From IMG/VR virus record IMGVR_UViG_3300023198_000555, positions 1 through 43,316 of that record: a stretch of DNA of 43,316 bases; one strand, given 5' to 3'. The position numbers and the translations under genes are program-made. The notes below the pieces were generated by a model. The model was not told the DNA's origin, ran no database searches, and saw nothing but the letters and a program-made list of their open reading frames with translations. Below, piece by piece: positions 1-43,316 of the stretch (positions are counted from its first letter, which is position 1; each line of letters opens with the position of its first letter). The stretch is from a virus.

Positions 1-14
1 TGTAGACTCGGCGG

Positions 15-815
15 GTGCCCGAGCTAGAACTCCAGGTCAACATCAACGAGACGCTTCCTCGGGAACTGACTGTCGGCCAGGTCGCCTACCAGGACCGGCC
101 CGGAGCGTCGGCGCTGATCCAGTTCCACCGGGACCTCATCTTGGGGCGCCCCCTCGACCTGACCCTGGGCTTGCAGCGCATCGAACGGCTCGCTGACCTG
201 GTGGCGGTGGCTCTGTTCTTGCGGCGAGACCTGGCGATCCACCCGAAGATGACGACGTTCGTGGCGGCATCCGACCTGGCGAGCCTTGGGGCGGCGGGCC
301 TGGCCCACGCCGAGCCCGACGAGTGCTCCTTTCTACGGTTCCTGCGGGACTACCTGGTCGGACAGAAGCTCGGCAAGCCCGAGGTGGGGCGTCGGCTGTA
401 CCAGGCGGTCGAGTGGATCGGCGACTACATCCTGGACGACCGGCTCCCGAACCTGCGGCCCGAGCCCGAGCCCCCACGGGTGCTCGACGTGGGGACCAAC
501 GGCTTCGTGGTGGCCTTGGTCGATAGGCCGGAACTGGTCGAAGATGACTGGATTCCCCTCTACCGCCAGGGGCACCTCCGGGGGGTGGTGTTCACGCCCC
601 CCACGAACGACGCGAGAGGCTACCTGGGAGCCCGTAAGAGCCTGTTTTTGGAGTTCTCCCTGGATAGGGCCTCGGTCTGGCTAAACGAGGCTGAGCGCTC
701 TCTGAGAGGCCCCGAGGACCCCCGCTGGGAGGCCCAGGGAGACTGGCTCTGGGGGCCGGCTACAGGGACCCTCCTTCCTCCCTCGGCGGTGGTAGATGTG
801 CTGGTTCGGGTCTGA
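15..815 (+). CDS. Hypothetical protein, 266 aa
   Basis: I do not recognise this family. GTG at 15 is the first usable start, because an in-frame TAG lies at 3-5. The protein is soluble-looking, with no signal peptide or membrane segment. It has a helical middle part (about residues 50-145) and a more beta-like C-terminal third rich in W, G and P. It is followed after 2 bases by the zinc-ribbon-like gene, so the two are probably translated together. Being next to tail genes suggests a virion or assembly role, but no motif in the protein supports a specific one. Confidence 0.75.
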   Translation: MPELELQVNINETLPRELTVGQVAYQDRPGASALIQFHRDLILGRPLDLTLGLQRIERLADLVAVALFLRRDLAIHPKMTTFVAASDLASLGAAGLAHAEPDECSFLRFLRDYLVGQKLGKPEVGRRLYQAVEWIGDYILDDRLPNLRPEPEPPRVLDVGTNGFVVALVDRPELVEDDWIPLYRQGHLRGVVFTPPTNDARGYLGARKSLFLEFSLDRASVWLNEAERSLRGPEDPRWEAQGDWLWGPATGTLLPPSAVVDVLVRV

Positions 816-817
816 TC

Positions 818-1093
818 GTGGCTGCCAAGTACCAAGGTTGTTTTTGCGGCTGTTTCTCCGAGGGTTCGTACAAGCAATACTGTGAGACCTGCGGCACCAG
901 CCTGACCCCGGGCCGTGTTTGGAAACGGGAAGATCCGTTCTGCCTCCACTGTGGACAGGGAGACAAGCTCGTGGAGGAAGCTCGCCTCCAGACGGGGGCC
1001 GGGGGGATCCAACAGACTTTCCGGTGTGAGCACTGTGGGTTGAAAACCCAGGCCGTGTCCGCCCGGCTGTACGATTTGAAGGCCCTGGACTGA
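818..1093 (+). CDS. Small zinc-ribbon-like cysteine-rich protein, 91 aa
   Basis: The protein carries nine cysteines: C8, C10 and C12 in a CFCGC cluster, then three CxxC knuckles at C22/C25, C42/C45 and C70/C73. The last three pairs are CETCG, CLHCG and CEHCG, typical of zinc ribbons; two pairs could bind one zinc ion and the third pair may act with the N-terminal cluster. The start is GTG, 2 bases after the upstream stop. The metal binding is inferred from the motifs; the partner (nucleic acid or protein) is unknown. A zinc-stabilised structural or assembly protein is as likely as a regulator in this position. Confidence 0.8.
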   Translation: MAAKYQGCFCGCFSEGSYKQYCETCGTSLTPGRVWKREDPFCLHCGQGDKLVEEARLQTGAGGIQQTFRCEHCGLKTQAVSARLYDLKALD

Positions 1094-1123
1094 TAGTGTT
1101 TTCGTGCCCGTGCCTCTGTAGGC

Positions 1124-2173
1124 ATGGCATCACGCGCAATGGTCACCATCGGGACCTCGGGCCCCACCAACTGGGTACAGACTCCCAACGGACGGAAGTT
1201 GAGTCTGGGGACCGTGGCCCCGGTCAAGTTCGTGGTGGAGTTGGCGCCGAACTCCCGGGCGGCCCGTCAGGCACTCGACAGCTTTCTCAAGGATGGGGAG
1301 GGGCTGCTGAGCGTGGACCTGGAGAAGATGTTGGCCATGTTGGAGCCCAAGCGGTCCAGGTGGGCCACGGATGCTTTTATCCCCTCGGATCTACAGCAGA
1401 TGGAGAAGTCCGCTCTAGACCTAGCGTGGGTCGATTTGCTTCTTTCCAGGGCCGAGGCCCATGTGCGGAAGCTCGCCTCCACGCCGTCCCCTCGGGGAGT
1501 CGCATCCCTGGAGCAGACCATCCAGCACCTCTGTCATCCCCAGCAAGCGTCGTTCGAGGGCCGGCTGGCGGCGGTCGAGCAGGCCGTCGTGAGCATGGGT
1601 CGTAGGCCCACCCCCCAAAAGGCCGAAGCCTTCACGCGCCTGGTCGGTCAACTTCGCTCCCCCAAGTTTGCGGTCGAGTTGGCCGCAAGTGTGTTGTTCG
1701 AGGTCGGGGAGACGAACGAGCGGATCGATACCTTGGTCAAAGAGGGCAAGCGTTTCAACTCGCTCCAGGCCAAAGCCGAGTTGGCCAAGGTCGTCAACGC
1801 GGTCGCCGGCATCTCGACCTACGACCTGACGGTGCCCGAGGTCCGAGACGAGTTGGTCAAGACCGCGTGCCGAGCAGACGATCTGCACAAGCTGTTCTTC
1901 CACAAGAGTGGCGCCCTTCGACCTGGGACGGCAACTCAGCTTGAGACCGCGCTGGCCAAGTTGCTCAAGAAGTTCCGGGGCGTGAACGTGAGCTTGGAGT
2001 TCCGCACGCGGGGCAAGAGGTCTGAGCCCTATATCGTCGTCACGATGCCCACCCGTAGTTGGTTCGAGGACGTACTGGCGATGGACCTCGACGCACTCGG
2101 AGAATTCAACTCGCTGATCCGCTCCTTTGGGGCGGACTACAAGCTGACCGGATCAACCATCAACATCCAATGA
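1124..2173 (+). CDS. Hypothetical tail-region protein, 349 aa
   Basis: This family is not recognised. The sequence is mainly helical and charged from about residue 45 to 270, and ends in a shorter beta-like stretch (about 280-349) with no membrane segment. It lies directly upstream of the probable tail tube gene. Sheath and tail-terminator genes are often found near this place, but the sequence shows no sheath hallmark that I can see and is short for a sheath. ATG at 1124 is chosen because it is the first ATG of the frame; ATG at 1139 is an alternative. The 30 bases before it contain no clear ribosome binding site. Confidence 0.75.
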   Translation: MASRAMVTIGTSGPTNWVQTPNGRKLSLGTVAPVKFVVELAPNSRAARQALDSFLKDGEGLLSVDLEKMLAMLEPKRSRWATDAFIPSDLQQMEKSALDLAWVDLLLSRAEAHVRKLASTPSPRGVASLEQTIQHLCHPQQASFEGRLAAVEQAVVSMGRRPTPQKAEAFTRLVGQLRSPKFAVELAASVLFEVGETNERIDTLVKEGKRFNSLQAKAELAKVVNAVAGISTYDLTVPEVRDELVKTACRADDLHKLFFHKSGALRPGTATQLETALAKLLKKFRGVNVSLEFRTRGKRSEPYIVVTMPTRSWFEDVLAMDLDALGEFNSLIRSFGADYKLTGSTINIQ

Positions 2174-2202
2174 GGATTTAGAGCCGCTAGGGAGAACAGG
2201 CT

Positions 2203-2943
2203 ATGGCTAACAGCAACAACAACGCCAACTACATCTACCGGATGGGCACCTCGCCCAACACCCGTGCCGCCGTTAGCCAGAAGAACAAGATCTACGGCTA
2301 CATGGAGGGGACTGGAAAGGGCTTCCAGCAGATCGGTGTTCTCTCCGAGTTCGGGCATGACGAGTCGCGAGCTATCGAGCCCATCCGTGGGGTCGGCTAC
2401 GGCGACCAGGTTGCCGAACTCGTGCCCGGCGTGACGGAGCCGATGACCTTGACGGTCAACAAGACGCTGCTCTACGCGGTCAACATCTTCCAGGCGCTCG
2501 GCTACAAGGGCGGCGTTCGGGGTTTGGTCCGCAGCCTCAAGCATCATCGTTGGCCGTTCGACATCCGGCAGGAGTTGGTGTTCAGCGAGATCGCCTCGCA
2601 TTACGACACCGATGACTACACCACCAACGAAGCGCTCACGCCGCTCGGTGGCATCCTGAGCCCGGCCTCTACGGTCAAGGCGCTGTTCACGTTCTACGAG
2701 GGCTGCTGGATGAACAGCTACTCGGCGAGCTACACGTCGGATGCCGCCATCGTGGCCGAGAACTCCAGCGTCACCGTGACGGACGTGCTCGACGGCAAGG
2801 CGACCTACGGCGAGTACATCGACACCGGCCTGGCACCGGTCGCGGAGAACGGCGCACCTGGCGTTGGCTACAGTATGCGATTCTCCGGTGGCATCACGGC
2901 CCCGGCCCCGCTCAACACCGTTGGGGCAGCCGGCGGCCCGTGA
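2203..2943 (+). CDS. Probable tail tube protein, 246 aa
   Basis: This is the likely subunit of the inner tail tube, the channel for DNA passage. The central part, around residues 63-125, has the look of the gp19-type tube fold, with the segments RGVGYGDQVAEL, EPMTLTVNKTLLYAVN and HHRWPFDI. Size (246 aa) and position fit: it is followed by the two-gene chaperone pair and the tape measure, the standard order in contractile and siphovirus tails. A GGGAG ribosome binding site at 2190-2194 lies 8 bases before the ATG, one of the better ones in the window, as expected for a protein made in many copies. The identification is by order and general resemblance, not by a decisive motif. Another virion protein of the same fold is possible. 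Confidence 0.62.
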   Translation: MANSNNNANYIYRMGTSPNTRAAVSQKNKIYGYMEGTGKGFQQIGVLSEFGHDESRAIEPIRGVGYGDQVAELVPGVTEPMTLTVNKTLLYAVNIFQALGYKGGVRGLVRSLKHHRWPFDIRQELVFSEIASHYDTDDYTTNEALTPLGGILSPASTVKALFTFYEGCWMNSYSASYTSDAAIVAENSSVTVTDVLDGKATYGEYIDTGLAPVAENGAPGVGYSMRFSGGITAPAPLNTVGAAGGP

Positions 2944-2951
2944 TCGATTTC

Positions 2952-3035
2952 GGACGACGATGAAGATGAGAATGAACACACCTCCGGCACAATTGCGCCA
3001 GATCAAGATGTAGATTTCCGCCTTCATCGCCGTCC
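2952..3035 (+). repeat. Long imperfect inverted repeat between tube and chaperone genes
   Basis: The arms are GGACGACGATGAAG at 2952-2965 and CTTCATCGCCGTCC at 3022-3035. They pair over 14 positions with one A-C mismatch and enclose a 56-base loop. No U-run follows, so it is not a classical intrinsic terminator. It fills most of the second-largest gap of the window. It could be an mRNA stability element or an attenuator that sets tube protein above chaperone expression; that role is inferred only from position. Confidence 0.45.
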
Positions 3036-3044
3036 TTAAATGTG

Positions 3045-3050
3045 AAAGGG
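3045..3050 (+). promoter_or_regulatory. Ribosome binding site that decides the chaperone start
   Basis: AAAGGG lies 6 bases before the ATG at 3057. The earlier in-frame GTG (3042) and ATG (3051) would be upstream of this site or touch it, so 3057 is the preferred start. Confidence 0.5.
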
Positions 3051-3056
3051 ATGAGG

Positions 3057-4187
3057 ATGGCAACGCTCAAGGCGACGAAGCTCAAAGAAGCACTCAGCAA
3101 GGCGAAGAAGGTTGGTTTAGTCGAGGAACCCGTAACCATCGCAGGTTGCGAGATCGTCCTGACCAACCTTCAGCCTGAACAGTTCGAGGCGCTCATCAAG
3201 GAGACCTCCGAGTTGGAGGACGTGGAGTACGTTCACGCCTACCAGGTCGGTCACGTCTGCCGGTCCATCATTGAGATCGACGGGGTGAACCTCCGAGACG
3301 CAGACTTCGTGGAGGTCGAGGTCGAGGAACCGGATGAGTCCGGCAAGCTCGTGAAGAAGACGGTCAACGTCGAGCGTCACGAGTGGATCAAGAATGAGGT
3401 CATCATGTCGTGGGGCCGCGAGGCCATCACGGTGGCTTGGCGCAAGTTCTGCGATGTGCTCCAGAAGGCCGAGAACGCTGCCAAGGAGGGTGTGACCTTC
3501 GACATCTCTGAGGAAAACCCGGAGGAAAAGTACCGACGCTTGCTCGATGAGATCAAGGAGACGGAGGGGAGCCTGCCTCCTGAGTTGACTGCGAGCATCT
3601 TGGACGAAAAGGGCTACATGACCAAGGCCACCCAGCAAGAGCTAGAGACGGCCACGGCTCGGGTGGACAAGCTAGCCCAGGAGCAAGAGGAACAGCCGCC
3701 CCCAGAAGCCGCTCAGCCGCGACCAGAAGCCGCTCAGCCCCCACCGGCACCAACCCCGGACCCCGCGCCAGAGCCGCCCCCACCGGTCTCTCAAGAGCCC
3801 AGTGACGATGTGCGGCAGATGATGGCCCAACGCCGCCCGCTGAACCAGACGGCCGTGCGAGCGCCAGTGCCCGTCCAGCCCCGGGTGGTGTCTGCTCAGG
3901 AACCTCAGTCGGTCCAAGCCCCACCACACCTCAAGGCCGCTGCTGGAGCCACCCTCGCTTCTCCACCCAACAAGAGTGAGAAGGCGGCTGTTGAGCAGGC
4001 GGCTCTGGAGGCTCTGGACCCAGCCTTGGCCAAGATTGACGTGCCAGCAGGCCCCACGACTCCACAGGAGGTAGCCGAGCTTCGGAAGCAACGAACGCTG
4101 GATGGCTCGGCTATTGCGCGCATCACGGAGCAGCCGCCAGCGGTGGGGCTCAACCCCAAGTACCACAAGCCCCCCCACCTCCGCTGA
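3057..4187 (+). CDS. Probable tail assembly chaperone, first gene of the pair, 376 aa
   Basis: The gene sits between the tail tube and tape measure genes, where tail assembly chaperones are encoded (lambda G/T and T4-like equivalents). These proteins coat the tape measure while the tube forms and are absent from the virion. Residues 1-200 form a compact mixed helix/strand domain. A low-complexity linker rich in P, E, A and Q follows (about 208-245). It contains a tandem heptapeptide PEAAQPR / PEAAQPP encoded by a 17-base direct repeat. The C-terminal part is also rich in P, A and Q. The start is set at 3057 by the AAAGGG site; GTG 3042 would add five residues. It ends in TGA, in the same frame as the next gene and only 3 bases before its ATG. 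The role is inferred from order; no motif proves it. Confidence 0.6.
   Translation: MATLKATKLKEALSKAKKVGLVEEPVTIAGCEIVLTNLQPEQFEALIKETSELEDVEYVHAYQVGHVCRSIIEIDGVNLRDADFVEVEVEEPDESGKLVKKTVNVERHEWIKNEVIMSWGREAITVAWRKFCDVLQKAENAAKEGVTFDISEENPEEKYRRLLDEIKETEGSLPPELTASILDEKGYMTKATQQELETATARVDKLAQEQEEQPPPEAAQPRPEAAQPPPAPTPDPAPEPPPPVSQEPSDDVRQMMAQRRPLNQTAVRAPVPVQPRVVSAQEPQSVQAPPHLKAAAGATLASPPNKSEKAAVEQAALEALDPALAKIDVPAGPTTPQEVAELRKQRTLDGSAIARITEQPPAVGLNPKYHKPPHLR
3702..3739 (+). repeat. 17-base tandem repeat in the proline-rich linker
   Basis: CCAGAAGCCGCTCAGCC occurs at 3702-3718 and again at 3723-3739, with a 21-base period (seven codons). It lies within the P/E/A/Q-rich linker of the first chaperone gene and probably arose by slippage or unequal recombination that kept the frame. 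Confidence 0.85.
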
Positions 4188-4190
4188 CCC

Positions 4191-5450
4191 ATGGGTAGCT
4201 ACGAGGACGAACAAACCAAGCTCAACCAGGAGTTCGGTGGCGAAGAAGGGTTGGAGGATGACAACTTCATCCCCCCGGAGCCCGAGGTCAACCCGGAGAT
4301 TTACAAGGACGTGGAGCCCCTGCTGTTCCGGGGGTTCTTGTACCAGGCGGCCGAGATCAACGGGGTGGCGTTCGTCTTCAAGTCGCTCAACCAGCACGAG
4401 TTTGACACCCTCAACCTGGGACCGGGACATCGTGGCGGCTTTGATACAGTCCAGAGGTACTACAGTCTGTTCTTGGCCTACGGGGTGTTTCTGCTCGACG
4501 GACAGAACGTGTTGTTGGATCGGGATGAGCACCTTTCAACGCTGGAGAGCTTCTTTTTCGATCTGGCTTCGTCAGCCAAGCAGAAGGTGATTCGCTACTT
4601 GAGCGAGTTGAACCGACGGGCGAGCCGGGCTGTCCTGCTGTCCGAGGCGTTTGCGATGGAGGCGACTTCTCGGCATCGGTGGTCGCAACTCAAGGGCCTG
4701 GACCTCACTTCTGCGGCCGTGACGGGAACTCGGGGAACGGAGCACATCGGGCTCAACTGGGGGCAGTTGGCATGGCGTGCCTTCAACTACTACGAGGACA
4801 CGCGGCTTCAGATGGAGGCGGACTGGGAGAACACGAAGTTCGTCGCTAGCTCGATGGCCGGCAGCAAGGGCATGAGCAAGGTCAATGCCCAGGACAACAC
4901 GCGCCGGAAGAATGAAAGCATGGAGCGCCGGGAGCGCAAGGACAAGATCCTTCGTTTAGCAGTCTTAGGTGAGTCCCCGCAGGAAAGCCAAAAGGACGGA
5001 GCACCAGTCAAGGTGGCTCGGACCGTTGAAGAACTGACAGACCAATTGGAGCGGGATCTGAAGGGCGAGAAGGACTGGCACGACATGGTGATTACCGACC
5101 ACGAGCAGCGTGTCAAAGACGAGTTCCGGGTCAAGAACCAACGGCTTCAGGAGTTGGCCGCTGCTCATCGAGAGCGGCATGGCGACAAGTCTCTGACTGG
5201 AGGCACGGACCGTCAGGGTCTTTCTGCTGCCGAGGTACAGGAGCGTCTCCAGCGTCGTCGGCAACTCATGGCTCAAAACCTCGCCAAGGGGATGGTCTAT
5301 CCCGAACTGCAAGACCCCCGCATGGCTGAGCACGTTGAGAAGTGGGAAACGGCAGTCCCTCTGGCGCGGACCAGTCGAGATCCTTCCACCGCCACCCCGG
5401 CCGTCACCCAGTCCCGTCCGCTTTCCCAGCCCTTCAACCTCAAGCGATAG
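4191..5450 (+). CDS. Probable tail assembly chaperone, second gene of the pair, 419 aa
   Basis: This gene lies immediately before the tape measure gene. It has an acidic N-terminus (residues 1-40), a globular helical part (about 45-215), and a long charged, probably coiled-coil C-terminal part (about 215-400) ending in a P/T/S-rich tail. It is in the same frame as the upstream chaperone: TGA CCC ATG joins the two. The bases before the ATG read CCCCCCCACCTCCGC and offer no ribosome binding site, so translation probably depends on reinitiation after the upstream gene or on readthrough of its stop. The assignment rests on position and on the two-gene layout known for tail chaperones; no catalytic or family motif was recognised. 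Confidence 0.6.
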   Translation: MGSYEDEQTKLNQEFGGEEGLEDDNFIPPEPEVNPEIYKDVEPLLFRGFLYQAAEINGVAFVFKSLNQHEFDTLNLGPGHRGGFDTVQRYYSLFLAYGVFLLDGQNVLLDRDEHLSTLESFFFDLASSAKQKVIRYLSELNRRASRAVLLSEAFAMEATSRHRWSQLKGLDLTSAAVTGTRGTEHIGLNWGQLAWRAFNYYEDTRLQMEADWENTKFVASSMAGSKGMSKVNAQDNTRRKNESMERRERKDKILRLAVLGESPQESQKDGAPVKVARTVEELTDQLERDLKGEKDWHDMVITDHEQRVKDEFRVKNQRLQELAAAHRERHGDKSLTGGTDRQGLSAAEVQERLQRRRQLMAQNLAKGMVYPELQDPRMAEHVEKWETAVPLARTSRDPSTATPAVTQSRPLSQPFNLKR

Positions 5451-5459
5451 GTCTAGGCG

Positions 5460-8400
5460 ATGCCCACCCCCGAAGAAGTCCTCACCATTGGGTTCGACCT
5501 GGACATCACGGGTGCCCTGAAGGACCTGGCGACCTTCCAGAAGAAGATGCACGCCCAGATGAGTGCTGTCACGGGCACGGTGGACAAGCTCAGCAAGGCC
5601 AACGAGAAGATGGCCAAGAAGGCGGCCAAGGGAACCAGGGAGTGGCAGGACACGATTGATGAGGTAGAGGGCTCCGTGGACAAGCTCAGCGCTGTCATGG
5701 CGGACATGGAGCGGCGTGCAAAGAAAGCCTCGGGCACCCGCAAGCAAGAACTCCTGGACCACATCGAGTTGCTCAAGAAGATGGGGGCTCAGCGGAAGAA
5801 GGACGAGAAGAAAGGCAAGGGGGACGACGGTGGGGGCGCCCTTCCCGGTGCTGGGAGCGGCGCTGCCAAGGCGGCGTCACGCAAGGAGGCCAAGCGAATC
5901 GGTGGGGACATCTTTGGGGGCATGAAGGGCGGTCTCTCGTCGCTGTTCCAAAAGGATTTGGGCGGCGTGTTCACGGAGGGTAGCAAGACCCTCGGCTCTG
6001 TCATGGAAGGCAGCGGCAAGCTGTTCGGCGGTCTGTTCAAGAAGGGCGGTCGAGCGTTCGGCGACCAGGCCGGCGGCTTCCTGATGCGGAAAGCTGGGAA
6101 GCAGTGGGGGAAGGGTGGCGTCAAAGGCAAGGCGGGTGGTGCTGGCTTGGCAGCGGCCGGCGGGGCCATGAAAGCCGTCGGCGGCATGTTCAAAGCCATT
6201 GGCCCCCTGCTCGGCACGCTTGCCAAGATCGGCCCCCTTTTGGGCACCGTGTCTACGGCTCTGGTCGGGATCGTCAAGCTCGTGGTCGATGCCGAGTCTC
6301 AGGCCAAGGACTTCAACAAGTCCATCCTACAGGCCGCCGGCTCGTCGGGTTTTTTGGCCAAGAACTTCGGGGATGCTGACCTGGCTATGGCCGACATGGA
6401 CAGTACCTTGCGACAGATCCGTGACGCGGCTCACGACAAGGAGTTGTTGTTCGACTGGGGTATCGATCCCGAGCAGCACGCGGCCATTCTCAACGTGATG
6501 ACCCAGGAGGGTCTTGAACTCAGCGACATGGCAGAGATGGCGCGGCAAGCTGGCACCGATGTCCAGGGGCTACAGAAAGAGCTAGCCAAGGTCTCAGTAG
6601 GGTTCTCCCGCTCGATGGGTGTGCCTCTGCAAGAGATCAACCAGATGCAGGTCGAGATGATGCGCAACATGGGGGCGAGCTTGGACGAGACAAAGCTCGC
6701 CTTTGCCCAGATGACTCGTGCGGCGGGCGAGTCCGGCATCGCGGCCAACAGGTTCTTCCAGGTCATCAAGGGCGTCTCCCAGGATCTTGCCCTCTACAAC
6801 ACCCGCATGGGGTCGGCCACCAAGCTGCTCAAGGAGATTGGCAAGGTCATGGATCCCCGTAGCGCTCAGAAGTTCATGCAGTTCGCTACGCAGGGTCTCA
6901 AGTCAATGGACCAGGACGCTCGGATGCGTCTCGACATGCTCTCCGGCGGCAAGGGCAAAGCCATCGTCGAAAAGGATCTCACGCGCAAAGAGGGCCTGCT
7001 GCTCAAGCGCATGAACGAGATTACCGGAGAAACCGTAGAGTCCATCCAGGCTCAGTTGGAAGGGGGCGCTCTCAGCCGGGAGAAGATGTTTGAGAAGCTG
7101 CGGACAGGTGGGACCGGCGTGGACGAGAAGGGTAGGAAGATAGTCAGGAAAGAAGCGGCCTCGCTGATCGAGTCCTCCGAGGAAATGAAGATCGACCGCA
7201 GCGCTGTTGGGAAGGGGCAGTACGGCGTAGCTGCGGCCATGGGCAACCTGTCAGCCGGCGGTAGTTTGAACATGATGCGAGCCGGCATGACCAAGTTCAG
7301 CGGAGCCAAGTCCATCAGTGAGGGCATCGGCACCATCGGGCAGGACAAGATGGCTCAGATGCTTGGCGTCTCTGAAGAACAGGTCCGCCAGATGGCCAAG
7401 CTGGAGATGCACTTGATCCGTCAGCGAGAGGTGCTCAAGGACAAGCTGGATAACGGCACCGACCAGGACAAGGCTGATGCTCAAAAGGCACTGGATGACG
7501 CCGGCATGACCCGAGAGCAGCTTGATTCAAATCAGATAGATTTTGCCGCTCTGATGGAGACGCTTTCCGACAAAGAAAAGGAGGAAACAAGGACTGAAGC
7601 AGAAAAGCAAATGACCGTGGCCCAGCACCACTCGGATTTGACTGACGGCATCCTGAAGCAGTTGGAGCGTCTGGTCTCGTTCCTGATGAACGAGTTCTAC
7701 AACGTCATCTTGGACATCTGGGATGCAATCCTTGACCCCCTTGGCATGAAGAAGGAGGAAATGGCGACCAAGCGAGCGGTTATGGAGACGAAAGACCCAG
7801 CAATGATCAAGGCCATGAAGGGCATGGGGGAGAACATCGACGCTTATGCCTTGAGGGGGAAAGCCTCAGAAGTCTATGGGGGTAAGTTGTCAGAGAAGAC
7901 CCAGACCGAGGAAGGCCGGAAAGAGGTCTTGGCAGCCGCGCAATCGACTTTGAAAGGCGGGGACATCATGGCCGCCGGGACCATGGCCGGCGTGGACCAG
8001 GCGAAGATGGATAAGCTGCGGGGCAAGTTGTTCAAGAAGGTGTCGGCAGCGGAAGCCGGTGTTCCTTCGGCTGTTGGACCTGGTATGGGTCCGGGTGGGG
8101 TAGGGGGTATGCCGGACATCACTGTACCTATCGAGGGTGCAGACTTCACAAAAGCTATGCAGGAGGCCGGCCTCACTGGGGAGGAAATTGGGCGCCTGTT
8201 GGAGAAGGGGATCTGGGGGGCCGATCCTTCACGAGCGGTGGCCTTCGCAGGCGCAGTTGGGGGCGCTGGGGGAGTAGCCCCGACGGAAGCGGAAAAGAAG
8301 AAGGCCAAGGAGGAAGGCAAAGCCAAGGCTCAAGAGGAAGCCAAGCAAGCACCTCCACCCCCATCGCCTCAAGCTCAAGCGGCGGCCAAGACGGCTGGTG

Positions 8401-9182
8401 CTCCCACGGGAGTTACGGCCTCCACCACCGCTCCTGACCTAACCCCAATGGCTGCTCCTGGAAAGCCTCGGGTGGGCACTACGCAAGTGTCCCACATTCG
8501 TCCCGGGGCTGCCGCCGGCACTATGGAGGGCAAGGCTGAAGAAATACCTGCCACGGCCAAGGGCCAGGGACAACTCCATGAGGACATGGGACGGCTAGAG
8601 AAGCGCCTGACCACGAAGGGTATCAAATACGACAAGTCCTTCCTGACCGGCGACTACGGCACCGAGATCGAGAAGCGTGTGCTTGACGCCATGCGCGTGG
8701 CCTTGGTGGAGTTCGCCCTCTACAAGGACCTTGAGAAAGAGGATCTGGTCAAGGGGATCAAGGCGGGCGATCCCAAGACCTTCGGCAAGAGTATCATGGA
8801 GGCAGCCCAGGCCGCTGAGGACCCTGCCAAGTTTGCCAAGAACCTTGGGGCAGCGGGTGGGGGTAAGGGCGGCAAAAAAAGTTTGTTTGACCGCCTCTTG
8901 GGCCGCCAAGAGGGTGGTCTTGTCATCGGTCAGAACCCAGATGGCACTGCCAAGGTTATGAAACCGCCAGCGAAGGAAATGATCACGGCTATCGGGGCGG
9001 GTGAGGGCATCATGTCCAAGAGCGCCTTGGCAGCAGCAGCGGGGGGCAAGGGCGGCGGCGGCGGCATCGGCAGCATCCAGGTCAACGTCAACGGCCCTGG
9101 TGGTCGAGAGTTGGCTCGGATGATGGAGGTTGCGGCCATCGACGTGGTTCACGAGTTCGAGCGCAAGAAGGGGATGACTTGA
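5460..9182 (+). CDS. Tail tape measure protein, 1240 aa
   Basis: The protein spans the tail lumen, sets tail length, and is ejected ahead of the DNA. Evidence is its size, its place right after the chaperone pair, and its composition. There is a helical, coiled-coil-rich N-terminus (residues 1-120), then a glycine-rich stretch and a hydrophobic segment around 225-277 of the kind that inserts in membranes. Long helical regions follow (about 280-800), then an A/P/K-rich linker (about 960-1035). The C-terminus (1160-1240) is glycine-rich with a short beta stretch and an amphipathic end. At about 0.15 nm per residue, 1240 residues correspond to a tail of roughly 185 nm, a rule-of-thumb estimate only. 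I saw no protease or lysozyme motif; peptidoglycan hydrolysis is encoded separately, two genes downstream. ATG at 5460 follows the chaperone stop after 9 bases. Confidence 0.9.
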   Translation: MPTPEEVLTIGFDLDITGALKDLATFQKKMHAQMSAVTGTVDKLSKANEKMAKKAAKGTREWQDTIDEVEGSVDKLSAVMADMERRAKKASGTRKQELLDHIELLKKMGAQRKKDEKKGKGDDGGGALPGAGSGAAKAASRKEAKRIGGDIFGGMKGGLSSLFQKDLGGVFTEGSKTLGSVMEGSGKLFGGLFKKGGRAFGDQAGGFLMRKAGKQWGKGGVKGKAGGAGLAAAGGAMKAVGGMFKAIGPLLGTLAKIGPLLGTVSTALVGIVKLVVDAESQAKDFNKSILQAAGSSGFLAKNFGDADLAMADMDSTLRQIRDAAHDKELLFDWGIDPEQHAAILNVMTQEGLELSDMAEMARQAGTDVQGLQKELAKVSVGFSRSMGVPLQEINQMQVEMMRNMGASLDETKLAFAQMTRAAGESGIAANRFFQVIKGVSQDLALYNTRMGSATKLLKEIGKVMDPRSAQKFMQFATQGLKSMDQDARMRLDMLSGGKGKAIVEKDLTRKEGLLLKRMNEITGETVESIQAQLEGGALSREKMFEKLRTGGTGVDEKGRKIVRKEAASLIESSEEMKIDRSAVGKGQYGVAAAMGNLSAGGSLNMMRAGMTKFSGAKSISEGIGTIGQDKMAQMLGVSEEQVRQMAKLEMHLIRQREVLKDKLDNGTDQDKADAQKALDDAGMTREQLDSNQIDFAALMETLSDKEKEETRTEAEKQMTVAQHHSDLTDGILKQLERLVSFLMNEFYNVILDIWDAILDPLGMKKEEMATKRAVMETKDPAMIKAMKGMGENIDAYALRGKASEVYGGKLSEKTQTEEGRKEVLAAAQSTLKGGDIMAAGTMAGVDQAKMDKLRGKLFKKVSAAEAGVPSAVGPGMGPGGVGGMPDITVPIEGADFTKAMQEAGLTGEEIGRLLEKGIWGADPSRAVAFAGAVGGAGGVAPTEAEKKKAKEEGKAKAQEEAKQAPPPPSPQAQAAAKTAGAPTGVTASTTAPDLTPMAAPGKPRVGTTQVSHIRPGAAAGTMEGKAEEIPATAKGQGQLHEDMGRLEKRLTTKGIKYDKSFLTGDYGTEIEKRVLDAMRVALVEFALYKDLEKEDLVKGIKAGDPKTFGKSIMEAAQAAEDPAKFAKNLGAAGGGKGGKKSLFDRLLGRQEGGLVIGQNPDGTAKVMKPPAKEMITAIGAGEGIMSKSALAAAAGGKGGGGGIGSIQVNVNGPGGRELARMMEVAAIDVVHEFERKKGMT

Positions 9183-9185
9183 TAG

Positions 9186-10244
9186 ATGCCCCGCATCCCG
9201 TCTCCCAACGACATGCCTCCGTTCGCTCCGGGCGGGGGCTCTCTGCCGTCTGCGGATACGGGATACGTCCATCCGGCTGAGATTCGTCGGGGCTTCATCC
9301 CGATGGTGTTCCAGATCACGAGCCCTCTCAATCGGCGGCAGGTACTCATGCCGCACGCTCTCGTGTTGCACGTCAACCCCCTGAGCTTCCAGGAGACCCA
9401 GACCCAGAAGGTCGAGCGCTTCCAGACGCGGGGTGGTTGGCAAGAGCAGCACTGGGGCTCCGATCTGACGGAGTTGTCAGCGGACGCCACCACGGGCGCG
9501 TTCATGAACATCTACACGGGGCTCACCAGCGTCCTCCGGCAGCGGACCATTGCCTGGGACCGCTACCGTGACCTGGTGGACCTGTTCCACAACAACGGCA
9601 GTGTCCACGACCCCTTCGGCAACATCGTGCTCCAGGGGGGTGTCCTGCTCATCTACGACCGGGGCACGTACATGGGCACGTTCCGGTCGTTTGAGACGCA
9701 GGAGACGGACGAGACGCCGTTCTCGTTCAAGATGAACTGGAGCTTCAAGGTTGAGCAGACGCTCTTGCTCGTGCCCACGAGTCTCCGAGACCCAGGCCAG
9801 CGCGTCCCGAGCTTCCAGGAGCAGAACACGCTCCCCTCGTTGCGAGCGGAAGAAAAACCTCTGGATCGGCCGGCTGAGATCGAACGCCTGAATGAGATCA
9901 ACCGGGAACGGGCTCACTACCTGAACGAGGAAAAGAAGCAGGAGATCGAGGAATCCCAAACTCGTATCGAGGCTGAGAACCAACGCCTGGCTGACGAGAC
10001 CTTTTTGGAGAGAGGTATTCGAGAAAGCCAGGGTGTTCCTAGTGAGGACAATACTCGGTTCAACGTTCTTTTGCAGAGACAGCAGGCGCAGGAGAAGCGC
10101 GAGGCGGCGCAGGGGTACGCTGAGCAGAACGCCATTGCAGCAAATCAGCCTCGGATCCAAGTTGACCAGCCCCCTCGGCAACCGACGCCCGAGGAAAAAG
10201 CCATGTATGAGACCCTGTTCCCCGGAGCAGGAGGGGGAACCTAG
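9186..10244 (+). CDS. Hub-proximal baseplate/tube-cap protein with coiled-coil tail, 352 aa
   Basis: Residues 53-196 form a beta-rich domain with an HVNPLSF motif, an EQHWGSD motif, a helix around YRDLVDLFHNNG, and a terminal hairpin series near IYDRGTYMGTF and KMNWSFKVEQ. The pattern resembles gpU/LysM-proximal or CIS-tube-type domains that connect the tube to the hub; I call it by pattern only. A highly charged coiled coil follows (about 223-310), then a P/Q-rich end. The same beta domain recurs at residues 499-653 of the next protein, so the two probably stack or form mixed rings. The stop TAG at 10242 overlaps the GTG start of the next gene by one base. ATG 9186 lies just after the tape measure stop without a clear ribosome binding site. 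Confidence 0.6.
   Translation: MPRIPSPNDMPPFAPGGGSLPSADTGYVHPAEIRRGFIPMVFQITSPLNRRQVLMPHALVLHVNPLSFQETQTQKVERFQTRGGWQEQHWGSDLTELSADATTGAFMNIYTGLTSVLRQRTIAWDRYRDLVDLFHNNGSVHDPFGNIVLQGGVLLIYDRGTYMGTFRSFETQETDETPFSFKMNWSFKVEQTLLLVPTSLRDPGQRVPSFQEQNTLPSLRAEEKPLDRPAEIERLNEINRERAHYLNEEKKQEIEESQTRIEAENQRLADETFLERGIRESQGVPSEDNTRFNVLLQRQQAQEKREAAQGYAEQNAIAANQPRIQVDQPPRQPTPEEKAMYETLFPGAGGGT
10229..10234 (+). promoter_or_regulatory. Consensus ribosome binding site for the tail lysozyme gene
   Basis: AGGAGG, continuing into a G-run, lies 9 bases before the GTG at 10244. It supports the GTG start that overlaps the upstream stop (TAGTG). Confidence 0.8.
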
Positions 10245-12670
10245 TGACTAGTCGTGGCCGCCGCGCGCCCCCGGCTCGTGTTCGAGGCACGGGCACGCCT
10301 TCGTTGGAAGAACGAGCGCGTGCGAACGTGCTGATGAACCCTCCCCCACCGAGCCCTGTCCAGGGGGACGTACAGGTCGAGTCCAATGCTTCGGGCGCCA
10401 TTCAAGGGGGAGCCCCACCCCCTGGGGTGGAACGCATCTTTCGGGAGATCGAGGCGTCGGCGGACTACTACGACCCTCAGACCTATGAGGAACTGCTGAC
10501 CTACTACAACGATCTGGATCTGCGGCAGGACGCTGGGCTGTCTCTCCAGTTCGTTGGGATCTCGGCTGCGTCTGCGAACTCCAAGATGTTCGTGGTGGGC
10601 ATCTTGCCTCCGGTGTCGAACGTCACGGGAGCCCTTCTGGACCGATCCGGGACCGCCGCTGCTCTTGAAGAAACTCTCCCGGTGAGAGCCTACGACCAGG
10701 GCGGCCCCAAGTTGGTCCTGATAGACGGCAAGCTCGTACCTGATCCCTCTGATGACGAGTCTGCGGACGCCGAGCCTAGAAAGAAGGACGTTGAGCGGTG
10801 GGGCGACCACGCCAAGACTCTCCCCGACTACTTCTGGATCGAGTGGGTGACGATGTGCGAGCGACTGGGTGCGGACCCGGTTGAGCTAGCCGCTGTCTGC
10901 TACAACGAGAGTGGGTTCAATCCAGCGGCCGAACACCCCCCTCCCACGGTAGCCAAGGGGCTGTTCCAGTTCATGCACAGCATAGCGGTAGGAACAGAGG
11001 CACGCCCCGGCCATATGACCGAGGAAGAATGGGAGACGTTTGGGGACCTGTCAGCCAGCGAGCAACTGCCCTATTTCGAGGAATTCCTTGCCAAAGGCAA
11101 GGGCAAGTTCAGGGGCAAAGAGGGCGGGGGAGAGGACGCCCAACGGGTCAGGATCTACAGCCATGTGTTCGGGGGCTACCCCAACGAGAATTTGTACCAA
11201 GAGTGGTACATCAGCACCGAGGAACAAGAGATACGGGTAGCAGAACTACAGCGTAACCTCATCGAGTTCAGGACCAGGGCCGCCGCCCAGACCGATCCCA
11301 AGATAAAGGACGCCTGGTTGGCCGAGGCTGCCAGGGCCGAGGACAAGCTGAAGAAGCCGTACCCCACGGAAACGGCCAAGGCGTACACGAACAATGCGGG
11401 GTACGAGCTAAACGACAACTTTGACAGCGATGGTAGCGGGGCCATCACGGCAGGGGACATCGCTAGGACCATCGAGAACAAACCGCCTGGGTGGATGCAA
11501 AAGAAGATTCGAGAAATAGAAGATTCTGGGCAACGGTCCACCTATGGGCAGTCGGCGGGCAACAAGCTGTTCCCGATGTGGGTGGATGATGGAAGCGAGA
11601 AAGCAGCGCGGATGCGGAAGCTGCTCAGCGAGATCGCCAGGACGGGATACAACGCAACCAAAAAAGGCAAAGCGCTCGCGAGCGCTCAGGCCGCGCAAGC
11701 CATCGAGACCACGCTAAGGCTGGAGAACATGCGCAAGACGCCTCCGCTCCGCATGTTGGTCAACCCCGCCAGCTTCTCAGTCAAGGGGGAGAAGATCGTC
11801 TCTGATGGCAACTGGGCTCGCAACGGTCCCGTCATCGAGCACTGGGGTGATGCCCAGGACAAGATTTCGGCCTCGGGCAAGATCGCTGGCTTCTACGCGA
11901 TGGATCGCCAAAACGCTCGGGAGCCAGGGCTGAACCGGACGGCCAAGTTCTTCACCAAGTCGTTTCAGAACTTCCTGTCGCTATTCCTCATCTACAAGAA
12001 CAACGGTGGCCTGTATCTGAACGAGTCGGAGGGGCAGTACATCCGGAGAAACCTCTCGGTCGTGGGGAGCGTTTACATCTACTACGACAACACCCTGTAC
12101 CTAGGGAGCTTCGACAACTTCAACATCACCGAGGACGCAACTTCTCCGCACACCCTGGAGTACAGCTACGACTTCACGGTCAGGGCGGCCTTCCTCCTGG
12201 ACCGCCCCAACGAGCAAGGCTTCACCTACGGTGCTTCGGGCAGGTTCCCCACCGAGTTGGCTGCCGGGTTGCCGACCACGACGGCCGCGTCCGAGGCCGC
12301 CGCAACCGATACTTATGACGAGATCGAAGCGCTAGCGGCTTCTGAACTTGAAGGAGATGAGTTCAAGGAGAAAGCAGCAGAAGTAGAAGCGCGCTTTATC
12401 GCCGGAGACCCCCCTGGCATTGGGTCCATCTTCAGCGAAGGGGACCTGGAGGATGCTCGGAGAGCCACTGATGCCTCTCTGCGGGAAAGGGAGTCCCGTG
12501 CTGTTGAGGACAGCCCCTCTGCCCCCGAGGAAACGAGGACTGACCCCACAGAGGTTCGGATCGAGTACGTGTTGAGGCAGTACGAGAGGTGGAAGGCTAA
12601 CGCCATCAGCACGGAGCAGTGGGATCAGGTTCGGGCGGCTAATGCTGACATAACGAAAGGGGTCCTCTAG
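10244..12670 (+). CDS. Tail-associated lytic transglycosylase/lysozyme with hub-proximal domain, 808 aa
   Basis: This is probably the enzyme that cuts peptidoglycan during infection. Residues about 195-315 resemble an SLT/lysozyme-fold transglycosylase. Glu222 in YNESGFNP is the predicted catalytic acid, and AKGLFQFM (237-244) corresponds to the GLMQ-type motif II. Residues 394-405 (DSDGSGAITAGD) form a complete EF-hand/dockerin-type calcium loop with D394, D396, S398, G399, I401 and D405. Residues 499-653 repeat the beta domain of the upstream protein (LVNPASF, EHWGD, YKNNGG, YIYYDNTLYLGSF). The first 180 residues are P/G-rich then beta-rich and unassigned. The last 130 are helical and charged. 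The start is GTG with a consensus AGGAGG. In T4 the lysozyme is part of the gp5 spike; here the enzyme is a separate protein tied to the hub region. Transglycosylase versus muramidase chemistry cannot be told from the sequence. Confidence 0.8.
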   Translation: MTSRGRRAPPARVRGTGTPSLEERARANVLMNPPPPSPVQGDVQVESNASGAIQGGAPPPGVERIFREIEASADYYDPQTYEELLTYYNDLDLRQDAGLSLQFVGISAASANSKMFVVGILPPVSNVTGALLDRSGTAAALEETLPVRAYDQGGPKLVLIDGKLVPDPSDDESADAEPRKKDVERWGDHAKTLPDYFWIEWVTMCERLGADPVELAAVCYNESGFNPAAEHPPPTVAKGLFQFMHSIAVGTEARPGHMTEEEWETFGDLSASEQLPYFEEFLAKGKGKFRGKEGGGEDAQRVRIYSHVFGGYPNENLYQEWYISTEEQEIRVAELQRNLIEFRTRAAAQTDPKIKDAWLAEAARAEDKLKKPYPTETAKAYTNNAGYELNDNFDSDGSGAITAGDIARTIENKPPGWMQKKIREIEDSGQRSTYGQSAGNKLFPMWVDDGSEKAARMRKLLSEIARTGYNATKKGKALASAQAAQAIETTLRLENMRKTPPLRMLVNPASFSVKGEKIVSDGNWARNGPVIEHWGDAQDKISASGKIAGFYAMDRQNAREPGLNRTAKFFTKSFQNFLSLFLIYKNNGGLYLNESEGQYIRRNLSVVGSVYIYYDNTLYLGSFDNFNITEDATSPHTLEYSYDFTVRAAFLLDRPNEQGFTYGASGRFPTELAAGLPTTTAASEAAATDTYDEIEALAASELEGDEFKEKAAEVEARFIAGDPPGIGSIFSEGDLEDARRATDASLRERESRAVEDSPSAPEETRTDPTEVRIEYVLRQYERWKANAISTEQWDQVRAANADITKGVL

Positions 12671-12674
12671 CGAC

Positions 12675-15600
12675 ATGGCGCGTAGTCCCTACCAAGGCAC
12701 CTGGCAGCAAGGCATCCGTCCTACGATAGTGACGGCACCGGACGCCCTCGTGTTCATCAACGGTGAGGTGGACATTCTAGGGTGTACTCAATGCCAGCGC
12801 CGGTTCGACATCAACAAGTACCTCACCAGTGTCCAGGTGGACCTCAACGTCGATAGCCCTCCTGGGTCGGCTACCCTCAACCTGAGCGTCCCTCGCCACA
12901 CCATCGACGACTTCTACTTCGACGGGGTGCCCCTGATCTCCCCCATGATGGAGGTCGAGATTTACGCCAAGGGCTACTTCACCCTGGAGGGGATGCCGCA
13001 ATACTACCCCATCTTCTGGGGCCTCACGACGGAGATCAGCGACCAGTATTCGGGGGGCGAGCACACCGTCAGCATCAACTGCTCCGACATCCTGAAGTGG
13101 TGGGAGCTATGTAAAATGAACATCAACCCGTCCTTCACGGGCGGGCAGTTCAACGGGCTGACCTTCGGCAACATCTTCCACGGCATGAACCCCTACGACG
13201 TGATCTGGACGCTCGCTCAGCAGTCGTTCGGAGACGTGGTGGTGGGCACCGGCTCGCTCACCAGCTTCTTCAAGGAAAACTCCCAGAAGAAGACGTTCCA
13301 AGCGTCCCTGGCGGACATCATGCAATACTGGAACGAGCGTTTCACGCGCATCCGCTCCAACCTCATGATGTACGGGACCGAGGGCGCCGCTGTCAGAGGG
13401 GATTACCTGTACGCTCGCTACCGAGCCTGGCGTGCTGGCCTTAACAGCAAGAACAAGACGACGGACTTCAAGCAGCCGTTCGCGTCTGCTGTCGTGCGAG
13501 GTGCCAACGGTGGTGCTCAAGGTAGCCAGATGGTGTTTGACCCCACTGACTCGTCGGTGGTGGCCTTCCGCTCCCAGATGATGTCAGCCGGCGAGATCAA
13601 CTTCTGGCAGAGCGAGTATCAGACCAAGCTGGAGTTGGCTAGCTCGGCCAAGGAAGCCATTGGTTACGAGTTCTTCATGGACGTGACCGGTGACATCGTG
13701 TTCAAGCCGCCGTTCTACAACCTGGACGTGTTGAGCAACAAGCCGGTCTCCTGGATCCAGGACATCGACATCATCGACTGGGACTTTTCGGAGAGCGAGG
13801 CTGAGGTCGTCACCCAGCTATCCATCCAGGGCAACTTCACAGGCGCGGCGGACTGGGGCTTCGGAGAAGAAGCCACCCCGTTCACGTCGGTTACGGACTA
13901 CCACCTGCTTCGTAAGTACGGTTGGCGTTCGCAGACCTTCAACTCGGAGTTCATGAGCAACCCCGTGTTCATGTTCTACATGGGACTCGACCTGATGGAC
14001 CGGTACAACGCTCGCCGGCACCGGGGTACTGTCAACATCCCGCTGCGTCCCGAGCTACGACTGGGCTTTCCGGTCTACATCGCTCCGAAGGATCAGTTCT
14101 GGTACATCCAGGGCATCAGCCACAACATCCAGTTCGGCAGTCGTGCTCAAACGACGCTGACCTTGAGTGCTCGCCGCCAGAAGTTCATCGCTCCCCAGGG
14201 CATCGGGAGCATTCGACTGACGGAGTACAGCGGGCAAGAAATTCCCGAGGCTCCAACTGGAGAACTGAAGGACAAGATCCCACGGTTGTCGGTCAGGCAG
14301 CTTCGCACGAGTGCCTCTTTCAAGATGACTATTGGGGACGCTGCTCTGATCCCTCCTGTCAACGCAGAGGATACGGGCGACATCTCCAGTCCTTATGCCC
14401 CCTTGCTGCTCCGGCACCCCAAGACGGGACGGATCGTGGGCTACCCCAACGTCGTCATGGCCTACACGAGGCCGTTCGCAGGGGAGCTATTCAGTTCTGA
14501 GCAACTGGCTCGCACCCAGGGGCGCAAGAAGTCTCCCAAGGACAACCCGTTTACCAAAGACTTCAGCCCGGTCACTGCCAAGAACCTGGCGGACACTGAG
14601 AAGGCCGTCGCCACTCAAACCAGCGAGGAATACCTTAGGAACAAGTACGTGGGCAACCGGTACTCCTATGGGCTCAGTTCGGCCGGTGTCTACACCTACG
14701 CCCACGACGTTTCCAACGTGCTGGACGAGATCCTGCTCATCAGCAAGAAAAAACTCACGGTCGAGACTCTGGAAGGAGATGACGTTAGCCGGGCGGTGCT
14801 CGGCAAGCAAACCGGGTCTGCCATGATCCGACCCGTCTCAGATCAGCGGGGGTTCGAGGTCATCGGGCACCACAAGTACGGCCGAGGCATTTCGCTGCGA
14901 GACGGGTCGCTCGTCTTGTCTGGTGCCAACGAGACCAACCAGCGCACCAACATCGATCTCCAGTTGGCGTTGGCCGGCGGTCTGTACGAGACCTTGAAGG
15001 CCCAGTCCCAGGGGCTCACGGCGATTACCAACACGTACCCAAACCCTGCGGATGCCATAGCGCGTCTGTCCCCCGAGGAACTTCAGACGGCCGCTGTGAT
15101 CAGCCCCGAGGATAAGAAGGTCGAGTTCGTCGAAGTGGGCAAGAACTTCGTGGACGCTGCTCCCCTTGGATCCACTGCGAACGAGGGCGTCCCGGTGAGT
15201 GTGGAGGCAGGCCAGCTTTCTCGGGCTTTGACTCTGGCTGAGATGCAGGTCAAGGAGGACAACATCGAGAACGTCGCCGACTGCAACTGTCTATCGGGAC
15301 GTTCCGACCTGGCCTTCATCAACGTCGGCTACCAGGTCAAGGTTCTTACCGGAGGGGATACCAAAGAGGACCTGTCTCGGCTTCCCGGGGACAACGGGGT
15401 GGTGTCCTTCGGTTTGGACGACGAGGCAACCAAGCGCAGAGAAGAAGTCTCTGCGGAGTACGATGCCGAGGTGGCGAAAATCGAGGCTTCTAGCGAGGAA
15501 CTGTTCGAGGGTTTCTTCAATATCTACGTGGAGTCTGTGGTAGACCTTTCCCCCGAGGCTCTCATAGGGCTCGACCCCGAAGAAGTTGAGGCTTTGCTCA

Positions 15601-16385
15601 AGGGTTCGAGTTTGACTCCAGAGCAAGTCACGGAGTTTACCACGGCGGCAGCCGCAGACGTGGAGTTTGAGATCAAAAGGGCTAAAGGGGAAGCCTGGCA
15701 AAAGTACAACAAGGAAATGGATGGCGACGCTCCGGGGGAGGCTATGGCTGAGGAAGCCCTGTACCAGAGCTTCACGGGCGGCAATGCCCCAGTGAACCTG
15801 GCCGGAGCGGCGCTGGGCCAGCAACAACTGAGCCGCGTCGATCAGTTCTTGGTGACGCTCTACCAGGCAGTAGACTTCCCGCACCAGGAGTACGAGAAGG
15901 CGCTTCGTGGTGAGTTGCTGAACCTCCCGAACCGAGATGTTCAAGACCTTCGGTTCGGAACCCCAGGCGACGACCTGAGTCCCCTGAGCCCGCCTTACTC
16001 TCAGCCGCTCCGAGCTTTGGGAGGGGACCCTATCGCCTTGGCCAACACGGTCAGCAGCAACGCAGACCAGGTAGCTGAGTCGTGGAGCAGATTTGGAGGG
16101 GACCTACGGGACAACACCCAGCGGGCTAAGATCGAGGGCGAGATCGCCCGAGACAACCGTCGCCTGACCCGGCTCCGAGAAGAAAAGCAGTTGTTGGAGG
16201 AAGCCCAAGCAGGTGGCGGCTCGACACGGCTCACGCCCGTCAAGACTAACCAGGGCCAGACCATCACCTTCGCGGACATCCCCGCTCAACAGGAGAGGGT
16301 GCAAGCCGAGATCGACAAGGTTGGGCCTCGCTTGGCCAACAACGAACTCAGGTTGGTCCAGTTGAACAACCGAAGCAGGCAGTAG
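12675..16385 (+). CDS. Baseplate hub protein (gp27/gpD-like), 1236 aa
   Basis: The N-terminal half has the layout of contractile-tail hub proteins, which form a ring between tube and spike. It opens with a beta domain (about 45-145, with VEIYAKG and YPIFWGLTTEISDQ followed by VSINCSDILKWW). Near residues 463-502 are strands typical of the hub's closing domain (FPVYIAPKDQFWYIQGISHNI, then TTLTLSARRQ). It lies directly before the spike gene, as expected for hub and spike partners. There is a CTQC pair at C37/C40. The C-terminal 700 residues go far beyond a usual hub. They include an acidic helical section (about 905-1040) and a final coiled coil (about 1145-1236), perhaps binding the large accessory baseplate proteins. 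ATG at 12675 starts 4 bases after the upstream stop, with AAAGGGG about 13 bases upstream. Confidence 0.72.
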   Translation: MARSPYQGTWQQGIRPTIVTAPDALVFINGEVDILGCTQCQRRFDINKYLTSVQVDLNVDSPPGSATLNLSVPRHTIDDFYFDGVPLISPMMEVEIYAKGYFTLEGMPQYYPIFWGLTTEISDQYSGGEHTVSINCSDILKWWELCKMNINPSFTGGQFNGLTFGNIFHGMNPYDVIWTLAQQSFGDVVVGTGSLTSFFKENSQKKTFQASLADIMQYWNERFTRIRSNLMMYGTEGAAVRGDYLYARYRAWRAGLNSKNKTTDFKQPFASAVVRGANGGAQGSQMVFDPTDSSVVAFRSQMMSAGEINFWQSEYQTKLELASSAKEAIGYEFFMDVTGDIVFKPPFYNLDVLSNKPVSWIQDIDIIDWDFSESEAEVVTQLSIQGNFTGAADWGFGEEATPFTSVTDYHLLRKYGWRSQTFNSEFMSNPVFMFYMGLDLMDRYNARRHRGTVNIPLRPELRLGFPVYIAPKDQFWYIQGISHNIQFGSRAQTTLTLSARRQKFIAPQGIGSIRLTEYSGQEIPEAPTGELKDKIPRLSVRQLRTSASFKMTIGDAALIPPVNAEDTGDISSPYAPLLLRHPKTGRIVGYPNVVMAYTRPFAGELFSSEQLARTQGRKKSPKDNPFTKDFSPVTAKNLADTEKAVATQTSEEYLRNKYVGNRYSYGLSSAGVYTYAHDVSNVLDEILLISKKKLTVETLEGDDVSRAVLGKQTGSAMIRPVSDQRGFEVIGHHKYGRGISLRDGSLVLSGANETNQRTNIDLQLALAGGLYETLKAQSQGLTAITNTYPNPADAIARLSPEELQTAAVISPEDKKVEFVEVGKNFVDAAPLGSTANEGVPVSVEAGQLSRALTLAEMQVKEDNIENVADCNCLSGRSDLAFINVGYQVKVLTGGDTKEDLSRLPGDNGVVSFGLDDEATKRREEVSAEYDAEVAKIEASSEELFEGFFNIYVESVVDLSPEALIGLDPEEVEALLKGSSLTPEQVTEFTTAAAADVEFEIKRAKGEAWQKYNKEMDGDAPGEAMAEEALYQSFTGGNAPVNLAGAALGQQQLSRVDQFLVTLYQAVDFPHQEYEKALRGELLNLPNRDVQDLRFGTPGDDLSPLSPPYSQPLRALGGDPIALANTVSSNADQVAESWSRFGGDLRDNTQRAKIEGEIARDNRRLTRLREEKQLLEEAQAGGGSTRLTPVKTNQGQTITFADIPAQQERVQAEIDKVGPRLANNELRLVQLNNRSRQ

Positions 16386-16387
16386 CC

Positions 16388-18586
16388 ATGGCATCCCCAC
16401 CCGGCCGCACCGTACCCAAAAGGCCCATCGGCATCATTCCGAAGAATGACTTTTCCGATGGCCCCAAGAGTTTCTCCGGCACCAAGGTCGGTCTCATCAC
16501 TCGCGTCGATGAGATCAACATGAAGGCCGACGTGAAGATCCTGACCGGTGCCGGTCAGCGGTACGAGTTGGATCTGACTCAAGCGATGGCCGGCCCCCGG
16601 AGTTTCTGGGGAGGTGTTCCTGAGAAGAACTCCCTGGTCATCATTGGCTACCGGCGCATCACCAAGAACCTCCAAGACGCCGTGATCCTCGGCTACTTGC
16701 CGACTGGCAACAAGAGCGGCGTCCGATTCGACCCTTACTCGCAGTACGACCCGGGCGACGTTGACCCTGCTGAGCGGCAAGAGGTCGAGCGGCTGTTGGG
16801 TAAGACCCTCCGCTACAAGCGGCTCATGATGAAGCCGGGGGACGTGGGAGGCATGTCCTCCGCAGGCTCCGAGTTGGTGCTCTCTCGGGACGTGGCCATC
16901 AGCAACCGTGCCGGGGACTTTTTCGAGCTTCGGGACTCTGAGCGGACGCTGGTGGCCCAGTCGGTTCATCGGGTCGAGGCTGAGTCTGGGGTCCGCCGGG
17001 TTTCGGGTCCCATCCGTCGCAGTGCCTTCTACTTGCCCGAGGACATCTTCGACGACGAGGGTAAGCTCAAGTCGGCCAACGCTGAGGACTTCAAGGAGCG
17101 CTACTTCGGCCAGGACGAACTGGAGAAGATGGGTCCCGGGCTTCAGGCCGGGGCTCCCCCCAAGTACGCCAATCAGGACGGCACGGTCTCGGAGATATTC
17201 AACGACTTCACCAACTACCCTCCGACGACCTACACCAACGGCAAGAGGGTCTACTACCCTCCGACCTCACCAGGAGTAGGCATCGAGTCCGATGGCTCAA
17301 CGGCCGACGCCTTCGTTGAGCACCGGATGGAGATGAGCCAGACCTCCAACCTGTCCCAGGAGGTGTTGGAGGAAATCGACGGGTTCCGCCTGGACCAACG
17401 CCAGCCCTACATCGAGCAGGTGTTCGGCACCCTCGTCGGCAACGACATGCTCACGTCGCTGGGGATGCGTCAGTACGCCGACATCCTCAAGCCTCGCATC
17501 TTTGACGAGTTCAACTCGACCCGTCGAGGTCGCTTCCGTCTGGAGCGGTGCGTCCGGTCTCCCACCAACGATCTGGAAACCTACACGAAGGCCGGGGCCT
17601 ACATGTTTCGGCTCCGCATCCCCCGGGGGCGCGGAACGGAATACTTCGCCGCTGTTGTCTCCAAGCAGGGGAAGCTCTTTCTCAATGTGCCGGCCCCGGC
17701 GACCGAGGACTACGCTTCGGGAGTCAAGAACGTCGCGGCCGAGATCAACATGGGTGGGGCGCTCAAGGCGTACTTCGGGGCGTCTCGTCCGGATGGTGTG
17801 TCCATCAACGCCACGCTGGCTGGTGGGCTCAAGGCGCTCATTGGCCATGACGCCAGGGGCCGTGCGCTAGACATCAGCTACGGGTCGTCGGTCAAACACG
17901 AATTCCGAAGCGGTACGTCTGACGACAACGACGTTGCCTATGAGATATATTGCCAAGGGGCTTACCGGTCGAACGTCACGGGCACTCACCAGGACTTTGT
18001 AGGAACGCGCCAGACGGTGGCGGACGGAGCCTCCAAGCTCCAGTGCGACCGTCGCATGGTCAACGCCCACGGGGGCTACACCCTGAACGCCGGAGAGGAA
18101 AACAAGCTCATCTCTGGCAAGGCCCAGTACAACCACGCACTTCAGGTGTTGGAGCAAATCGCCGCTGGAGGGAAAATTTCGACCATCCTATTGGGGGGCC
18201 TTGTGCAGAACGTCTCGGTGGGTGGGGTGGTCTACAACGTAGGAGCGGGCGGCATCACCATGGCCGTTCAGGCGGGCGGCATCATCGGGGATGTGACCGC
18301 CGGGGCCATCTCCTTCACCACGAAGGCCGGGGCGGTGAGCCTGGCTACGGGCGCGGGCGCGGTGTCCATCGGGACAACCGGGGGCGCCATCGCTCTCACG
18401 GCCAGCCTGGCTCTCAACCTGGCAGGCTCGGCCATCATAGCGACTGCCGCTCAGGTCAAGCTCGGGTCGCCCGCCGCAACCTTCGGGGTGTGTCGAGGCG
18501 TCCCATCGCTGCCTCCAGGAGCCCCTACGCTGGACCCCATCACGGGCATCCCCCTCCTAGGCAGCGCGATGGTCTGGTCTACCTGA
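16388..18586 (+). CDS. Baseplate central spike protein (gpV/gp5/VgrG-like), 732 aa
   Basis: This is the trimeric needle that pierces the cell envelope. Residues about 30-110 fit the OB-fold of gpV/gp5 spikes (TKVGLITRVDEI, WGGVPEKNSLVIIGYRR, then DAVILGYLP). A middle domain of about 480 residues is unassigned. Residues 602-682 form nine perfect nonapeptide rungs of the type AGGIxxxVx: LGGLVQNVS, VGGVVYNVG, AGGITMAVQ, AGGIIGDVT, AGAISFTTK and so on. This is the signature of an intertwined beta-helix needle. T4 gp5 uses an octapeptide, so the period differs. The end (683-732) is P-rich with one Cys, and I see no HxH iron-binding tip motif. The gene starts 2 bases after the hub stop, and its TGA overlaps the next ATG (TGATG), so the three are probably coupled. 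No lysozyme domain is present. Confidence 0.82.
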   Translation: MASPPGRTVPKRPIGIIPKNDFSDGPKSFSGTKVGLITRVDEINMKADVKILTGAGQRYELDLTQAMAGPRSFWGGVPEKNSLVIIGYRRITKNLQDAVILGYLPTGNKSGVRFDPYSQYDPGDVDPAERQEVERLLGKTLRYKRLMMKPGDVGGMSSAGSELVLSRDVAISNRAGDFFELRDSERTLVAQSVHRVEAESGVRRVSGPIRRSAFYLPEDIFDDEGKLKSANAEDFKERYFGQDELEKMGPGLQAGAPPKYANQDGTVSEIFNDFTNYPPTTYTNGKRVYYPPTSPGVGIESDGSTADAFVEHRMEMSQTSNLSQEVLEEIDGFRLDQRQPYIEQVFGTLVGNDMLTSLGMRQYADILKPRIFDEFNSTRRGRFRLERCVRSPTNDLETYTKAGAYMFRLRIPRGRGTEYFAAVVSKQGKLFLNVPAPATEDYASGVKNVAAEINMGGALKAYFGASRPDGVSINATLAGGLKALIGHDARGRALDISYGSSVKHEFRSGTSDDNDVAYEIYCQGAYRSNVTGTHQDFVGTRQTVADGASKLQCDRRMVNAHGGYTLNAGEENKLISGKAQYNHALQVLEQIAAGGKISTILLGGLVQNVSVGGVVYNVGAGGITMAVQAGGIIGDVTAGAISFTTKAGAVSLATGAGAVSIGTTGGAIALTASLALNLAGSAIIATAAQVKLGSPAATFGVCRGVPSLPPGAPTLDPITGIPLLGSAMVWST
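18191..18433 (+). repeat. Nonapeptide (27-base) coding repeats of the spike beta-helix
   Basis: Nine consecutive 9-residue rungs are encoded here, each beginning with A/V/L/G, then G or A, then V or I. The last rung (674-682) has decayed. The DNA is GC-rich and recurrent (GGCGGCATC-like blocks), which makes it a likely site of rung gain or loss. Confidence 0.8.
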
Positions 18587-19146
18587 TGCCGATCACGGTC
18601 CCCGGCGTCATGGGGGTCTTGGTCCCCAGCATCGTTTTCACGGGCCCTGGTGTGTTCAAATACTCCAAGGGAGTGGCCATCGGCCTGACCAAGTGGGCGA
18701 GGACCATCCAGGTTTCGACCACGGATACGGGCACGGCCGGAGCGGGCACGGGGATTCTCCCCTTAATCGTGCCCCAACCCCTGCTGTTTGGCCACATCCT
18801 GGCGGGCATGAAGAACCAGAAGCTCCTGGGTCTTTTGGCCGTCCCCTTCATCGTTGGGGTCTCGACCGGCTTGAACCTGGCGTTCCTTCAGATGGTGATC
18901 AACACGACGCACCCGTCAGTGGGAGCCGGCGCCGGGCTGGCGAGCTTCAAGGCCCCGCCGGCCACCCCGTTCATTCTTGAAGGATTCAAGCTGGCCGGCA
19001 TGAAGGGCGACGGGACGGCCAAGAAGGCCAGAGCTTTGGCCTTCGGACTCGACAAGTCCATCGCGAGTCTTGTTATCCCCATCCCCATTGTAGGGCCGCC
19101 CTCCCCTTCACCCTCATCGGGTGTTGGCTCGGGCTCGCTCGCATGA
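18586..19146 (+). CDS. Glycine- and hydrophobic-rich spike-adjacent virion protein, 186 aa
   Basis: The true start is ATG 18586, overlapping the spike stop by one base. A longer open frame reaching back to 17950 is only the spike gene read in another phase. The protein is unusually apolar, rich in G, V, L, I and P. Short hydrophobic stretches occur at residues 1-35, 55-105 and 160-175, with GTGILPLIVP and LLGLLAVPFIVGV among them, but polar turns break them up. The end is P/S/G-rich. No PAAR motif is visible. A tip, cap or membrane-contact role is plausible because the gene is coupled to the spike gene, but the function is unknown. Confidence 0.75.
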   Translation: MPITVPGVMGVLVPSIVFTGPGVFKYSKGVAIGLTKWARTIQVSTTDTGTAGAGTGILPLIVPQPLLFGHILAGMKNQKLLGLLAVPFIVGVSTGLNLAFLQMVINTTHPSVGAGAGLASFKAPPATPFILEGFKLAGMKGDGTAKKARALAFGLDKSIASLVIPIPIVGPPSPSPSSGVGSGSLA

Positions 19147-19364
19147 GGATGAAGATGGATAAGAGCCACAAGACGACTGGAGAGTTGGGGACGGTAGCTG
19201 GGCTTGTTGAGGTACGGCCGGTGGTCAAGAGTCAGAAGCGTGACGACCTGATCCCTGGCGACACCGAGCAATACCTCGACGTTCTGCTGTGCAACTCCAA
19301 GGGACGGGAGAAGCTAGTTCGGTTCCCCGTCTCGCCGGAAGTAGTAGCCTTCTACCAGGAGTAG
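19143..19364 (+). CDS. Small hypothetical protein, 73 aa
   Basis: The gene overlaps the upstream stop by four bases (ATGA). ATG at 19155 is an equally good start because GAGG at 19145-19148 lies 6 bases before it; that form would have 69 residues. The protein is charged, with a likely small beta fold (LGTVAGLVEVRP, then YLDVLLCNSKGREKLVRFPV). It is not recognised. Tight coupling on both sides suggests it is made together with spike and baseplate proteins. Confidence 0.65.
   Translation: MRMKMDKSHKTTGELGTVAGLVEVRPVVKSQKRDDLIPGDTEQYLDVLLCNSKGREKLVRFPVSPEVVAFYQE
19357..19361 (+). promoter_or_regulatory. Ribosome binding site for the 1974-aa gene
   Basis: AGGAG lies 6 bases before the GTG at 19368, inside the last codons of the small upstream gene. 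It supports this GTG as the real start. Confidence 0.75.
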
Positions 19365-19367
19365 CCC

Positions 19368-22300
19368 GTGGGCCTGTCCGTCACTGGTTACGTCCTGGAG
19401 CCACCCAGGGTTGGTCAGGGGAACTCCCCGTTCACGGCGACGCCCAACATCGTCATCTCGGACCAGTCTGCCTTCGACGCAGCGTACCCTTCGGACGAGT
19501 CGGCCCCTCGAACCGAGTACCTGGTCTTCGTTCTGACCGACGGAAAGTTGACCGTCGCCGTTTTCGGGTGGACCAAGAACGAGGTCATCAACCGTTTTGA
19601 CTACGACGGTCAGGCCGGGGGCTTCAGGCCCCTCGTGGGCGCTGCCTTGATCGAGATCGGAGCCCTCGCCTCCGACTCCAACACCAACCGGCTGACGGCT
19701 CCCATTCCGACCGACACCGACCTGGTGAGCTACCCCATGCGGATCTCGCTGGGCACGGCGAGCGGCACCACGTTCACCATCGACCTGGTGGCCAACGATG
19801 CTGCCTTGAACGACCCCCCCGCTCCCGACGACCCTCCACCGGGGACGGTCCGCTTATCTCTGGAGTCGGGCAACCTGGGGTGGGCTCCCGCAGACCTCGT
19901 GACCTATGAGGGCCAGGACGTTCGGGTCCAGCGCCAGACGTTCTACCAGATCGACCAGTCGGCCAGCATTGGGGACGTAGCAGCCCCGTTGCTGCTCAAC
20001 CCTCTGCCCGCTACGAGCCAGTCTCCGCTCGTCCGTCTGGGGTTCGGCGAATACCTCACGGCGGTCGAGAAAGCCAACGAGGCGGCGTTCTCGCCCAACC
20101 CAACGGTAGGCACAGTCGAGTGGGCCGTGGACACTGGGCGGCTCAAGTTCAACTCCAGCTACACGGCCCTTCCGGTCTACTACGACGGGGCTCTGATGGC
20201 TGCCGACCTGACGGTGCCGACCGCCGCCCTGGGGGACGTGGATGCCCCAGGCACCCTCTCCCCGATCCCCTCCGAGGACAGTGACACCTACTTCCGGTCT
20301 CCGGGGGTCGTCCAGTTCCCCCAGACCCAGTTCGTGGACGCTCTCTCGTCTGGCAAGGCGGGGGTGGTCCAGATCGAACGAGGGACCGGCAATGTGTGGC
20401 CCTCGACCGCTGACCAGGCCGAGTACGCGGGGGAAGCCCTCCAGGCAGTCTTGCCGGACGTGCTCATCGAGCGAGGGCTCTCGCTCCGGCTGTTCCGGTC
20501 CCCGGTGGACCTGGGTGCGACCGACCCAACGGTCAAGGATGTGGCAGCGCTCTACGAGACCGCCGGGGCTACGATGGCCGATCCCATCATCGCGGTGCCC
20601 CAGGTGGCGTTGCCAGCGGTGCCGGTGGATACCGAGCCGCTGGTCGTGGATGTGCTTCAGGGAACGGGCTCCTTCACTCCCGGGGAGCTACCCAGGCTGG
20701 ACGTAGCTTCGCCGCCGACTGGCTTCGGGTACGTGCTCGATTTCGAGGACCAGGTGCTCCTGTACGCTCGTCGGGACGAGAACGAGGTCTTGACCTTCAC
20801 GGCCGACTACGGAGCCGTCCAGCTTCCCAACCCGCTCGTGTTCGAGAACAACCTGCTCCTGGAGCTAGAGGACACGCCAGGCGGTGGGATCTACACGCCC
20901 CTGGTCCTGGGCACGGACGCTCTGATTGTGAGGCCCCCGGGCCTGGTCACATTGGTCGAGACGGACGGAGCTTTCGTCACCTCGGGCTCGGCGGCGTCAA
21001 TTTCGGGGACCACCTTCACCGACACCTCCCAGGACTTTACTCTGGTCTCAGCACCCCTTCCGGTGGTGCCTGGCGACCTGCTGGTGCCCACGGCTGGCCC
21101 AGCGGCAGGGGTCTACACCGTCGCCACAGTGGCGGCCCAGACACTCACCCTGGACGAGTCTTACGCGGGCAGTGAGACGGGGGTGTCCTACGAGATTCGG
21201 CGAGGGCAGGAGGTCTTGGCGGACCGGTACTTCCGAGAAGTGCTGCCCCTCGATCCCAACACCAAGGTCGAGAAGATTCAGGCCCTCGGGACGACGACCA
21301 ACGGGCCTCGTCTGAACATCAATCCGGCCTTCGCCCCGACCAGCCGGTTCCGGTTCGGCAAGACGACGTTCGCTACGCTGGTCTCGCTGGTCCTGAACGA
21401 CGGGGCGTTCACGGCCCCAGCCTCGATGTCTGCCGGCCAGGTCGAGATCAGCATCGACACCGGCAACCTCAACTTCTCCCAGGATGACGTGAACGCGGGA
21501 GAGACGGTCTACTGGGTCCGAGAGTTGGAGCTTGGTACGGAGTACACGCTCCAGCCCGAGTTAGGCTTCATCGAGCTTGCCGAGCGGATGCTGGAGTTGG
21601 GGGAAATCTTCGTCACCTACAAGGACTCTGACGGCAATCTCATCGAAGAACGTGGGACCTTCTTGGTGCGCAAGGAGGATGTTCCGCACGCCGTCCCCAC
21701 GGCGACGATGACGTTCAACCCGTTGGGGCGCGAGACGGCGGAACTCCCGCTGCCCAAGGTCTACCGAGGTGGCCGACCTCAGTCGGACGCTCAGGTGAAG
21801 GTGGATGTCTCGACCACCACCATCACGTTCCTGACGAGCACCCAGGTGACGGACGCTCTGCCGGCGGGCATCCCGGTGGGGGTCAACGAGAGCGTCTACA
21901 TCGACTACTACATCTACGAAGCCTTCGGCGGCGAGAAGACCCTTTCGGTTCTCCAGCCCCCGATGCTGAACGTCCCGATCCAGATTGCCGAGGGGGACAC
22001 CTCGTTCGACATGGGCGGCGACCGGACCACGGACTTCCTGCCCGACTACCTGCTCCGGCTGGACAACGCTCAGGTCTACCTCATCGACTCGGCGAGCTAC
22101 AACGCGGGCACCGAGACGACGACCATCACCATCGTTGCTGGCTCGGGCGACTTCCAAGGCTTCCTGGAGGACTACCGGAACCCCACTCTGGCGGTTAGCT
22201 CGGGGCTGACCCCCATCTCGGGAGCGTCGTCCTACTTCCAGATCGAGACGGCCTCTTTTGAGTCCACGCCTAGGGGCTCCAGTCTCTTGCGCTTGGCCGG

Positions 22301-25292
22301 AGACCTGACTCAAACCTACGTCAACGGGCTCGTCGTTTACTTCGATGGCGGGGCTACCTTCACGGACTTCAACCTGGTCGAAGGCTCTGCCTACGATGCG
22401 GACACGGACCGAACCGAGGTCACGTTTTCGTCCAACGGAGCGCGCCAGTACACGGCTTCTCCAGGACTCTTGAGGCGGTCGCTCCGAGCCGTCCTGGAGT
22501 CCCCCGCTGCTCAGGGCCACACTTCCAACGCTCCCATTCTGAACGAACCCAACCCCGACGACCCGGTATTCCAGGGCAGCATCATCACGGTCTTTCGGAA
22601 GGTTGAGGGGGAGCCCGGCGTCCTCTTGACCGAGGGGGTGGACTACACCATCGACGCTTCTGGCCTGGTGGTGTTCACCGACCCGCTGGGGCCTGGCGAG
22701 GAACTCTCGATCCTCTACACGGGGAACCGTCTGGTGGATGCCGGGCGCCGGTTCCGGGCTTCGTACACGTATGGGATCGCTCCAGACGAGACCACCAACG
22801 GTCTGCTGAACCAGATCCTCACGATGGACTACACGACCTACCTTCCAGACTCGTTCTTCTGGAGGGTCGAGACGTTCACCAACTTCCGAGGCGAGTTGGA
22901 GACCCAGTACGAGCAGGATGCCAAGGCATCAGTCCCCTCGGGCGGCCCCATCTTGGAGAATGCGGCTGCCACCCGACTCTACGAGCAGGGGGTGGAGTCT
23001 ACCTTCTTCCAGGAGGGCTACCTGTCCAACGAGGACATCGTGGCCCGAGCCACCCTCGTGCTCTACAACGATGCGGTCAACTACTTGGAAGACGCCCTCC
23101 AAGACATGGATGGCCGCGTTGTGGGGGATCAGGACGGTCGGTTCCTTTTCGACGGCCTCATCGACAACCCGGACCGGGCGACCTTTGCCGAGGTCACGAA
23201 CCAGATCGATGACCGGTTCAAGATCAGCCCCGCTCCCTACACCTTCTCCTGGCCCTTCTCACTGGTCTCCATCGGCACCTACCTGGAGGTCTACAAGGCG
23301 GCTCCGACCAGCCGGTTCTACCCGACCCAGCGATACATCGCTACGGGGGTAGAATACACGCCGGCTTTCCCGCCAGGCCCCGCGACGGGGACAGTCATGG
23401 GGGCTGTCGGCTACGAGAATGTCACGGGGCTCAGCGGGGTCGAGAAGCGCTGGCCTTGGGCGGTCGTGACCGAGACGGCTGAGGTAGGCGACACTCAGAT
23501 CAAGGTGGACTTTGCTGAGGGCGATGCCGACCTGTTTCGACCCTCCTTCTCGGCCAGTGACGTTGTGACGCTCTATGCGCCCGACCGCGTTACGGCGCTG
23601 GTTACGGCCACCACAGTAGCGTCTGTCCCAGACGCTACCACCATCAACCTGCCTGCCTTGACGGTAGAGGTGCCCCGGGGCTCGGCGGTCGTGCTCGATG
23701 CGACCGACAGCAACTACCGGGACAAGTACACGGTTGGTTTGGACCTTGGGCTGGACGCCGAGCTAGGGCTCCTGACGGTCATCAATCCGGGAACATTCTT
23801 CACCAACAACCCACCTCCATCGGAGACGCTGTTGGACCTGTACGCGGGTGTCCCCGCCACGGAAACGGCTCCCGAGCGTTTCCCTGCCCTTGATGGCCTC
23901 ACGACGGACGACGACGGCAACCGAGGGCTCCCTCCCCTCAACCCTTCGGTAGATTCCGAGATCGGCGGTGACCCCCAGAACGTCGGCTACCTCTACGTCG
24001 AGCAGGAGAACATCGAGGTGGGAGGCCGTTTGCGGTCGTCTACTCGGGCCCCCTTCTTGGGTACAGGGGACTTGGACGGTCCAGGTACGACCATCACTCT
24101 GACGGCCGGCACCTTCCCCTCTCCCACCCCCAACGTCGGGGACCTCGTTCGCATCCTCGACGGAGTGGCCGGCAACACGATCAACTTCCGAAGAATCACC
24201 GGGTTCCCAACGGCGAGTACCATCACCGTAGCTCCTGGGGATGCCTACACGCCGGACACTGGGTTCAGCTTCACCGTCACGGTCAGCAACCCCGTGGAGG
24301 CGGGAACGACGGCCACTACCACGGTCAGCCCCGCTACTCTCTTGACCGATACAGCGGCATTCTTCCAGACCAACAACGTGTTGCCCGGCTATACCGTCGT
24401 GTTCACGACTGGCGGCCAGGAGGAACGTCGTCAGGTCACGGCCGTGTTGTCGCAAACGCAGCTAAACATCACCGCTGTTTCATGGGCCGTCCCCGCCACT
24501 GTGGACTACCGGGTGGATGGCCCACTCGGTACTTTTGGCGGGACCGCCTCGATTCAAGAGGACATCGAGGAAGCGTTGGACGGCCAGCTTGAGGTCTTGT
24601 CCACGAACACGCCCCCCACGAAGCCCTACAGCGAGCGAAAGGGCGTCGAGAACTACCTGGACAGCGTGTTCACGTACATCTACGTGGCCTACGCGGGCAC
24701 CGTCAGCGGCAGCACCTTGACGAGCGCGGGGGCTACCTTCATCGACGATGCTTCGCCAGGTGACTACATCTACGTCAAGACGGGGGCAAACACGGCAGTC
24801 TACTTGGTGGACACCATCACGGACCAGAACAACCTGGAGGTTGATGGGACGTTCCCCTCGGCGGCTGCCGTCACCTACTGGCTGGCTTCGACGACCCTGG
24901 CCACCCAGTCCGCTTTGGATGCTGTCTCGGCAGTGTTGGTGAACATCGACCAAGCGATTGCCGAAGCCACCGCGTTCTCGTCGTTGGTGACTACTCAAAT
25001 TCCGGTGTTGGGGGACAGCGGCGCTTTTGCTCGGGGTTGGCAGACGGCCGATCTCGACAACCGGGCAGCAGAGGTCACCGCTCGACTGAACACACTCTCG
25101 AACGACGACGTTCCAGCGCTCGCTAGCATCATGGCCGCCACGGATCGGCTCTACGACAAGAGGTATGTATGGATCGATGCAAGGATCAACCTGGAGACGG
25201 GGATCATCGTGCGGAAGGAGAGGGCCAAGGAGAACCGGGAGAAGAACGACGCGACGACTCTGAAGGCGTTGACGAAGCTGCTGACGACGTAG
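19368..25292 (+). CDS. Giant repeat-rich baseplate structural protein, 1974 aa
   Basis: No single family is recognised over the whole length; the protein is nearly all beta with few Cys or membrane features. Two internal repeat families are visible. Family A is a strand pair with an SGNLxF-like core at about 158-187, 247-276, 331-358 and 689-718 (for example TVRLSLESGNLGW and QVEISIDTGNLNF). Family B is a 65-75 residue module with PGD then GxYxV and a closing YxI strand at 537-612, 1570-1645, 1646-1718 and 1774-1841, perhaps also at 1368-1447. Two further strand motifs, GTEYTL and GVDYTID, each ending in a VTY or LYT strand, sit near 724 and 1090. A helical stretch is found at about 1200-1250 and another at the C-terminus (1845-1974), which is charged. 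Position between spike and wedge genes points to a baseplate component. The start is GTG with AGGAG. Confidence 0.8.
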   Translation: MGLSVTGYVLEPPRVGQGNSPFTATPNIVISDQSAFDAAYPSDESAPRTEYLVFVLTDGKLTVAVFGWTKNEVINRFDYDGQAGGFRPLVGAALIEIGALASDSNTNRLTAPIPTDTDLVSYPMRISLGTASGTTFTIDLVANDAALNDPPAPDDPPPGTVRLSLESGNLGWAPADLVTYEGQDVRVQRQTFYQIDQSASIGDVAAPLLLNPLPATSQSPLVRLGFGEYLTAVEKANEAAFSPNPTVGTVEWAVDTGRLKFNSSYTALPVYYDGALMAADLTVPTAALGDVDAPGTLSPIPSEDSDTYFRSPGVVQFPQTQFVDALSSGKAGVVQIERGTGNVWPSTADQAEYAGEALQAVLPDVLIERGLSLRLFRSPVDLGATDPTVKDVAALYETAGATMADPIIAVPQVALPAVPVDTEPLVVDVLQGTGSFTPGELPRLDVASPPTGFGYVLDFEDQVLLYARRDENEVLTFTADYGAVQLPNPLVFENNLLLELEDTPGGGIYTPLVLGTDALIVRPPGLVTLVETDGAFVTSGSAASISGTTFTDTSQDFTLVSAPLPVVPGDLLVPTAGPAAGVYTVATVAAQTLTLDESYAGSETGVSYEIRRGQEVLADRYFREVLPLDPNTKVEKIQALGTTTNGPRLNINPAFAPTSRFRFGKTTFATLVSLVLNDGAFTAPASMSAGQVEISIDTGNLNFSQDDVNAGETVYWVRELELGTEYTLQPELGFIELAERMLELGEIFVTYKDSDGNLIEERGTFLVRKEDVPHAVPTATMTFNPLGRETAELPLPKVYRGGRPQSDAQVKVDVSTTTITFLTSTQVTDALPAGIPVGVNESVYIDYYIYEAFGGEKTLSVLQPPMLNVPIQIAEGDTSFDMGGDRTTDFLPDYLLRLDNAQVYLIDSASYNAGTETTTITIVAGSGDFQGFLEDYRNPTLAVSSGLTPISGASSYFQIETASFESTPRGSSLLRLAGDLTQTYVNGLVVYFDGGATFTDFNLVEGSAYDADTDRTEVTFSSNGARQYTASPGLLRRSLRAVLESPAAQGHTSNAPILNEPNPDDPVFQGSIITVFRKVEGEPGVLLTEGVDYTIDASGLVVFTDPLGPGEELSILYTGNRLVDAGRRFRASYTYGIAPDETTNGLLNQILTMDYTTYLPDSFFWRVETFTNFRGELETQYEQDAKASVPSGGPILENAAATRLYEQGVESTFFQEGYLSNEDIVARATLVLYNDAVNYLEDALQDMDGRVVGDQDGRFLFDGLIDNPDRATFAEVTNQIDDRFKISPAPYTFSWPFSLVSIGTYLEVYKAAPTSRFYPTQRYIATGVEYTPAFPPGPATGTVMGAVGYENVTGLSGVEKRWPWAVVTETAEVGDTQIKVDFAEGDADLFRPSFSASDVVTLYAPDRVTALVTATTVASVPDATTINLPALTVEVPRGSAVVLDATDSNYRDKYTVGLDLGLDAELGLLTVINPGTFFTNNPPPSETLLDLYAGVPATETAPERFPALDGLTTDDDGNRGLPPLNPSVDSEIGGDPQNVGYLYVEQENIEVGGRLRSSTRAPFLGTGDLDGPGTTITLTAGTFPSPTPNVGDLVRILDGVAGNTINFRRITGFPTASTITVAPGDAYTPDTGFSFTVTVSNPVEAGTTATTTVSPATLLTDTAAFFQTNNVLPGYTVVFTTGGQEERRQVTAVLSQTQLNITAVSWAVPATVDYRVDGPLGTFGGTASIQEDIEEALDGQLEVLSTNTPPTKPYSERKGVENYLDSVFTYIYVAYAGTVSGSTLTSAGATFIDDASPGDYIYVKTGANTAVYLVDTITDQNNLEVDGTFPSAAAVTYWLASTTLATQSALDAVSAVLVNIDQAIAEATAFSSLVTTQIPVLGDSGAFARGWQTADLDNRAAEVTARLNTLSNDDVPALASIMAATDRLYDKRYVWIDARINLETGIIVRKERAKENREKNDATTLKALTKLLTT
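20976..21203 (+). repeat. Family B beta-module, copy 1 in the 1974-aa protein
   Basis: Residues 537-612 show the layout FTDTSQDF, then PGD, then GVYTVATV, then TLTLDES, then SYEI. The closest relative in the window is the copy in the 1630-aa protein at 41333-41539, which shares GVYxxxTVxA followed by TLD. Similarity is at protein level only. Confidence 0.6.
24075..24890 (+). repeat. Family B beta-modules, copies 2-4 in the 1974-aa protein
   Basis: Three copies lie at residues 1570-1645, 1646-1718 and 1774-1841. They share an F or T before a variable turn, then VGD, PGY or PGD, a strand, a Y or Q before V, and a final YxV/YxL strand. Copies 2 and 3 are directly adjacent; copy 4 follows a helical linker. 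Confidence 0.5.
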
Positions 25293-25336
25293 CCCTCAAG
25301 TGGGTTCGCAAGAACCGCCTCCCGATTCAGGACCGC

Positions 25337-25429
25337 ATGACCGAGGTGGTGAGCAAGACGATAGACGCGGCCAAGGCCGAGCGTGAAGGACTCAAGAAGA
25401 AGCTCAGGAAGTTGCAGTACGGAAGCTAA
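25337..25429 (+). CDS. Possible 30-aa basic helical miniprotein
   Basis: ATG at 25337 has AGGA at 25329-25332, and the predicted protein is strongly basic and helical (KAEREGLKKKLRKLQYGS at the end). Codon third positions in this frame are already G/C-rich just after the 1974-aa gene stops at 25292. The real reading may therefore begin earlier, by a frameshift (-1) from the end of that gene or by a non-standard start. Otherwise the 142 bases between the flanking genes hold nothing I recognise. Confidence 0.4.
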   Translation: MTEVVSKTIDAAKAEREGLKKKLRKLQYGS

Positions 25430-25434
25430 GGTAG

Positions 25435-27762
25435 ATGGCTAACTGGCAATCATTCGTCATCCAGGTGCCGGGCAAGGACATCCTTGAGCCGGTCAGGAAC
25501 GTCCTGGAGACGCTACTCATTTACCTGGACATCCTGAAGGCCATTCTCGACACCATCAAGGCCGCCCTCATCGACTTCGGCAACCCGATTGCGGCCCTGG
25601 TCGAGGCTCTGATCCGCCTCATCGAGGAACTACTGCTCTCGTTGAAAGCGACCGGGGTGTTCGCTTACTTCGATGTTCCTAACCCCCTTTCGGATCCCAA
25701 CTTCGACGCCATCCACGGAGGGTTCCCAGCTTTCGTCACGCGCTGGAAGGGGTCGCTGTTCGACACGCAAGACCCCAACCGACCACAGCCCCGAGCGGGC
25801 ACCAAGAGTGGTTTCGTGATCCTGATGGTGGACGCCTCCGACCCGTTCACCTTGTACGAGCGCATCAAGAACCTGCTTCGGTTCTTCAGCAAGGAACTCA
25901 CCTCTCCCCGTTACGCTGCCCCCGCCAACTTCCGAGCCGTCCCGGTTGGGGATGATGGGGATCCCATCTTGGCGGTGGCCAGCATGTTCACGAGCGAGAT
26001 CGAAGCCATCGAGGTGATGTGGACGTTGCCCACTTCTCAGGAAGTCCCAGACCCCGGCTTCCAGGATCTCGTCAGCAAAGTCGCCCACGAGTTCGTTCCC
26101 CCGACGTTCTTGTTGGAGCGATGCACCATCGAACCCAGTCGAGACTTGGATGCCTCTTTCCGGTCTGGGGACGGCGATCCCGTTACGGGCTCTCTAAGCA
26201 CGGCCATCATGCGTGATCCCAAGCAGGCGGGGAAGGTGGTCTACTCCAACCTCCAGCACTTCACCTTTGCTCCTGGTGAGAGAGCCTACTCCCTCGCTCC
26301 GCTCTTGGATGAGTCCGGCGATCAGGTCATCAAATTCCAGAAGTACATCAAGATCGACCCGACCGACATAGAGTCCATTTTCGGCAACCTGGGGACGTTC
26401 CGCTACCTGGACACCGACATCGAAAAGGACGTGACCTACTACTACCGGTTGCGTGCCTACAGCGGTGACCTGGCCATTGACGAACCTTCCCACATGGTCC
26501 AGTTCAAGCCGCTGCTCGAATTTGGCGGCGCTGCGGGGGTGCCTGGCTACTTCTTCCGATGGCCCGCTACCTCGTCTCAGAGCATCGTCACCATGGGGGA
26601 GACGACGAGCATCGTCTCGGCCATCGTACCCACGGTGCCCGAGGACTTCGATGTCATCGAAACCTTGCGGCGGTTGTTCCAAGCCGCGTTCTCGTTGGAC
26701 TTCCACATTCCCGTGGCCGTGGACGCGACCTTTGACGATAACGGCCTTCCGACAGAAGATACCGAGCCCCTCCAGGTAGGCCGAGGGTCGTTGCAGGACT
26801 ACGCCGGGGTAGTGGCCACCATCTTCTCGTTGGGAAGCATTGGGGCACAGGGTCCGGGAGCGCAGGAAGAAGAAGTAGTTGCGACCGGCCCTCGCACGGA
26901 AGAAGAAGTTTTGGAGGACTTTGGGGAGTCCGGTGCAGATACAGAAGCGATCACTTACCCCTGGCAGTCCTTCGTCCTTCGACGCCACTCGGCTCGACTA
27001 GCAGACCAGACTGCTTCGGCCATGTTGGAGGCCGCCCACGCCAGAATAGTATTCGACTTCCAATCCTTGATGGAAGGCACCTTCCCCAAGACTCCTGTGG
27101 CTGAGATCAACATCGGGACGGGGACCCCCGACGACCCTCGCCGGCTCGCCAGTAACATCATGGAACTGGTCTACGCCATGACCGGCACCGAGGACGACCC
27201 CACCAAGCCCCCGGGGTACAACGCTCTGCACCCGGCCCAGGCGACTCAGGAATCGGTGGGGGTCTACTTCGACTCCTACAACAACACGGGCGCTCGCATC
27301 AACATCCTGGCGGCCATCCGCTTCATTCAGTCGTTCACGCTCGGCGGGGTGCCGGTGGACTGGGAAGCCGTGGTTCCTCTGCGGGACATCATTCCCTGGT
27401 CAGGCCAGTACATCTACGACCTGCTGGAAATGATCCGAAAACTCTTGGCGGCCTACGAGGGGATCATCCAGGAGATCAACAACTTCATCCAGCTAATCGA
27501 GCGCAAGATCGAGGCCCTGGAGCGCTTCATCCAGTTCCTCATCGACATCCTGAACCTCATCGAGAGCCTGGAGCTAGGGGCTTACATGCTCAGCGCCTCT
27601 GGTCTCAGCGGGAGCGTGAGCACCTGGACAGACCTCATTGACAATGCGGGGGGCGACCGTCCGCCTTCTGGTCCAGGGGGCTATTCGGCCGGGGTTTCGT
27701 TTGGCTACGTGGCCGTGGACGTGGTGGCCTTTGAGAAAGCATTTGGGATCATCTTTGGTTAG
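25435..27762 (+). CDS. Large baseplate/virion structural protein with terminal amphipathic helices, 775 aa
   Basis: Both ends are long amphipathic, leucine/isoleucine-rich helices: residues 15-72 and about 655-715. They resemble oligomerising coiled coils or helical bundles. Between them, around residues 190-358, lies a probable fibronectin-type-III-like region ending in DVTYYYRLRAYSGD. An acidic, low-complexity section is at about 475-505. The last 60 residues are G/S/A-rich and end in hydrophobic residues. The gene lies between the giant repeat protein and the wedge genes, so a baseplate role is likely. I do not recognise the family. The gene starts after TAAGGTAG, with a weak ribosome binding site. 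Confidence 0.75.
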   Translation: MANWQSFVIQVPGKDILEPVRNVLETLLIYLDILKAILDTIKAALIDFGNPIAALVEALIRLIEELLLSLKATGVFAYFDVPNPLSDPNFDAIHGGFPAFVTRWKGSLFDTQDPNRPQPRAGTKSGFVILMVDASDPFTLYERIKNLLRFFSKELTSPRYAAPANFRAVPVGDDGDPILAVASMFTSEIEAIEVMWTLPTSQEVPDPGFQDLVSKVAHEFVPPTFLLERCTIEPSRDLDASFRSGDGDPVTGSLSTAIMRDPKQAGKVVYSNLQHFTFAPGERAYSLAPLLDESGDQVIKFQKYIKIDPTDIESIFGNLGTFRYLDTDIEKDVTYYYRLRAYSGDLAIDEPSHMVQFKPLLEFGGAAGVPGYFFRWPATSSQSIVTMGETTSIVSAIVPTVPEDFDVIETLRRLFQAAFSLDFHIPVAVDATFDDNGLPTEDTEPLQVGRGSLQDYAGVVATIFSLGSIGAQGPGAQEEEVVATGPRTEEEVLEDFGESGADTEAITYPWQSFVLRRHSARLADQTASAMLEAAHARIVFDFQSLMEGTFPKTPVAEINIGTGTPDDPRRLASNIMELVYAMTGTEDDPTKPPGYNALHPAQATQESVGVYFDSYNNTGARINILAAIRFIQSFTLGGVPVDWEAVVPLRDIIPWSGQYIYDLLEMIRKLLAAYEGIIQEINNFIQLIERKIEALERFIQFLIDILNLIESLELGAYMLSASGLSGSVSTWTDLIDNAGGDRPPSGPGGYSAGVSFGYVAVDVVAFEKAFGIIFG

Positions 27763-27767
27763 AGGCC

Positions 27768-28565
27768 ATGGCCCACGACACCTATCTCGGCACCTTCAAT
27801 CAGGCTCAGTTTGAGCGATTCACAAATTTCGCTCGATCACAGATGCCTCTGGTGGCCGACCGGCTGCTTCACTTGTTTGCGGAGCAGAACCGGATCGGGG
27901 TGGTCATCTTCACCTACGACAACGAGGGCATTCCGACAGGCTATTCGGCGAGCCCAGAGGACTCCTACCTGGCCAAGCTCCTGGCGGCCTACGAAGTGCT
28001 CGGGGGCAACCCCTTCATCGATCTGCGGGTGCGGGTCAAGACGACGCCCGTTTTCGTGGTGGCCGGAGACGAGAACGTCCCCGCACACCAGATGTCGAGT
28101 GGGGAGGTCATGGCCAACAAGGGGCTCTCTGACGCCGGGACGGCTGAGTTGGTGCGGGAGGCTCGGGCGTGGCTCGACGAGACGCTGTGGCACCGCTCAG
28201 GGCGCCTAGAGCGGAGAATCCGGCGAGCCCTGGACTACTACGACTCCCTTCAGGACGAGATTGACTACCTCACCGTCATCCAGAAGGCGGCCACCACCAC
28301 TGACAGCTTTGAGGACTTGGCGGCCCAACTCCAGGAGTGGCTCAACGACCCCAACTACCTGGCGGCTATGGCCCTGGCTTCCGAGAAGGACGCCTACGGT
28401 CTGAAGAACTACGCCCCCGAAGCTCCCTACTACCTGCCGTCGCCTACCACGGCCGGTGGGCAGACGGTGGACCCCAACAAGCGAGGACGGACCGCAGCAG
28501 TGTTGGGTACTCAAAAGCAGGCTGGTGGAATCATCAATCCAGGACAGACCGAGAAGCCGGTATGA
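27768..28565 (+). CDS. Hypothetical baseplate-region protein, 265 aa
   Basis: The protein is not recognised. It opens with a helical section (about 5-45), continues into an alpha/beta part with GVVIFTYDNEGIPTGY and VKTTPVFVVAG (45-105), then a long helical part (about 120-215), and ends in a G/T/Q-rich tail. Position directly before the gp25-like gene and coupling to it (ATGA overlap at 28562-28565) suggest a wedge-associated role. No enzymatic motif is visible. Confidence 0.72.
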   Translation: MAHDTYLGTFNQAQFERFTNFARSQMPLVADRLLHLFAEQNRIGVVIFTYDNEGIPTGYSASPEDSYLAKLLAAYEVLGGNPFIDLRVRVKTTPVFVVAGDENVPAHQMSSGEVMANKGLSDAGTAELVREARAWLDETLWHRSGRLERRIRRALDYYDSLQDEIDYLTVIQKAATTTDSFEDLAAQLQEWLNDPNYLAAMALASEKDAYGLKNYAPEAPYYLPSPTTAGGQTVDPNKRGRTAAVLGTQKQAGGIINPGQTEKPV

Positions 28566-29701
28566 GCTACGACCGCAAAATAGACCAGGTTTGCCCCCAC
28601 GAGATTGTGGGCGAGCCCCTCTATTTCAGCGCCGACCGGCAAACCATCCGGCCGCTTCGGCCCATCAGTTCCTTCCGCTCGGTCAAGGTGCGACTCAACG
28701 GGGTGTCTGAGGTGCCCAGCCAGGGCCTTCACCTGGCTGCCGTGGCGCAGAGTTCCAAGAAGGGTCCCTTCACCATCAGGGAGGGTTCCAACGACACCAT
28801 CAACATCAAAGTCAACCAGGGCGCAGACCAAGTTCTGAGCGCTGCCCCGGGGAACAAGATCACGGCGGTCGCCCTGGCCACCGACTTGAACCGACAACTC
28901 AGCCAGGCCGCCTTCACGGTCGTCAACGGCACTCTACAGTTGAAGTCCAAGCGGCTGGGACCTCAAGCCAGCGTGTTCGTCGGGAGCACCGGCACCTTGG
29001 CCACCACGTTGGGGTTCACCCAGAATCGCATGTGGCGCGGCCTTACGTCGGCGTGCGGGTGGTCTCTGATCAACCTACCCACCACCCTCTCGGATCGCCC
29101 GCACCGGCTCATCGTCATGGACGAGCCAGTGAAGGGCTTCGGCTCCTACGTGGAAATCGACTACAACACGGTGCGTCAGGAGTGCCGGCGTTGTGGGGGC
29201 GTGGGCGTCGAGAACGACTGGCGGTACTCTCGTCGAGGGGACACGCACGAGGTACGGGACGAGGCCCTGCTCATCCAGGAAGCCCTCAAGTTCACCTATA
29301 CGATCAAGGGCTCCAATCGGTTCCACGCCTGGTATGGGACGAGCATCTTGAACGTCGTCGGGCAGAAGATGTCCAACGGGGGCCTCGTCCAGAACATCAT
29401 TTCGTCGGAACTATCGGAAGGCTTCCGCCGCTGGCAGAACATCAAGCAGCAGCAGGAAGACACGGTGGGCCAGGACGTGTCGGACAAGGAGTACCCCTCC
29501 GCTCTCACCGCTCTGAACGTCGAGCAGAGCACAGAGGATCCGACCGTCATCTACATCAATGCCACCGTCGTCAACCGGTCCCGGCAACCTATCCAGATAG
29601 AACGAGGGGTTCGAGTCCCGCTGCCAGCGGACCTGCTCGGCTCCACGGCACAGCAGGGAGTGATCCGACAATCTCTCATAGGCGCTTCCCGCATCGGATA
29701 A
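28562..29701 (+). CDS. gp25/gpW-like baseplate wedge protein with N-terminal extension, 379 aa
   Basis: The C-terminal third (about 232-355) matches the pattern of the GPW/gp25 wedge family: a helix starting LLIQEALKFTYTIKGSNRF, then WYGTSIL, a long helical part, and a final strand pair VIYINATVVNRSRQPIQI. This protein initiates sheath assembly at the baseplate. The typical family member is only about 110-140 residues long. Here a 230-residue N-terminal part is fused, containing a segment at 67-152 that resembles flagellar hook IN-type modules (FTIREGSNDTINIKV, then LQLKSKRLGPQASVFVGSTG, then LGF). C208 and C211 in ECRRCGG may bind a metal. The start is ATG 28562, overlapping the upstream stop by four bases; the open frame reaching back to 28337 is a shadow of the upstream gene. 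The next gene is baseplate J, the normal W-J order. Confidence 0.72.
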   Translation: MSYDRKIDQVCPHEIVGEPLYFSADRQTIRPLRPISSFRSVKVRLNGVSEVPSQGLHLAAVAQSSKKGPFTIREGSNDTINIKVNQGADQVLSAAPGNKITAVALATDLNRQLSQAAFTVVNGTLQLKSKRLGPQASVFVGSTGTLATTLGFTQNRMWRGLTSACGWSLINLPTTLSDRPHRLIVMDEPVKGFGSYVEIDYNTVRQECRRCGGVGVENDWRYSRRGDTHEVRDEALLIQEALKFTYTIKGSNRFHAWYGTSILNVVGQKMSNGGLVQNIISSELSEGFRRWQNIKQQQEDTVGQDVSDKEYPSALTALNVEQSTEDPTVIYINATVVNRSRQPIQIERGVRVPLPADLLGSTAQQGVIRQSLIGASRIG

Positions 29702-29707
29702 GCAGCA

Positions 29708-32700
29708 ATGGCTACAGCACCACAGATCAATCTCAGAGACGGTTCCGGGTCGTCCACGGAAGTCATCTATTCCACCAATCTGGAGTTCACCACGTTGGAG
29801 GGAACCGTCGATGCCACCACGGTCGATCTGCAAGTGTCGGTCAATGGTGGGGCCTTCGTCTCTGATCCGACTCTCGTGAAGTTGGATGTGCAGTCGTTCA
29901 TCGTCCCCAACCCGGACTCCCTGCCGTCCGGGCTCGCCTTGGACTTGGGGATCAACATCATCCAGCTTCGGGCTATCGGTATCTCGGGGGATGTGAGTCC
30001 CGCTTCGACGGCCACCATCACCCGTTTGGCCCTTAGCGATGACGAGAGCCTCATCCCCTCGGGCATTCGAGTGCGACGCCATCGGGACCGCATCGACATC
30101 ATTGCGGCCAAACCCGACCTGGAGGTTTCCGGCGGTCTCTCCCAGTCGAACGTGACGGCCCAGACGTTCCAGGGCTTCAACATGTACGCCTCGATCAATC
30201 CAGGCGGCACGACCGGCTACTACAAGATCAACGCTACCCTCATCACGACCGATGGCACGTTCGAGGAAGATACCAACGAGATCCAGGAGTACAGCACCGT
30301 TTTCGAGCCCCAGGCTGCCTTCATTCGCGTAATCGTGAGCCAAGAGGACGAGTTCGGAACCGAAGTTGCTCGCCAGATCGATGACTCGTTCAACGTCCTG
30401 GCTTTCTCCAACAACGTCCGGTTCACAGGCACTTTGGAGGACCGTACTCTGACCGAGTTCCTCTCGTTCACGCACGACCGAGCCGGGGGCGTCGGGATCA
30501 CCAACACCGAGCAGTTCTTCAACGTTCCCCTCACGGACCCCCTCTACTACGTGGTCACGGCCGTCTACTACGACACCGACCTCAACCAGGAGTTCGAGAC
30601 CCCTTACTCGCAAGAGGTTCTGGGGGCGCCTCTCATCATCGACACCAACATCACGGATCTGCCCGGTCGGACCCAGCTTCAGATCGTCACCAGTTTCGTG
30701 GATGCCGTGCAACGGGTGGACCAGGAGTTGAGCCTCGTCCCTGGTTCGACCACCCGGGACGTAAGCATCGACCCCTTCGCGAGCGAGGCCGAGCGTATCT
30801 GGTTCATCGTGGACTTCGTACATCGGAGCCAGTCGTTCGTCACGCTGCTCCAGATCGATGACACCAACCGAGACGGCGTATCGGACCTGGTGGCGGGGAG
30901 TGCCTACAAGCAGGCGCTCAGGGCGGCCCTCGGATACTCGACCGACTCGGCCGTCCAGCAACTCATCGACTCCCAGTTCGACAAGCTGGCCAAGAACTAC
31001 GAGAAGACTCGTCTGCCAGGGCGCCCGGCGGTGGGGGACGCCGTGTTCTACACCAGCACGCGGCCTACCGAGGACATCATCATCGCCTCGGGAACCACCG
31101 TCTCTACCGACCCTGATTTGGAAGCCGGTCTTGGGTCCGTCCAGTTCTCGGTGGGGGGCACTTACGTCATGCCCTCGGCTAACGCGGACGCCTTCTACAA
31201 CTTCGACACCCAGCGCTACGAGATCACCGTAGACATCACGGCCGCAAGCCTCGGCGAGGCCGGCAACCGGCCGGCAGGCACCATCAAGAACGTCGCGGGC
31301 TCAGCCGGTGGCCTCAGCGTCATCAACAACGAGTCCACGGTGTTCGGGACTGATCGAGAGTCCAACTCCGACCTGGCTGCCCGTGCCCAGCTTGGGTTCG
31401 TCAGTGTGGATGCTGGGACCGAGGGTGGCTACCAATCCACTTCCGCAGAGCAGGTCGGCATCATCAAGGCCAAGATCGTCAAGAGCGGCGACGCCCTGAT
31501 GATGCGGGACTGGGACGACGTTCGGAAGAAGCACATCGGCGGCAAGGTAGACATCTGGGTCCAGGGCCTCAAGGAGAGGACCGTCACCGAGAGCTTTGCC
31601 TTCACGTTCGAGGTCGCCCGGGACATTCGGTGCGACATCATCGACCTGCCCAACCTCATCTTCCGGGTCCAAGACTCCCGGGTCACCCCCGACACGCCCA
31701 TCGTCGAGATCCTGGACAACCCGGTACAGGGGTTGGGCGTGCGCAACGCCACGCTGGGAGAGGACTACGACCTGACCGGCGTGGTCATCCTGGACTACGA
31801 GACTTTCCAGATCAACACGGCCATCGCTCAACCTGTGACGGCCGTGGACGACGTGATTATCGCGGACTACCGCTACCGCTCGGTCAACCAGTTCACCTTC
31901 AGTCTCCAGCCCGTCCGGCGCGTCACGTCGGTCGTAGGCGAGGTTTCCGGTGCCCTGGACAACACCCTCGGGTACGACCTCTACCGCACGGACGACCCTC
32001 TCCTGAACGGAGAGAGCACCATCGCTGGAGACTACTTGGTCATCAACCAGGTGGGCGGGGTTCCTTCGGGGAACACCATCTCGGGCAACGACGAGGAACA
32101 CGTCCTCATCGGCTTCTTCAACGAGCCCCTGGGGAGTATCGGGATCAACACGGCGACCATCCGGGTGTTCGATGACACCCGGACCATCGAGTACAGCGGG
32201 CCGGATGCTACGGCTCCCGACTACGAGATCATCGAGGGGACGCCGACGACCCCTGCCAAGATCGTTCGCACCTCGTCCTCTCTGATCGTGTCCGGCCAGA
32301 CCGTCAGCGTGGACTACGACCACGACGAGAATTTCACCGTCCAGTACGTCGTCAACGACCTGCTCCAAGAGCTACAGCGGACCGTCAACAAGAAGCGGCA
32401 CACCACGGCCGACGTACTGGTCAAGCAGGCCATCGAGAACGAGGTCGCGGTTGAGACCACCATCCAACTCGACCAGGGAGCCACCAAGGACAAGACCGAC
32501 CCGGCCGTGCGGTCGAGTGTGTCCCTGGAACTGAACTCCAAGCTCATCGGGGCCGGGGTCGCCCAGTCAGACGTGATCAACGCCATCGACTCCACGGAAG
32601 GCGTGGACTTCCAAGTGCTGCCGCTGGCCCAGATGGGCTACGCGGACGCCTCCAAGCGCCTCCGAGAGACGGTTCTGAGCAGCTACGACCGGGTGGGGAG

Positions 32701-33163
32701 CCTCGATATTGGGGGCAACCTGGCCTACATCCTGACCAATGCCCTCCAGTACCCCACCACGGACGGCGGGGGCCTGGAGGTTGAGCACCGAGGGGTGTTC
32801 CAGGACGACGAGGCCATGCTGCTTTCGCCGGACCTGGCCAGCACGGCCCAGAACGACGCTCAGGCGTGGATCATCGGGTACGAGGGCGCGTCCATCACGG
32901 GCTACTCGGACGATGCCACGCTCATCAGTGAGGGGTTCACGGACCCCGAGGACATAGAAGCCGAGCGGCTGCGTAGAACCGCCAACCACGTCGTCTTGTC
33001 CATCACTGGTGGCGGGACTCCCGTGGACACCCCGGAGAACCATGCTTACGCCGCGAGCTATGTAGTGCGGAACGACATTGGACCGCACGACATCACTAGC
33101 TCGGCGGTCGAACACCTCTCCATGGGTGACTTCACCCTCACCTTCCGGGAGGCCACGAGCTAG
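29708..33163 (+). CDS. Baseplate J-like wedge protein (gpJ/gp6 type), 1151 aa
   Basis: This protein forms the baseplate wedge ring. Residues about 460-560 contain the family hallmarks: ASGTTVSTD, then GEAGNRPAGTI, then GGLSVINNESTVFGTDRESN followed by a charged helix. The N-terminal 430 residues are an extra beta-rich part, probably immunoglobulin-like domains (first domain about 5-115), plus a helical section before the core. DTNRDGVSD near residue 391 is a possible calcium loop. The C-terminal part (about 880-1151) includes a helical/strand wedge domain with long charged helices. P2 gpJ is about 300 aa and T4 gp6 about 660 aa, so this is an enlarged version. It lies between gp25-like and gpI-like genes. 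ATG 29708 follows the upstream stop after 6 bases. Confidence 0.88.
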   Translation: MATAPQINLRDGSGSSTEVIYSTNLEFTTLEGTVDATTVDLQVSVNGGAFVSDPTLVKLDVQSFIVPNPDSLPSGLALDLGINIIQLRAIGISGDVSPASTATITRLALSDDESLIPSGIRVRRHRDRIDIIAAKPDLEVSGGLSQSNVTAQTFQGFNMYASINPGGTTGYYKINATLITTDGTFEEDTNEIQEYSTVFEPQAAFIRVIVSQEDEFGTEVARQIDDSFNVLAFSNNVRFTGTLEDRTLTEFLSFTHDRAGGVGITNTEQFFNVPLTDPLYYVVTAVYYDTDLNQEFETPYSQEVLGAPLIIDTNITDLPGRTQLQIVTSFVDAVQRVDQELSLVPGSTTRDVSIDPFASEAERIWFIVDFVHRSQSFVTLLQIDDTNRDGVSDLVAGSAYKQALRAALGYSTDSAVQQLIDSQFDKLAKNYEKTRLPGRPAVGDAVFYTSTRPTEDIIIASGTTVSTDPDLEAGLGSVQFSVGGTYVMPSANADAFYNFDTQRYEITVDITAASLGEAGNRPAGTIKNVAGSAGGLSVINNESTVFGTDRESNSDLAARAQLGFVSVDAGTEGGYQSTSAEQVGIIKAKIVKSGDALMMRDWDDVRKKHIGGKVDIWVQGLKERTVTESFAFTFEVARDIRCDIIDLPNLIFRVQDSRVTPDTPIVEILDNPVQGLGVRNATLGEDYDLTGVVILDYETFQINTAIAQPVTAVDDVIIADYRYRSVNQFTFSLQPVRRVTSVVGEVSGALDNTLGYDLYRTDDPLLNGESTIAGDYLVINQVGGVPSGNTISGNDEEHVLIGFFNEPLGSIGINTATIRVFDDTRTIEYSGPDATAPDYEIIEGTPTTPAKIVRTSSSLIVSGQTVSVDYDHDENFTVQYVVNDLLQELQRTVNKKRHTTADVLVKQAIENEVAVETTIQLDQGATKDKTDPAVRSSVSLELNSKLIGAGVAQSDVINAIDSTEGVDFQVLPLAQMGYADASKRLRETVLSSYDRVGSLDIGGNLAYILTNALQYPTTDGGGLEVEHRGVFQDDEAMLLSPDLASTAQNDAQAWIIGYEGASITGYSDDATLISEGFTDPEDIEAERLRRTANHVVLSITGGGTPVDTPENHAYAASYVVRNDIGPHDITSSAVEHLSMGDFTLTFREATS

Positions 33164-33165
33164 CT

Positions 33166-33978
33166 ATGCCCCGCTTCATGTTCGACCCGAACCGGGTCAA
33201 CTACAACATCTGGAGGAAGGGCAAGGAGTACAACCTTCGGGTCCTCCAGCGGGCGCAGTCCATCTTCTCAACGCTCTTGGACCTGCTCCCGAGCAACTGG
33301 ATCAGCGGGGTTGAGGGACCGAGCTACACGCTGGAACTCAAGGCGGTGGCGGTCGAGTTGGCCAAGATCGAGCTAGCTCTAGAGGACGTGAACCGGGACA
33401 TCTCGTTCGAGACGACTCGCAGCGAGTTCTTGTACTCCATCGTCGGCTACCTGGTGTTCCTCAACGGCAAGATCCCCTCGCTGGAGTTTGACGACGAGGA
33501 ATTCCGGCGGTTCCTGCTGACCCTCATCCGCATCTACTTCCAGGGTTCGATTCCGGTGGCCCTCCGAGAAGCGGTGGACCTGTTCTTGAGCGAGGACTCG
33601 GAACTGCTGGAGAACTTCTTGCTGGTTCGGGCGGGGGCCTCGGGCCTCGACATCAGTGACCAGTTTGGTTTCCAGGTGACGGTGGACACAGGCGGCGTCT
33701 TTCCCGAGGACGCCTTCGCCCTCCAGTCCTCGCTCCAGACCGTCATGGACGTGATCCGGCCAGCCCACACGCTCTACCGGATTCGCTACCTGTTCACGGA
33801 CGAGTACATCCCCAACGGGGACGACATCAACCGAATCCTGGATGAGAGCCGGTGGCGGATGGCTTGCTACTACTACGAGGATTTTCGGGTCTTCTGCAAC
33901 GGGATCAAGGACCGGGACCGCTTGGGCCGGAAAATCAACCAGCCTGTGACCAGTGAGAGCCACAGCGATGACTTCTAA
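33166..33978 (+). CDS. gpI-like baseplate wedge/tail protein, 270 aa
   Basis: The position directly after baseplate J is that of P2 gpI and its relatives, which link the wedge to the tail fibers. The sequence fits: a helical N-terminal half with LLDLLPSNWI, and a C-terminal signature VIRPAHTLYRIRYLFTDEY around residues 197-215, which is characteristic of these proteins. The length of 270 aa is somewhat greater than P2 gpI. ATG 33166 is two bases after the J stop; the GGGAGG inside the J gene is 13 bases upstream. No domain beyond this was recognised. Confidence 0.78.
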   Translation: MPRFMFDPNRVNYNIWRKGKEYNLRVLQRAQSIFSTLLDLLPSNWISGVEGPSYTLELKAVAVELAKIELALEDVNRDISFETTRSEFLYSIVGYLVFLNGKIPSLEFDDEEFRRFLLTLIRIYFQGSIPVALREAVDLFLSEDSELLENFLLVRAGASGLDISDQFGFQVTVDTGGVFPEDAFALQSSLQTVMDVIRPAHTLYRIRYLFTDEYIPNGDDINRILDESRWRMACYYYEDFRVFCNGIKDRDRLGRKINQPVTSESHSDDF

Positions 33979-34003
33979 GGGTTTTATGGGTCTGCAAGAG
34001 AGC

Positions 34004-34008
34004 AGGAG
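34004..34008 (+). promoter_or_regulatory. Ribosome binding site that decides the tail-tip gene start
   Basis: AGGAG lies 7 bases before the ATG at 34016. It argues against the upstream in-frame ATGs at 33953 and 33968, which overlap the gpI-like gene and have no such site. Confidence 0.75.
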
Positions 34009-34015
34009 ACCAGAC

Positions 34016-34540
34016 ATGCTGACCAACCTCAAAGTCCGAGCCCGGGTGCGGGTTCACCAGGAGCGGCCCTACGCCTACGACAAGCGGAGTGGGCTCTGGA
34101 CCCGTTACGAGCAGGTCGGCAAGGATGAAGAAGCCGGCAACATCGTCACGGACGCTGGCCTGGTGGCCATCCACACGTACATCTACGGCACGCTGGGCCA
34201 ACGGACTGCGGGCGGCCTCAGCGGGACGGGGCTCAACTACATCGCTCTGTCGAACAGTGCAGCGGCTCCTGCCGCGAGCGACACCATCTTGGACGCAGAG
34301 CTTTCTGGGAACGGTTTGGACCGGGCCGCAGGAACCGTAACTCTGCCTACGGGGGCCGGCATCGCCACCGAGGTCGAGTACGCCTTCACGTACATAGGGG
34401 CCTCGGCGCAAGGCGTCCAAAAGACCGCTCTGTTCGACGACTCTGCTGCTGGGAAGATGGCTCACGAAATCCAGTTCACGCCGAGAACGCTCGTCACCAA
34501 CGACATTCTGACGCTCACTTTCACGATCACGCTTTCGTAA
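34016..34540 (+). CDS. Small tail-tip/fiber-adaptor-like structural protein, 174 aa
   Basis: The start is set at ATG 34016 by AGGAG 7 bases before. After a basic N-terminus (1-25), residues about 55-174 form a beta-sandwich-like pattern common in phage tail-tip and minor tail proteins: LNYIALSNSAAAPAASDT, a helix or turn with DAEL, strands through AFTYIG, then TALFDD, and a closing strand series DILTLTFTITLS. Its place between gpI and the fibers suggests an adaptor or small tip protein that carries an adhesin. The exact role is not known. Confidence 0.68.
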   Translation: MLTNLKVRARVRVHQERPYAYDKRSGLWTRYEQVGKDEEAGNIVTDAGLVAIHTYIYGTLGQRTAGGLSGTGLNYIALSNSAAAPAASDTILDAELSGNGLDRAAGTVTLPTGAGIATEVEYAFTYIGASAQGVQKTALFDDSAAGKMAHEIQFTPRTLVTNDILTLTFTITLS

Positions 34541-34549
34541 GGCTAGCCA

Positions 34550-37500
34550 ATGGCAGCAACAGCCCTCATCAAGTTCACGCAAGGCCCCAACACGGACATT
34601 GCCGGTCGAGCGGTTCTGGGGACCATTTTCAGCGTCGATGGTTCGGTGACGGTCACGAACGGCAGCCCCACCGACATCGACCGGTGGAAAATCTACCTGG
34701 TGAACGCCCCGCCGGGGAGCACTCTTGAACTGGTCACGCAGGGAATCTGGACGCTCCTGGATGAGGGCACCGACGACACGCCGACCACCACTTTCGATCC
34801 CGACATCACAGGGAGCTACCGCATCTTGCTCCAGGTGTGGGACATCTCGAATGCCCTGAATCAGGACATCCGCAACTTCATCGTCCCGGACGAGGGCGGC
34901 TTCGTCCTGGCTCCCTTCCAGAAGCTCCCGGACCCTCTCCCCCTCCCAGACCCCCTCGCTCCGAATCCTTCCCAGAAGGACAACGAGATGAACGTCGGCG
35001 GGCAGCCCTACGGGTGGATGGGCAAAGCCACGTCCAAGATGCTTCACCAGTTCACCAAGCACGTTGCCAAGCTGGTGAAGTCGCCCACTGGTGGAGACGC
35101 GGGGAAGGTGTCCGTCGCTACGGGGGTTGACGCAGTAACCTTCCAGTTGGTCACGAACGCCAACATCGACGCAGCGGCAGCTATCGCCGTGTCCAAGATC
35201 GCTGCTGGAAGCAGTGACGACGCTCTGTTGGAGTCTGGTGGAGCGGCGACCTGGGGGAAGATCGCGAACGCCAACATCGACGCAGCGGCAGCCATTGCCG
35301 TCACGAAGTTGGCTATCGGTTCAGCCAACCAAGTCCTGCGGATGGTGGGGACTGTTCCGGTTTGGGGTCTGGTCGCCGATGCCAACGTGGACGCAGCGGC
35401 AGCTATCGCCGTGTCCAAGTTGGCTGCTGGCACCAACACCTACGTCCTGACCACCACGGGGGGCGTGCCGGTCTGGGCAGCCCCGTCAGGTGGAGGTGGA
35501 GACCTCAACACTACTCTTGGGCTCGGAAATGACTCTGGCGGCCTGAACATTGTCATGTCGGCGTCCTCGGTCATCACAGCCCCCAATACCACAGGAGTAC
35601 CCACCCCCGTTGGCCTCCAAGGAGGCAACTCCACATCTTCTGGGAATGGTGGCGACGTAACTGTTCTCACCGGTACGGGCGCCGGCTCCAGTGGTCGAGG
35701 CGGCGACTTCACTGTCACTGGGGCTGATGGTGTAGGAGCTAGCTTTGGGACTGGTGGAGACGGCTCTTTCACTGGAGGTGACGGGGTTGGTTCCTTCGGC
35801 TCTGGTGGAAGTTACAGTATCACTGGTGGTGACTCTGCCGCTTGGTCGGGGGGCGGCATCTCTTTCGATGGGGGTAGTGCCGTCTCAAGTAGCGGTGGCG
35901 GCCTTACCGCGTATGGAGGTTGGAGCGACAACGGCTCAGGAGGCTCCCTTACCTGGGAAGCAGGATCCTCAGACTTCGGGGCCGGGGGCACCGTCGAAAT
36001 CACGGGGGGGACTTGCTACGAGACCGGGGATGGCGGCGAGATCATCCTCGACGCTGGCTACGGCTACGGTGGTACGGGAGCCGGCAATGGCGGCTTCATT
36101 CGGATCAACACCGGAGAGGGCAAGACTGCCGGTGACATTGGCCACCTGTGGTTGATGATTGGCTGGAATACTGTCGTTGACTTAGGCCCCGCTACCTACA
36201 CCAGCCTGGTTGCCCTGTGGGGGGCTGGCGCGTCGGCGGACGGTTGGGTTCTCTCCTACGACTGGAGTAGCGGCGAGACCCAGTGGCGGGTCCCCAGCGA
36301 TCCCAACGCCATCCACGACAACGTATCGGACGAGATCCATCAGGTTGCTTTGAAGGGATCTCCGGCAGGAGCCGACGAGGTTCTAATCGAAGACAGTGCT
36401 GCGACGTGGGCCAAGAAACGGGTGCCCGTCAGTGCTCTCGGTGGAGGGCCTGCTCGAATCGGGTACGGGGCTGAGACAGGTATCCAGCGCAGGCAACTCC
36501 TGGCTCCTGGATCGTCTGCGCAACGAACTCCCTTCCGAGTTTTGAAGTCTGGCAATTACAGCACTTCGGACGACCCTGTTAGCGGCCCAATTGTAGCTGG
36601 GGACAAGGTGTACTGCTGCCTACAGCAAGGGGGCGGGAGCAACTTCGGCAGCATCGTCTCGATGTCCTTGGCAGGCTACTGGGGCACCAACGGCATCGTA
36701 GACCGCTACGATTTTCCGGCGCTAGCAGACCCGAGAGACTTGGTGTTCGACGGGTACATGATCTGGTCTGCCAACTACGACGCGGATACCGTCACGAAGC
36801 ATCACCCTGGTTCGGCACTCGCCCTTCAAAATACTGTTTCGGTAGGGAACCTGCCTAGCTTCTTGATGTTTGACGGGGAAAACGTCATCGCCCTGTGCCA
36901 GTCGTCTGTCTACAAGATCGATCCTTCCGACACAGCAACGTCCTTGTCTGGTTTGGGAAGTACGCTCTGGGGAGCAGTGTTCGACGGGCAGTACGTCTGG
37001 GTCGTGGACTTCACCAACAGCAACATTCGCAAGATCGACACGCTGAGTGCGGGTGCCCCTACTCTAGTGTCCACCATTGGGTCGGGAGAGGGTCTGCCCA
37101 GCCGGGCCTTCAATGCGGCCTTCGACGGGTCCTACATTTGGGTCGCTCACGATCAGTCCAGCACGAGCCCCAACGCAGTGTCTCGCATCGACGTTCTGAC
37201 GGAGGCTGTCGAGACCTTCACCATCGGGACCGTGAGTGGCATGAACCTGGACGGCCAGATTGCTTTCGACGGCCGATACCTCTGGGTTGAGTTGGAGGTG
37301 TCCGCTGGTTCCAGCACCTTCTGTGTGGTTGATCCTACGACAGGAAACCGCATTGGCGAACCGGTCTCCGGTGCCACTTATCGTGACGCCCCCCAGAAGG
37401 CAGATTGGGAAGTGATTGACGAAGGGGTGCTTCTTTGGGCCGGAGTCGATAGTCTGGGCATGATATGTCGTAGCTACGGGTCTTCCGTTCACGCTCCGAC

Positions 37501-37843
37501 TTTAGTGGCCACTCCGGGAGGCCAGGTTCTAACAGGTCAAGCTACAAATGTTGCTCTGAGCGACGGCCAGACCTACTTCATGGGCACGGGCGGCGGTAGT
37601 TCCAGCGACACCGGAGGCAAGGAAATCATCCGGTTCTCTGGAACTCTTACCGTGACCACTACGATTCGTCTGACGGACGGCAACTCTCGCATCATCCACA
37701 ACGACACAAACAACACCCTCACTATCGCTAACACCAGTGGCACTGGGACCAAGACCCTGGCGGCCAACACCATCGCCATTGCCTACGTGGACCTCTACAC
37801 GGGAGGCCAGCCGGTACGGTTCGCTTCCGAGCACGCGGAGTAG
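34550..37843 (+). CDS. Tail fiber with beta-solenoid and beta-propeller sections, 1097 aa
   Basis: Probable receptor-binding fiber. The N-terminal 1-112 is a PKD/Ig-like anchor domain (FDPDITGSYRILLQVWD), followed by a proline hinge LPDPLPLPDPLAP and a GGQPYGW motif. Residues 203-310 carry three 37-residue shaft repeats starting N/D-A-N-I/V-DAAAAIAV. Residues 367-526 form ten glycine-rich rungs starting GG, with alternating hydrophobics (for example GGDVTVLTG, GGSYSITGG), a likely beta-solenoid. Residues 681-975 contain seven blade-like repeats with FDGxYIWV, a probable beta-propeller. The last 100 residues are beta-rich. The anchor recurs at the start of the gene at 42778. No pectate lyase or other enzyme motif is seen. 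The start is ATG 34550 with TAAGG 7 bases upstream. The domain assignments are pattern-based. Confidence 0.82.
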   Translation: MAATALIKFTQGPNTDIAGRAVLGTIFSVDGSVTVTNGSPTDIDRWKIYLVNAPPGSTLELVTQGIWTLLDEGTDDTPTTTFDPDITGSYRILLQVWDISNALNQDIRNFIVPDEGGFVLAPFQKLPDPLPLPDPLAPNPSQKDNEMNVGGQPYGWMGKATSKMLHQFTKHVAKLVKSPTGGDAGKVSVATGVDAVTFQLVTNANIDAAAAIAVSKIAAGSSDDALLESGGAATWGKIANANIDAAAAIAVTKLAIGSANQVLRMVGTVPVWGLVADANVDAAAAIAVSKLAAGTNTYVLTTTGGVPVWAAPSGGGGDLNTTLGLGNDSGGLNIVMSASSVITAPNTTGVPTPVGLQGGNSTSSGNGGDVTVLTGTGAGSSGRGGDFTVTGADGVGASFGTGGDGSFTGGDGVGSFGSGGSYSITGGDSAAWSGGGISFDGGSAVSSSGGGLTAYGGWSDNGSGGSLTWEAGSSDFGAGGTVEITGGTCYETGDGGEIILDAGYGYGGTGAGNGGFIRINTGEGKTAGDIGHLWLMIGWNTVVDLGPATYTSLVALWGAGASADGWVLSYDWSSGETQWRVPSDPNAIHDNVSDEIHQVALKGSPAGADEVLIEDSAATWAKKRVPVSALGGGPARIGYGAETGIQRRQLLAPGSSAQRTPFRVLKSGNYSTSDDPVSGPIVAGDKVYCCLQQGGGSNFGSIVSMSLAGYWGTNGIVDRYDFPALADPRDLVFDGYMIWSANYDADTVTKHHPGSALALQNTVSVGNLPSFLMFDGENVIALCQSSVYKIDPSDTATSLSGLGSTLWGAVFDGQYVWVVDFTNSNIRKIDTLSAGAPTLVSTIGSGEGLPSRAFNAAFDGSYIWVAHDQSSTSPNAVSRIDVLTEAVETFTIGTVSGMNLDGQIAFDGRYLWVELEVSAGSSTFCVVDPTTGNRIGEPVSGATYRDAPQKADWEVIDEGVLLWAGVDSLGMICRSYGSSVHAPTLVATPGGQVLTGQATNVALSDGQTYFMGTGGGSSSDTGGKEIIRFSGTLTVTTTIRLTDGNSRIIHNDTNNTLTIANTSGTGTKTLAANTIAIAYVDLYTGGQPVRFASEHAE
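35156..35419 (+). repeat. Three 111-base direct repeats in the fiber shaft
   Basis: Near-identical units begin at 35156, 35267 and 35378, exactly 111 bases (37 codons) apart. Each has the core AACATCGACGCAGCGGCAGC or a close variant, encoding NANIDAAAAIAVSK or similar. Intact reading frame and high DNA identity suggest recent amplification. Confidence 0.9.
35648..36127 (+). repeat. Ten glycine-rich rungs, predicted beta-solenoid
   Basis: Residues 367-526 contain ten consecutive units of 15-19 residues. Each starts with GG, then two alternating hydrophobic positions, and then usually another glycine pair. Alternating hydrophobics favour a beta-solenoid over the polyglycine-II sandwich known from some phage adhesins, but both are possible. 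Confidence 0.7.
36590..37474 (+). repeat. Seven blade-like repeats, predicted beta-propeller
   Basis: Seven units span residues 681-975. Their cores are GDKVYCC, FDGYMIWSA, FDGENVIAL, FDGQYVWVV, FDGSYIWVA, FDGRYLWVE and DEGVLLWAG. Each is followed by a turn and a KID/RID/VDP strand in most copies. The pattern is that of NHL/YVTN-type beta-propellers. Confidence 0.72.
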
Positions 37844-37846
37844 TGG

Positions 37847-40800
37847 ATGGCAGATACCGGCGGCGGATTTGGCTACGGTGCCTGGGGCTACTCGCCCTAC
37901 GGAGGCACTCCTGCGCTCGTAGGCGAGAGCTACAGCGATAGCCTTGCCGAGACCCTCATCCTAGACGAGGACTTGAACGTCCAGCTTGGGGCTATCGAGA
38001 TCGAGATCACCGAAGGCCAGAACATCTCGGCCACGTTGCCAGTTGCTCTCAGGTTCGACCAGATCCAGAACTTTCAACGGTACGCCCTGACGCTGCTGCG
38101 CGAGGGGGATGGCGTCCTTCCAACCATCCAGAGGATTGCCCCCACCTACACCGTGCTAGCTAGCGGGACGGCAGGCGAGACGGTGGATGCGGGAGACTTG
38201 TACGTCACTCGTGAGTTGTCTCTGGACGATTTCGTCGATTCGAGTTGGGTCAACAACTACATCGAAATCTCGAACGGACCCAACGCCGGTCGTTACCGGA
38301 TCGTCTCGGTGTTGGTGACCGGCCCACCTGGCGTGGTGGTGGTGGAACGAGACCTAGTGTTGTCGGACTCGACCAGCGGTTCGATGGTTTGGGAAATCAC
38401 CACGGCCGTCACGGGGGTATCTCTCGTGGTCTCCAAGGCCACGGAAGGCAGTTCCCTCCAGTTGGCCTTGTCTGGTCTCTGGATGGCCAACGGCCAGCCC
38501 TTCAACAGCTACGGCACATTCGAGGCGGCGGTCGTGCCCAGCCCTCGGGTCTTTGAGGCCACGGCTCAGGACAACGGAGTCCTCCTGGTCGAGTTCAACG
38601 AGCCCATGCGGTCTGAGAACGACCTGGTGGACCCAGCGGACTACAGCATCACGGGGCCAACGACCGTTCGAGTCAAGCGAGCGTGGGCGGTGGATGACGC
38701 CACGGTCGCGCTGGAGACGGTGGGCCTGACTTCGGGGAGCTACACGTTGGAAGTCAACGCCAGCGGCACCCCCAAGGACATCGCCGGCAACCCCATCGAC
38801 CCCCTTTTCAACCAGGCGATCTTCACCTCGTCGCCGCCGCTGACGACTCGTAGCATCTTCACGGACAAGGGGCCCATCACCAAGCCAGTCGAGACGTTGG
38901 ACTCTGGGATCAACGCCGTGCTGGAGACCGAGACCGAAGCGACCTTGCCGGGGGCCACGCTCACGAGCAGCTACGTTGGCAAGGAAGTGACCCTCTCTGG
39001 GGGCGCTATCAACGGGGGCACCTTCCTCGTTACGGCCGTCGTGTCGAGCACGCGGGTTCGGCTCAAGGCCAGCTTCACGCTCCCGGACCCGGCCAGTGGG
39101 AGTTTGGCCTGGGCCCTCATCGACTCCCACCACGGTGAGATCGCCGACGACCCGGCCGATGTGACGGTCCGGGTCAACGCGGCTCCGGTCACCCCAGCGG
39201 CCGTCATCGGGCTTCAAGGCCAGATCGTGCTCAACGCCGCACCTGGACCGACCGACGACGTGGAGATCGACTACTCGCACATCTGCAACCCTGTCGTCGA
39301 GATCCGCCGGCTCAACTCCAAGGAGTTCCGGCTCAACGCCTGGAATCGAGACCGGGGCTACGTCCCTGATGGGAGCCAGCACAAGTACCGCTACAACAAC
39401 ATTCTGGTCAGCCCCTCGGACTACGACCCTGACGACATGCAAGCCTCGCTCGACCAGCCCTGGCTGCGGGAGTTGCACTACCGAGCCTACGAGCGGGCCT
39501 ACACGCCAGTCCTGAACGAACCCAACCTCCTGCTGCTCAACACGCCGATCCACCGGATTGCCTACCCGCCGGCCTCTCGTACCCTGGTCGAGGAATTCGT
39601 CCGGTACGAGGCGCTGGTCTTGCCTGAGAACCACCTGTCCTATCCTTGGGTCCGGCACGGGACGGGGATCGCTTCCGTGGCCGCTGGCATCCTGACAGTC
39701 CAGGACGCCTCCAGCGGGGAGTTCCCGACAGGGCAGCCGGTGTTCTGGACTCGGGAAGTTGACCTGACCTTCCCTCACGTCTTTGCGTCCTCGTGGCGGT
39801 TCACCTTGACTGCTGTGACAGAGCCCGAGGGGGTGTTCACGGGTGTCGCCTCGGGCTTCTCCGATGAGCTTGTCTCCGTCGTAGTTGGGTTCCTGGAGGA
39901 CGGGGGCGTCAAGAAGATCGGGCTGCTCAAGCGAGGGGCGACGGACCCTGGGGACATCGACTCCTGGGCAGGAGGTCTCGACTCATCCGGCAACCCCACG
40001 GGCCTGCCAGCCGAGTTCGACTGGTCCACGCTGCACACCTATCGGCTGTTCCGGGACCAGACGGGGACGGTCAAGACCTACGTCGATGGGGATGTCATCG
40101 AGACCCTGCGCCTGACGGTCGTTGACCTACCCTTCCTGGCCGACGTGCCCTCCCCCTTCGACACCTTGCAGGGGGCGTTCTTCGGGTCCATCTCCAGGCC
40201 CGCCAGGAACACGTCAGAGTGGGACTTCGTGGGCTACCTGGTGTCGCCGACGAGCCCCCAGCAAACGGCTCCTAGCTCGTTCGTGAGCTACGAGGCCAAC
40301 GTGCTGCCCGAGAACGACGCACGCCCCTGGACCCCGGTGGGCTACCACGGCACGAGCACCATCCTGGGGACCGACTTCCTGCTCCTGGAGTCCACGAGCG
40401 CCACGGACGCAGCCGCATCTTCTGAGGCCGGTCTGGTGGGCGGCGACTTCAAGGGCTACCTCCGAATGGAGCCGTTGCTGTCCTCGGCCTCCGAGTTCTC
40501 TGTGGACGCCAAGGTGGCCTTGTTCACCATGACGCATGGGCCCGACCCCCACGGCCTCATGCTGGCTGTGGATGACGGGTCCAAGGTCGTCCAACTGTCT
40601 CTCGTAACGGATGTGGCGACGCCTCTCATGAGCTACGGAGGGCGAGCCTTCCCAGAGGACTTCACTCCCTACATCTGGACGGCCATGGGAGGCCAGACCG
40701 CCGAGATGCTGGGTCGGATTCTCCGCATCACGGACGCTTCGGCAACCGACGGCTTGGTCTACTACACCCAGGACACCGCCCCGAGTGCGTCTGACGACAG

Positions 40801-42739
40801 GGTGGTCAGTTCCACCCTCGACTACATCCTGGAAGCCCGGCTCAAGGTTGATTCCTACACGGTCGATGGGTCGGGGTTCGCGGGCGCCTTCGGGCAGGTT
40901 TTCGAGGACCTTCGTTCGGTTGGGTTCATGCTCACCGAGGACACCGGGACGAAGTACATCGCTTTCCACTCGGATGGGGTGCCGCTCGGCCCGACTGCCC
41001 GCTGGGCTTTCAACTGGGGTGACGGGGCCTTCCACACCTACCGCTTGCGCAAGAGCGTGAGTGGCAACGTCGTGACCTTGACCGTTGACGGAGTAGCCGT
41101 TGGGTCAGCGCCGTACACCGACTTCGCTTCCCCAGGAGCAGATCCAATCGGGATCCTCTCCTTTGGGTCTAGCACCCCAGCGAGTTCGGCTGCCGAGTCG
41201 GTGGTGGACTGGTCCTACTGCAACGCCTTCCGAGTCCCCACCACTCAGAAGCGCTACGTGGGGCTCTGGAAGGGGCCCAGGACAGGCACCCTGGCGGACT
41301 ACCACCTGGCCCTGAAAGTCGATGGGAAGGGCGCTCAGGTATCCGCAGCCAACAAGATCATCGACAACTCGGTCAACTTCGTCGCTTTGGGGGTGGTGAG
41401 CGGCGATCCGGTGATCATTGACGACGGGACCAACCAAGGCGTCTACAAGATTGGCACCGTGGGGGCCAACTTCATCACGTTGGACGCCCTCTCTCCCACC
41501 TTCCCGGTCTTTCCGACCCTGGTGGACTACCGCATCCCCGAGGAAACCGACTGGAGCGTCGAGCACAAGTACCGCATCCTTCGGGACACCACCGGCCAGG
41601 TTTCAGTCTTGCTGGATGCCGTGGCGGCACCCCTCATCCAGGCGGACTACAACTCACTCAACTTCCCCTCTCGGAGCGACTCGCTCACGAGCATCGTGTC
41701 CGGGGGCGTCCCGGCCATGGTCTTTGGGTCGTTCAGCCCCGAGCACCTGGAGCAGTCCTACTGGGACTACGTTCGCTACGGCATCACCCTGGCTCCCCAG
41801 GAGCAGCGGATCGTCCCGCACCACCAGGTCATCAACCAGTGGAACGTCATGTCGAGCCCGGAGCGGCTTCGCACGACGCTCCCTCACGAACTGACCGACT
41901 TCAAGAGCAGTTCGACCGGCATTGTCCCCAAGAAGGACCCAGACTTCCTGGCCGACCCAGGGCTCGCCGCGTACACGCAACTCAACGAGGACACCGCTCT
42001 GGTGCCCCTCACGCAGACGTTCGAGACGCAGGCTCCGTACCCCACCCAGGAGTTCGTCTCGGGCTTGAACCGCCCCGAGGACGTGCTCAACAGCGATGGC
42101 GACTTCGTGCTCAACGACGGGGCGATCCGGTACAGGCTCATCGTCCCCGACGACATCCTCTACAGCAGCCTGGACGTGATCGAGCAGACCTCGGGAAGGG
42201 TGTCTCTGATCAAGCCGGTCTGCGACGGGTGCCAGCCGAACATCTCGGGGCTCAACTACACGGATAACGTCTGCCTCCCCTACGAGGGGGACGTGCTGCC
42301 CGAGGACGACACCTCGGCCCCGACGCCCTGGGCCTTGGTCAGCGACAACCCAGCCGAGGTCCAAGCCTCGGTCCTGGCAGGGATTCTGACCTACGGCACG
42401 ACCCCGACTGGGACCAAGACGGTCTACCGCAACGACAGCCCGTTGCCGGACGCCCCCGGGCTCCAGTCGGAGGCCACCTTCCGGATCAAGCTGCTCAACG
42501 ACGCCACTGGTGGAACCGGGGATTCCCAGGTGCGTTTCGGCATGTCGGCCCCGGGGCTGACTGTAGCCCTCGCCTTCATCACGGAGGCCACAGGCGAGCG
42601 CCGGGTCGTCGTATTCGATCTGAACTCGGGAATGCCCGTGGGGGCTACCACTTTCGATTTCCTCGATGGGTCCTTCCACACCTACCGCATCGTCCGCGAC
42701 CCGTCAGCCTCCGAAGTCCGCATCTTCATTGATAGTTAG
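37847..42739 (+). CDS. Multi-domain adhesin with lectin-like modules, 1630 aa
   Basis: Probable second receptor-binding or baseplate-decorating protein. It starts with GYGAWGYSPYGG, a motif seen at the N-terminus of many tail proteins. Domains in order: family B module (105-185); Ig-like domain of the SbsA/Big type (about 233-328, with VLLVEFNEPM and LEVNASGTPKDIAGNPI); a second family B module (357-425); an arginine-rich beta section (475-580); then LamG/concanavalin-like modules at 587-797, 815-925, 930-1130, 1134-1312 and 1479-1630. The modules begin with YExxVLPEN-like motifs and should end with HTYRxxRD, VDG and WDxVxY strands. Some copies lack one half. A third family B module (1163-1231) lies inside the fourth. 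The last module stops at VRIFIDS, without its closing strands. GGAG at 37837 supports the ATG 37847 start. Carbohydrate binding is inferred. Confidence 0.8.
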   Translation: MADTGGGFGYGAWGYSPYGGTPALVGESYSDSLAETLILDEDLNVQLGAIEIEITEGQNISATLPVALRFDQIQNFQRYALTLLREGDGVLPTIQRIAPTYTVLASGTAGETVDAGDLYVTRELSLDDFVDSSWVNNYIEISNGPNAGRYRIVSVLVTGPPGVVVVERDLVLSDSTSGSMVWEITTAVTGVSLVVSKATEGSSLQLALSGLWMANGQPFNSYGTFEAAVVPSPRVFEATAQDNGVLLVEFNEPMRSENDLVDPADYSITGPTTVRVKRAWAVDDATVALETVGLTSGSYTLEVNASGTPKDIAGNPIDPLFNQAIFTSSPPLTTRSIFTDKGPITKPVETLDSGINAVLETETEATLPGATLTSSYVGKEVTLSGGAINGGTFLVTAVVSSTRVRLKASFTLPDPASGSLAWALIDSHHGEIADDPADVTVRVNAAPVTPAAVIGLQGQIVLNAAPGPTDDVEIDYSHICNPVVEIRRLNSKEFRLNAWNRDRGYVPDGSQHKYRYNNILVSPSDYDPDDMQASLDQPWLRELHYRAYERAYTPVLNEPNLLLLNTPIHRIAYPPASRTLVEEFVRYEALVLPENHLSYPWVRHGTGIASVAAGILTVQDASSGEFPTGQPVFWTREVDLTFPHVFASSWRFTLTAVTEPEGVFTGVASGFSDELVSVVVGFLEDGGVKKIGLLKRGATDPGDIDSWAGGLDSSGNPTGLPAEFDWSTLHTYRLFRDQTGTVKTYVDGDVIETLRLTVVDLPFLADVPSPFDTLQGAFFGSISRPARNTSEWDFVGYLVSPTSPQQTAPSSFVSYEANVLPENDARPWTPVGYHGTSTILGTDFLLLESTSATDAAASSEAGLVGGDFKGYLRMEPLLSSASEFSVDAKVALFTMTHGPDPHGLMLAVDDGSKVVQLSLVTDVATPLMSYGGRAFPEDFTPYIWTAMGGQTAEMLGRILRITDASATDGLVYYTQDTAPSASDDRVVSSTLDYILEARLKVDSYTVDGSGFAGAFGQVFEDLRSVGFMLTEDTGTKYIAFHSDGVPLGPTARWAFNWGDGAFHTYRLRKSVSGNVVTLTVDGVAVGSAPYTDFASPGADPIGILSFGSSTPASSAAESVVDWSYCNAFRVPTTQKRYVGLWKGPRTGTLADYHLALKVDGKGAQVSAANKIIDNSVNFVALGVVSGDPVIIDDGTNQGVYKIGTVGANFITLDALSPTFPVFPTLVDYRIPEETDWSVEHKYRILRDTTGQVSVLLDAVAAPLIQADYNSLNFPSRSDSLTSIVSGGVPAMVFGSFSPEHLEQSYWDYVRYGITLAPQEQRIVPHHQVINQWNVMSSPERLRTTLPHELTDFKSSSTGIVPKKDPDFLADPGLAAYTQLNEDTALVPLTQTFETQAPYPTQEFVSGLNRPEDVLNSDGDFVLNDGAIRYRLIVPDDILYSSLDVIEQTSGRVSLIKPVCDGCQPNISGLNYTDNVCLPYEGDVLPEDDTSAPTPWALVSDNPAEVQASVLAGILTYGTTPTGTKTVYRNDSPLPDAPGLQSEATFRIKLLNDATGGTGDSQVRFGMSAPGLTVALAFITEATGERRVVVFDLNSGMPVGATTFDFLDGSFHTYRIVRDPSASEVRIFIDS
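38159..38401 (+). repeat. Family B beta-module, copy 1 in the 1630-aa protein
   Basis: Residues 105-185 share the layout of the modules in the 1974-aa protein: DFVDSSW, then YIEISNGPNAGRYRIVSV, then a strand with VVVERDLVL, then MVWEI. Confidence 0.5.
38915..39121 (+). repeat. Family B beta-module, copy 2 in the 1630-aa protein
   Basis: Residues 357-425 show the layout TLTSSYVGKEVTL, then NGGTFLVTAVVSSTRVRL, then LAWALID. It is consistent with the family B pattern, with GTF in place of GVY. Confidence 0.45.
39590..42739 (+). repeat. Array of lectin-like (LamG-type) modules and half-modules
   Basis: Start motifs YEALVLPEN, YEANVLPEN, YGGRAFPED and YEGDVLPED occur at residues 587, 815, 930 and 1479. 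End motifs with HTYR or HKYR, then a VDG/LDA turn and W-D-x-x-x-Y/F, occur near 730-797, 1063-1130 and 1240-1312. Starts and ends do not match one to one, so some copies are halves. Confidence 0.6.
41333..41539 (+). repeat. Family B beta-module, copy 3, inserted in a lectin-like module
   Basis: Residues 1163-1231 have the layout SGDPVIID, then NQGVYKIGTVGANFITLD, then VDYRIPE. It interrupts a lectin-like module between DYHLALKVDG and EHKYRILRD. Confidence 0.55.
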
Positions 42740-42757
42740 GCGTAGGTAGAACGCCTA
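42737..42757 (+). repeat. Small hairpin at the end of the 1630-aa gene
   Basis: TAGGCG (42737-42742, which includes the stop codon) pairs with CGCCTA (42752-42757) around a 9-base loop. No U-run follows, so a terminator is not supported. It lies at a suspected recombination point and may be a scar or an mRNA element. Confidence 0.4.
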
Positions 42758-42777
42758 TCCGAAGCGGGAGTCCGTAG

Positions 42778-43316
42778 ATGGCTGCTGTCGCACTGATCAA
42801 ATTTACCCAAGGGGCTACCATCGGTAATGACGGGGAAGCCCTCGTCGTCAACGACGGCGCCTCGGTCACCATCGAGAACGCGAACAACACCGATGTAGCC
42901 GCCTGGGCCATCGACTTGGTTGAAGCCCCAGCGGGCAGCGTTCTCCACACCGACCCGGGGGTTTGGACCCCGCTCGGGGCTGCTGCCACCAGCACCCCCT
43001 CAGCCAACTTCATCCCCGACGCGGCGTTGGCGGGAACCTACCGCATCCGGCTGGAGGTCGAGGACGGCTCAGCGGTCAAGAACGTGGACATCCGCAACGT
43101 CTGCGTCCTGACGGACAACAGGGCCATGGTCTTGTTTCCGTACATGGAGCTACCGCAACCCCTACCGGTGGTGGACCCGGCGAGCCCCCAGATCAACCAG
43201 AAGCCCGACGAGTTGAACTTCGGCGGCCAGAAGTTGGGTTGGTCTGGCGGCGCGGGCGGCTCCCCTCTGCTGCTCAACGATACTCTGGCTGCCTTCGACC
43301 TGATGCAGCCGACCAC
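42778..43316 (+). CDS. Second tail fiber, N-terminal anchor (partial, runs off window)
   Basis: The reading frame is open from ATG 42778 to the window end (179 codons, no stop). The protein begins MAAVALIKFTQG, like the 34550 fiber (MAATALIKFTQG), and continues with the same PKD/Ig-like domain (FIPDAALAGTYRIRLEVED), DIRN, a proline hinge LPQPLPVVDPASPQ, and NFGGQKLGW. It is therefore a paralogous fiber anchored at the same kind of site. DNA identity at the start is low at synonymous positions, so the duplication is old or the copies were acquired separately. The distal part, which would show its receptor module, lies beyond the window. Confidence 0.85.
   Translation, partial: MAAVALIKFTQGATIGNDGEALVVNDGASVTIENANNTDVAAWAIDLVEAPAGSVLHTDPGVWTPLGAAATSTPSANFIPDAALAGTYRIRLEVEDGSAVKNVDIRNVCVLTDNRAMVLFPYMELPQPLPVVDPASPQINQKPDELNFGGQKLGWSGGAGGSPLLLNDTLAAFDLMQPT

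Follow-up and report, generated by a model that had tools for sequence, protein, structure and literature searches.

Organization of the baseplate locus

The window, by which we mean the whole 43,316-b stretch of DNA analysed here, is an entire virus record and contains a baseplate locus in which the genes for a baseplate J-like protein and a tail protein I-like protein are followed by a small gp80-like gene, a fiber gene (A), a gene for a protein of 1630 aa and the start of a second fiber gene (B), 179 codons into which the record ends (Table 1). The two fiber genes flank the 1630-aa open reading frame, as a sequence-only reading of this DNA had described. The C-terminal 907 residues of the 1630-aa protein matched 22 loci, which together with the window represent 18 distinct records; all compared genomes are metagenomic. 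In nearly all 18 records, the gene order is J, I, slot 1, 1630-aa protein, slot 2 and two further conserved genes, the slots being the places where A and B lie in the window.

Table 1. Features of the baseplate locus in the window
Feature	Position	Strand	Remarks
Baseplate J-like protein, 1151 aa, locus core	29708..33163	+	Pfam Baseplate_J, E 8e-13, over cut-off
Tail protein I-like baseplate protein, 270 aa	33166..33978	+	86% identical to G001, dN/dS 0.07
Small gp80-like virion protein opening slot 1, 195 aa as listed	33953..34540	+	PF23140 sub-threshold
Slot-1 anchored fiber A	34550..37843	+	1097 aa
Head (anchor) of A, residues 1-161	34550..35032	+	PKD-like sandwich, Pro linker, GWxG
Gly-rich shaft of A, residues ~321-560	35510..36229	+	GC3 0.61 vs head 0.82
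Tip region of A, residues ~640-1009	36467..37576	+	FDGxYxW repeats, propeller-like; G008 fiber B has a homologous tip
Conserved baseplate-linked protein, 1630 aa ('adhesin' of the sequence-only reading)	37847..42739	+	18 distinct records including the window
Gly-Tyr/Trp N-terminal leader (MADTGGGFGYGAWGYSPYGG)	37847..37906	+	similar leaders in relatives
Predicted concanavalin-A-like lectin domain, model residues 200-409 of 907	40613..41242	+	AF2, VIA-align
Slot-2 anchored fiber B, first 179 codons	42778..43314	+	open, no stop, exits contig end
Head (anchor) of B, residues 1-159	42778..43254	+	AF2 model, sandwich = residues 1-112

The 437,331-b record G001 has the same order as the window, with an A orthologue of 2581 aa, a homologue of the 1630-aa protein that spans the end join of the record and a B orthologue of 729 aa; its exact 127-b end repeat fits a circular, complete genome. 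Fibers with homologous N-terminal heads and unlike bodies within a baseplate operon, as in the window, are found intact in G001 and also in G008, a more distant phage. Among named phages, the nearest match to baseplate J came from LR745208.1, a 485-kb uncultured phage (36% identity over 98%), and the closest isolate by the same protein is Tunturi_5, a phage of Acidobacteriota (PMC11924767; 30% over 38%), which is too distant to warrant a host assignment. A scan of the bacterial and archaeal genome collection returned no relative of the head and, consequently, neither a prophage nor a host link.

Gene B is probably intact. Its 179 codons in the window run without a stop or frameshift, with a GC3 of 0.82 that resembles its neighbours, and the B orthologue at L003:2753-4942 is an intact gene of 729 aa, 77% identical to window B and separated from it by a dN/dS of 0.12; the body of B is judged through this relative only, the window stopping at codon 179. 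The cut at the end of the record leaves room for B being a broken remnant in the window phage, a pseudogene fragment of the kind that the sequence-only reading had considered, but the open codons, the composition and the low dN/dS render this explanation hardly credible.

The true start of the gp80-like gene is probably near 34010. Its product scored 23.7 bits against PF23140, the GP4 gp80 fiber family, below the 27-bit cut-off; such a gene lies in the equivalent position in 10 relatives, and PF23140 matches few records. We rejected the gp80-like protein as an obligatory socket for the fibers, given that it is missing where G016, G017 and G018 carry their anchored fibers. One record, L065 (IMGVR_UViG_3300031576_000001), has a rearranged locus, with an I-like gene and a 1630-aa homologue among genes on both strands and no baseplate J found upstream; an alternative genetic code was considered for it and dropped, its genes being located on both strands.

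A common head at the N-termini of both fibers

When B was compared with A by BLASTP, residues 1-160 of A and 1-159 of B were identical at 71 of 163 positions (44%; E 5e-23), and the Smith-Waterman score was 318, compared with a maximum of 55 in 2000 shuffles. The similarity ends at about residue 160. The motifs from which homology of the two N-termini had been proposed are all there, namely, ALIKFTQG, GSYRILLQV/GTYRIRLEV, DIRN, LPDPLPLPDP/LPQPLPVVDP, QK and GGQPYGW/GGQKLGW, and the alignment bears that proposal out. At the DNA level, A and B share only short matching patches, the best being 34 nt at 82%; thus, the copies are old, and a recent tandem duplication or an assembly artefact is ruled out.

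The head consists of a PKD-like beta-sandwich, a linker, and a GWxG motif with a short helix. In the AF2 model, residues 1-112 form a confident beta-sandwich (pLDDT ~90) and the helix spans residues 166-175, with the proline linker at lower confidence. The best fold matches are of the PKD and FnIII type, with the PKD domains of ColG and AAVR at Z 8.0-8.2 (rmsd 2.1-2.3, 81-90 residues aligned); the predicted fold thus falls in the PKD/FnIII-type class of two-sheet sandwiches, within which other sandwiches score near and descent is a separate matter. The K319L-like_PKD family of Pfam was hit sub-threshold in 5 of 16 head members (best E 0.0014), no member exceeding the cut-off and neither window A nor B matching a PKD sequence model. 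The description of the head as PKD-like made from the letters agrees with these results. The fold is generic, however, and a Z of ~8 cannot tell an anchor from an accessory domain; no tailspike assembly folds, such as the T4 baseplate-like (XD) domains of a CBA120/RaK2-type complex, stood among the matches listed, which does not exclude their presence.

Searches by profile and by pattern recovered the head from 22 distinct records of uncultured phages, near-identical duplicates not being counted. In nearly all of these, it begins no more than a few residues from the initiation codon, and the bodies behind it are mostly unrelated, comprising shafts of repeats, propeller-like tips and small domains at the C-terminus. 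No family in Pfam or PHROGs matched the head above the cut-off, nor did any of 50,697 phage records searched by tblastn with two single-sequence queries, so that head-bearing fibers currently go unannotated. A profile search did not find the head in LR745208.1 or Tunturi_5, the two nearest named phages, and a sequence search of the PDB gave nothing credible. In the head-bearing phages of 185-190 kb, the head gene lies close behind a gene for a protein of ~1350 aa that was Baseplate_J-like above the cut-off in one of the five tested and sub-threshold in another. The anchored protein at L004:9938-12229 has a hydrophobic, signal-peptide-like extension ahead of the head, which may reflect the choice of start codon.

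A second head type ('ATIQITQG'; type 2, the heads of A and B being type 1) shows the sandwich pattern, ends in the GWxG-helix as well and lacks the long proline stretch. Hence, the constant exit of the head is the GWxG-helix rather than the proline hinge, which had been proposed as a common feature of the fibers and is present in both window genes but does not extend to type 2. A type 2 head, the third and a divergent one in that genome, also occurs in G001, 372 kb into the record and away from the locus.

History of the heads

The A-type heads, that is, those in slot 1 of the window, G001 and G017, group with the only head of G007 in one clade (support 97/94), within which the A orthologues are joined at 100/97, and the B heads of the window and G001 pair at 100/99. 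Monophyly of the type 1 heads in slot 2 was rejected (AU p 1e-5), whereas a sister relationship of the A and B heads was not favoured and not rejected (AU p 0.075). A history with one head lineage per slot is ruled out, types 1 and 2 each being found in both slots. The term 'duplicated', as the pair of fibers had been called, is not supported as it stands: the heads are old, separately inherited lineages, and the AU test does not favour a common origin within the lineage. Duplication within a phage may be one of the possible origins of the two heads.

Two slots with optional occupants

Slot 1 is filled in 7 of the 18 records, with type 1 heads in the window, G001 and G017 and type 2 heads in G008, G018, G023 and G026. 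Slot 2 is likewise filled in seven, with type 1 in the window, G001, G008 and G016, type 2 in G022 and G030, and a weak, divergent head in G017. At the locus itself, some of the records being fragments, both slots are filled in four records, one slot in six and neither in eight. Mapped on the tree of the 1630-aa protein, occupancy changed at least five times in slot 1 and at least twice in slot 2, and the both-slots state sits within one supported clade of five records (100/99); no significant link between the occupancy of the two slots was detected among the 18 records (Fisher p 0.33). In the two slots that flank the 1630-aa protein, anchored fibers are optional, and they look like parts for host recognition that can be interchanged. 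ORFs for probable homing endonucleases (NUMOD3 over the cut-off, GIY-YIG sub-threshold) lie in slot 1 of G022 (L068:4557-5438) and G030 (L081:669-1553), just ahead of the 1630-aa homologue, and could help to move slot contents.

The sequence-only reading had the two fibers compete for, or share, one baseplate socket. Finding each head type in both slots agrees with a socket that is shared or equivalent; two distinct sockets would equally fit two head lineages that have long been separate. In the latter case, A would dock beside protein I and B on the 1630-aa protein by specialized heads that do not compete. The A gene indeed lies behind the genes for I and the gp80-like protein, the B gene adjoins that for the 1630-aa protein, and the slot-1 type 1 heads form a single clade with the lone head of G007. 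Nonetheless, with both head types in both slots and with the slot-2 heads polyphyletic, the slot does not dictate the head lineage, and we regard two specialized sockets as possible, if somewhat improbable. Alternatively, one fiber could dock on the baseplate and the other could join that fiber through its PKD-like head, as in the branched multi-spike complexes that are established in CBA120 and have been proposed in RaK2 (PMC10253068). Such an arrangement is quite unlikely, however: the anchored fiber is alone in 6 of the 18 records and in most of the smaller head-bearing phages, which carry one such fiber only, and so docking of a head cannot depend on a second fiber of its own kind.

Conserved heads and exchanged bodies

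Comparison of the window with G001 gave a dN/dS of 0.085 both for head A and for baseplate J, and of 0.12 for head B: purifying selection acts on the heads, whose evolution resembles that of the baseplate core, and the bodies behind them turn over. This pattern bears on whether the head anchors the fiber at all. A generic PKD/Ig-like accessory module that aids weak surface adhesion would have precedents in the PKD/Ig folds found mid-protein in the receptor-binding proteins of Deep-Blue and Vp4 (PMC11406892) and in capsid decoration proteins to which Sf14 gp20 has been compared (PMC11821841). The head, by contrast, is terminal, present in a single copy, followed by the conserved GWxG-helix and conserved like the baseplate while the bodies vary, all of which makes an accessory role decidedly improbable and favours an anchor.

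The A bodies of the window and G001 are 49% identical for 75 residues past the head and then unrelated, bar one short repeat unit. The shaft of G001 fiber A (L018:10001-17746, 2581 aa) is built of ~20 near-identical repeats of ~98 aa, of which the window orthologue has one related short unit. GC3 falls from 0.82 in the head of window A to 0.61-0.76 in its body; the drop is weaker in other fibers and opposite in G008_A, and the difference is only suggestive of a foreign origin of the bodies. Homology between the Gly-rich shafts of window A and G001 B was weak (E 0.001; score 190, shuffled maximum 136) and was not relied on.

Residues 583-1009 of window A, which include a tip region with no Pfam match above the cut-off, are homologous to part of G008 fiber B (29% identity, E 2e-26), so that homologous tips occupy opposite slots in the two phages, slot 1 in the window and slot 2 in G008. 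A C-terminal domain of ~100 aa is common to G001_A and G008_A (43-46%), which bear heads of type 1 and type 2, respectively. Judging from these similarities, tip domains move between fibers. In G016, a free-standing YncE-like beta-propeller gene (L062:14918-15889; Lactonase, E 4e-13) immediately follows the slot-2 anchored fiber and recalls the propeller-like tip of window fiber A.

The conserved protein between the fibers

Homologues of the 1630-aa protein occur in phages of up to 452 kb, and in LR745208.1 a single protein of 1763 aa combines an I-like domain with a 1630-aa homologue; the protein is therefore baseplate-linked and the stable element of the locus. It had been read as a third adhesin; its conservation and its fusion to I in LR745208.1 do not support placing it on the same footing as the two fibers. 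No Pfam or PHROG family was detected in it, and the lectin domain (residues 922-1131) is recognized by its fold alone: in an AF2 model built on an 18-row alignment, this block is predicted with a pLDDT of ~79-93, other parts of the protein being poorly predicted, and VIA-align matched it to concanavalin-A-like domains with Z 20.3 (rmsd 2.3, 178 residues aligned). The predicted domain may bind sugars, as such a fold would suggest, and a surface-binding role of the protein is accordingly still plausible.

A GYGxxPYGG-like Gly-Tyr/Trp leader starts many virion proteins of the clade, including, besides the 1630-aa protein of the window, those at L003:4957, L016:2944, L039:9512, L064:7531 and 11698, L076:6292 and others. 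Among the 1630-aa homologues, the leader is present in 6 of 7 with an anchored fiber in slot 1 and in none of 11 without (Fisher p 0.0004); this association was seen before it was tested, includes three independent pairs only (p 0.25) and is treated as a lead. It raises the rather doubtful idea that slot 1 is a two-part cassette of anchored fiber and Gly-Tyr leader, the leader becoming the start of the lectin protein. Where a fiber has been inserted between the lectin protein and protein I, which are fused in LR745208.1, the leader would re-dock the separated lectin protein on the baseplate. If so, the cassette would let huge phages gain fibers and yet keep the core lectin.

Discussion

Phage host range is set by tail fibers, and to our knowledge the rules by which these attach in uncultured huge phages are mostly unknown. 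Taken together, our results make it likely that A and B are modular receptor-binding fibers, docked by a common head in two slots, whose bodies and tips are exchanged. The N-terminal head of each fiber would dock on the baseplate of a huge phage with a contractile tail, placing the common-head fibers at the baseplate edge around the conserved lectin-type protein; the bodies and tips behind the head would be swapped, and each phage would thereby display its own combination of recognition tips beside the baseplate-borne lectin. A multi-fiber recognition array is well supported; physical docking, trimers, receptor binding and an effect of the fibers on host range are inferred.

Components of this arrangement have counterparts in known systems. 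In the I/H tail module of P2-type phages, the fiber gene directly follows that for tail protein I. The window locus likewise places a fiber gene after protein I, but it has two slots with a lectin-type protein between them, and no gpH-type N-terminal family was matched. The tailspikes TSP1-4 of CBA120 (Ackermannviridae) form a branched multi-spike complex via conserved N-terminal domains, and the same has been proposed for the Alcyoneusvirus phages RaK2 and phiK64-1 (PMC10253068). These myoviruses resemble the phages described here in having several receptor-binding proteins whose N-terminal assembly domains are conserved and whose bodies vary and are swapped by recombination. In CBA120 and RaK2, however, one spike anchors to the baseplate and the others join through domains resembling T4 baseplate proteins, whereas the window heads are PKD-like, are each predicted to anchor their own fiber and flank a lectin-type baseplate protein. 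Gp119 of Vp4, a baseplate wedge protein with carbohydrate-binding modules, has been shown to bind cells (PMC11406892) and is similarly a baseplate protein with sugar-binding-type folds beside fibers; the 1630-aa protein differs from it in belonging to no Pfam or PHROG family, in its ConA-like domain and in its fusion to I in LR745208.1. In the literature considered, mostly titles and abstracts, we saw no description of the head family, of the arrangement in two slots or of a lectin linked to protein I, which provides limited evidence that the three are new.

The head sequence provides a handle for finding such fibers, and with the two-slot map it can be tested whether different fibers can occupy equivalent sites of one baseplate. 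The conserved lectin-type protein, in turn, suggests a common first-contact step to which optional fibers are added.
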